The position numbers were made by a program, and so were the translations under genes. Below are positions 1-41,689 of a DNA stretch of 41,689 nt, piece by piece; within the stretch, counting starts at the first letter, position 1; every line of letters starts with the position of its first letter. The DNA lies in the NCBI GenBank assembly GCA_949294395.1, contig CASFGU010000031.1:1-41689 (forward strand). Reading direction: 5' to 3'. Source of the DNA: an uncultured bacterium (lineage in GTDB: Bacteria; Cyanobacteriota; Vampirovibrionia; Gastranaerophilales; Gastranaerophilaceae). The notes under the pieces were generated by a model, which saw only the letters and a program-made list of their open reading frames with translations, did not search any database and was not told where the DNA came from.

Positions 1-1
1 A

Positions 2-118
2 GCGATAACCGGAGGATTCAGATGGAGCCTTGGCAAAGCCCCTGGTAAAGAAACGGTAAGCGGCCCTAAAGTAAAAAAAGTATTGAAAAGCCGAAACAGC
101 AAACTGGCAGGGAACTAA
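2..118 (+). CDS. 3' end of an unidentified basic protein (partial)
   Basis: An open frame enters from the left edge and stops with TAA at 116-118, giving 38 residues rich in Lys, Gly and Ser with no recognisable motif. A hairpin (arms 108-114 and 122-128, CAGGGAA/TTCCCTG) spans the stop codon. It could be the tail of a real gene or a chance frame. The opposite strand also carries a short open frame here ending at the same place, and the start lies outside the window. DNA from 119 to 247 shows no gene that I can support. Confidence 0.25.
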   Translation, partial: AITGGFRWSLGKAPGKETVSGPKVKKVLKSRNSKLAGN

Positions 119-247
119 AACTTCCCTGTCTCGCACACAGGGGTGTAATTTTGCGCCACCTTAACCGGTGTTCCGGAGCATTCTTTAACGCTAACCAGAA
201 GGTTCTGCTTCTCTATAGCTTAATATAGCACGGGTGATGTTCTATTA

Positions 248-2050
248 TTAGTCCTCATCAAGACTTAGTACAGCCATGAACGCTTCCTGCGGAACTTCAA
301 CACGGCCGACTGATTTCATACGTTTTTTGCCCTTTTTCTGTTTTTCAAGAAGTTTACGTTTACGGCTGATGTCGCCTCCGTAACATTTGTCAAGGACGTT
401 CTTTCTCATTGCTTTAATATTTGTCCTTGCGATGACTCTGCCGCCGACTGCTGCCTGTACCGGAACTTCAAAAAGCTGGCGCGGGATTATTTCTTTCAAC
501 TTTGAGGTAAGCTTCTGCCCGATATAAAAAGCGCTGTCCTCGTGACAGATTACAGAAAGCGCGTCGACGATTTCACCGGCAAGCATAATATCAAGTTTAA
601 CGAGTTTTGAGCGTTTGTAGCCGCAGAATTCGTAATCCATGCTTGCGTAGCCTTTAGAGCGGGATTTCAACTGGTCGTAAAAATCGGTGATAACTTCACT
701 CAACGGGATTTCATACTCAAGGCTTGCGCGGATTTTGTCAAGGTAGGACATGTTTTTGAAAATTCCGCGTTTTGTCTGGGCAAGCTCCATAAGAGTGCCT
801 ACATAATCGTTCGGGGTTATTATCTGTACCTTCACGTAAGGTTCTTCTATATAATCTCTGACCTGCGCCGGCGGAAGGTTTGCAGGGTTGTCAATTTCAA
901 CAATCTCACCGTTGGTTTTGTGAACTTTATAAACTACGGAAGGCGCTGTTGTAACTAAATCAAGGTCATATTCGCGCTCAAGTCTTTCCTGAGCGATTTC
1001 CATGTGGAGCATCCCGAGAAACCCGCAGCGGAAGCCGAAACCTAAAGCACTTGAGGTTTCTGGTTCAAAAGTTATGCTGCTGTCGTTGAGCTTAAGTTTT
1101 TCAAGAGCCTCTTTGAGGTCTGCGTAATCATCGTTATCAACCGGATACATCCCCGAAAATACCATAGGAAGCGCTTCTTTGTACCCGGGAAGCGGCTCTT
1201 TTGCAGGGTTTTCAACCGTTGTAAGCGTATCCCCGACAAATCTTGTAAGTTCTTTAATTGAGCCTGCAAAATACCCTACATCCCCGCATACAAGTTCATC
1301 TACCTGAACTCTCGAAGGGGTCTGGTATCCAAGTTCAACAACTTCGTATTCCTTGCCTGATGCCATAAATTTAACTTTGTCGCCAAGCCTTATTTTGCCG
1401 TCAATAACTTTAAAGAAGCAAAGTGTTCCCAGATACTGGTCGTAAGCACTGTCAAATACCAGCGCTCTTAATGGTTTATCGCTTGTATCCTCTGGCGGAG
1501 GGATAAGGTCTACAATTGCCTCAAGTACATCTTCAATCCCGATACCTGCTTTAGCACTCACCGGAATTGCAAGAGAAGCATCAATTCCTAAAACTTCTTC
1601 AATTTCTTCCCGAACACGCTCTACATCAGCGGACGGCAGGTCAATTTTATTGATTACAGGAATAATTTCAAGGTTCTGCTCTGCCGCAAGATAAACATTT
1701 GCGAGCGTCTGCGCCTCTACCCCCTGGGTTGAATCTACAATCAAAAGCGCGCCTTCGCAAGCAGCTAGAGAGCGGGAAACTTCATAAGAAAAATCTACAT
1801 GACCCGGAGTGTCAATAAGGTTAAGAATATATTCTTTGCCGTTTTTGGCTTTGTAATTCATTCTTGCAGCATTGAGTTTTATTGTAATCCCGCGTTCGCG
1901 TTCAATATCCATTGAATCCATTATCTGATTCTGCATATCGCGCTGGGCAACTGTTCCTGTGAGTTCCAGCAGTCTGTCGGCAAGTGTTGATTTCCCGTGG
2001 TCAATATGGGCAATTATGCAAAAGTTTCTTACGTTTTCTCTGTATTTCAT
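248..2050 (-). CDS. lepA: elongation factor 4 (LepA), ribosome back-translocating GTPase
   Basis: Full-length LepA of 600 residues, the usual family size. It is a ribosome-bound translational GTPase that acts on stalled or misplaced translocation states, in the cytosol or at the membrane. Visible motifs: G1 AHIDHGKST at residues 14-22, the effector-region RERGITI near 52-58, G3 DTPGH near 80-84 and G4 NKID near 134-137. The LepA-specific C-terminal domain ends in the basic stretch [25 protein letters not shown]. The ATG at 2048-2050 is followed directly by the conserved N-terminus, so the start is firm although no Shine-Dalgarno precedes it. A hairpin with a T tract lies in the leader (see 2070-2098). 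The gene is monocistronic as far as the window shows. Confidence 0.98.
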
Positions 2051-2069
2051 AATTTTAATTATATGTAAA

Positions 2070-2098
2070 AAATTTCCTGCTTCAAGAGCAGGAGTTTT
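2070..2098 (-). terminator. terminator-like hairpin in the lepA leader
   Basis: On the minus strand the arms CCTGCT/AGCAGG (2087-2092 and 2076-2081) enclose a 5-nt loop and are followed by AAATTTTTT, the form of an intrinsic terminator. It lies about 20 bases before the lepA ATG and downstream of a TATAAT box (2113-2118, minus). It may attenuate lepA. The stem is short, and the same stem reads on the plus strand without a clean T tract. Confidence 0.35.
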
Positions 2099-2173
2099 GA
2101 AAATTTTTATTAATTATACTTCCGTTTTTAAAAATTTTGGTGTATAATATAATTGTGGAATTAAGGAAAGGCC

Positions 2174-2383
2174 ATGACAAAAGAAAAATTTATTTTTGAA
2201 TTATACGGAATACAGAATGCACTAACAGAAGAACAGAACGTTATTGAGGTTCTGAAAGGCTACTGTGAAAACAATCTTGAAAATTCTGACGAGATAAATA
2301 AAATTTATCCGTTTATTTCTATGATTTATGATTCACACAGGAATACAGCTGAGAGACTCCACGTTTTTTTGTCGGGCATCTAG
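2174..2383 (+). CDS. small uncharacterised helical protein, 69 aa
   Basis: A 69-residue acidic protein, largely helical in appearance, with no membrane segment, signal peptide or motif that I recognise. The ATG at 2174 follows AAGGAAAGG at good spacing. A TATAAT box at 2143-2148 gives a plausible promoter, and this box lies between the divergent lepA and this gene. The stop overlaps the end of prmC by 4 bases (convergent genes). The good ribosome binding site and promoter argue for a real gene; the function is unknown. Confidence 0.65.
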   Translation: MTKEKFIFELYGIQNALTEEQNVIEVLKGYCENNLENSDEINKIYPFISMIYDSHRNTAERLHVFLSGI

Positions 2384-3222
2384 GCATTAAGCTGTCCGCA
2401 GATTACCCTGTCAATGCCGGCAAGGTCTTTTGTAATTTCTATTCCGGTAAAGCCGGCACCCTCCATCAATGCTTTTACTGCTTCGGACTGCCCTGCGCCT
2501 GTTTCAAAAAGGAGATGTCCGTCTTTTGTCAGAATGTTACCTGCGCCCGATGTTATTTTTTCGTAAAATTCAAGCCCTTTTTCATCAGCGGTGAAAAGCG
2601 CAATTTCCGGATCAAATTTTACTTCTGTCTGAATGACTGATTTTTGGGATGGCGGGATGTACGGCGGGTTTGAAATTATAATATCAAAGCTTTCAGCAGG
2701 TTTCACATTGGAAAAAATGTCGGATTTTCTGAAAATTGCTTTGTTGAAAAGGTTCAAGCGCGAGGCGTTGTCAAGTGCCGTATTCAGCGCGTCTGTAGAA
2801 ATATCCAGCCCTATAACCTGACAGTCCGTGTGTTTTGCAATCATGCAGGCAATGCAGCCGCTTCCTGTTCCGACATCCAGCGCGAATCTGTAATCGTTTT
2901 TGTTAATTATTTCTATGGCTTTTCTGACAAGCAATTCGGTTTCATCGCGCGGAATAAGCACGTGTTTGTTTACTATGAATTTTTCGCCCATAAAGTCTGC
3001 AAACCCGATTATATGCTGTATTGGCTGTCGTGTTTGCGCGCGGAGTTTTGCTTTTTCTTCAACTATTTTAAGCTTATCGCTGTCGATTTTTTTGCCGAGG
3101 ATTATGTCTTTTACACCGTAGCCTGCAAAATGTTCAATAAGCATTTTTACTTCAATATTGGCCTCATTAGGCTCAATACCGCTGTCTGTCAGAATTTTTA
3201 CTATTTCGTGGATGGTTGTCAT
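2380..3222 (-). CDS. prmC: peptide chain release factor N5-glutamine methyltransferase
   Basis: PrmC (HemK) uses S-adenosylmethionine to methylate the glutamine of the GGQ motif in release factors RF1/RF2. The protein has 280 residues, the normal length. The N-terminal helical substrate-binding part includes the conserved RQPIQHIIG and IPRDETELLV. The Rossmann methyltransferase core follows, with the SAM-binding DVGTGSGCIA near residues 116-125 and the catalytic SNPPYIPP near 183-190, whose NPPY is the family signature. The ATG at 3220-3222 lies one base after the stop of the upstream DUF3137 gene, so the two are probably translated from one mRNA running from about 4690 leftward. Confidence 0.96.
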   Translation of the reverse strand: MTTIHEIVKILTDSGIEPNEANIEVKMLIEHFAGYGVKDIILGKKIDSDKLKIVEEKAKLRAQTRQPIQHIIGFADFMGEKFIVNKHVLIPRDETELLVRKAIEIINKNDYRFALDVGTGSGCIACMIAKHTDCQVIGLDISTDALNTALDNASRLNLFNKAIFRKSDIFSNVKPAESFDIIISNPPYIPPSQKSVIQTEVKFDPEIALFTADEKGLEFYEKITSGAGNILTKDGHLLFETGAGQSEAVKALMEGAGFTGIEITKDLAGIDRVICGQLNA

Positions 3223-3223
3223 A

Positions 3224-4153
3224 TTATAATCCGGTTTTATCTGTCACTTTCAGGTAATCAATCATTTCAAGAATTGAGATAATTTCTTTTAGAAGTTTCA
3301 TATAAGGTGCGGTGTCAGTCACAGGAGTGCCAAGGGAACCGAGTTTGAATAAATCTTCGTTAGTAGAAAGCGCAATAAGAAGTTTGCCGTCTTTGAACGA
3401 ACATTCAGCATGCTGTGAGCCGAACTCGTTTGAGATTTTTTTGAACCGTTCCATAAATGCTGTTGTCAAAAGAAACCGCGCTTCTACCTGATCATTTGCA
3501 TCAACAAAAAACTGTTTATTAAATTCCACATCCTCTAACTTTACTTCATCATAAACTTTCAAATTCCCGATAAATTCTCTGCATCTTACAATTGTGTGTC
3601 CTGTGAAGTTTTTGCCAACGCCTATTTTCACTAGAACTCCGCGGAATCTTGTGTGGGTGGTTCTTCTGCCTTTTGAATCCCTTGTTGTATATGTAAGGTG
3701 TGCTTCGGAAATCTCTACAGGCATACCGCTGTATATGCCTGTAAAATTGTCATCAACGCTGCATCGTTCAAAACTTCTGAAAATTTTTGATGCCCTGATA
3801 TATTCGGTATCTATTACCTGACTGGTTGTCCAGTTGAAATTCCCGAATGCCTTCATCAAAACCGGCATTATACGTAATTTCAGTTTGTTCTCAAATCCTT
3901 TCTGCATGATCGAGTATATTGAGGCGGCAATAACCACTCCAAAAAAGCTTAGACCTGCCAGAAAATCAATATTATAAAAATAACCTGCAAGAAATACAAT
4001 ACCGGTAATGATAAGTGCCAGTATTGTATATTGAATTGCGCTTTTGCGTACTTTAAGCCTGTCGCTTTCATATCCCCTGAGTGAAGGTGCCACGCTGCTG
4101 TGATAAATATTTGCAAAATTACTTTTAAAATCTTTTATACTGTTAAATTCCAT
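3224..4153 (-). CDS. DUF3137 family membrane protein
   Basis: A 309-residue protein with a short cytosolic N-terminus, two adjacent hydrophobic segments (about residues 40-60 and 66-86) and a long soluble C-terminal domain. The C-terminal domain has the DUF3137 pattern: FTGIYSGMPVEISEAHL, then FRGVLVKIGVGKNFTG near residues 140-190. The family has no established function. It appears as a membrane-anchored domain in many bacteria. It sits in a probable operon between an uncharacterised coiled-coil gene (34 bp upstream) and prmC (1 bp downstream). The family assignment rests on recalled motif pattern, not on a search. Confidence 0.75.
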   Translation of the reverse strand: MEFNSIKDFKSNFANIYHSSVAPSLRGYESDRLKVRKSAIQYTILALIITGIVFLAGYFYNIDFLAGLSFFGVVIAASIYSIMQKGFENKLKLRIMPVLMKAFGNFNWTTSQVIDTEYIRASKIFRSFERCSVDDNFTGIYSGMPVEISEAHLTYTTRDSKGRRTTHTRFRGVLVKIGVGKNFTGHTIVRCREFIGNLKVYDEVKLEDVEFNKQFFVDANDQVEARFLLTTAFMERFKKISNEFGSQHAECSFKDGKLLIALSTNEDLFKLGSLGTPVTDTAPYMKLLKEIISILEMIDYLKVTDKTGL

Positions 4154-4187
4154 TGTGTTATCTTAGAAGAATTTGTGTTTTTCTGCA

Positions 4188-4688
4188 TCATTCAGCAATA
4201 TGATTATCTTTTTCGTGCTCTGTAATTATCCTGTCAATTTCGTTGCGAGCCTCCAGTTTTGAGGTAAGCTCTTTTTTCTCGATGTTATACTTTTTGCAAA
4301 GACGCTCATAATAATATAACTGCTTTTTTGTCGGGGCTTCCCTGCTCATTTTTACTTCCTGCAGGAATTTTCTCTTCTTTTTTTCAAACTCTTTGTTTGC
4401 CTGAATTATCGGCTCCTGCTTTTTTTTGTAGTCGTAATACTTCCGGCACTCTTTGAGGTATAATTCTGTATCTTTCAAAAACTGTTCATCGTCAATCATT
4501 TCCGCAAGAAACTCAAATCTTGACGCATTTATCTCAAGATAATATTTTTCATCCTCAAGAAATTTCTCAAGAATTTCATCAACGCCGGTTTCCGGCGACT
4601 TTTTCACTAGTGCGCGCAGAAAATTACAGAGAGCACTTTTCTGGTTTTTTGTTAAATCAAGATATATCTGTTTTTTTATCTCATACAT
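4188..4688 (-). CDS. uncharacterised charged, probable coiled-coil protein, 166 aa
   Basis: A 166-residue, Lys/Glu-rich, mostly helical protein without signal peptide or membrane segment. The second half (about residues 75-160) has the heptad-like charged composition of a coiled coil. GAGG lies upstream of the ATG at 4686-4688. No family is recognised. It is the first gene of the probable 4188-DUF3137-prmC operon, so it may work with the DUF3137 membrane protein; that is only inferred from the order. Confidence 0.6.
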   Translation of the reverse strand: MYEIKKQIYLDLTKNQKSALCNFLRALVKKSPETGVDEILEKFLEDEKYYLEINASRFEFLAEMIDDEQFLKDTELYLKECRKYYDYKKKQEPIIQANKEFEKKKRKFLQEVKMSREAPTKKQLYYYERLCKKYNIEKKELTSKLEARNEIDRIITEHEKDNHIAE

Positions 4689-4734
4689 AAACCTATTCTA
4701 CCTCATAAGCCTGAAAAAATCCATTAAAATAAAA

Positions 4735-4758
4735 TGGCTGACATAACTTTGTCAGCCA
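4735..4758 (-). terminator. intrinsic terminator of the 4797-5258 gene
   Basis: Perfect 9-bp arms TGGCTGACA/TGTCAGCCA with a 6-nt loop. On the minus strand the stem is followed by TTTTATTTTAA. It lies about 40 bases after the stop of the upstream minus-strand gene. Confidence 0.75.
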
Positions 4759-4796
4759 CAATATGTGTGAGTAAATGTTTATTTATAAGTTGTTAT

Positions 4797-5258
4797 TTAT
4801 GCTAAAGCAATCATTCTGTCAAATTCATTTACGGTGCCGTTACTAATCCTTTCAGCCTGTTCAGGCGGAACCTTTGCAAGGAATGAAAGTGTTTCCGGAC
4901 TTAAAAATTCTGCGATGTCATCATCAATTCCGTCAATCTCTGCAGGAATTCCTGCTTCTTTTTTCAAAGCGTAAATGTCAGGTTCTGTTTTGAAGAATTG
5001 TGATGCTCTTGCCTCTACTGCTTTGTCTGAAGTATCAACCTTTTTAGCCTGTGCTGTAAGGTGCAGACCCCAGATAGCATTTGCATCAAGATTCAGATTT
5101 GTTTTGTCAGCTTTTGCTGTTTCTGCTGCAGCCTGTGTCTGTCCTACAGGTACGTTTTCTTTAGGCGCAGCTTTTTTAGTTTCTTCCTTTTCAACTTTTT
5201 TGCCGAATAGAAAATTGTTTACGTTTCCTAAATTTCCGTTAAATTTGTCGATTGCCAT
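4797..5258 (-). CDS. uncharacterised protein, 153 aa
   Basis: I do not recognise a family. The frame allows an ATG at 5273, but the ATG at 5258 (protein beginning MAIDKFNGN) has GGAG upstream at about 9 bases and the outer one has no ribosome binding site, so the inner start is chosen. The N-terminal quarter is followed by an Ala/Lys/Thr-rich low-complexity linker (about residues 25-65) and a C-terminal helical part with FLSPETLSFLAKVPPEQAERI near residues 120-140. No signal peptide or membrane helix. It has its own terminator (4735-4758) and a long, possibly regulated upstream region (5259-5520), so it is a single-gene unit. Confidence 0.6.
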   Translation of the reverse strand: MAIDKFNGNLGNVNNFLFGKKVEKEETKKAAPKENVPVGQTQAAAETAKADKTNLNLDANAIWGLHLTAQAKKVDTSDKAVEARASQFFKTEPDIYALKKEAGIPAEIDGIDDDIAEFLSPETLSFLAKVPPEQAERISNGTVNEFDRMIALA

Positions 5259-5347
5259 TTTGTCTTTCTCCATTGAATTATTTACTCACATTCTCTTAAT
5301 CGTCACTTTTCTGATTAATCTTTAATGATTAAGCCGAGTTTGTCTGG

Positions 5348-5495
5348 TTTTGTTACAAATGTTTACATCTCTATACTCTTTGATTCTTTTTCCTGTAAAT
5401 TAATTTTCTCTTGTATTTATATAAAGTAATTTCGTATTTAAAAATTGCGCAAAGCATATATAAACTTTACATAAGCTTTACATTTGTTTACAAAA
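5348..5495. promoter_or_regulatory. inverted pair of TTTTGT(W)ACAAATGT sites
   Basis: Upstream of the 4797-5258 gene, 5348-5362 reads TTTTGTTACAAATGT. The complement of 5480-5495 reads TTTTGTAAACAAATGT. The two near-identical 15-16-base sites point at each other across about 115 bp of AT-rich DNA. A paired operator is possible, but no regulator is known. The rest of 5259-5520 holds no gene that I can see. Confidence 0.3.
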
Positions 5496-5539
5496 TGAAG
5501 GAAAAACAGTAAGGCTGCGGAAAGTTAGTTATATCCATC

Positions 5540-5707
5540 AAAGCAAGCAGCGCAAATACTGCCTGTAACTGCATTCACTAGCCGTTTGTAATCAGCTCAA
5601 CCAAAGGCAAGTGAACTCGCTGCGCTCAGACAGCACTTGCCATGTCAAAGTTTCGCTGAACAACGGCTGTTCATTTCGTTGAGGAAGTATGACGCTTTAC
5701 TTGCTTT
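5540..5707. repeat. nested palindromic element
   Basis: Three pairs of arms nest around one centre: AAAGCAAG (5540-5547)/CTTGCTTT (5700-5707), AGCCGTT (5580-5586)/AACGGCT (5662-5668) and GGCAAGTG (5606-5613)/CACTTGCC (5634-5641). The middle is GC-richer than the surroundings. The element ends 16 bases after the stop of the HAD gene (5724). It could be a mobile palindromic repeat, a structured RNA or the 3' end of a transcript. No coding capacity is evident. Confidence 0.5.
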
Positions 5708-5723
5708 ACAGGACAATTCTTTT

Positions 5724-6533
5724 TTAATATACCCGTTCAAGTTCAGAAAACACAAATTTATCCATAGCCTGCGCAAAACCGTCGTTTTCTACGGTATCTG
5801 TAATAAAATCAGCATATTTTTTGAGTTCTTCCGTGGCATTACCCATGGCAACGGCGGTTCCGCCCGCTTTCAAAAGTTCAATATCGTTGTCCTGATCGCC
5901 TATGGTGAGGATTTCTTCTTTTTTTATGCCCCACATTTTTGCAAGAAACTCAACGCCTGCCGACTTTGTTGCGTGCGGGTTCCCGATTTCGCAAAAATAA
6001 GGGGTGGATTTGACGATATACAAATCCGGAAAAGTGTTATGAAGCTCCTTCACCCAGCCTGTAACCCTATCTGCATCATTATAATCAATTGCCAGAATTT
6101 TGTTTACATTTTCGATTTTAAGATTTGCAAACGGGCAGACTGTGTAGGAAACGAACTTGCCGTCAGTGTATTTTTTTACAAAGTCGTTATCTTTTTCAAC
6201 ATAAAGTTTGTCATCAAGATATAGATTTATATGAATATGATTTTTTTGAGCCCATTTGATAATTTTTTTTGCGTAATCACTGCTTAAGTTCTGCTGATAA
6301 AGGGTTTCGCCGTCCTGTGTTTTGATAAGTCCGCCCTGATAGGAAACTATCGGGGTGCCAAGTCCTAAAATTTCCGCAATATGAGTTGTTGCGCAGTGCA
6401 TTCTGCCGGTGACAAGAACAACCTTAACCCCCTTATCGCAAAGGCTTTTAATAGAATTTTTGACCCTGTCTGTAATACTTGTATCCCACTTAACAACAGT
6501 GCCGTCAATATCGGTTGCAACCATTTTTATCAT
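5724..6533 (-). CDS. Cof-type HAD-IIB family hydrolase
   Basis: A 269-residue haloacid-dehalogenase-type phosphatase of the Cof/YidA class, cytosolic, typically acting on sugar or nucleotide phosphates; the substrate cannot be read from sequence. Motif I is DIDGT (nucleophile Asp8, Asp10). Motif II is LVTGR near residues 40-44. The large cap lies between motifs II and III. Motif III is a Lys near residue 193. Motif IV is TIGDQDNDIELL near 206-217. The length fits the family. The ATG overlaps the stop of the NUDIX gene by 4 bases (ATGA), so the two are translationally coupled. Confidence 0.9.
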   Translation of the reverse strand: MIKMVATDIDGTVVKWDTSITDRVKNSIKSLCDKGVKVVLVTGRMHCATTHIAEILGLGTPIVSYQGGLIKTQDGETLYQQNLSSDYAKKIIKWAQKNHIHINLYLDDKLYVEKDNDFVKKYTDGKFVSYTVCPFANLKIENVNKILAIDYNDADRVTGWVKELHNTFPDLYIVKSTPYFCEIGNPHATKSAGVEFLAKMWGIKKEEILTIGDQDNDIELLKAGGTAVAMGNATEELKKYADFITDTVENDGFAQAMDKFVFSELERVY

Positions 6534-7057
6534 AACTTCAGACCTCTCAGAATTGCGCAGAGCGTTTTGGCGTCGCTGATTTCGCCGGATTTAATCATGT
6601 TATAAACATCATTAACATTAAATTCCAGAGTTTTAAGGATTTCACCGTCATCAGGATGGGCGCCGGCAAATTCAAGTCCGGAAGCTTTGTAGAGGTATAA
6701 TTTTTCAGTGCTGTAGCCTGCCGAGGTGAATATATAACCGAGATTCTGCCAGTTTTTTGCGCGGTATCCGGTTTCTTCTTCAAGTTCACGAACTGCGGCA
6801 AGGTCGGGATCTTCACCTTTCTCAAGTTTGCCTGCCGGAAGCTCCAGAATAGTTGCTTTTAGCGGGTACCTGAACTGCTTTACAAAAAGCAGGGTGTTTT
6901 CATCTTTAAAAGCAAGAATGACAACCCCGCCTGAGTGGTGTACCACTTCACGGAAGGATTTTTTGCCTGTAGAAAGCTCTACCTCATCGCGGCATACCTT
7001 TATAATTCTGCCTTCATAAACACATTCTGAACTTAATGTTTTTTCTTCAAAATTCAT
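6530..7057 (-). CDS. NUDIX hydrolase, ADP-ribose pyrophosphatase type
   Basis: A 175-residue NUDIX enzyme, most like NudF/ADP-ribose pyrophosphatase, which hydrolyses ADP-ribose and related sugar nucleotides to AMP and sugar phosphate. The NUDIX box follows the GX5EX7REUXEEXGU pattern exactly: Gly of GKLEKGE, then RELEEETGY, at about residues 77-99. The preceding SGGVVILAF and FVKQFRYPLKATILELPAGKLE are typical of this subgroup. It heads a two-gene operon with the overlapping HAD phosphatase, consistent with a shared nucleotide-sugar salvage or clean-up role (inferred). Confidence 0.9.
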   Translation of the reverse strand: MNFEEKTLSSECVYEGRIIKVCRDEVELSTGKKSFREVVHHSGGVVILAFKDENTLLFVKQFRYPLKATILELPAGKLEKGEDPDLAAVRELEEETGYRAKNWQNLGYIFTSAGYSTEKLYLYKASGLEFAGAHPDDGEILKTLEFNVNDVYNMIKSGEISDAKTLCAILRGLKL

Positions 7058-7109
7058 ACTAACCCTCTTTTAATATATTTTAGCATAAATATTTCATGAA
7101 CCGGTGATA

Positions 7110-7138
7110 TTGATAATTAATAATATTTCCTGTATAAT
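7110..7138 (+). promoter_or_regulatory. sigma-70 promoter of the 24-aa peptide gene
   Basis: TTGATA at 7110-7115 and TATAAT at 7133-7138 with an exact 17-bp spacer, close to consensus. Transcription would start near 7145 and run to the right, between two minus-strand genes. Confidence 0.75.
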
Positions 7139-7160
7139 AATACCGAGGGTAAGTTCCAAT

Positions 7161-7210
7161 CACCTCCCCTGTCACATACAGTATACGAAGACAAAGACAG
7201 AAAGGAGGTG
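7161..7210 (+). promoter_or_regulatory. hairpin that masks the ribosome binding site
   Basis: CACCTCC (7161-7167) pairs with GGAGGTG (7204-7210), the Shine-Dalgarno of the 24-codon gene. CTGTC (7169-7173) pairs with GACAG (7196-7200), with a small internal loop between the two stems. The fold would close the start site until opened by processing, a ribosome, or another RNA. This layout is typical of type I toxin mRNAs and of translationally controlled leaders. Confidence 0.7.
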
Positions 7211-7214
7211 GAAT

Positions 7215-7289
7215 ATGAGGAAACAGATAATAAAAGATGCCCTAGGGTTAATAGGACATCTTTTACAAATTATTTCAATCTTCATATAG
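7215..7289 (+). CDS. 24-aa hydrophobic peptide with masked start site (type I toxin-like)
   Basis: A 24-codon frame from ATG 7215 to TAG 7287-7289. The peptide begins MRKQIIKDALGL and ends HLLQIISIFI: a basic amphipathic start followed by a hydrophobic tail, the pattern of small membrane-active toxins. AGGAGGTG sits 4-5 bases before the ATG, one of the strongest ribosome binding sites in the window. An ATG at 7104 opens the same frame but lies upstream of the -10 box and is rejected. Inside the gene, AAAAGATG (7232-7239)/CATCTTTT (7257-7264) plus CCTA/TAGG form a further hairpin. No known family is recognised. Alternatives are a leader peptide or a holin-like peptide. I saw no antitoxin RNA promoter on the opposite strand. 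Confidence 0.6.
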   Translation: MRKQIIKDALGLIGHLLQIISIFI

Positions 7290-7339
7290 GGAACGAAGAA
7301 CGGGCTAGAAGGTAACGGCTTTTAGTCCGTTTCCCTATA
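7285..7339 (+). terminator. long 3' hairpin of the peptide transcript
   Basis: Outer arms TATAGGGAA (7285-7293) and TTCCCTATA (7331-7339); inner 12-bp arms 7300-7311 and 7319-7330 (ACGGGCTAGAAG/CTTTTAGTCCGT, two G-U pairs) with loop GTAACGG. The stop codon lies in the outer stem. The sequence after it is AT-rich but lacks a strong T tract, so it may stabilise the 3' end as well as terminate. Together with the promoter it defines a transcript of about 195 nt. Confidence 0.6.
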
Positions 7340-7385
7340 TTTATATTATATCGTAATTTTAAAATATTTCAACCCTTTAAAATCT

Positions 7386-7681
7386 GGGAATTATATACAA
7401 GTTTCCACTAAATAAGCTTAATACTGTCATGCTGAACTTGTTTGACAAAGCGAACCAAAATTTTTGTCATCCTGAACTAGTTTCAGGATCTTAAAAATTT
7501 TGCGTGAGCCTGTCCTTGCGAAGTGCAGCATCTCTACATAAAGAGACCCTGTCGCCAGGAGTCATTTTGCTCGAAAACAAGTTTTCGGCAAAAGAAGGCA
7601 AACGAGTTCAGAGACTGCACTGAATTTATTTCAGGGGTGACAATTTCGATATTGTTTAGTGTAAACTTGTATATAATTCCC
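7386..7681. mobile_element. MITE copy 1 (296 bp), 8-bp target duplication
   Basis: Terminal inverted repeats GGGAATTATATACAAG... match at both ends over about 26 bp with one mismatch. TAAAATCT flanks both sides (7378-7385 and 7682-7689) as a target duplication. There is no coding capacity. The inside holds palindromic units of the type CCTGAACT-AGTTTCAGG. It shares its core with copies at 20597-20803 and 37839-38062 and with a fragment at 35006-35104. Compared with the 37839 copy it carries extra sequence around 7550-7620. The right end supplies the last base of the stop codon of the MBOAT gene. Confidence 0.85.
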
Positions 7682-9081
7682 TAAAATCTGAAATAGATAA
7701 AAGGATTGTATGTTGATGCGGCAATGGCAGCAGTTGAGAGGATGAACAGGATTATAAGCCAAATATTTACAATACTTCTCAGAAATTTTCTTTCCTGTTT
7801 AATCTCAAGGATTTTTGAGAATACCGGCATGGCGCATACAACCGCGATTATAAAGGTCAAAACTTCCACTGTATCGCCGTAATAGCTTATGCCGTAAGAT
7901 ATATCATGAACTTTGACGAGCCCGAACATATTTTTAATATAAGTGAGAGCATAGTGCATATTGTCAGCCCTGAACATTACCCAGCCGAGCACAAAAATGA
8001 AAATGGTGTACAGGTGTTTCAGGAAGTTTATAAAAGGTTTATCTGTTTCTTTATGCCAGCCGGTCATTTTTTCAAGAATTATAAAAAATCCGTTCCAGAG
8101 CCCCCAGAATATGAAGTTCCAGCTTGCGCCGTGCCACAGACCGGTTAAGAAAAATACTATTGCAAGGTTTATATATGTGCGGTTTTGGCTAATTCTGTTG
8201 CCTCCGAGCGGTATGTACAAATACTGTTTAAACCAGGAGGAAAGCGATATATGCCATCTCCTCCAGAATTCGGTTATGGATTTTGAGATATACGGATAGT
8301 TGAAGTTTTCCATAAATCTGAAACCGAAAATTAACCCCAGACCGATTGCCATATCTGAATACCCCGAAAAATCATAGAAAAGCTGCATGGTGTAAGCGAG
8401 ACTTCCAATCCATGCGACAAGCGGACTAAATGTATCAGGTGCCTGAATAAAGATTTTATCGGCAATCGCCCCCATTGTATTTGCAATGAGCATTTTTTTA
8501 GCAAGTCCGATGATGAACCGTTTTACACCAATATCAACTTTTTCAAAATTTACTTCTCTTGAATCAATCTGTTCCGCAACATCGTGGTATTTAACAATAG
8601 GCCCTGCAATAAGCTGCGGGAAAAGACAAATATATAAAGCCAGTTTATAAACATCTTTTTGAGCTTTGCACTCTCCTCTAAAGACATCAATAAGGTACGA
8701 CATTGCCTGAAATGTATAAAAGGAAATTCCTATTGGCATAATTACTTTGATAAAATCAATATTTGTATGGAAAAGGGCATTAATATTTTCAAGGATAAAG
8801 TTAAAATATTTGAAATAGATTAAAAATCCGAGGTTTACAACGACAGTAAGAACAAGTGTAAGTTTCTTTTTGAGAGGGTATTTTTCAATCAGCAGTGCGC
8901 CGAGATAGTTAACCATAATAGTGACGAGCATAATAGCAAGGTATCTTGGTTCTCCCCAGGCGTAGAACAGGATGCTTGCAATCAATAAAATCGGGTTATG
9001 AAGTTCTTTTCTTGCAGCTAAATACAGGAAACACACAACCGGTAAAAATACATATATAAAACTCATTGAACTGAATAACAT
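7681..9081 (-). CDS. MBOAT family O-acyltransferase
   Basis: A 466-residue polytopic inner-membrane protein with about ten hydrophobic segments, of the AlgI/DltB-like membrane-bound O-acyltransferase class. It would pass acyl (usually acetyl) groups across the membrane for modification of a surface polysaccharide. The conserved stretches are FDFSGYSDMAIGLGLIFGF-type (here YDFSGYSDMAIG near residues 241-252), FWRRWHISLSSWFKQYLYIPLGG near 279-301 and GLWHGASWNFIFWG near 328-341, whose His is the likely catalytic residue. Its start shares one base with the stop of the AlgJ-like gene, so they form an acetylation pair. A MITE has inserted exactly at its stop codon (TAA to TAG, same protein). Confidence 0.93.
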   Translation of the reverse strand: MLFSSMSFIYVFLPVVCFLYLAARKELHNPILLIASILFYAWGEPRYLAIMLVTIMVNYLGALLIEKYPLKKKLTLVLTVVVNLGFLIYFKYFNFILENINALFHTNIDFIKVIMPIGISFYTFQAMSYLIDVFRGECKAQKDVYKLALYICLFPQLIAGPIVKYHDVAEQIDSREVNFEKVDIGVKRFIIGLAKKMLIANTMGAIADKIFIQAPDTFSPLVAWIGSLAYTMQLFYDFSGYSDMAIGLGLIFGFRFMENFNYPYISKSITEFWRRWHISLSSWFKQYLYIPLGGNRISQNRTYINLAIVFFLTGLWHGASWNFIFWGLWNGFFIILEKMTGWHKETDKPFINFLKHLYTIFIFVLGWVMFRADNMHYALTYIKNMFGLVKVHDISYGISYYGDTVEVLTFIIAVVCAMPVFSKILEIKQERKFLRSIVNIWLIILFILSTAAIAASTYNPFIYFRF

Positions 9082-10778
9082 TATTTTTCCCCGCCATATA
9101 ATTCACTAAATACGTTTATACCGTTGCTTTGTATAACTATAATCATAATATCCGGTTTAAACTCCAGAATTTCCTTTTCCCATCGCGACATTTTGAATTC
9201 CGGAGGCTCAAAAGAATTATTAATCCGGCGTTTTTTAACTTCTTTAAATGTATATCTCAGAAATAAATAAAGATTTTCACTGAAAGAGGTGCCTATTATG
9301 TAAGCCTTCTCCGGATTTCCGTAAGGAAAGAACGAATCTGCAGAAGCTCTGCTATCGTGTGTTACGATTTGCAATTTGTCAGCGAATTTACTCTCATAAG
9401 AAGGGTAGAGAGTGTTGTTGTTTTTTATGCTGATACGCATTGTATTGTATTCATGCCCTTTATTGAAATAAGTTCCCGGGTAATCGGTTCTGGTGAATTT
9501 CTTTTTTTCAATATTAAAGTCGTCATCATTCAGAATTTTTATATCCGGAAAATCTTTTTTAATATTTTGCATTAAAACTCTGTAAGCAGAATAGGCGCCG
9601 TATTCAGACCAGTGCGGATCTCCTTGCGGGAAAGCATATTCTTTTTTGGCATCTTCCTGCATTTTTTCCAAAGGATAAGTTACCATTTTTCTGCCGGAAG
9701 ATTTATTTATGTATTCTTCAAATTTTTTGCCGGTATTAAACTTGATTTTATAAGGATAAATCGCATCAGGATAAACCTCCCCTTTCACGGGAGCAAGAAC
9801 AATATATAGATTTATCCCGTTTTTATTGCAAAAGTCCTCCAGTTTTTTAATATTTTTTTCATAAACCGTAAAATTTTTGCTCAGGTCACCGGTACTATGC
9901 CATTCTGTTGAAAAAGCCCACCGAGTTTTTTTGTTGTAGTAATATTCACCCTGATTGTATATATAGCCGGTGAGTAAAAATCTGAGTTTGTTATACAGGT
10001 GTATAATCGAAGTACGGCCGAAAAATCTGTCCGAAAACCAGCTGTTGAAATCCTTACCGAAGTTATAATTTATTTCATTTTTTGTAATAAATGGCTTATA
10101 TTCCGCAAGTTTCCGGTTTTCCCCTTTGTTGTAAATTTCATCATTTATTTTCAAAGCCGGCAGGATAAGCAGTACAAAAAATACCGTAAGAAATAAAATT
10201 TCAATTCGGGATTTATTTTTTACGCTTTTAAAATCCGCCGCATAGGAGGTCAGTTTATAGGCAAGAAGATAGCTTAAAATAAGGATTATAGTCAAAACTT
10301 TTGCATCAAAAACCGGTTTTGGAACTATATTAAGTTTTTCTTTTGAAAACAGCTGTGAAAAGTTTGTCAGATCAGTAATTAAAATAGAATTTTTGTCAAC
10401 TTTAAATGAACATGAATTTGCATAAAATTGTTTCAGGTCAAGAGTATGTCCTCCAACCTTGATATTACGGAGCCTGAGCCCCCCCCCCCCTTCCTGAAAG
10501 TCTTGTCTGGCAATGATTTGAAACCGTTTAGGGTGTTTCGCTTTATAAACTGGTATTGTAATTTCAGATGTTGTATCCAAATTAACTTCTAACTTTGCTT
10601 TATTGTTTCTGGAAAACAAATCGTCGTCTTTTTTGTTTAAGACTATTTCAAAAGTGGTCTGTCCTTTTCCTTCTGCTTCAAAAGTAACGTTCACGGGTTC
10701 TCTGTACAACCAGTACGGACTGCTTAACCCCGCAGCAATCCCCGTGATGACAATACTTAACAAAACTCTCTTTTTCAT
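9081..10778 (-). CDS. AlgJ/AlgX-like SGNH-fold O-acetyltransferase with G12 tract
   Basis: Probably the extracytoplasmic partner of the MBOAT protein, transferring acetyl groups to a polysaccharide. A TTG at 10814 directly follows the upstream stop, but ATG 10778 (MKKRVLLSIVITGIAAG, a signal-anchor) is the likelier start, giving 565 residues; neither has a clear ribosome binding site. Order of parts: N-terminal hydrophobic segment, a beta-rich domain (about 25-160), two hydrophobic stretches (about 160-180 and 190-210), then the AlgX/AlgJ-like domain with FNSWFSDRFFGR, GDPHWSEYGAYSAY and GTSFSENLYLF. The DPHW and GTSF elements match the Asp-His and Ser blocks of the family. A run of 12 G residues encodes four glycines near residues 97-100, so a slip of one base would end the protein before the catalytic domain. 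Confidence 0.8.
   Translation of the reverse strand: MKKRVLLSIVITGIAAGLSSPYWLYREPVNVTFEAEGKGQTTFEIVLNKKDDDLFSRNNKAKLEVNLDTTSEITIPVYKAKHPKRFQIIARQDFQEGGGGLRLRNIKVGGHTLDLKQFYANSCSFKVDKNSILITDLTNFSQLFSKEKLNIVPKPVFDAKVLTIILILSYLLAYKLTSYAADFKSVKNKSRIEILFLTVFFVLLILPALKINDEIYNKGENRKLAEYKPFITKNEINYNFGKDFNSWFSDRFFGRTSIIHLYNKLRFLLTGYIYNQGEYYYNKKTRWAFSTEWHSTGDLSKNFTVYEKNIKKLEDFCNKNGINLYIVLAPVKGEVYPDAIYPYKIKFNTGKKFEEYINKSSGRKMVTYPLEKMQEDAKKEYAFPQGDPHWSEYGAYSAYRVLMQNIKKDFPDIKILNDDDFNIEKKKFTRTDYPGTYFNKGHEYNTMRISIKNNNTLYPSYESKFADKLQIVTHDSRASADSFFPYGNPEKAYIIGTSFSENLYLFLRYTFKEVKKRRINNSFEPPEFKMSRWEKEILEFKPDIMIIVIQSNGINVFSELYGGEK
10479..10490. repeat. C12 (G12 on the coding strand) homopolymer inside the AlgJ-like gene
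   Basis: Twelve consecutive C on the plus strand, in frame as GGG x4 in the gene. G tracts of this length are prone to slipped-strand changes, and at this length the gene is open. Confidence 0.9.
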
Positions 10779-10814
10779 ATAGTAAATTTTACTATGCTGA
10801 ATAAGCACTGTCAA

Positions 10815-11984
10815 TCAAAGAGCGCGGATAATGGATTTGATATTTTCGTCGGTAATTTTCACCAGCGCAACTGTTTTTGCCGTATCATCGAGTGAATTCA
10901 GGCGTTTGAGAGTTTCTGCTGTTTTCAGGATGATTGTCTGGTTGCTGCATTTCAATAGTTCTCTTATTGCAAGCAAATCATCTGAAAAATCAAGCGCCGT
11001 ATAGACAAAATGACTATCTTCATTCAGTTCTGCCGTTACAATGCGCGTAAGCTGTTTTTTATTAATTCCCTGAAGAAGCCTTTTTATTCCGTGGATTTCG
11101 TTTTTTGTTTCTTTATCTTCATCAAAGAGGTATTCATCGTTTTCTGTCAGGGTTTCAAATTTTTCCTGCGCGTTCAGCAGAACGGCTGCTATTTTGCTGT
11201 CGGGTTCTGCTGATATAAGGTTTTCAAAAACTTCTTTCATTTCAAAATCCAGAACGAGCGCGGGGCTTAGAATTTCACCGAGACCGTTGATTATGTGGTT
11301 AATAGTCAGAAGCGCATCTTCATAATAATTATTCAGAAGTTCAAATAAGTCTGCAAGGTAAGGAATTTCACCGGCTATATTTTCTGCCATGGAAGATGTT
11401 TTCATTGCATTAAAAATTGCCCCCAGCGCCTCTTTATTTCCGTACATGACAAGAAATTTCACCGCTGAAAGTTTTTCAAAATCGTCATCTGACTTTAGTT
11501 TTTCAAGAGCTTTGTTGTATGAAACTTCATCCTGAAACATCCCGAGAGTTGCTGCGCAGTTTGCATTGAGGCTGTCATTGTCAGAATATGCGTTTTCTCT
11601 CAAGCAGTCAAGCGCAAGCGGATCCTGAATATATGAAAAATACTTTGCACAGTACGTTTTTTGCGCGGTAGTGCCTGTTTCAAATATTTCAAGAATTTCA
11701 TCGGTCAAATCTTCATCTGCATACTTTGCCAGAGCCGAAACAATTGCTTCATCATAATAAGGTGAATAATAATTGAAAAATTTCAGTAGGTTTTTATAAT
11801 TAGTTTCGCTGCAGGCATTGTAAATCCGCTGTGCAACGTTCTGCTTAACAAAATCAAACAGAAAGTCGTCACTATCAGTGAGTTCTTTAAATAATACCGC
11901 ATCTGCATTAATAATCATTTCTTTTGCGGTCTGTTCGTAATCGTTTTTATTTTTCCCTGTAAGTTTTTTAAGTTTATCGTCCAT
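10815..11984 (-). CDS. HEAT-repeat-like helical protein
   Basis: A 389-residue, acidic, all-helical protein with repeated helix pairs of the HEAT/armadillo type, for example DEDLTDEILEIFETGTTAQKTYCAKYFSYIQDPLALDCLRENAYSDNDSLNANCAATLG split over about residues 90-150 and EKLSAVKFLVMYGNKEALGAIFNAM near 172-196. No catalytic motif, signal peptide or membrane helix. HEAT proteins usually act as binding scaffolds; the partner is unknown. Its stop is followed with no gap by the TTG of the AlgJ-like frame, so it is probably co-transcribed with the acetylation genes. A conserved role in envelope assembly is possible but only inferred. Confidence 0.7.
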   Translation of the reverse strand: MDDKLKKLTGKNKNDYEQTAKEMIINADAVLFKELTDSDDFLFDFVKQNVAQRIYNACSETNYKNLLKFFNYYSPYYDEAIVSALAKYADEDLTDEILEIFETGTTAQKTYCAKYFSYIQDPLALDCLRENAYSDNDSLNANCAATLGMFQDEVSYNKALEKLKSDDDFEKLSAVKFLVMYGNKEALGAIFNAMKTSSMAENIAGEIPYLADLFELLNNYYEDALLTINHIINGLGEILSPALVLDFEMKEVFENLISAEPDSKIAAVLLNAQEKFETLTENDEYLFDEDKETKNEIHGIKRLLQGINKKQLTRIVTAELNEDSHFVYTALDFSDDLLAIRELLKCSNQTIILKTAETLKRLNSLDDTAKTVALVKITDENIKSIIRAL

Positions 11985-12096
11985 AAAAATATTTTAGCAT
12001 AAATAAAGACGATAAGTTCTGCCGGTGATGTCGGTCGGGCATACCTGCCCTACAATAAAGTAAAAACATAACTTTTTATCTCCTTTATTTAACAAT

Positions 12097-12125
12097 TTGC
12101 ATAAAAAACATTTTTATTCTAAAAT
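12097..12125 (+). promoter_or_regulatory. promoter of the rpmF/fatty-acid cluster
   Basis: TTGCAT at 12097-12102 and TAAAAT at 12120-12125 with a 17-bp spacer, 86 bases before the first ATG of the cluster. The leader (about 12132-12205) is GC-richer than its surroundings and could fold. Confidence 0.5.
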
Positions 12126-12210
12126 TGGAATACTTCATGGAAAAGGTGGTCTGCGTCCGGTTTTAAACGCGTTCGCAGGCAGTGCCGCCGGAGTAGTTAA
12201 GGAGAAAATT

Positions 12211-12474
12211 ATGGCACAACAGTTTAATCCTCAGGGTTTAAACCCGCAGAATATTAAAAAAAGAATTTCAGTTCTCGTATTTCTGAAAGGTTCTACAGCA
12301 CCGCTTGTATTGTATGTGGAAAACCCGCAGGACTTGTACGCTGAATTGAACCAGCTTATGAAATCGGCATCGGCTGTGCTGGTTGAAAAAGAAACTCAGG
12401 GGCCGCTTAAAAAGGTTGCTTTTATTTCTAACCAGATAGCTGCTATAGCAATGCAGGAAGAACAGTACGTATAA
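12211..12474 (+). CDS. uncharacterised conserved-looking protein, 87 aa
   Basis: The ATG at 12211 is preceded by AAGGAG at 6 bases. A longer frame back to 12097 would overlap the promoter and lacks a binding site, so 87 residues are taken. The N-terminus is rich in Gln/Asn (MAQQFNPQGLNPQN). The rest reads as alternating strand and helix with VLVFLKGSTAPLVLYVENP near residues 21-39, suggesting a small alpha/beta domain. I know no function. It opens the yceD-rpmF-plsX-fabH transcription unit, so a link to ribosome or lipid synthesis is possible. Confidence 0.7.
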   Translation: MAQQFNPQGLNPQNIKKRISVLVFLKGSTAPLVLYVENPQDLYAELNQLMKSASAVLVEKETQGPLKKVAFISNQIAAIAMQEEQYV

Positions 12475-12501
12475 ATTTTTTCCGCCGTATTGAGGTATTT
12501 T

Positions 12502-12993
12502 ATGGAAAATTTTGTTTTAATTGAAGATATTGAAAATGCAAAAGACGGTATCCTTGAATATAGCTTTGAAGAAAATATTGAGGGTATTAATTCTGCTGCA
12601 CCCGTGAAAGCGGATTTGACTATAAAAAATCTCGGCGAGTTTGTGGAAGTATCCGGAAATGTTAAGACTATTTTGAACCTTGAATGCGACATTTGCCTTA
12701 AACCGTTCAGGTACGATATGGAATTTTTAATAGATGAAATATTTGCAAAAGACGCGCTGCTGGAGGATTACGGGCAGGAAATAGAAATTAAGGACGGACA
12801 GTTTGTTACAGATCTTAACGGAGCGGACAAAATTGATATTTATGACTTATTGTATCAATCTGTAATATTAAATATTCCAAATAAAAAAGTTTGTGGTATA
12901 AATTGTAGTAGGGATAATTTTCAAAAAGAAGAAGATTTGACCGATCCCCGGCTGGAAGTTTTCAAAAACATCCGGCTTGAGGAAAACAGGTAG
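12502..12993 (+). CDS. yceD: YceD/DUF177 family protein
   Basis: A 163-residue protein of the YceD (DUF177) family, which is nearly always encoded just before rpmF. It has been linked to large-subunit rRNA metabolism in plants and bacteria. Features: the central LNLECDICLKPFRYDMEFLIDE-type strand pair (near residues 56-77) and a second cysteine pair KVCGINC near 131-137, which together form the family's likely metal site. A TTG at 12490 is open in frame, but GAGG at 12492-12495 sits 6 bases before ATG 12502, so the inner start is used. rpmF follows 38 bases later. Confidence 0.85.
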   Translation: MENFVLIEDIENAKDGILEYSFEENIEGINSAAPVKADLTIKNLGEFVEVSGNVKTILNLECDICLKPFRYDMEFLIDEIFAKDALLEDYGQEIEIKDGQFVTDLNGADKIDIYDLLYQSVILNIPNKKVCGINCSRDNFQKEEDLTDPRLEVFKNIRLEENR

Positions 12994-13031
12994 AAATATA
13001 AGTAGTAGGAAAACATAAAGGAAAGACAAAA

Positions 13032-13400
13032 ATGGCAGTACCAAAGAAAAGAACAGGACATTCCGCACAGGGACACAGAAGAAGCAACTGGAAAGCTTTA
13101 AAACCGGAAACTACTAAATGCCCAAATTGCGGTGCAACAGTATTAACTCACACAGTATGTACAGCTTGCGGCACTTACAAAGGACAGCCGGTAAGCCTTA
13201 AAGACAGAAAAGAAGGCGCAGCTGTGAAAGCTAAACCGGTTAAAAAGGCTGAAGTTAAGGAAGAAGCAAAAGTTGAAGAAAAAGCTTCCGAAACAAGCGC
13301 TCCTGCTGAAGAGGCTAAAGTTGAAGAAGTAAAATCAGAAGCAGTTGAGGTAAAAGAAGAAGCTCCTGCTGAAGAAACTTCTGAAACAGAAGAAAAATAA
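13032..13400 (+). CDS. rpmF: ribosomal protein bL32 with long charged C-terminal extension
   Basis: Residues 1-58 are a normal bL32: the MAVPKKRTGHSAQGHRRS start, then a zinc ribbon with CPNC (about 36-39) and CTAC (about 49-52). bL32 normally ends near residue 60. Here 60-odd further residues follow, almost only Ala, Glu, Lys, Val, Pro, Ser and Thr (for example VEVKEEAPAEETSETEEK at the end), a low-complexity, probably disordered tail with a net acidic end. The ribosome binding site is AAGGAAAG. The position between yceD and plsX is the standard one. No frameshift is needed to explain the tail. Confidence 0.93.
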   Translation: MAVPKKRTGHSAQGHRRSNWKALKPETTKCPNCGATVLTHTVCTACGTYKGQPVSLKDRKEGAAVKAKPVKKAEVKEEAKVEEKASETSAPAEEAKVEEVKSEAVEVKEEAPAEETSETEEK

Positions 13401-13410
13401 CATTGAATAT

Positions 13411-13444
13411 GAATGGTTGAGAGAGTTCAACCTTTCAACCATTC
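13411..13444 (+). terminator. hairpin between rpmF and plsX
   Basis: GAATGGTTGA (13411-13420) pairs with TCAACCATTC (13435-13444) around a 14-nt loop. No T tract follows, so it may be a weak terminator, an attenuator or an RNA-processing site that uncouples rpmF from the lipid genes. Confidence 0.4.
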
Positions 13445-13480
13445 ACCATTTAACCGTTAAACTAGATTTGAGAGGGAAAG

Positions 13481-14539
13481 ATGACAAGAATAGCAATTGA
13501 TGCAATGGGCGGTGACCATGCTCCTCACGAAATTGTAGCAGGAGCTGTCTGGGGTGCTTACGAATACGGAGTGGCTATCGAATTAGTCGGTAAACAGGAT
13601 AAAATTGAGCAGGAACTTGATAAAATCAGTCAGGACGGCTTTTATTCCGATTGCGGCAAGGGCGGCAAAAAGCTTAAACGTATCAAAATTGACACAAGCA
13701 AGCTAGATATAAAAATTACCCATGCCAATGAAATAATCGAAATGGGCGAGGCTCCGGGACAGGCTATCCGCAAAAAGAAAAAGTCATCAATTGTTCTTGC
13801 GGTTGATGCTGTGGCAAATGGAAGTTCGGACGCCGTGGTGGCTGCCGGTTCTACCGGTGCTGCTATGGCTGCAAGCCTTTTCGGGCTTGGCAGACTGTCG
13901 GGAATTGACAGGCCGGCGATTGCAGTTACGCTTCCTACTATTAAAAAGCCTATCGTCGTAATCGACGGCGGTGCTAACAGCAATTGCACTCCGGAAATGC
14001 TTTATCAGTTTGCTATTATGGGTGCAACTTTTTCTAAAAATGTGTTAGGTATTGAACATCCGCGTGTAGGGGTTTTGAACATAGGAGAAGAAGCCGGTAA
14101 AGGTAATGAACTTGCACAGCAGACTTATAAGCTTCTTGAGGAACATCAGGAGAAAATTAACTTTGTCGGAAATATTGAAGGCAAAGAAATTTTCCTGAGC
14201 GTATGCGATGTTGTTGTCTGCGACGGTTTTGTCGGGAATGTGGCGCTGAAAGTTACGGAAGGTACTTCCCAGATGCTTTTCAGAATGCTTAAACAGGAAT
14301 TTAAAGCGGATTTGCTCGGCAAAATTATCGGTCTGCTGGCAAAACCGTTTATGAAAAGAATTTATACAAAAATTAACTATGAAGAATTTGGAGGGGCGTT
14401 ACTGCTTGGTGTAAAAGGCATTACGGTAATCTCTCACGGCAGAAGCAGGGCTTATGCTATTAAGAATGCAGTTAAAGTTGCTAAATATGCCGTTGAATCG
14501 GGCGTTAACGAAAAAATCTCTAAATTTTATGAGGAATAA
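13481..14539 (+). CDS. plsX: phosphate acyltransferase PlsX
   Basis: PlsX (352 residues, normal size) converts acyl-ACP and phosphate to acyl-phosphate for PlsY, starting phospholipid synthesis; it is a peripheral membrane enzyme. The family start MTRIAIDAMGGDHAP is present, followed by VAAGSTGA near residues 119-126, IDGGANSNCTPEMLYQFA near 164-181 and NIGEEAGKGN near 205-214. The ATG at 13481 follows GAGAGGGAAAG. It stands in its classical position between rpmF and fabH; fabH starts 3 bases after its stop. Confidence 0.97.
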   Translation: MTRIAIDAMGGDHAPHEIVAGAVWGAYEYGVAIELVGKQDKIEQELDKISQDGFYSDCGKGGKKLKRIKIDTSKLDIKITHANEIIEMGEAPGQAIRKKKKSSIVLAVDAVANGSSDAVVAAGSTGAAMAASLFGLGRLSGIDRPAIAVTLPTIKKPIVVIDGGANSNCTPEMLYQFAIMGATFSKNVLGIEHPRVGVLNIGEEAGKGNELAQQTYKLLEEHQEKINFVGNIEGKEIFLSVCDVVVCDGFVGNVALKVTEGTSQMLFRMLKQEFKADLLGKIIGLLAKPFMKRIYTKINYEEFGGALLLGVKGITVISHGRSRAYAIKNAVKVAKYAVESGVNEKISKFYEE

Positions 14540-14542
14540 AGA

Positions 14543-15553
14543 ATGACAGATAAATTAATTCCGGTACGTATTGCCGGTGTTGGATACAGTTTACCCGAAA
14601 CAGTTATTACAAATGATGACCTGACAAAATTGTATGAAACATCTGATGAATGGATTTATACCCGTACGGGGATAAAAGAACGCAGAGTTGTTTCCGGTGA
14701 GGAAAATGCAATAGATTTAGGTTTTGAGGCTTCAAAAAGAGCGCTCGAAAAAGCAAAAATTCAGCCGGATGAAATTGATTTGATTCTTGCAGCATCTTCG
14801 GCTCCTCCTGACTTGTATCCGGCAATTGCCTGTCATATACATCAAAGGCTCGGGATTACAAAACCTATTCCGGCGTTTGATATTACAGCGGCATGCTCCG
14901 GCTTGATTTACGGCATGAGTATTGCCAAAGCATACATTAATTCCGGTATGTATAAAAAAATTCTTATTGTTGCAACCGATAACAATTCAAGGCTTGTAAA
15001 CTGGCAGGACAGAAGCACCTCAATTCTTTTCGGCGACGGCGCCGGTGCGATGGTTATGACTGTTGCGGAGGATGGTGTCGATGATATTATTGCGGTTGAT
15101 ATTAAGGCTGACGGCAATTTCGGACATCTGATTGAGCTTTCTTTTGACGGTAAAAACTGCCCGCTTGTAGAGCAGTATGAAGAAAAACCGAAAGGTATCA
15201 GAATGAACGGCAGAGGGGTCTACACATTTGTTGCCAAAATTCTGCCTCATTATGTTGAAAATTTAATTACAGATGCAGGTCTGAAACCTGATGACATAGA
15301 TTATCTTATACCGCATCAGGCAAACATCAGAATTATTCAGGCAGTACAGGAACGTCTTGGATACAGCGACGAAAAAGTAGTTACGAATATTAAATACTAC
15401 GGTAACACATCTGCAGCATCTATTCCTATAGCACTTGCGGAAAGCGTTGAAAAAGGTAATGTTAAACTCGGTACAACTGCTGTTCTTTGCGGCTTCGGCG
15501 CAGGTATGACATGGGGCGGTGCTATCGTAAGATTAAGAGAAGGCATCTGCTAA
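14543..15553 (+). CDS. fabH: beta-ketoacyl-ACP synthase III (FabH)
   Basis: FabH (336 residues) condenses acetyl-CoA with malonyl-ACP to start each fatty acid chain. The thiolase-fold triad is visible: Cys in ITAACSGLIYG near residue 116, His in LIPHQANIRI near 256 and Asn in YYGNTSAASIP near 286. The C-terminal CGFGAGMTWGGAIVR is typical of the family. It is three bases after plsX and therefore co-translated. Confidence 0.97.
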   Translation: MTDKLIPVRIAGVGYSLPETVITNDDLTKLYETSDEWIYTRTGIKERRVVSGEENAIDLGFEASKRALEKAKIQPDEIDLILAASSAPPDLYPAIACHIHQRLGITKPIPAFDITAACSGLIYGMSIAKAYINSGMYKKILIVATDNNSRLVNWQDRSTSILFGDGAGAMVMTVAEDGVDDIIAVDIKADGNFGHLIELSFDGKNCPLVEQYEEKPKGIRMNGRGVYTFVAKILPHYVENLITDAGLKPDDIDYLIPHQANIRIIQAVQERLGYSDEKVVTNIKYYGNTSAASIPIALAESVEKGNVKLGTTAVLCGFGAGMTWGGAIVRLREGIC

Positions 15554-15565
15554 ATCAGGAGAGTT

Positions 15566-15983
15566 ATGAGAGAAGAAACCTTTGATATATCATCTCTGGA
15601 AAATGCAGCGAAAAGACTCGGAGAAGTGCTTATCAGATATAATTCTGATACTGAAGATGATGTTATCAGAGATTCTGTAATTCAGCGTTTTGAATTTACC
15701 TATTCTATAGCTCTTAAAACATTAAAAAAAATATTTTTTAAGGAGTGCATTTCTGTCAGAAGATGTTAACCGGATGACCTTTAATGAACTTGTCAGAACC
15801 GCAAATCAGCTGGATTTATTAAAATCAAACCTTGAAAAGTGGTCTGAATTCAGGGAAATGAGAAATATGACATCGCACACTTATTACGAAAATACCGCAT
15901 TAAAAGTTATAAAGATTATTCCTGATTTTCATGAAGAAATATTATTTTTACTGGAACAGTTAAGGCTGAAACAAAATGGCTGA
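15566..15983 (+). pseudogene. HEPN-domain partner of the MNT nucleotidyltransferase (HepT/HI0074-like), frameshifted
   Basis: As written the frame from ATG 15566 stops at 15767-15769 after 67 codons, and a second frame carries the rest to 15983. Removing one A from the A8 run at 15724-15731 joins them into about 138 residues reading ...LKTLKKYFLR SAFLSEDVNRMTFNELVRTA.... The joined product is a HEPN protein of the nucleotidyltransferase-substrate-binding type. The functional motif RX4HXY is intact as RNMTSHTY in the second half. HepT RNases of this motif are toxins whose Tyr is adenylylated by the MNT partner. The overlap with the MNT gene (8 bases) supports a single original gene. Whether the extra A is a real mutation, a reversible tract change or a read error cannot be told from one sequence. 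Confidence 0.75.
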
Positions 15984-16281
15984 AATTGATCTGGAAGATA
16001 AATACATAAAGTTTATAAAAGATACTATTGGCGCAATTCTGCCTGATGCAGAGATTTATATTTACGGCTCCAGAGTTCAAGGAAAGGCTTGTAACTATTC
16101 GGATGTGGATATAGCGTTACAGGCACCTGATAAAAAAGAAATTTCGTTTGATAAATTGCTCAAAATAAAATCAGATTTTGAAAATTCTACATTTCCATAT
16201 AAGGTTGATATTGTTGATTTGCAGAGTTTGAGTGAGAAATTTTTAAGTATTATTGAAAAAGATTTGCAGAAGATAAAATAA
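15976..16281 (+). CDS. minimal nucleotidyltransferase (MNT/MntA-like antitoxin)
   Basis: A 101-residue DNA-polymerase-beta-like minimal nucleotidyltransferase. The signature GSRVQGKACNYSDVDIAL near residues 33-50 corresponds to the GSX(A/R)XG...SDXDL active site with both catalytic Asp residues. A third acidic position, VDIVD, lies near 76-80. In MntA-HepT (type VII) systems the MNT protein neutralises the HEPN RNase by adding AMP to its tyrosine. It overlaps the end of the HEPN gene. If the HEPN gene is truly broken, this would be an antitoxin kept without its toxin. Confidence 0.85.
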   Translation: MAEIDLEDKYIKFIKDTIGAILPDAEIYIYGSRVQGKACNYSDVDIALQAPDKKEISFDKLLKIKSDFENSTFPYKVDIVDLQSLSEKFLSIIEKDLQKIK

Positions 16282-16370
16282 AAATTCCCGTGTGAAATAA
16301 ATTACAGGATAGAACTGTAACGAAATGTAAATTTGAGTTTTAAAACGGCTGAAATTCAATTATACTCTGA

Positions 16371-16390
16371 GATAGGATAGGATAGGATAG
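16371..16390 (+). repeat. tandem GATAG x4 in the leader of the 16491 gene
   Basis: Four perfect copies of the pentamer GATAG followed by GATGGGGTGGG. It starts five bases after a TATACT box (16361-16366), so it falls around the transcription start or in the early leader. Copy-number change would alter spacing or RNA folding, not reading frame. Confidence 0.8.
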
Positions 16391-16490
16391 GATGGGGTGG
16401 GTGAGTGACAATCTTTTCGAGGATAAATACTTTTTAAAAGTATAAGCAATGTGTGCTTAAAAGAGTATAAACACGAGAAAGGAGATTATC

Positions 16491-17027
16491 ATGTTCTTAA
16501 GAGGTATTGGAGATTTTAATCAAGTCAAAAATAGTAATGTAAACGCATCAGAAGTTTCACAGACGAAGTTAGAAGATCCTGTTTTTGAATTGTTAAATTC
16601 CAGAACAAATCATACCGGTAAAAAGAATAATCCTTATAGAGAATTTAATAAAGCTCTTGAGGATACGTCTCTCGGCGATAAGTTTTTATCCGGAGATAAA
16701 CTGGAAGCTAAAGGATATAAAAAAGAAGAATATTTTGATAAAAATGGAGGCTACTACTATACTAATACCAAAACCGGCGAAACAATAAGAGTGAAGTCAA
16801 GACGGTTATTCTCGCCTGATATACAATCTACAATGCAGTCAGAAACGGATAAAACGAGTCATTTTGTTATATACGACAGCAACGGAAATGCAACAGGCGG
16901 AAAACTTCAGGTAAAACAACCGGACGGCTCTATAAAAGTTTACGACTATGGTGTAGATATTAACGGAAATGAATTTATCAAATCTATTGAAGTGAATAAC
17001 GACGGACGTTTTTGGGATTATGAGTAA
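16491..17027 (+). CDS. uncharacterised protein, 178 aa
   Basis: ATG 16491 follows AAAGGAG at good spacing. The protein is hydrophilic, without signal peptide or membrane helix. The middle (about residues 60-105) has strand-rich text: GYKKEEYFDKNGGYYYTN then TKTGETIRVKSRRLF. The C-terminal part repeats a strand-turn pattern (VIYDSNGNATGGKLQVK, QPDGSIKVYDYGVDINGNEF), suggesting an all-beta domain. No family recognised. It is a separate unit inserted between fabH and fabD, with its own leader repeat and terminator. Together with the HEPN/MNT pair it looks like an addition to the fatty-acid cluster. Confidence 0.65.
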   Translation: MFLRGIGDFNQVKNSNVNASEVSQTKLEDPVFELLNSRTNHTGKKNNPYREFNKALEDTSLGDKFLSGDKLEAKGYKKEEYFDKNGGYYYTNTKTGETIRVKSRRLFSPDIQSTMQSETDKTSHFVIYDSNGNATGGKLQVKQPDGSIKVYDYGVDINGNEFIKSIEVNNDGRFWDYE

Positions 17028-17029
17028 TT

Positions 17030-17064
17030 AAAACAGGCGTGCTTGGATAGTGCGCCTGTTTTTT
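17030..17064 (+). terminator. intrinsic terminator after the 16491 gene
   Basis: Arms AAAACAGGCG (17030-17039) and CGCCTGTTTT (17053-17062), followed by further T residues. It lies 3 bases after the stop codon and isolates this gene from fabD. Confidence 0.9.
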
Positions 17065-17129
17065 ATATTTACATTCAGGGTTTTTGTAGTATAATTTTCG
17101 CATAGATGTGAATAGAGAGGGATATGAAT

Positions 17130-18083
17130 ATGACCAAAAAAGTTGCGTTTCTTTTTCCGGGGCAGGGCTCTCAGGCTGCCGGTATGGGAAAAGACCTTTA
17201 TGAAAGCTCGGAAAGCGCTAAAAACGTTTTCGATACTGCAGATGAAGTCTTAGGCAAAAGTATTACAACCCTGTGTTTTGAAGGGCCGGATGAGGCTTTG
17301 AAACAGACTGTTAACACTCAGCCATGTATTGTTGCGATGTCAATTGCTGCACTGGAAGCTCTGAGAGATAAATGCGATGTAATTCCGGCTTATGTTGCGG
17401 GACATTCTTTAGGCGAATACTGCGCAATGTATGCGGCAGGGGTTATGTCGCTGGAAACTGCTTTAAAAGCTATTCAGAAAAGGGCAGACCTTATGGGCGC
17501 AACTAAGGGCGGCGCCATGGCAGCTGTTTTAAATTCCACGGAAGAAGCTTTGAAAGAATCTCTTCAAGAAGCCTCAAGCGCAGGTTATGTTGATGTCGCA
17601 AACTACAATTCCCCTGCGCAGGTCGTTATAACAGGTGACGAAGCAGCCGTTGCAAAGGCCGGCGAACTTTTGCTTGCAAAAGGTGCAAGAAGAGTTGTTC
17701 CGCTCGCTGTGTCGGGGGCTTTCCATTCAAAATTCATGGAACCTGCAGGCAGAGAATTTGAAAAATTTGTTTCAGATCTGGAATTAAATAATGCGGCAAT
17801 TCCTGTCATCACAAACGTTGACGCGCAGCCGACAACTTCCGCTGCCGATTTCAGAGTAAAAATGCCGCAGCAGATTTACTCATCAGTTCACTGGACACAA
17901 ACTATTCAGAAAATGGTTTCAGACGGTGTTGAAATCTTTGTGGAAATCGGGCCGGGAAAAGTTCTTGCCGGTTTAAACAAAAAGATTGCACCGGAAGCAA
18001 AAGTATTTAATATATTTGATAAAGCATCACTTGATGCGACAGTAGAAAGTTTAAAAGAGGAGCTGTTATGTCTGAAAAATTAG
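17130..18083 (+). CDS. fabD: malonyl-CoA:ACP transacylase (FabD)
   Basis: FabD moves malonyl from CoA to ACP. The protein has about 317 residues. The N-terminal FLFPGQGSQ and the catalytic-serine block AGHSLGEYCAMYAAG (Ser near residue 93) are intact, as is the conserved His region AFHSKFM near 200 and EIGPGKVLAGL near 272. Two ATGs compete: 17124 and 17130. The second matches the family start (MTKKVAFLFPGQG), and GAGG at 17117-17120 is better spaced for it. The end overlaps fabG by 16 bases. Confidence 0.96.
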   Translation: MTKKVAFLFPGQGSQAAGMGKDLYESSESAKNVFDTADEVLGKSITTLCFEGPDEALKQTVNTQPCIVAMSIAALEALRDKCDVIPAYVAGHSLGEYCAMYAAGVMSLETALKAIQKRADLMGATKGGAMAAVLNSTEEALKESLQEASSAGYVDVANYNSPAQVVITGDEAAVAKAGELLLAKGARRVVPLAVSGAFHSKFMEPAGREFEKFVSDLELNNAAIPVITNVDAQPTTSAADFRVKMPQQIYSSVHWTQTIQKMVSDGVEIFVEIGPGKVLAGLNKKIAPEAKVFNIFDKASLDATVESLKEELLCLKN

Positions 18084-18793
18084 CATTAATCACAGGGGCT
18101 TCCCGCGGAATAGGAAAAGCCTGCGCAATTGAACTTGCAAAAGCCGGTTATGATATTGCCGTAAACTTTGCAGGTAACGTGGAAGCTGCAAATAAAACAG
18201 TTGAAGAATTGAAAGCTCTGGGCGTTGAAGCGGCAGCTTTTAAGTTTGACGTTTCAAATAAAGAAGAAGCCGCAAAAGGCGTTGAAGATGTTCTTGCAAA
18301 ATTCGGCAGGATTGATGTTCTTGTAAACAACGCCGGTATCACACGCGACGGTTTATTTATGCGTATGAGCGCCGAAAACTGGGACGCTGTAATTAACACA
18401 AATCTTTCAAGCGCGTTTTATGTTTCCCAGCCTGTTGTTAAGGTTATGATGAAGCAGAGAAGCGGCGCAATTGTTAATATGTCAAGCGTTGTAGGCGTAT
18501 CAGGAAATGCTGGTCAGGCAAACTATTCTGCGGCTAAAGCCGGTCTTATCGGTTTAACAAAAACCCTCGCAAAAGAACTCGGTTCGCGCGGTATCAGAGT
18601 GAATGCAATCGCTCCGGGCTTTATTAATACAGATATGACAAAGGATTTAGATACATCTAAATTTACAGACTATATTCCGCTGAAACGTCTCGGCGAGCCG
18701 GAAGATATTGCAAAAGCCGTTAAGTTCCTTGCAGTCGATGCCGATTACGTAACCGGTCAGGTGCTGGAAGTTGACGGCGGATTGATTATATAA
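18068..18793 (+). CDS. fabG: 3-oxoacyl-ACP reductase (FabG)
   Basis: FabG (241 residues) reduces 3-oxoacyl-ACP with NADPH in the elongation cycle. The short-chain dehydrogenase features are complete: TGASRGIG near residues 9-16, NNAGITRDG near 86-94, the Ser of MSSVVG near 139 and YSAAKAG (Tyr and Lys) near 152-158. It starts inside the 3' end of fabD with AGAGGAG as binding site, so the pair is translationally coupled. Confidence 0.97.
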   Translation: MSEKLALITGASRGIGKACAIELAKAGYDIAVNFAGNVEAANKTVEELKALGVEAAAFKFDVSNKEEAAKGVEDVLAKFGRIDVLVNNAGITRDGLFMRMSAENWDAVINTNLSSAFYVSQPVVKVMMKQRSGAIVNMSSVVGVSGNAGQANYSAAKAGLIGLTKTLAKELGSRGIRVNAIAPGFINTDMTKDLDTSKFTDYIPLKRLGEPEDIAKAVKFLAVDADYVTGQVLEVDGGLII

Positions 18794-18830
18794 AGATTTT
18801 TAACAAAAATCATGTGTGTATGTAAATTCC

Positions 18831-18859
18831 TTGCAAAAAATTTATGTGCCGGATATAAT
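18831..18859 (+). promoter_or_regulatory. acpP promoter
   Basis: TTGCAA at 18831-18836 and TATAAT at 18854-18859 with a 17-bp spacer, about 50 bases before the acpP start. A private strong promoter fits the high demand for ACP. Confidence 0.8.
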
Positions 18860-18911
18860 ATAAAATGACAAAGTATATTAGTAATACAATTAATTAAATG
18901 AGGTAAAGAAG

Positions 18912-19142
18912 ATGAGTACATTTGACAAAGTTAAAAAAGTTGTAGTAGATCAATTAAGCGTTGATGAAGCTTTAGTTACTCCGGAAGCTAGCTTCACAGC
19001 TGATCTCGGTGCTGATTCATTAGATACAGTAGAATTGGTTATGGCTTTTGAAGAAGAATTCGGCTGCGAAATTCCTGATGAAGAAGCTGAAAAAATCCAG
19101 ACAGTTAAAGACGCTGTTGACTACATTGATTCACACTCATAA
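18912..19142 (+). CDS. acpP: acyl carrier protein
   Basis: A 76-residue acidic acyl carrier protein. The 4'-phosphopantetheine is attached to the Ser of [10 protein letters not shown] (near residue 37). The four-helix pattern and C-terminal [14 protein letters not shown] are typical. GAGG is upstream of the ATG. It has its own promoter and is followed by a hairpin before fabF, so it can be made in excess of its neighbours. Confidence 0.98.
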
Positions 19143-19181
19143 GCGTGTGTAATCGGGCTTTTTAAGCTGGATATTTTTAAA

Positions 19182-19220
19182 TTACGAGGGTGAAAATTGA
19201 ATATTGTTTTCCCCTCGTAA
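19182..19220 (+). terminator. hairpin between acpP and fabF
   Basis: TTACGAGGG (19182-19190) pairs perfectly with CCCTCGTAA (19212-19220); flanking A/T bases extend the stem. ATTTTAAG follows. It is probably a partial terminator that lets a fraction of acpP transcripts continue into fabF. Confidence 0.6.
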
Positions 19221-19247
19221 ATTTTAAGAGGATAAAAAGGTAAAGAG

Positions 19248-20498
19248 ATGACTAAGAGAAGAGTTGTAATCACAGGACTGGGTGCTGTATCGCCTTTTGG
19301 TGTAGGCGTTGATAAATTCTGGCAGAGTCTTGTTGAAGGTAAGAGCGGAATTGGTGTTCCTGATATTATTGACGTTTCAAAACACGTTGTAAAAATTGCC
19401 GGTGAAGTGAAAAACTTTAATCCGGAAGAATATCTTGATGCCAAGGAAGCTAAAAAAATGGACAGATTCATTCAATTTGCAATGATTGCGGCGGATGAAG
19501 CTGTTAAAGATGCAAAACTGGAAGAAGTTAATGACGTTGACCCTTACAAAATAGGTGTTGTCGTAAGTTCTGCAGCCGGCGGTTTCCGTACATTTGAAGA
19601 AAACCATGTACGTATTCTTGAAAAAGGTCCTAATAAATGTTCTCCGTTTACAATTCCTATGATGATTGTGAATATGGCATCAGGCAGAATTTCAATGAAA
19701 TACGGATTTAAAGGTATAAATAAAGTTGTAGTTTCAGCCTGTGCAACAGGTACACATTCAATAGGTGATGCATTCCGAGCTATTCAGTACGGAGATGCCG
19801 ATATAATGGTTGCCGGCGGATGCGAAGCTACTATCTGCGATGTAGGTATCGGAGCATTCTCAAGTGCAAGAACGCTTTCCAAACGTAATGACGATCCTCA
19901 AAGAGCATCACGCCCGTGGGATGTTGACAGGGACGGATTTGTAATGAGCGAGGGCGCAGGTGTACTTATTCTTGAAGAATACGAGCATGCTAAAAAACGT
20001 GGTGCCCATATTTACGCAGAAATAGCAGGTTACGGTCAGACAGCCGACGCCTATGATGTTGTTGCTCCGGATCCGGAAGGCAAAGGTGCGAGCCACTCAA
20101 TGCAATTTGCACTTGAGGACGCTGGTTTGAAACCGGAAGATATTGACTATATTAATGCTCACGGAACAAGCACAGGTTTGGGCGATATTGCAGAATCTCA
20201 TGCAATTGCGGGAGTTTTCGGCGACAAAACTAAAAACCCTAAACTTATGGTAAGTTCTACGAAAAGCATGCACGGACACCTTCTGGGTGCAACCGGTGCT
20301 GTGGAGGCTATTGCCTGCATTAAAGCAATTAATGAAAACCTTGTACCGCCGACAATTAATCTTGACAATCAGGATGAAAAAGTTGCAAATCTGGATTATG
20401 TTCCGCATAAAGCAAGAAAAGCTGAAATTCATACTGCACTGTCAAACTCGTTCGGTTTTGGCGGTCAGAACGCAACTATTATATTGAAAGCAGTGTAG
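19248..20498 (+). CDS. fabF: beta-ketoacyl-ACP synthase II (FabF)
   Basis: FabF (416 residues) performs the condensation step of chain elongation and tunes temperature-dependent unsaturation in some species. The catalytic Cys lies in VSACATGTHS near residue 165, and the two His are in NAHGTSTG near 305 and MHGHLLGATGA near 341. The family start RRVVITGLGAVSPFG is present. AAAAGGTAAAGAG precedes the ATG. It is the last gene of the fatty-acid cluster, closed by a strong terminator. Confidence 0.97.
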   Translation: MTKRRVVITGLGAVSPFGVGVDKFWQSLVEGKSGIGVPDIIDVSKHVVKIAGEVKNFNPEEYLDAKEAKKMDRFIQFAMIAADEAVKDAKLEEVNDVDPYKIGVVVSSAAGGFRTFEENHVRILEKGPNKCSPFTIPMMIVNMASGRISMKYGFKGINKVVVSACATGTHSIGDAFRAIQYGDADIMVAGGCEATICDVGIGAFSSARTLSKRNDDPQRASRPWDVDRDGFVMSEGAGVLILEEYEHAKKRGAHIYAEIAGYGQTADAYDVVAPDPEGKGASHSMQFALEDAGLKPEDIDYINAHGTSTGLGDIAESHAIAGVFGDKTKNPKLMVSSTKSMHGHLLGATGAVEAIACIKAINENLVPPTINLDNQDEKVANLDYVPHKARKAEIHTALSNSFGFGGQNATIILKAV

Positions 20499-20539
20499 TG
20501 TTTGCTTAAAATAAGCAAATTCCCCGTGTGTTATTTCAC

Positions 20540-20573
20540 AAAAACCCGTTTTATTTAAAAAACGGGTTTTTTG
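20540..20573 (+). terminator. intrinsic terminator after fabF
   Basis: AAAAACCCGTTT and AAACGGGTTTTT arms around a short AT loop, with T residues continuing after the stem. Confidence 0.9.
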
Positions 20574-20596
20574 TAAAAAGCAAACACTATAAAAAA

Positions 20597-20803
20597 GGGA
20601 GTTATATATAATTTTCCACTCAATATTACTAAGAGATAAAGAAAATGTCATTCCGAACTGGCTGCAAAATCCGTTGAGCCGGAGGCGAAACGTGAATTTA
20701 TGTCCCTACCTGGTGTTTCGGAATCTTACCACCAGCAAGCCCCTGAAACAAGTTCAGGGTGACATTTTTAGCCATTATTAGTGGAATTTGCTATATATGT
20801 CCC
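20597..20803. mobile_element. MITE copy 2 (207 bp, diverged), 8-bp target duplication
   Basis: The ends begin GGGA and carry TTCCACT...A like copy 1, though several positions in each terminal repeat have changed. ATAAAAAA flanks both sides (20589-20596 and 20804-20811). The interior keeps the CCTGAAACAAGTTCAGGGTGACA-type palindromic unit seen in the other copies. It lies between the fabF terminator and the ssrA promoter, whose -35 box begins only 5 bases after the duplication. It is the oldest-looking copy in the window. Confidence 0.75.
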
Positions 20804-20815
20804 ATAAAAAAGGGC

Positions 20816-20843
20816 TTGAAATTTCGTTAAAACAGGTTATAAT
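20816..20843 (+). promoter_or_regulatory. ssrA promoter
   Basis: TTGAAA at 20816-20821 and TATAAT at 20838-20843, 16-bp spacer. The tmRNA 5' end at 20875 leaves about 30 bases for the start and 5' trimming. Confidence 0.75.
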
Positions 20844-20874
20844 GAAAGAACGGAACATTGAAACAATAGCTTAA

Positions 20875-21269
20875 GGGGACGTTATGGATTAGACAGGATG
20901 TTTGGTTGAAACAGGCTGCGGGTTCGTGCGCTGTTCACGGTTATCAACGAGCAAACCAAATTAAATGCTAACAATGTAATTAAAGCAGACTTCTCTAGAG
21001 CATATGCTTTAGCAGCGTAGTCGCTATTTAGCTACTTATATTTCCCAGCTTGCCGGAGATATAAGTCCACGATGCAAGCGGCAGTGCGCTGATGACGGTA
21101 GGCGTATCAAGAAAAGCCGTTAAAGGTTAGTGTTTCCGGAAAAAACACTCTGGATTATTCAAAAAGGTTCTGATATTCCCTGAATATTCCGAGAGAATTA
21201 ATATCTACATCCGTAGAAGCTTGTTTAGATCCATTTTGGACGCGGGTTCGACTCCCGCCGTCTCCACCA
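20875..21269 (+). ncRNA. ssrA: tmRNA (ssrA), one-piece
   Basis: tmRNA rescues stalled ribosomes and tags the unfinished protein. The 5' end GGGGACG pairs with the 3' end CGTCTCC before an encoded ACCA. The T-arm GCGGGTTCGACTCCCGC is complete. The tag frame runs from GCT 20967 to TAG 21018-21020 and encodes ANNVIKADFSRAYALAA; the ANN start resembles cyanobacterial tags and the ALAA end is the usual degradation signal. It is a single-piece, unpermuted form. Its 3' end is also the left edge of a 167-bp direct repeat that recurs at 23544. Confidence 0.95.
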
Positions 21270-21428
21270 TTAAAATTCAGAGGCTTGTGATGGCCTCTTT
21301 TATAATACCAAATTTGCCGCACAGTGCGGGCTTTCGTTGATTTAAGAGAATTTATTTGATACAATTTTTAGAGGATTTTATACTATTTATGGAAAAATTC
21401 TCTTTTGGCAAATAAAAAGAGTCCTTTT
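21262..21428. repeat. direct repeat copy 1 (att-like), 3' end of tmRNA plus terminator
   Basis: Begins with CTCCACCA, the last 8 bases of tmRNA. The first 61 bases are identical to 23544-23604. The remaining part, up to GAGTCCTTTT, is similar but diverged, and both copies have the same length. This is the layout left when an element integrates at the 3' end of an RNA gene and brings a replacement end. Confidence 0.8.
21279..21301 (+). terminator. tmRNA terminator
   Basis: AGAGGC (21279-21284) and GCCTCT (21293-21298) with T residues after the stem. The same terminator recurs in the second direct repeat at 23561-23583. Confidence 0.85.
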
Positions 21429-21578
21429 GTAAAAGCTTTTGTTGTATGTGTTTTAACCTAATTGGACATTTGTTAGACTTTCGCTTTCTCGAGTAAATGG
21501 AATTTACGAATTAATGACCAAAGGATTATAAAAGTAGAAAACTGATATTTTTTTATTAAAAATGAGGAGGACCCGTTT

Positions 21579-21629
21579 ATGCCTCAAAATATTTGTACAA
21601 TTAATTATACTGTTCTTCAAATTTTTTAA
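21579..21629 (+). other. orphan gene start (16 codons) cut off by the AbiE block
   Basis: GAGGAGG at 21564-21570 sits 8 bases before an ATG that opens MPQNICTINYTVLQIF and then stops inside the 3' end of the convergent abiEii gene. Such a strong ribosome binding site before a 16-codon frame suggests the 5' stub of an older gene that lost its body when the neighbouring genes arrived. The family cannot be named. Confidence 0.35.
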
Positions 21630-22479
21630 TATTCATAGATTGCAATTTTTGCAAATTTTTAATTTTCCATTTTATTGCAGGTAATTTTTCTAAATTATTT
21701 ATTTTGAAATTACCTAAATCACCTTTTAAAGAAACAAAATCAAGTAAATGTTGTTTATACGGAAATATTTTTTCTTTAATAATATTTATTAAATTATTAA
21801 GAGTTTGTTCATGTTCAACATAGCTAAAATTTTTATTTGTCATTCCTTGAAATTGTTTTTCAAAAATCTCAGTTTGATTTTTTATATTAGGCTTGAGAGT
21901 TTCATGTAACGGTTTATCATGACTCAAAAGCATTGCTATAAAACCTTTGATTAATTCTTCGTTAATTTCATCTTTTTCAATTAATTCTTTAACGTCAAAT
22001 AAATCTCGTGGATGTTGTCTATCAAGCGCAGCACAAATTTTTCCTCCATATAATTCTTTTTTAGAAACTACTTGTATTTGTGCGTAACCAAATTCATCTT
22101 CCACATTTTCACAGACTTCTAATATTTCAGGTTTTTCAATACAACCTCTAATAATATAATTTGGCTCTATTTTTATTTTTGCATTTTTATTAGAGCAAAT
22201 AATTTTCTTTTCTATATCATTTCCCTGAACATTAGCTATATATCCTTTTGCATTTAAATCATCTGCAATTCTTTTAAGAGCATTATTAATATTTGCAGAG
22301 GCTATATCCCTACTTTCAAATCCAATATATGTTAAATCAATATCAACAGATAATCGTGGTAAATTATTATAAAATAAATTTATAGCAGTTCCGCCCTTGA
22401 GTGCAAAACATTCTTCCTTAGCGACATAAGGTAAAACATCAATTAGTAATTTTACTTGATTTTTATAATTTAAATCCAT
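21601..22479 (-). CDS. abiEii: AbiEii/AbiGii nucleotidyltransferase toxin
   Basis: A 292-residue toxin of the type IV AbiE abortive-infection system, a DNA-polymerase-beta-like nucleotidyltransferase that stops growth when phage infection or plasmid loss disturbs its regulator. Motif 1 is KGGTAINLFYNNLPRLSVDIDL (residues about 28-49, split GGTAIN...R.S.DIDL) with the two Asp ligands. Later blocks are KIKIEPNYIIRG near 101-112 and KELYGGKICAALDRQHPRDLFD near 139-160. The TAATG junction shares one base with the abiEi stop and GAGG precedes it, so the pair is coupled. The pair is AT-richer than the fab genes, consistent with transfer. Confidence 0.92.
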   Translation of the reverse strand: MDLNYKNQVKLLIDVLPYVAKEECFALKGGTAINLFYNNLPRLSVDIDLTYIGFESRDIASANINNALKRIADDLNAKGYIANVQGNDIEKKIICSNKNAKIKIEPNYIIRGCIEKPEILEVCENVEDEFGYAQIQVVSKKELYGGKICAALDRQHPRDLFDVKELIEKDEINEELIKGFIAMLLSHDKPLHETLKPNIKNQTEIFEKQFQGMTNKNFSYVEHEQTLNNLINIIKEKIFPYKQHLLDFVSLKGDLGNFKINNLEKLPAIKWKIKNLQKLQSMNIKKFEEQYN

Positions 22480-23240
22480 TAAATTTCCTCAATATCGCCA
22501 ATTATAATATTATACTTTGCATTATATTTCCCGCCTGATGTAATTTCTCTTACTCCGGTTCCAAGCTTTATTTTTGAAATATCAAGTTTTTTAAACCAAG
22601 GATGAGAAATTGTATCAGCTAAATATAAAAATAATCTATTAACTTTTATAGAAGAACAATTTTCTAAAAGCTTTTGAAACTCCTTTGGTTTAACAGTTGT
22701 AAGAAGCTCCACTATTTGATAAGCTTCATTAGCTGTTATTTTATCTGGTACAAGATATAACATTTCTAAAACAGCCCTTTCCAGAGTAGAAATCCTAATA
22801 TTAAAAGAGCCTATATTCTGTTCAATAATCCCAATATCCTTTGGTAAAAAAGTCGTTGTATAAATTTCTACTTCGTTTTCATACAAACTTTTAAACCACT
22901 TAGGAGCTTTTTCTCCGCGATAAGCAAATATTTGTTGTTTTTTATTAAAACTAACGTTATGAGCTATTCCATAAAAGTTATTTAATGCTGACAATCCTCC
23001 AATATGAAAACTTAATCCCAATTGATACTGAAGAGTATTTAATGCCCCATTAACATTACAAGTCTCATTTGGTTTTATATATGCCCCCATATAAATTCTT
23101 TTTAACCAACCATTTTGTTCATATCTTTTTTGTAAATCATAGGAAATACCTATACTGGAAAGATATTTAGATGTAATAATAGTATTTTTAGGAAGATTAA
23201 ATAAAAGCTTTTTTAATTTAGATTGATTTACAGTACTCAT
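22479..23240 (-). CDS. abiEi: AbiEi-type antitoxin / transcriptional regulator
   Basis: A 253-residue AbiEi-like protein: N-terminal winged helix (LPKNTIITSKYLSSIGIS, then YEQNGWLKRIYMGAYI near residues 38-53) and a larger C-terminal antitoxin domain with FHIGGLSALNNFYGI near 77-91. AbiEi both represses its own operon through inverted repeats at the promoter and counters AbiEii. The palindrome GTACT-CAT-AGTAC at 23233-23245 overlaps its own start codon and would suit autoregulation. The initiator is ATG 23240. Confidence 0.88.
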   Translation of the reverse strand: MSTVNQSKLKKLLFNLPKNTIITSKYLSSIGISYDLQKRYEQNGWLKRIYMGAYIKPNETCNVNGALNTLQYQLGLSFHIGGLSALNNFYGIAHNVSFNKKQQIFAYRGEKAPKWFKSLYENEVEIYTTTFLPKDIGIIEQNIGSFNIRISTLERAVLEMLYLVPDKITANEAYQIVELLTTVKPKEFQKLLENCSSIKVNRLFLYLADTISHPWFKKLDISKIKLGTGVREITSGGKYNAKYNIIIGDIEEI

Positions 23241-23245
23241 AGTAC
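23233..23245. promoter_or_regulatory. possible AbiEi operator over the abiEi start codon
   Basis: GTACT and AGTAC arms with a 3-base centre (the CAT complementing the ATG). A minus-strand TAATAT box follows at 23248-23253. AbiEi proteins are known to bind inverted repeats near their promoter. The arms are only 5 bp, so this could be chance. Confidence 0.35.
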
Positions 23246-23543
23246 CTATATTAGCACAAAAATAAAATAATTACTATAGATTATTATGTATTTTATTAAA
23301 CTTTCTGCAAAAACAAAGACTCATTGATAAATAAACAAAAATATTATTAGGTTAAATTAGGTCTAATTAGATATCATACGTTTAGGAATTTGAATATTTC
23401 TTAGAATTGTCATTAAGCTAAATGTGTATGAATGATAAGAATACAAGGAAACCACTTGATATTACTAGAATATAGAGCAATACTATAAATAGGATAAAAT
23501 ACATAATGGGAAAATCTTGGACATTGTTTCGACTTCTTGTTCG
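23246..23543. other. AT-rich stretch between abiEi and the second direct repeat
   Basis: No frame with a ribosome binding site, and no obvious repeat apart from the last bases. From 23519 the text GGACATTGTTTCGACTTCTTG resembles a decayed tmRNA T-arm (GGACGCGGGTTCGACTCCCG) and leads into the shared CTCCACCA. Confidence 0.5.
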
Positions 23544-23710
23544 CTCCACCATTAAAATTCAGAGGCTTGTGATGGCCTCTTTTATAATACCAAATTTGCC
23601 GCACTGTGTGGGCTTTCCCCGATTTAAGAGAATTTACTCGGTTCGATTTTTAGAGAATTTTACCAAGTTTGCATCAAAATTCTCTTTCTGCAAATAAAAA
23701 GAGTCCTTTT
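23544..23710. repeat. direct repeat copy 2 (att-like)
   Basis: Starts CTCCACCATTAAAATTC. The first 61 bases are identical to 21262-21322, and the next 106 are similar and of equal length. It includes a copy of the tmRNA terminator. The 30 bases before it look like a degenerate tmRNA 3' arm. Recombination between the two repeats would remove 2,282 bp carrying only the AbiE pair and leave tmRNA intact. Confidence 0.8.
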
Positions 23711-23748
23711 TTTATATAGTAAAAAATGTATTCTTAATTTAGTATTAT

Positions 23749-23777
23749 TTGACAAATTACAGATATTGCAAGATACT
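23749..23777 (+). promoter_or_regulatory. promoter of the 23835 gene
   Basis: TTGACA (23749-23754) and GATACT (23772-23777), 17-bp spacer, about 58 bases before the start codon. Confidence 0.7.
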
Positions 23778-23834
23778 TATTATTGAAGTACTTTATATAA
23801 AAATTTTGTACACAATAAAAGACAAGGAGTAGCT

Positions 23835-24122
23835 ATGAAAAAAGTAGTATCTGTATTATTTTGTTTACTATTATGTCAAGTTGGAAGTTTTGCAGATAGT
23901 GTACAGTATCCTACTAATGCAAGATACGTAATTGTCAATCCAAATGGGACACTAAAAGCAAGTTCAACTTTTTTATTAGATACTAAAACAGGAAAAACTT
24001 GGCAACTTGTTGTTGATAGTACAGGAGTTAACAGTTGGCAACAAATGCAATATGATTGGTATAAAGAAGATGGAACTTTTGGAGGTGTGACATTCAAGCC
24101 CCCTTTGCAATTAGCGCCCTAG
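23835..24122 (+). CDS. small secreted protein, 95 aa
   Basis: The signal peptide MKKVVSVLFCLLLCQVGSFA (about residues 1-20) is followed by a 75-residue mature part: strands with NARYVIVNPNGT, TFLLDTKTGKTWQLV and a Trp/Tyr-rich stretch WQQMQYDWYKEDGTFGG. A Cys precedes GSFA at position 14, but no clear lipobox was seen. AAGGAG lies 7 bases before the ATG, and it has a near-consensus promoter. The TKTGKTWQL motif recalls short beta-propeller-like or Ig-like pieces in surface proteins, but no family can be named. It stands alone on the plus strand between the second direct repeat and a decayed recombinase. Confidence 0.7.
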   Translation: MKKVVSVLFCLLLCQVGSFADSVQYPTNARYVIVNPNGTLKASSTFLLDTKTGKTWQLVVDSTGVNSWQQMQYDWYKEDGTFGGVTFKPPLQLAP

Positions 24123-24134
24123 ATATTAGGTTCA

Positions 24135-25718
24135 TTACTTACAACATTTTTCTGCCATCTCAATTAATTTTTTAACTGTCAATTCAGGATCTTGGGTTCC
24201 ATTAATGATACTTTCTATAATTTCCGGTGGTAGAAATCTTAATTTTCTAAGGCGTTTGTTATTTCCGTTTCTGGCTTCAATCGGCAGTTTTCGTTCTGCC
24301 CCAAGTTTGTTGTACCAAAAACTTTTTACTATAGCCTGAATTAATTTCATATCATAATTTGCTTTTCCAGGAATTATAATCTTATTCTGCCGTTGCGGAG
24401 TTAAAGAAATTCTAACCTCTATACAATTTGTAATTATTTGAGCATCTTGTTCAGCATGCTTAAACTCCGCATTAAAAGCCAGTGTCACAAAATATTTTAT
24501 TATATAATTTATGTCGTAACTTATTGAAATACAATTCGTTTTCAAATCAACTCTCTTAATTGCAGTTCTTAAAAATATTTTATCTACTTCGTAAATTTTC
24601 ATTAAATTTAACATCAATTTCTGCTGTTCGATAGAGTAACTTTCAAGATATTCCTGCATTTTACGTGTATTTTTCAATAATTTTACAAAATCATTCTGTA
24701 CAAAAGTTTCAATCTCACCTGCTGAAATTTTTGTTATCTCGCCGCGTTCATAATCAATAGGATTTTTAATTGACATACTAACGTAATATATGTAATGCCT
24801 GTTATTACCGTTACTATACGACGGTGACATTTTATTCCATTTGTCATCGTACAATAATCCTGCAAGAAGTGAGCCGCTTTTAGCATTAGTTGAATGTTTT
24901 CTTTGAACAGAATTGGCTTTTAGTAAGTTTTGCACTTTATTAAATAATTCTTCCGAAATAATAGGTTCATGCTGTCCGTCATATTCTTTGTTTTTATGGG
25001 TAATTTTACCAAGATAAACTTTATTTAAAAGTATATGATATAAGCTGCCTTTGGCTAACTCTTTTCCCGATCTTGTAATAATTTTTTGTTCAGCAAGGTA
25101 TTTTTTCAACTTCAATACATTTTTTATTTCAAGATATGATTCATAAATTATTCGAACATTATCTGCATAAGGCTGCTGTGGGTGTAACATGTGATGTTCG
25201 TCTTTTTCATATCCATAAGGACTAGTTCCGGAAAGCCAAAGACCTTTCTTTCGAGAAGCTTCAAATTTATCTCTTATCCTTTCCCCTGTTACTTCACGGT
25301 CAAATTGTGCAAAGGATAATAGGATATTTAAGGTTAATCAACCCATTGAAGTCGTTGTGTTAAAATGCTGAGTAATTGAGACAAACGAAGCATTATGGTT
25401 ATCAAAAATATCAATAATTTTTGAAAAATCCATCAAAGAACGTGTTAAACGGTCAACTTTATAAACAACAACGATATCAATTTCATCATTTTCTATATCT
25501 TTTAGTAATTCTTTAAATGCCGGTCTTTCCATTGTACCGCCGGAATATCCGCCATCATTGTATTGTTTATCTAGTAAAACCCACCCTTCATGCATTTGAG
25601 ATTTTATATAGGCTTCGCAAGCTTCACGCTGTGCATCAAGCGAGTTAAAATCTTGTTCCAATCCTTCTTCTGTTGATTTTCTTGTATATATAGCACATCT
25701 AATTTTCTTTTGCATCAT
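24135..25718 (-). pseudogene. large serine recombinase, interrupted by one in-frame TGA
   Basis: An N-terminal resolvase domain reads from 25718 (CAIYTRKSTEEGLEQDFNSL with the catalytic Ser near residue 14, then YSGGTMERPAF and VYKVDRLTRSLMDF). It ends at TGA 25338-25340 in ...TTTSMG*LTLNILLSFAQFDREVTGERI. The family has Arg there (GRLTLN), so one CGA-to-TGA change explains the stop. The frame continues through the recombinase domain (LSGTSPYGY), the zinc-ribbon-like middle and the C-terminal part to 24135: 528 codons, the normal size. Phage and island integrases of this type insert DNA at short att sites. The start overlaps the DUF2924 gene by 4 bases. Not functional unless the TGA is read through or is an error. 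Confidence 0.88.
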
Positions 25719-26149
25719 GCCACTGTGCTCCTGTGGGTTTCGGCACTTTGTGCCTGCAATCCTACGTCGCTATCGTTAAGTTTCGCACTGCTCCGCCTGC
25801 TCAACGCAGCCGTATGCGTGCTACACTCCGGCTTAAGCAATCCGAAGAATTTCTTGCCATTCCAACGAGTACCAGTAATTTCATTGGCTATTGCAGATAA
25901 ACTTTTGTACTTTTTGCCATTATATTCATAACAGTTTTGAATTACTGTTACCGAGTATCGCTTACCTTTAAACTCCCGAACCAGTTTAGTTCCGTCAGTA
26001 ATTGACAACTCTTTAGTCTCTTTTTCAATGTTTTGAGTTCTGTCGTAATTTTCAACTAATTTGTCGATTTTTCGTTGAATTTCAGGAGATAATGAGCCAT
26101 ATTTTTCTTCCCAAGCCTTAATTCGTTTTTCAAAAATGTTTATAGCCAT
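25715..26149 (-). CDS. DUF2924 protein with unusual GC-rich tail
   Basis: A 144-residue protein. Residues about 50-105 carry the DUF2924 pattern: GTKLVREFKGKRYSVTV, then YNGKKYKSLSAIANEITGTRWNGKKFFGL. The family is typically encoded just before a serine recombinase in phages and islands, as here; its role is unknown. Family members usually end near FFGL. This one continues about 40 residues (ECSTHTAALSRRSS...) encoded by DNA much richer in G+C than the rest of the gene. That DNA contains a GGCACTTTGTGCC palindrome and supplies the AGGAG of the recombinase. The tail may derive from an inserted repeat. Confidence 0.8.
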   Translation of the reverse strand: MAINIFEKRIKAWEEKYGSLSPEIQRKIDKLVENYDRTQNIEKETKELSITDGTKLVREFKGKRYSVTVIQNCYEYNGKKYKSLSAIANEITGTRWNGKKFFGLLKPECSTHTAALSRRSSAKLNDSDVGLQAQSAETHRSTVA

Positions 26150-26271
26150 GTGAATACCTTTTTGTTCTGCTTACTTACATAAATCGCTCTTGTTGCAGAT
26201 AATGAAGTGTCCCCCTAAAAACGTAATCAATCAGTAGGCAAGTTTTCGAATATAATAAAAAAGGAGGAACA

Positions 26272-26496
26272 ATGAGAAAACAAAAATGCTTGACTGAAAA
26301 ATAAATTCAAGAATTATTAAAATCAAAATACATTGAAAAAGTATTTCAAAATCGTATTATCTATACAAATGAATTTAAATTATCTGCTTTAGAACAATAC
26401 AGAAACGGAAAGTCTCCAGTTAAAATCTTTGTTGATGCTGGAATTAATTTAAATATAGTTGGCAGAAAAAATGCTGGAAAAAATAGCGGAAATGAA
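26272..26496 (+). pseudogene. 5' remnant of an IS transposase (helix-turn-helix part)
   Basis: AAGGAGG precedes ATG 26272, but TAA follows at 26302-26304. Reading on in frame gives YIEKVFQNRIIYTNEFKLSALEQY, then NGKSPVKIFVDAGINL and IVGRKN. This is the helix-turn-helix start typical of IS3-group orfA-like proteins. It breaks off where the DUF2971 stop begins. A possible element end, TGTCCCCCT, lies at 26210-26219. Broken and without a catalytic part. Confidence 0.65.
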
Positions 26497-26499
26497 ATT

Positions 26500-27417
26500 T
26501 TAATATCTCAGCGGGATTCTGGAGCGGTTTATGGTTTTCTTTTCATAGCCGAAGTTTGCCAGCATGCGGCAGGTGCTTGTGTAGAATATATTTTCATCAA
26601 GCGTTGGTCCGATGTTTATTGAACTTACCGTACGTTTCAAAAATCGGTATTCTATATATGGTATAAAAAGTCCGTTCTTTTCAAAGATTTTTGTCTGTTT
26701 GTATGTGCCCGGGCTGAAGTGGCTTATAAAAATTATACGGTATTCCTTTTCATCTTTAAAGTACGGATTTTTGAAAAATAAGCTTATAATACTCAGTATG
26801 TCTGTAAGTTCAAAGAAAATATCCTGCTGTTTTTCAATATTTTTGCGTGTTTGTTTAAGCTTCAGATGTTTTTCAAACTCTCTGTTCCACTTTTCAAAGA
26901 TGAGTTTAAGAATAGTAATCTGGGTTTCCTGACTGTAAATTATGTTTCCGTAAACAGAGTGAAATCCCTGTTTTTCCATATCGGCAATTAAATCTTTTTT
27001 GCAAAATCCTATATTGTATCCTGTGTAAGTTTGACCTTTGGAATAGTTGTTCCAGAGTGTAAGGTTGTCGCTGTCGGTTGAAAATGAAATCGTGTAATAT
27101 TCATACTTATTTAAAAAATTATCATTGCCGTCGACGATATTTTTGTATTTTTTGTAGAAATGTTCTTTTATTTTGCCGAACAAATCAGCGTTGAGTTCCG
27201 GCATTTCATCAATTAAGTTCACTATAAGCCGGTAAGAATAAGTAACTTCTTCCTTATCATTAAGATAGAGGGCATTGGAAAATCTTATGGTGCCGGATTC
27301 CAGAATACTTAGCAGCTTCTCAGGCTTTGTGTAGTGATAAAGATTTGTATTGGAACCGTCGTCAAGGATTTTTTTCACCCTCGGAATTTTTTTCAGCAAA
27401 CCGTCGTAGTCAATCAT
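26500..27417 (-). CDS. DUF2971 domain protein
   Basis: A 305-residue soluble protein. The DUF2971 hallmarks are visible: LYHYTKPEKLLSILESGTIRFSNALYLND near residues 25-53 and LWNNYSKGQTYTGYNIGF near 122-139. A later stretch with YRIIFISHFSPG lies near 224-235. The family often stands beside restriction or abortive-infection genes; its start resembles ADP-ribosyltransferase-like H-Y-T elements, but no activity is established. GAGGAG is about 10 bases before ATG 27417. It lies 62 bases downstream of the DUF262-DUF1524 gene in the same direction and is probably the last gene of that operon. Confidence 0.8.
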   Translation of the reverse strand: MIDYDGLLKKIPRVKKILDDGSNTNLYHYTKPEKLLSILESGTIRFSNALYLNDKEEVTYSYRLIVNLIDEMPELNADLFGKIKEHFYKKYKNIVDGNDNFLNKYEYYTISFSTDSDNLTLWNNYSKGQTYTGYNIGFCKKDLIADMEKQGFHSVYGNIIYSQETQITILKLIFEKWNREFEKHLKLKQTRKNIEKQQDIFFELTDILSIISLFFKNPYFKDEKEYRIIFISHFSPGTYKQTKIFEKNGLFIPYIEYRFLKRTVSSINIGPTLDENIFYTSTCRMLANFGYEKKTINRSRIPLRY

Positions 27418-27479
27418 TTTTCATAAACTCCTCTATACTATTATAACATATTTTGTAGCGATTTGCGGGGAATTGTAGG

Positions 27480-29303
27480 TCAGGTTATTGCATTTTCTAA
27501 AATTCGGGTCATTTCCTCTCCGTGTTTTTGAATTTTGTTTTCATCCCAGCCTTCTTTATCGGAAATCATATCCGCCATTATTTTTAGTTTTAAACTCTGT
27601 TCAATGACGTCATTTTTCCATTCGGCTTTTTTGGCGGCAGGAATAAAATTCGAAACTCTGGAATTTCCGGATACCGTAATCAGAGCAAGATTTCCGAAAT
27701 TATCTAAATATTCTTTATCCATCTCGGGGGCATTTTCCGGATGCTGCGGGTAAAAATGTTCTATTGAAGTTCTGTACTTGAATTCAAAATCCTTATAAAT
27801 ATTCCTGTTGTCGCGGTATAATATGTAATCTAAATACGTAAACACAATACGCGGAATATTAAATCCGGTACCGAAAGGATTTTCATTGCTGTTAGAGGCT
27901 TTTATTTGATTTAATTTGCAGCTGCAGTATTTTTCCAGAATGTCAATGTATTTTTGTAAATTATCCTCTCCGTCAATATTCCCGAGAATTTCTTTTATCC
28001 AGTACATTGTTTTAGGGGAGGTGTAGGTAATCCTGAGACAAGCCTCAAGCATTGTGAGTAATTTGTTTGCGTCATTGTCACCGTAATTAACCGGCTGTGC
28101 TTTTTTTGATTTTTTGTCGGAATATTGCTTTAATTCTTTTAATGACCACTGGCCGTCTTTGTTATTTGTATAATCACGTTTGATTATATATTTGTCAAAG
28201 TAGTACCTGTACTTTAGCATATTGAAGATAAAATTCTTTGCTTTTTCGGGGTTGCTGTAGTGAGGTTTGAGGTGTTCAATCAACTGTTTATCATCAAGTT
28301 TTTTTTCAATTTCATCGTTTTCGGTTTCCTGATTGATTAACAGATTGACGTGCAGCAAAAACTGCGGGAAGGTAATAATAGATTCATAGCCTTTTTTGTC
28401 GGCTTCTTCGTCATTTTTTTCAGAAGCGGTTGTGTCCTCAAGGGCATTCCCGTTTAATATTTCATTAATATTAATTCTTTCAAATAAATTACTTTCCGGA
28501 GAATTTTTTTCAGCATTTTTATTTTTAATTCCTGAAACAATTTCGTCAAGATTTTTCAGGTTAAAACGGTTCCAATCATCAGAAAATATAATTTCTCTCA
28601 CGTCGGGAGAAAAGTTCATCTGAACGTATCTGTCCATATTTGAGCAGGCATCCCAGATTATTGCGGCAGCTGCTGTCAGGTAATCGCAGTCATCTTCGTT
28701 GTGAAATGCCTCTATGAATTTATTTTTAACTATTTCGTGCAGCTCAAGCTGTTCGCTGCGGGTATTCATAATTTCAAAATAATGATTTAGATCGTTGTTT
28801 TCCGGAATTTGCACTCTCAGGAGCACAACTTTTTCGAGTTTTTTAAGGAACTTTTCTTTTTCAGCGTCAGTGAAATTTGCAAAGTATCCGTTGATAATCG
28901 CGTAACCGTTCAGGATTTCGTTTTTGTTTGTTGTTTTGAATATTTTTTGGCCGGTATCGTTACCGATGGATTTGAGCGTATAGTTTGATTCATCTCTTGC
29001 TTCAAACTGTAATTCGTGTGAAAGTGTGTTTTCTTTGTTTAAGAATTTTTGCAGCAGAAACAGTGTTGTTAGCCGCTGCTGGCCGTCAATAACTTCGTAT
29101 TTCCCGTCTGATTTTTTATCAACAATCAGGGTTCCCAGATAATAAGAACTGCCGTTTTCATCAATATCCTGTATGTCCTCGATAAGTTCTCTTATCTGTT
29201 TTTCCTGCCATGAGTAATTTCTCTGATAGATTGGAATAATATATTCAACATCTTTAAATAAATTATTAATTCTTATTTCAACAATTTTTTCACCGGCATT
29301 CAT
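27480..29303 (-). CDS. DUF262-DUF1524 protein, GmrSD-type (type IV restriction-like)
   Basis: A 607-residue fusion. The N-terminal DUF262 (ParB-like NTPase) has IPIYQRNYSW near residues 19-28 and IDGQQRLTTLFLL near 72-84, with the DGQQR signature. The C-terminal DUF1524 HNH-like nuclease has IEHFYPQHPENAP and FGNLALITVSGNSRVSN near 510-555; the His and the Asn/Ser residues are those of the nuclease site. GmrSD enzymes cut DNA with modified (for example glucosylated) bases using nucleotide hydrolysis. GGTGG is before the ATG, which lies 14 bases inside the end of the upstream DUF262 gene. Activity is likely, target unknown. Confidence 0.9.
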   Translation of the reverse strand: MNAGEKIVEIRINNLFKDVEYIIPIYQRNYSWQEKQIRELIEDIQDIDENGSSYYLGTLIVDKKSDGKYEVIDGQQRLTTLFLLQKFLNKENTLSHELQFEARDESNYTLKSIGNDTGQKIFKTTNKNEILNGYAIINGYFANFTDAEKEKFLKKLEKVVLLRVQIPENNDLNHYFEIMNTRSEQLELHEIVKNKFIEAFHNEDDCDYLTAAAAIIWDACSNMDRYVQMNFSPDVREIIFSDDWNRFNLKNLDEIVSGIKNKNAEKNSPESNLFERININEILNGNALEDTTASEKNDEEADKKGYESIITFPQFLLHVNLLINQETENDEIEKKLDDKQLIEHLKPHYSNPEKAKNFIFNMLKYRYYFDKYIIKRDYTNNKDGQWSLKELKQYSDKKSKKAQPVNYGDNDANKLLTMLEACLRITYTSPKTMYWIKEILGNIDGEDNLQKYIDILEKYCSCKLNQIKASNSNENPFGTGFNIPRIVFTYLDYILYRDNRNIYKDFEFKYRTSIEHFYPQHPENAPEMDKEYLDNFGNLALITVSGNSRVSNFIPAAKKAEWKNDVIEQSLKLKIMADMISDKEGWDENKIQKHGEEMTRILENAIT

Positions 29304-30654
29304 AATTCCACCCGCTGTATTCTTCTATTTTATGATAAATAAGCTCATTACTTTTGAAATTTTCAGTTTTTTGCACATAGAGAGAGTTAACCTCTTTCGG
29401 GTTATTCATTTCATTTATTACTTCAAAAATATTTGTTTCTCTGTTAAACTCATGGTTTCCTGTTGCATAATTGTTAATGGTTCCCTGATAGACAGCATGC
29501 ATTAAAATTCTTATATAATAGCACCAGCAGAAGAATTTTTTGTAAACCGCTTCCGTGATGCAGTCTGTGCCGAATTTGTCCGCAAAAAATATCAACACGT
29601 TTTTAAAAAGTTCACGCGTGTACATATCACCGTTGCCGGAGCACGGGAGCCGGAAGCCTAAAATTCCTTCTTTATGTTTGCTGCCGTTATATTTTTCGAT
29701 AATTTTTTCAACATCAGAGGCAATCCGGTCATAGTAAAAAACATATTTAAAGAAGTGTTCGCCGGCCAGCAGGGGCTGAGTCAGCTGGAAAAGCTGATAG
29801 ACAGGCAGATTAACACTGCTGCATTTTTTGTTTATTTCGTCTAAATATGCCTGCACGCATTTGTGGTAAGCTGCATAATTATATCCGGTGTCAGGTTTAA
29901 TGCCTTTAAAGCTTTTAATTTTCGGAACATCAAAATCAAGTCCGTTTTTGCCTTTGTACCAGCGGACAAGAGGGTATAATGTGAAGTAGAAGAATTTTTC
30001 AAGATCTTCCTCTCTGTAATTATTTTCCCACTGCCGGATAATATTAATTATTGTATCTCTGTCAAGATGGTTCATTTCTCTCAGGTGGTATGCTTTGAGC
30101 AAATCGTGAGGCCTCAGCTCTTTGCCGCGGGAGTTTTGTGAATCAAAAAACTGAAAGGCTTCTTCCTGTTCGGTAATAACAATCTTAACCATTGTACAGT
30201 TATTCAGGATAAAATCGCGGTATTTATTTTTATCCTCAAGCGAATTAACGGCAGCCTTTAAAATATTATAATTTCTGAGTATATTGTTTGTGGATAATTT
30301 TGAATATTCAGGCGCCGGCATTTCGTTTTCACCTAACCCGAGGCACCTCAGAAGCAGTATGAGCGTTGTAATTCTCTGCTGCCCGTCAACAATATTCAAT
30401 TTCAATGCACCGTTTTTATCTTTATCTTCGTGCAGCACAACGGTTCCGAGCCGGTACTCATAATTTATAAGATGCAGGTCATACATTTTTTTCATTGCGT
30501 CAAGAATATCTGTGAACAGAGTGTTCACAGAAGAAACTGACCACCTGTAAGGCCTCTGGTAAGGCGGAATCGTCAGATTGCGTTCATTCAGTAAATCTCG
30601 TATAGAGATTATTTCTTTTTCCTTCAGCATACCGGTAAGTATAGCATGAAACAT
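29290..30654 (-). CDS. DUF262 protein without nuclease domain
   Basis: A 454-residue protein with PPYQRPYRWSVSSVNTLF near residues 29-46 and the NTPase signature NIVDGQQRITTLILLLR near 86-102. The later SQNSRGKELRPHDLLKAYHLREM near 162-184 is also typical. It ends at WNYECR with no DUF1524 His motif, so it is a GmrS-like subunit only. The ATG at 30654 has no ribosome binding site. An in-frame ATG at 30630 (MLKEKEIIS) is the main alternative, and a TATACT box at 30637-30642 lies just before it, so the true start may be 30630. It is the first gene of the DUF262/DUF262-DUF1524/DUF2971 operon. Confidence 0.88.
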   Translation of the reverse strand: MFHAILTGMLKEKEIISIRDLLNERNLTIPPYQRPYRWSVSSVNTLFTDILDAMKKMYDLHLINYEYRLGTVVLHEDKDKNGALKLNIVDGQQRITTLILLLRCLGLGENEMPAPEYSKLSTNNILRNYNILKAAVNSLEDKNKYRDFILNNCTMVKIVITEQEEAFQFFDSQNSRGKELRPHDLLKAYHLREMNHLDRDTIINIIRQWENNYREEDLEKFFYFTLYPLVRWYKGKNGLDFDVPKIKSFKGIKPDTGYNYAAYHKCVQAYLDEINKKCSSVNLPVYQLFQLTQPLLAGEHFFKYVFYYDRIASDVEKIIEKYNGSKHKEGILGFRLPCSGNGDMYTRELFKNVLIFFADKFGTDCITEAVYKKFFCWCYYIRILMHAVYQGTINNYATGNHEFNRETNIFEVINEMNNPKEVNSLYVQKTENFKSNELIYHKIEEYSGWNYECR

Positions 30655-30763
30655 TTTTTATTAAACCCTGTCCGTTATTGACGTACTAATGGTTTAATAT
30701 CTATTGTATAATTAAAGTGCAGGCAAAGCGGTATAGTCGAGAAATTTATAAAGGAGTAAGATA

Positions 30764-31990
30764 ATGCAGGAAATAAAATGTCCGAAATGCGGTGAAGTTT
30801 TTCAGGTAGATGAATCCGGATATGCTGCTATCGTAAAGCAGGTTCGCGACAGAGAATTTGAAAAAGAAATTAATGCGCGTACAATTCAGTTTGAAACAGA
30901 AAAGGAAACTGCCGTGAAACTTGCTAAAGCAGAAGCCGAAAGCAAATTTAACGAAACAATGAATGTAAAGAATCTCCAGATTGCCGAAATGCGTTCAAAA
31001 ATTGAGGCAGGAGAAAAGGATAAAGAACTTGCCGTCAACAGAGCACTCTCTGAAAAAGAAAAAGAGCTTGCAGAAAAGGAAAGCTGTATTATCAGATTAA
31101 CCGGACAGATTGAAACTAATGACAAAGAAAATAAACTTAAAGAACAGATTCTGAAAGAAAAATACGAAGTACAGCTGAGGTTTAAGGATGAAGAAATTGC
31201 GAGGTATAAAGATTTTAAAGCAAAACTTTCAACAAAAATGATTGGCGAAAGCCTTGAGCAGCACTGCGAAACCGAGTTTAACAGAATCCGTCCGACAGGG
31301 TTTCAGAACGCTTATTTTGAAAAAGACAACGATGCCAGAACCGGAAGCAAAGGGGACTATATTTTTAGAGAAGCCGATACAGAAGGGGTTGAATTTATTT
31401 CCATAATGTTTGAGATGAAAAACGAAGGTGACACAACTTCCACAAAGAAAAAGAACGAGGATTTTCTGAAAGAACTTGATAAAGACCGCAGGGAAAAGAA
31501 TTGTGAATATGCGGTTCTGGTGTCGCTGCTAGAGCCTGAAAATGAGTTTTATAATTCCGGTATAGTTGATATGTCGCACCGCTACCCGAAAATGTATGTA
31601 ATCCGGCCGCAGTTTTTTATCCCTATGATTACGCTTTTGCGCAATGCTGCATTAAATTCGCTTCAATACAAGCAGGAACTTGCGCTAGTCAGAAGCCAGA
31701 ATATTGATATTTCAAACTTTGAAGAAAGCATGAATGATTTCAAGGAAAAATTTGCGCGCAACTATGAACTTGCAAGCAAAAAGTTTAAAACTGCGATTGA
31801 AGAAATTGACAAAACTATCGACCATCTGCAAAAGACAAAAGAAGCGCTTCTATCTTCTGAAAACAATCTCCGTCTGGCAAATAGTAAGGCGGAAGATTTG
31901 AGTATAAAAAGGCTTACAAAAAATAATCCGACTATGGCCGCAAAGTTTGCAGAACTTGAGGATATGAAAAAAGCTGCAAAAATAGATTAA
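30764..31990 (+). CDS. DUF2130 protein, coiled coil plus nuclease-like domain
   Basis: A 408-residue soluble protein. The start [22 protein letters not shown] has a two-cysteine knuckle. Residues about 30-160 form a long Lys/Glu-rich coiled coil. The DUF2130 core follows: GDYIFRE near 205-211, then [20 protein letters not shown] near 217-236 and [16 protein letters not shown] near 247-262. The D...(F)EMK arrangement resembles a PD-(D/E)XK nuclease site, but that is my inference. A second coiled coil closes the protein. AAGGAG precedes ATG 30764. It is divergent from the DUF262 operon, so a shared regulatory region (30655-30763) is possible. Confidence 0.85.
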
Positions 31991-32032
31991 AAAATCTGGC
32001 GGAAGAGGATTTTCATAAAAAGTTAACCGCAA

Positions 32033-34957
32033 TTAAAACAGACTCAGCTGGTTTGCAGCCTCTTTTTCTTTGCGTTCCTTTTCAAATTTTGAGTAAGCGA
32101 GGAGGTCGCTTTCTATTTTTGCAAGGAACGGCGAAATTTCAGGGTGCTGAATTGTTCCGAAAACTTGCCTTTTCTGTGCACGTGTAAGATAAAGCCGCTG
32201 TTTTGCCCTTGTCATTCCGACATAGAGAAGCCGGCGTTCTTCTACAATTTCCTCAGGCGTTTCTGCACGGTAGAGCGGAATAATTCCCTTCTCAAGCCCT
32301 GTTATGAATACGCAGTTAAACTCCAGCCCCTTTGAAGCGTGAAGTGTCATCAGTGCAATCCTGTCCGCCCGCTCATCCAGCGTGTCACATTCTTTTAACA
32401 GCGAAACTTCATGGATAAAATCTTTTCTCTCTGTTGTTTTGCCTGCCAGTTCTTTCAGGTATTTAAAAATGTAATCATCAATTTCTTCTTTATATTCATT
32501 TTCTGATTTTTCAAGCTGATTTAAAACAGGTTCGCTGTCTGTGAGATTTTTCAAAAGTTTAATGACGGCTTTCCGGCTGCAGAGAAGGTCGTCAGAAAGT
32601 TTCACAAACGGCATACCGGAACGCTTTAGCGCCTCTATGAGCGGTTTAAGCTGTGATGACGTGCGGTATAGGATTGCAAAATCCGAAAAAGAATAATCCG
32701 ATTTTTCACCGCCGGTTCTGTCGCTGTCAATTGAAAAGAAACTATGTCCGCCGATGAGATTTTCGATTGTACTTACAACAAATTCAGCTTCTGCTTTATC
32801 TGTTGGTGCTGTGTGGATTGTAATTTTTTCGTGCGGCCTGTCATACATTGATGTGATATTAAAAGTATCAATTATCTGGTTTGAGGCGTTAACTATGCTT
32901 TCTGTTGAACGGTAATTGTTTTTAAGGTTAATCACGCGGACATTTTTGTAATCTCTGGTAAAATTATTGAAAAATTTTGCGCTGCCGCCGCGAAAGCCGT
33001 AGATTGCCTGATTAGGATCTCCGATTGCACAGATATTTGCATCGTCAGGTGCCAGCTGCCGGATAAGTTTATACTGGTTCCCGTCAATATCCTGATACTC
33101 ATCAACCGAGATGTATTGAAATTTTTCGCGGTAACGTGTCAGAATTTCCGGATGTTCTTCAAAAAGTTTTACGGTTAAGGTAATCAAATCGTCAAACTCA
33201 AGCATATCTTTTGTGAGTTCTTCTTCTTTGTAAAGTGCTTTTTCCTGTTCGCTGATTACGGAAAAGTTTTCGCTTAACCCTGCTTCTTTAAAATTTTCTT
33301 TCAGAATAGAAAGACAGAGCGAATGGAATGTGTGGATAGAAATATCCTGAGCGCTTTGCGGAAGAAGTTTTTGAAGTCGTTCTTCCATCTCTCCTGCGGC
33401 GCGGCGGGTAAAGGTTATGGCAAGAAAATTCTGTGCAGGCAGCCCCTTTTGTCCTATTAAATAAGCAATCCGGCGGGTGAGGACTGTAGTTTTTCCTGAA
33501 CCCGGGCCGGCAACGATTAGAAGCTGATTGTCTGCACTTTCTACTGCCGATTGCTGGTATTCATCAAGTCCTGCTTTGTGAGGGGCTTCCGGCTGTGAAA
33601 TTTTCTGAGGCTCATGAACTTCCTTCTGCGCTATAAGTGTCTGCTTTATGGGTTGCGATGCAGACCGAGTGTTTTCCGGAATATCAATATTAAGTTTGAG
33701 GTTTATGAAGTTTTTTTTTACGAGTTCACTGTCGTCAAAAAGTCTAATTACCCCGTACTCGCCGTCGTAGCCGGCATGTTTGATGACTTTTCCGGCGCGC
33801 AGGCGTGAGATGCCTTCTGCAAGCAGCGGCGAATCTTTTGAAATATCTTCCGCCGGAACTTCACGCAGAATAGAAAATTCTGAGCCGAATTTGCGGATTA
33901 ATCTTTCGTACTCATTTGTGACGGATTTGCTTGAAGGCCCTACCTGCATAATTTCTGAAAGTATTTCAGGAAGCGGAACAAGGCTGAAAACTTCCCCTGC
34001 TGTTTCGGGTTTATATGTGCTGCTGCAAGTTCTGTCGGCAAGAGTGCAGACTCTGTTTAAAACGCCTATGGTAAGAGGTTTGCCGCATACAGGGCAGATA
34101 CCGTTAAGTTTCTCTGTTTCCTCAGGTGTCAGGCAGACATTGCATTTTCTGTGACCGTCCTCGTGGTATTTGCCTTCTTCCGGAAAGAATTCCACAGTTC
34201 CGACATAGCCGTTTCCGGTTTTGAGGGCATTCATAATACTGTAGTAATCAGGTGCCGTGTCAAAAACTGTTGCTTCACGTGCAAGTTTTGACGGCGAATG
34301 CGCATCAGAATTAGATACAAGTCTGAATTTATCGAGTTTTGAAACACGCCAATTCATCTCCGGATCGGATGAAAGCCCTGTTTCAACAGCAAAAATATTG
34401 TCGGACAAATCTCCGTAGCATTCTTCTATCGAGTCAAACCCCGATTTTGAACCGAGAACTGAAAACCACGGCGTCCAGATGTGTGCTGGAATAATATACG
34501 ACCCTTCACCTGATTCAAGTGTTGTTTCAAGCAGGTTTCTGGAATCCAGTCCTAAAATCGGGCGGCCGTCAGAATTTATGTTCCCGATGGCGCCGAGTTT
34601 GGTACGGAATGTGTCTGCAGCTTTCATATCCGGTACAAATACTACGTGGTGGACTTTTCGTGTTCTGTCGCCTTTTTTATAAATCGTAGAAATTTCAACC
34701 GAGAGAAGAAATCTTACCGGTGCAGAGGTTTTAAAAAGCTGTTTTTCAATCTCCGGCCGGAGCCTGTATGCCCCGTTACCGTCCTCAACAAGTTTTTCTT
34801 TAATCTCATTAAACCATGCAGGGTGTGTAAAGTCGCCGGTTGAAATTACGCTTAAGCCCTTTTTTTGAGCCCAGATGGCGAGCTGTTCAAGATTGCAGTC
34901 TTTGCTTGTTGCGCGCGAGTATTTTGAGTGGATATGTAAGTCAGCATAGAAAAACAT
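32033..34957 (-). CDS. PHP domain - zinc ribbon - UvrD/PcrA helicase fusion
   Basis: A 974-residue protein with three parts. Residues 1-330: a PHP-type metal-dependent phosphoesterase, with DLHIHSKYSRATS at 6-18, STGDFTHPAWF near 39-49 and VSNSDAHSPSKL near 215-226. Residues about 270-300: a zinc ribbon CNVC...CPVCG. Residues about 465-974: a superfamily 1A DNA helicase with DEYQQSAV, AGPGSGKT (Walker A), DEYQDIDGNQY (motif II), NLKNNYRS and TLHASKGLEF, plus VGMTRAKQRLYL. PHP domains act as nucleases or phosphatases in DNA repair polymerases, so a repair or defence role in which the helicase feeds the PHP site is plausible. The architecture is known in other bacteria. It is convergent with the DUF2130 gene. 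Confidence 0.92.
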   Translation of the reverse strand: MFFYADLHIHSKYSRATSKDCNLEQLAIWAQKKGLSVISTGDFTHPAWFNEIKEKLVEDGNGAYRLRPEIEKQLFKTSAPVRFLLSVEISTIYKKGDRTRKVHHVVFVPDMKAADTFRTKLGAIGNINSDGRPILGLDSRNLLETTLESGEGSYIIPAHIWTPWFSVLGSKSGFDSIEECYGDLSDNIFAVETGLSSDPEMNWRVSKLDKFRLVSNSDAHSPSKLAREATVFDTAPDYYSIMNALKTGNGYVGTVEFFPEEGKYHEDGHRKCNVCLTPEETEKLNGICPVCGKPLTIGVLNRVCTLADRTCSSTYKPETAGEVFSLVPLPEILSEIMQVGPSSKSVTNEYERLIRKFGSEFSILREVPAEDISKDSPLLAEGISRLRAGKVIKHAGYDGEYGVIRLFDDSELVKKNFINLKLNIDIPENTRSASQPIKQTLIAQKEVHEPQKISQPEAPHKAGLDEYQQSAVESADNQLLIVAGPGSGKTTVLTRRIAYLIGQKGLPAQNFLAITFTRRAAGEMEERLQKLLPQSAQDISIHTFHSLCLSILKENFKEAGLSENFSVISEQEKALYKEEELTKDMLEFDDLITLTVKLFEEHPEILTRYREKFQYISVDEYQDIDGNQYKLIRQLAPDDANICAIGDPNQAIYGFRGGSAKFFNNFTRDYKNVRVINLKNNYRSTESIVNASNQIIDTFNITSMYDRPHEKITIHTAPTDKAEAEFVVSTIENLIGGHSFFSIDSDRTGGEKSDYSFSDFAILYRTSSQLKPLIEALKRSGMPFVKLSDDLLCSRKAVIKLLKNLTDSEPVLNQLEKSENEYKEEIDDYIFKYLKELAGKTTERKDFIHEVSLLKECDTLDERADRIALMTLHASKGLEFNCVFITGLEKGIIPLYRAETPEEIVEERRLLYVGMTRAKQRLYLTRAQKRQVFGTIQHPEISPFLAKIESDLLAYSKFEKERKEKEAANQLSLF

Positions 34958-35005
34958 TTTTGTCCCCGATTAAATTTTTTTATTTTAATTATACCCTAAA
35001 AATTT

Positions 35006-35104
35006 CGGAATAATATACAAGTTTACACTAAATATGCGTAATACTGTCATCCTGAACTTGTTTCAGGATCTTAAAAATTTTGCGTGAGCCTGTCCTTACA
35101 AAGT
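35006..35104. mobile_element. MITE fragment (one end only)
   Basis: Starts CGGAATAATATACAAG, close to the terminal repeat of the other copies, and matches their left half through GAGCCTGTCCTTA. Similarity stops at about 35104 and no right terminal repeat follows, so the element is truncated. The remaining bases to 35161 show no feature. Confidence 0.75.
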
Positions 35105-35161
35105 TTATATGCTCCCGTTGTAAAAAATTTTTTTAAGGTAGTGAACTCACGGAAAACCCGA

Positions 35162-37768
35162 TTAAATACTTATTCTCAAACCAAGCAGGAGAGCAACACC
35201 GTTTCTTCCGCCGTTTCTAATCAGTGTTTCAAAAAATCCTGTCACCCTGTCGCCCCAGCGCTTTTGAACCCCGATTCCATACTGCACATAAGGCTTAACC
35301 GAAAGTGAGGGCAGGTAAATGTCGTTTGCCTGAAATTTAGCATTATCTATCACATTCCATATCATTGCAACACTTATATACGGCTGCAGATAGTTTTTGA
35401 AGTTTCCGATTAATTTTAACTGCGGCTCTATATGAATTGCATGCAAGGGCTCACCGTTCATGTGAACATCTGCAGACGTTGTGTAGTTAAAAGTATTCAC
35501 AAATGTGTATGCCATAAGGATAGACGGCTGGATTATGAGCTTTCTTTCAAGTGTTTCAAAATTGTATCCTGTCTTTTCCGCAATACCGGTATTAAGCATT
35601 GCAAAATTGTCGCGGCCGAAATATGTTGATGCCTCCGCAGAATTCGCTCCGACATTCGCCGTCCATGCAGAGAAAAATTTCCCCTTATAAAAAACAGCGT
35701 CCGCCCCGATTAATCCTCCGTTGTTATAGATACTGTTGCCGTCAAAAGCCTGATGTGAACCGTTATACGCTGCATAGGCGCCGTATAAGGTGTACCAGCC
35801 TTTTTTCAGTTTAGTAAGCCCGCTCTCAACTCCGAACAAACTCCCGTACATAACATTAGAAACGTCAGGCCCGTTTTTCAGCGGAACCTGTTCAAAAACA
35901 CTGTATGGCTTAAACCAGACTCCGTTTCTTTCTTCCGGCATGGTTAAAGGTGAAAACGCAAACTGTCTGCCCGAGTATGCTGTTTTGTTCGCGTAAGTGC
36001 AGCCTTTTCTTTCATCCGGCGGGGCTATCATTACCATATCAAGGTTTGAAAACACATTTTTGTAAGTTTCAAGCTGTGTAAAGTATCCGGCAAGCTGTGA
36101 CGCAACCGCCGGAACATATACGCCGGAATTAAACCCTCCGCGGAAAAATTCAAGGTTTCCGTCAGCTGAATTGTATCTTGAACTGTAATCATATACCGGT
36201 GTACGGATTTCCGCAGGAGTATAGCTTACATAATCTTTCAACACAGAATCCGCAAACGGTATGGAAATAAATTCTCCCTCCGGTGTTCCTTCCAGAGCTA
36301 TGTTTTTTAAATATAAATTCCCGCTACCGCTGACTGCATTTGCGTTAATTCTGTCCATTACGTTTTGCCTGAAATCTACATCCGCAAAGATATTAGATGT
36401 TCCAGAAAGGTTCAGATTTCCAAAGTTCACGCTGTTTATCTGACGGTTTTGCATGTTGAAGTTTATATTATTACTGAAATTTGTGTTTTGTGCGTTAAAG
36501 TAACTGCTGTCTGCAAGAAGGTTAACAGTTCCCGAGTTAAAGTTGAATGTTCCTGTGTATCCGGAATTCTTTCCGCCTAGGTTCAGGGCTCCTCCGTCAT
36601 TTTTGTTAAGAGTGCCTTCTCCGCTTAGACCGCTTTGAATATTTGTAGTGCCGTTCCCGTTAAATTCCAGAGTTCCCGTAGAAGAGTTATAAATATCATT
36701 TGTATCGCCTGTCCGGTCATAATTATTCCGCAGCGTGGAATTCTCAACAATAAGAGTACCGGAATTATAAACACCGCCGCCTTCGCCTTGAACAGCATTT
36801 GTTAAAACGCGGTTGTTTTCTATTACGGAATCTTTTATAATCGCCGTTCCTGCTGTATCATTGAAAACTCCGGCACCGTCGCCGTAGTAGCCGCTGTTGA
36901 TGGTATTGCCGTCTATTGAAGTGTTATTAATTGAGATACTTCCATTATTATAAATTGCCCCGCCTATTCCTATTGACAAATTTTCTCCCAGACAGTAGTT
37001 TCCGCTGAAGCTGCTGTCATTAATCGTCATATCGCCGATGTTATAGACGGCACCGCCGTAAACATACGAACCGTCCTCGCCGTGTGCGTAATTGTTTTCA
37101 AATATGGTACTGTTAATAGTTATATTGCCTCTGTTATATAAGGCGCCGCCCTCCGGAATAACGCTTCCTGCTGCATAATTTCCGCGAAAAATGGAGTTGC
37201 TGACTGTCATTTCCGCAGTCGTACCTGCCTCATATCCGTTTGCAACCGCACCTCCGTAAGAGGCGGCTCCGTTTGAGTAGTTGTCCTCAAACAGTGTACG
37301 GTTTATGTTAATAGTGCCTCCGTTTAGATTGTAAACCGCTCCCGCAACACCGTAGTTGACGCTCTGCGCATCTACAAAGTTTCCGGTGAATGCGGAATTT
37401 TCTATATTTGTTATTCCTCCGCTGTTGAATATTGCACCGGCAAATTTTGAACGGTTATATGTTTGCCCCTGACAGTTTCTTATTCCTACCTGATTGAAAA
37501 GACTGTCCTGATTTAACACAAAGCCGCCGAATTCATTATCGCCGTTAATGTAATAGTTGTTTCCTTCAAAATTTATATCCAGATTTAAAAAGTAGTTTCC
37601 GATTGTGGAATATGAGTTCAGATCGTCAGTAAATTCTATTGTGTCGCCGTTTTGCGGCGTAGAATTTATTAACTCGTCGAAGCTTGCAACAGATATATCA
37701 TCTGCGTATGCTGTCTGATTTATAACGATTGTCATCAGCATAAACAGCAGTTTTTTATAATTTTGCAT
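35162..37768 (-). CDS. autotransporter-type outer-membrane protein with beta-helix passenger
   Basis: An 868-residue exported protein. The signal peptide covers about residues 1-22 (LLFMLMTIVINQTAYA). The passenger, about 25-560, consists of right-handed beta-helix coils with a repeating text GGA(V/I)YN-G-(I/M)TIN-S-F-GNY, at least six units between residues 125 and 330. The C-terminal third (about 600-868) alternates hydrophobic strands (SLFGVESGLTKL, AVFYKGKFFSAWTANVG) like an autotransporter beta barrel. The last residue is Ile, not the usual Phe. Such proteins are adhesins or surface enzymes; the passenger shows no catalytic motif. No ribosome binding site is clear before ATG 37768. An intact MITE lies 70 bases upstream. 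Confidence 0.85.
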   Translation of the reverse strand: MQNYKKLLFMLMTIVINQTAYADDISVASFDELINSTPQNGDTIEFTDDLNSYSTIGNYFLNLDINFEGNNYYINGDNEFGGFVLNQDSLFNQVGIRNCQGQTYNRSKFAGAIFNSGGITNIENSAFTGNFVDAQSVNYGVAGAVYNLNGGTININRTLFEDNYSNGAASYGGAVANGYEAGTTAEMTVSNSIFRGNYAAGSVIPEGGALYNRGNITINSTIFENNYAHGEDGSYVYGGAVYNIGDMTINDSSFSGNYCLGENLSIGIGGAIYNNGSISINNTSIDGNTINSGYYGDGAGVFNDTAGTAIIKDSVIENNRVLTNAVQGEGGGVYNSGTLIVENSTLRNNYDRTGDTNDIYNSSTGTLEFNGNGTTNIQSGLSGEGTLNKNDGGALNLGGKNSGYTGTFNFNSGTVNLLADSSYFNAQNTNFSNNINFNMQNRQINSVNFGNLNLSGTSNIFADVDFRQNVMDRINANAVSGSGNLYLKNIALEGTPEGEFISIPFADSVLKDYVSYTPAEIRTPVYDYSSRYNSADGNLEFFRGGFNSGVYVPAVASQLAGYFTQLETYKNVFSNLDMVMIAPPDERKGCTYANKTAYSGRQFAFSPLTMPEERNGVWFKPYSVFEQVPLKNGPDVSNVMYGSLFGVESGLTKLKKGWYTLYGAYAAYNGSHQAFDGNSIYNNGGLIGADAVFYKGKFFSAWTANVGANSAEASTYFGRDNFAMLNTGIAEKTGYNFETLERKLIIQPSILMAYTFVNTFNYTTSADVHMNGEPLHAIHIEPQLKLIGNFKNYLQPYISVAMIWNVIDNAKFQANDIYLPSLSVKPYVQYGIGVQKRWGDRVTGFFETLIRNGGRNGVALLLGLRISI

Positions 37769-37838
37769 AAATTTATATTATTTTTTCTAATCCTGCACTT
37801 CTATTAATCAGCTGTGTAATATTTCAGGATAATTAAAC

Positions 37839-38062
37839 GGGAATTATATACAAGTTTACACTAAACAATATCAAAAATGTCACCCTGAACTCGTTTCAGG
37901 GTCTCGTTAGGTAGAGATGCTGCACTTCGTAAGGACAGGCTCACTCAAAATTTTTAAGATCCTGAAACGAGTTCAGGGTGACAAAAATTTTGGTTCGCTT
38001 TGTCAAACAAGTTCAGCATGACAGTATTACGCATATTTAGTGTAAACTTGTATATAATTCCC
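37839..38062. mobile_element. MITE copy 3 (224 bp), 8-bp target duplication
   Basis: Terminal inverted repeats of 27 identical bases beginning GGGAATTATATACAAG. AATTAAAC is duplicated at 37831-37838 and 38063-38070. The interior has two facing CCTGAAACGAGTTCAGG-type units and a link that match copy 1 in reverse orientation. It sits between the divergent autotransporter and nitroreductase genes, 18 bases upstream of the nitroreductase -35 box. It is the most regular and probably the youngest copy. Confidence 0.9.
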
Positions 38063-38079
38063 AATTAAACTATATAAAG

Positions 38080-38108
38080 TTGCAACTTTTGCGCTGTCGG
38101 GGTAGAAT
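38080..38108 (+). promoter_or_regulatory. promoter of the nitroreductase operon
   Basis: TTGCAA at 38080-38085 and TAGAAT at 38103-38108, 17-bp spacer, 24 bases before ATG 38132. It lies entirely outside the MITE. Confidence 0.75.
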
Positions 38109-38131
38109 TTTTTTGTAAGGAGAAAGTTTTT

Positions 38132-39019
38132 ATGTCAGAAAAAAATCTTGTTATAGATAAAGAAAAATGTATAAACTGCGGTATGTGTATTGAGGATTGC
38201 ATTGCAGGTGCACTGGAATTTGACGAAAACAAAGTTCCGCGGTTCGCAGAAGGCGGAGAGGCAAGGTGTATAGAATGCCAGCACTGTCTTGCGGTTTGCC
38301 CGATGGGTGTGGTTTCTGTTTTGAATAAAAATCCGGATAATTCAGATAAAGTTCAGGAGCATAATCCGGAACAGGTTTTAAACCTGATTAAATCAAGAAG
38401 AAGTATCAGGCAGTACAAATCGGAAAATGTTCCGGCTGAAACTATCGAAAAACTGAAAAATATGCTTAACTGGTCGCCGACAGGATGTAATTTTCATAAA
38501 TTACATTTCGCTTTTGTTGAAGACAGAGCTGTCATGGATAAAATAAGAAGCTATGTAAATGAAAAGATTGTGAAAATTCTGACGTCATCCCCGCTGAGTA
38601 AAATTGCCGGTAAGTTTGCGCACTACAAAGATGCACTTGTTAAAGGAGAAGATGTGATATTCAGAGGGGCTCCGCACATGGTTGTTGTGTCGGTGCCGGT
38701 AAATGCTCCGTGTGCAAATATTGATCCGGTTATTGCGCTGAGCTATTTTGAGCTTTATGCACAGAGCCTTGGCGTTGGAACTTGCTGGTGCGGGTTTGCG
38801 GAGATTTGCATGCAGCTGTTTCCGGAGATTGCCTGCGCAATTCATGTTCCTGACGGGTACAAAGTTTCTTATGTTATGCTTTTCGGACTGCCGGATGTAA
38901 AATATTCCAGAACAACTCAGCCCGAAAGTTTTGAATATACGGCTGTCCGGGACTTTGAACCGCAAAAGGTCAATCTGATTGATAAAATTAAACGGTATTT
39001 CTGGAATACTATCCGCTGA
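38132..39019 (+). CDS. ferredoxin-nitroreductase fusion
   Basis: A 295-residue cytosolic flavoprotein. Residues 1-65 hold two 4Fe-4S clusters: CINCGMCIEDC near 14-24 and CIECQHCLAVCP near 47-58, with the fourth cysteine of each set in place. From about residue 85 a nitroreductase domain follows, with IKSRRSIRQYKSENVPAE near 87-104 and the FMN-contact stretch SPTGCNFHKLHF near 117-128. The C-terminal SLGVGTCWCGFAEI near 217-230 is typical of ferredoxin-linked members in anaerobes. Electrons would pass from ferredoxin clusters to FMN and then to nitro or enone substrates. AAGGAG is 10 bases before the start. Probably co-transcribed with the TSCPD gene. Confidence 0.92.
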   Translation: MSEKNLVIDKEKCINCGMCIEDCIAGALEFDENKVPRFAEGGEARCIECQHCLAVCPMGVVSVLNKNPDNSDKVQEHNPEQVLNLIKSRRSIRQYKSENVPAETIEKLKNMLNWSPTGCNFHKLHFAFVEDRAVMDKIRSYVNEKIVKILTSSPLSKIAGKFAHYKDALVKGEDVIFRGAPHMVVVSVPVNAPCANIDPVIALSYFELYAQSLGVGTCWCGFAEICMQLFPEIACAIHVPDGYKVSYVMLFGLPDVKYSRTTQPESFEYTAVRDFEPQKVNLIDKIKRYFWNTIR

Positions 39020-39110
39020 TTTTTTAGGGGGGGCTGCCCCGCGGATTTACTGCGGTATATGGTTTACTACCGGAAAATTTATGTTAATATCAGAAAGAAG
39101 GATAAAATTT

Positions 39111-39386
39111 ATGAAAGAAGTGATACAATACAGAACACAGGGAACCTGTTCAAAACTTATAGAAGCTGTTATTGAAGATAACAAGGTTTGCGAAGTAAGA
39201 TTTACCGGAGGATGCAACGGTAATTTGAAAGGAATTTCCAGTCTTGTTAAAGGGATGGATGTTGATGAGGTTATCGAACGCCTGCAGGGAATTCAGTGCG
39301 GCGACAAAAACACAAGCTGTCCCGATCAGTTTGCAAGATGTCTTATTGAATATAAGTCACGAAAGCCGGTCATTTCTCAAAGCTAA
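39111..39386 (+). CDS. TSCPD domain protein (TIGR03905-like)
   Basis: A 91-residue cysteine-containing protein. An open frame extends back to 38979 into the nitroreductase end, but ATG 39111 with AGAAGGAT upstream is the natural start and matches the family beginning YRTQGTCSKLIEA. The CNGNLKGISSLVKGM near residues 31-45 and TSCPDQFARCL near 67-77 define the TSCPD family. The module also occurs at the C-terminus of some vitamin-B12-dependent ribonucleotide reductases, where it may bind metal. The free-standing version has no proven role. Confidence 0.9.
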   Translation: MKEVIQYRTQGTCSKLIEAVIEDNKVCEVRFTGGCNGNLKGISSLVKGMDVDEVIERLQGIQCGDKNTSCPDQFARCLIEYKSRKPVISQS

Positions 39387-39437
39387 AATATTCTGCCGAC
39401 GTGTCAGCAGATTTCTGGATAAAAGATAGGAGCTCTT

Positions 39438-40088
39438 GTGAAGATGAAAAGATTTTTTATATGCTGCGGATTAATGTTATTACTTGGCCTGCCGGTGTTC
39501 TCTCATGAAATTATACCTTTGCCGGCGGAATCTTCTGTTGTTTATTGCCCTTCGGATAATACGTGGGCAGCGGCTCCTGTTTGCGGGGATGATATAATTT
39601 TGACACGGAAAGTTTCATCCGGTACGGGAAGCTACTCGCAGTATCTGTTTTCGGATGGTAAGGAAGCTTTCACCACCGGTTCTAATTACGATTTTATTTT
39701 TCAAGGAAGGCTTATTGCAGTTCACAACGCAGAGCTGAAATTTTTTGAGGTAGTTTATAACGGAGAGTATTTTTCAGAAAAACCACTTGATTATGAAACT
39801 ATTCAGAAAATATTTCCTGATGCCAGAATATTGAAAATTTCGCAATTTAAAGACAATAAGCTTACTGTCAAAAAACCCGTTTTTAAACACGAAAAATATT
39901 TGCTGGTAAACGATACTGATCAGTATTTTTATAAATACTCTTATAAGCCTGAAAAAGTTCACCGCGGTAATGTTGCGGGATTATTTGAAACTTCTAAGTC
40001 CGGAAAGATTACTTTTTCCCACTTTAACAAAGACAGTGAGGCGTTTCCGGAATTTGTAATACTGGTTAAAAATAAGTTCAGGAAATAA
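39438..40088 (+). CDS. secreted protein of unknown function, 216 aa
   Basis: The signal peptide is MKMKRFFICCGLMLLLGLPVFS (about 1-22, cleavage near FSHE); the mature part of about 194 residues is strand-rich with no known motif. The start is GTG 39438 (5 bases after AGGAG) or ATG 39444, two codons in. Repeated short strand-turn segments (DIILTRKVSSGTGSYSQYLFSDG near 51-73, YDFIFQGRLIAVHNAELKFFEVVY near 80-103) suggest a small beta-propeller-like or beta-sandwich fold. It is separate from the TSCPD gene by 51 bases on the same strand. No family recognised. Confidence 0.7.
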   Translation: MKMKRFFICCGLMLLLGLPVFSHEIIPLPAESSVVYCPSDNTWAAAPVCGDDIILTRKVSSGTGSYSQYLFSDGKEAFTTGSNYDFIFQGRLIAVHNAELKFFEVVYNGEYFSEKPLDYETIQKIFPDARILKISQFKDNKLTVKKPVFKHEKYLLVNDTDQYFYKYSYKPEKVHRGNVAGLFETSKSGKITFSHFNKDSEAFPEFVILVKNKFRK

Positions 40089-40107
40089 TATTCCAAGCTG
40101 CGGTAAG

Positions 40108-40868
40108 TTACAGCTTGTTTATATAGAATAATACATTGTCAGCCCACCTGTCGCCGACAGATTTCGCGCAGTATTTGCCGGAGCGTCCCAGCTGTTCTAT
40201 GGTCAGAATATCATTTTTTGTGTGTTTTTCAATAGTTCTGGCCATTGATTCTATACAGTCCTCAACCCGGTCAAACTTTATGGCGCCTTTTTTCCCGATA
40301 AGTCCGCCGATATTGTTTCGGGTTTTTGCCATAGCAGATGTTCCGCGTCCGGATTCGTGCATTGCAATAGCAACCAGAACGCTCGGGTTTACGTGGTGTT
40401 TTTCTCCGCTTTCAATAAAACTTTTACCTTTGCCGTAGAGCGGATTTTTTGTTTTGTCGCCTCCGGTTTTTTCAAGAAGTCTTGAAATAAGCACATCAAG
40501 TTCCTGTGCTGTGCCTTCGTATTTTGCAGTAAGGCTTTGCGATTTTCTTGTAAATCTGTTGTGTGGTTTTACATTTGCTGCATTGAAGGACAGCGCGTTT
40601 AATTTTTTAAGATGTTTTTTAGCAATAAGAATATTCGTTTTACTAATGACAGGGGCGTTGAGTTTTGTTGTAATTTCAACGGTCTGCGGATTCTGGGTAA
40701 ATGTTTCTGCCACAAGCATAATTCCGGGTAGAAGTTTTTTACTGTCTGTTCTTTTTCTGATATTTCGTGTGCAATAGCTTTTGCGGCGTGCTGCGGAATT
40801 TTTCGAGCAATAACGAAATTCCGTTTTATCTGATACGGGCTAGGGTAACTTATTTTAGGTAAACGCAT
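40108..40868 (-). pseudogene. FlgJ-like glucosaminidase, frameshifted near the N-terminus
   Basis: A peptidoglycan hydrolase with the mannosyl-glycoprotein endo-beta-N-acetylglucosaminidase fold. The catalytic domain is FIESGEKHHVNPSVLVAIAMHESGRGTSAMAKTRNNIGGLIG (second half; Glu of HESGRGTS is the likely acid). Two frames are needed: the proper start is ATG 40868 with AAAAGGAT upstream, and the frame then changes at the A6 run (40735-40740, T on the plus strand). One more A would give a continuous 253-residue protein with KKLLPGIMLVAETFT. As written, translation could start only at an internal ATG. A one-base loss or a sequencing error explains this equally well. Confidence 0.75.
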
Positions 40869-40979
40869 ATTTTTATCCTTTTATTTTTCCATATATAATT
40901 TGAACGCAAAAACAAAATTTTTCAAGTGGTAATTTTGTAGTCAGCCTTGAAAAATACGGCTTAATAGTTTATAATAAAA

Positions 40980-41210
40980 AGGTCAGCAGAAAAGCTATGT
41001 CATCCCTGAAGTAAATTCAGAGCAGGCTCAGAAAGCAGTACAATGAAAAATAAATAAAAAACTTTTTTCGGACACGCTCCCGCTCTGCTCCCGCTATCGC
41101 CTCAAAAAGTTTTTTATTTATTTTGGAATACAAAGTAAAAGTTATATGTCATCCCTGAACTAAATTCAGGGCAGGCCCTGAACTTGATTCAGGATCTCAA
41201 AAAGAAGAAA
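40980..41210. repeat. palindrome-rich non-coding stretch
   Basis: This fills most of the gap between the glucosaminidase start and the next gene. It holds several CCTGAA-type units related to those inside the MITEs (GTCATCCCTGAACTAAATTCAGGG at 41149-41172 is split by a short gap) and a long inverted repeat at 41047-41067/41104-41124. No gene is seen. Confidence 0.6.
41047..41124. repeat. 21-bp perfect inverted repeat with 36-bp centre
   Basis: Bases 41047-41067 (AAAATAAATAAAAAACTTTTT, 21 bases) are the exact complement of 41104-41124. The centre is much GC-richer (CGGACACGCTCCCGCTCTG and on). On either strand an RNA would form a long AU stem with a GC-rich loop. Confidence 0.8.
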
Positions 41211-41230
41211 AAAGTAAAGGAGATTAAACG

Positions 41231-41689
41231 ATGGAAAACGCAAGTATAGCAAGGATTTACGGGGGGGGGGGGCAAGTAGTTTAAGCTCCTTAACCGGCAC
41301 AGAACAAGGGTTGCAGGCAGCCGACAGAGGCAAAGCCTTTAGTTGGCGTGCGTTCTGGCGACGGCTGTTTGAGGAAAAATCCCCCCTAACCCAATTAAAA
41401 AAATGGGTAGTATCAAAGACCTCCCTTATTAAGGGAGGTGGCACGGTAGTGCCGGAGGGTTTTGTTAACCTTTCACCCCTTCCACCCTTCAACTTTTCAA
41501 CAGTTCTGCCTGTCGGATTAGTAAATCCGACCTACGCTGCTGAAGTGCCGGAGGGTAAACCCTCACCCGAATTTGTAAATTCGCAGCTGCTCATTAACAA
41601 ATTCTGCCCTCAGCACAAGGCATACAGGGTCACACGCTTCGCAGGGCTCAGCGGTACCCTTTGTATCACAAAGAAAGAGGGTAATAGCG
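41231..41689 (+). pseudogene. gene out of frame at a G12 tract, running off the right edge
   Basis: AAAGGAG at 41216-41222 lies 8 bases before ATG 41231. The frame reads MENASIARIYGGGG then meets a stop at codon 18 (TAA 41282-41284), because the tract has 12 G. With 10 or 13 G the frame would be open for the rest of the window, about 137 further codons with no stop. The downstream text begins ASSLSSLTGTEQGL and later passes through five palindromes (41419-41439, 41440-41453, 41512-41531, 41551-41564, 41568-41583). The product is not recognised, and the palindrome-derived parts may be non-native. It could be a phase-variable gene in the off state, a repeat-filled pseudogene, or a miscounted tract. 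Confidence 0.5.
41261..41272. repeat. G12 homopolymer ten codons into a gene
   Basis: Twelve consecutive G starting at codon 11 of the frame from ATG 41231. It is the same length as the tract in the AlgJ-like gene, but here the count leaves the gene closed. Confidence 0.9.

Follow-up and report, generated by a model that had tools for sequence, protein, structure and literature searches.

G-runs in the leaders of predicted type IV-like prepilin genes, mostly out of frame, in a gut family of the Gastranaerophilales

The gene start at the contig end

The window analysed here is the entire contig C31 (41,689 bp, with no sequence to the right of 41689) of a Gastranaerophilales MAG (non-photosynthetic Cyanobacteria; 2.11 Mb in 71 contigs), referred to below as G000. 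Its right end (41,216-41,689) carries the start region of a gene cut by the contig end, and a second G-run lies in a gene further to the left:

41216..41222, + strand: Shine-Dalgarno sequence AAAGGAG (AAAGGAGATTAAACG), the same as ahead of most other copies of the leader
41231..41260, + strand: ATG and ten leader codons (MENASIARIY), with 35 genome copies at no more than 3 mismatches
41261..41272, + strand: run of 12 G, where 13 or 10 are required for the pilin frame
41273..41289, + strand: 3' flank CAAGTAGTTTAAGCTCC, kept genus-wide; the AGCT found here lies on the G strand in relatives, in either gene direction
41275..41688, + strand: pilin frame, open over 138 codons, without a start of its own, opening with SSLSSLTGTEQG... 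and followed by the linker
41282..41284, + strand: TAA closing the current (OFF) frame of 17 codons
41440..41689, + strand: linker of interspersed repeats that match 55 further places in the genome, within and outside pilin leaders
10479..10490, - strand: second G12 run, in frame in an AlgX-like (SGNH) gene at 9081-10814 (PF16822, E=1.4e-14)

The initial annotation had described a Shine-Dalgarno sequence, an ATG and ten codons followed by exactly 12 G that close the frame after 17 codons; all of this was confirmed, with an ATG-to-run distance of 30 nt. The claim that one G more or two fewer open the frame holds as well, the open stretch covering 138 codons up to 41688 at the contig end. G-runs of at least 8 occur at two places in the window, for 0.21 matches expected from shuffling. 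The prepilin core of the gene lies beyond the contig end and the frame was traced there solely by homology; no contig overlapping the right end of the window was found in the genome, so the pilin of this particular gene cannot be assigned.

Prepilin genes with G-runs in the genome and its relatives

The genome contains 131 matches to the prepilin domain PF07963, 35 occurrences of the leader ATGGAAAACGCAAGTATAGCAAGGATTTAC (first 20 bases, at most 3 mismatches) and 19 of the 3' flank CAAGTAGTTTAAGCTC, and pattern searches also matched MAG BRZ_KD bin7 of the same genus, “Ca. Scatousia” MAGs and CAG:439 MAGs. In complete copies, the leader is followed by 18-200 linker codons, some of which belong to interspersed repeats, and then by the prepilin N-terminus FTLAEVLITLGIIGVVAAMTLP (FTLAEVLITLG), where the N-terminal methylation motif of PF07963 stands after a G/A together with a hydrophobic helix. 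A Pfam search on the ON copies, i.e. those in the pilin frame, returned N_methyl and in some of them also DUF6613. The linkers of the 19 complete copies are free of stops in the pilin frame but have many in both other frames, which bears out the earlier judgement that 137 open codons in the window are not due to chance. The window's own linker is common to three pilin-bearing copies, and in 3/3 it reaches FTLAEV in the frame predicted for the window; by homology, the frame thus continues into a recognisable domain (prepilin, PF07963), contrary to the refuting condition named in the initial annotation, a frame stopping soon past 41689 and lacking a homologue. Judged from these copies, the feature at the contig end is very probably the 5' end of a type IV-like prepilin gene, in the form of a run-bearing prepilin leader. 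Run and linker precede the predicted prepilin cleavage site and should be absent from the mature protein, which would account for the tolerance of repeats and homopolymers in this part. A single-sequence AlphaFold model of the mature domain was poor (pLDDT 40) with the exception of a helix at 33-78, and weak PDB matches were obtained to geopilin and to the PilA N-terminus. An internal start within the linker was considered and discarded: most copies lack an in-frame start with a good Shine-Dalgarno sequence near the pilin, and in relatives the pilin frame extends no more than a few codons upstream of the run.

The interspersed repeats occupy about 55 places in the genome, inside pilin leaders and elsewhere, and those in leaders are translated without stops in the pilin frame. 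Many contigs of G000 (e.g. C10, C15, C16, C43, C8 and C42) break off within or shortly past a G-run leader and many others begin a short way ahead of a pilin, indicating that the assembly breaks at loci combining a run and a pilin.

G000 harbors 72 runs of at least 9, ranging from 9 to 17 with a mode of 11-12, most of which sit 26-35 nt 3' of an ATG preceded by a Shine-Dalgarno sequence. The equal length of 12 in an in-frame and an out-of-frame gene had been taken as a sign of genome-wide switching; the genome-wide character of the phenomenon is borne out by these counts, but the equal length loses its force as an argument given such a spread. Seventeen of the 19 complete G-run pilins are OFF and two are ON; among the former, 14 need one G fewer and three need one more. 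Among copies of the window-type leader, all those with a readable run at the window's spacing of 30 nt are OFF; one C-run pilin is ON. As at contingency loci, a repeat run lies within the coding frame and its length decides between ON and OFF; likewise, differing lengths (G11 and G12) occur with identical flanks in G000, whereas runs in relatives are nearly fixed at 10.

Among 36 genomes of the family, the number of runs tracks that of pilins (rho 0.85), and runs are near zero in other families of the order. One genome from another family of the order (G027) has 88 prepilin matches and zero G-runs of at least 9, which represents a pilin expansion without runs. Outside the window's clade, the runs of two genera almost never depart from n=10. 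The genome pattern applied to clade 1 was biased to n>=10, and the fixed length was re-tested in a second genus and on an unbiased 397-kb contig (C1 of G059, 396,650 bp), where a length of exactly 10 holds for 45 of the 47 runs of at least 7, with no run of 9 or 11. All 32 pilins of that contig with a clear start (24 with a G-run and 8 with a C-run) would need one more base to enter the pilin frame, despite ATG-to-run distances from 19 to 32 nt, and a 0-frame stop lies directly 3' of the run; eleven run-less pilins have ordinary in-frame starts. Run pilins at positions 81027, 162832, 170823, 173187 and 368891 of the same contig have a longer leader type (ATGCCATG... / GTGTCTACGCACG...), without an obvious Shine-Dalgarno sequence.

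Summed over six clade-1 genomes, 94 pilins need one base more, none needs one fewer and about 6 are ON. A genome of a further genus (G048) has 28 OFF copies at n=10, four ON at n=11, one ON at n=10 and one OFF at n=11, so that the seven genomes together give 122 copies needing +1, none needing -1 and about 11 ON, mostly at n=11, the paralogues not being independent and chance figures being indicative only. ON and OFF alleles therefore both exist in the DNA, and a constant offset at a slippery run, the mark of recoding genes, is found in clade 1 and in G048. The window's own clade is less uniform in its offset, with one G fewer required by most copies. Judged by their reading frames, nearly all of the dozens to over 100 run pilins per genome in this gut-bacterial family are OFF.

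The orientation of the runs is also constrained. On the 397-kb contig, all runs have their G on one strand, and pilins encoded on the opposite strand have C10 (PPP) instead of G10 (GGG) in the leader; this replacement of G-runs by C-runs suggests that the run matters as DNA. In a further genome (G062), C-preceded runs switch strand only twice, and either side of the change that was clearly readable has them on the G-rich strand; the run strand of G048 matches GC skew in 6/6 segments. Neighbouring C-preceded runs lie on the same rather than on different strands in ratios of 47:2, 42:2, 16:0 and 21:5 in four genomes, A/T-preceded ones show no clear strand sharing, and G000 gives 5:2 on contigs too short to decide. 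The G of the runs in relatives is on the leading strand. On the G strand, the run is followed 3' by AGCT in 70 of the 86 pilins with a G-run and in 16 of the 20 with a C-run (background 4%). This is a DNA-level motif independent of coding direction; the flank of G048 differs from this type. Chi and KOPS are polar chromosomal motifs, G-rich, on the leading strand and switching at the replication arms, and the runs resemble them in being a G-rich leading-strand motif that switches at the arms. The runs differ in that their number follows that of pilins and is zero in some family members, which argues against a general chromosome function; a Chi/KOPS-like motif is further disfavoured by the near-absence of runs from relatives with few pilins. 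The proposal that the run closes the window gene stands; the switching mode that was proposed along with it does not fit the relatives as readily, where one length, one frame class and one strand are not predicted by simple random switching.

How the runs may act

On balance, we lean towards default-OFF phase variation through replication slippage. The run would lie in an N-terminal leader presumably cut off by prepilin peptidase, so that its length would affect the frame but not the mature protein. At G12, translation would halt after 17 codons and give no pilin; a replication slip to G13 (or two steps to G10) would join leader and pilin and turn the gene ON in the descendants. With the commonest length leaving nearly all pilins OFF, each cell may display a small, changing subset at its surface. 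A process at the level of replication would agree with the strand polarity. All genomes of the family have MutS, which speaks against loss of mismatch repair as a cause of hypermutability, and slippage need not be fast. The near-invariant n=10 of the relatives is sharper than at known contingency loci, and the same one-base offset throughout also fits programmed recoding; moreover, slippage alone does not account for the conserved 3' motif, and it is surprising that n=9 and n=12 are nearly absent.

The closest parallel is provided by the pilus genes of Bifidobacterium breve (bbr_0113 and bbr_1889), in which a default-OFF G10/G11 tract was proven to switch by replication slippage (PMC9187656). 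There too, a gut commensal has a pilin gene with a G10-G11 run shortly 3' of its start, with a consensus off by one and an ON state reached via a one-base slip. However, B. breve, an actinobacterium, has one or two such loci per genome, for sortase-dependent LPXTG pili, whereas the genomes described here have dozens to more than 100 type IV-like prepilins, with the run in a leader predicted to be cleaved, a replication-strand polarity and C-runs in opposite genes. Poly-G loci of Campylobacter jejuni and Neisseria similarly have coding runs of G8-G12, also in surface-glycan genes (PMC4965091, PMC4085013), but C. jejuni lengths spread over the whole of this range (PMC4965091), while the relatives studied here have nearly one length and nearly all pilins OFF. 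As cited in PMC4085013, which describes a mutational balance near G10, insertions dominate in C. jejuni at G8-G9 and deletions at G10-G11, from which an equilibrium near G10 would follow; a comparable balance could by analogy fix the consensus length in a large population. With type IV prepilins and pseudopilins (PF07963 N_methyl, some with DUF6613, PF20318), the genes share the FTLAEVLITLG N-terminus after G/A and a long first helix, and differ by repeat-made leaders of up to about 200 residues and by more than 100 copies per 2-Mb genome.

Programmed recoding, in which the genes are meant to be one base off and RNA polymerase or the ribosome slips at G10/C10 in a fraction of events to make all pilins at a low and regulated level from an unchanged genome, is possible but rather unlikely. 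It would account for the exact length, fixed at about that of the RNA-DNA hybrid (about 10), for the identical offset of 32/32 start-resolved genes of one contig and its direction (122 to 0), and for the 0-frame stop directly 3' of the run. It does not account for the polarity: RNA decoding offers no obvious part for the replication strand or for a direction-independent 3' motif. Against recoding also stand the mostly opposite offset of the window's clade and the existence of in-frame n=11 alleles. Recoding was formerly proposed for the B. breve pili (PMC5009743), a case that proved to be replication slippage (PMC9187656). Equally tentative is the idea that the run is a dedicated DNA element (C-G10-C[AG], a lineage-specific 3' motif, G on the leading strand, a length of exactly 10) outside ordinary random slippage, which a replication-coupled or recoding system would read or reset, keeping more than 100 pilins one base out of frame and releasing small subsets.

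Two further readings concern the OFF state itself. G-runs are hard to sequence, and the RefSeq G-tract length of B. breve differed from the real majority (PMC9187656), but assembly or sequencing error as the source of the OFF state, with a consensus off by one from runs that are truly in frame, is improbable: one clade would need a miscount of -1 and another one of +1, in-frame non-pilin genes with n=10 share a contig with OFF pilins, lengths of n=11 to 16 were called in other copies and genomes, and a separately made CAG:439 assembly likewise has n=10. It is likewise most doubtful that the out-of-frame pilins form an archive of silent cassettes, moved to an expressed locus by recombination or processing at the run and its 3' motif. 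Near-identical leaders do precede different pilins in G000 and the motif is fixed and oriented; yet every copy has its own Shine-Dalgarno sequence and start, recombination at the run would leave the frame unchanged because all copies have the same offset, and no expression locus was found.

The literature searched contained no paper on phase variation in Gastranaerophilales. If slippage-based phase variation is right, the frame-switched surface repertoire of this common uncultured gut lineage would rank among the largest known, and its switch would be an enlarged form of that of the bifidobacterial pili. The fixed length, single offset and leading-strand polarity raise testable questions, namely whether the slip occurs in DNA or RNA and what holds the run at ten.

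Runs in genes other than pilins

In-frame runs are also present in surface-glycan enzymes of G000 (AlgX-like, GT61, GT8/PIG-L, FkbM and PglD/ATP-grasp), a class that comprises classic contingency genes. In the window (7681-10814, - strand), the AlgX/AlgJ-like SGNH protein with the in-frame G12 adjoins an MBOAT O-acyltransferase, and the two likely form a polysaccharide O-acetylation pair that is possibly phase-variable. At L234, one G-run separates GT8 and PIG-L deacetylase domains (6999-8705, - strand) and another PglD/hexapeptide and ATP-grasp domains (11629-13188, - strand); slippage at these inter-domain runs could fuse or separate enzyme activities. A Cdc48-like AAA ATPase of G059 (C1:262382), not an obvious surface gene, has a G10 run close to its 5' end that is in frame with a GTG start. 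Finally, homologous starch-synthase-like proteins (L247:2-2242, - strand, and G059 C1:67056) have a run near the N-terminus that is translated as GGGG in one species and as PPP in the other.
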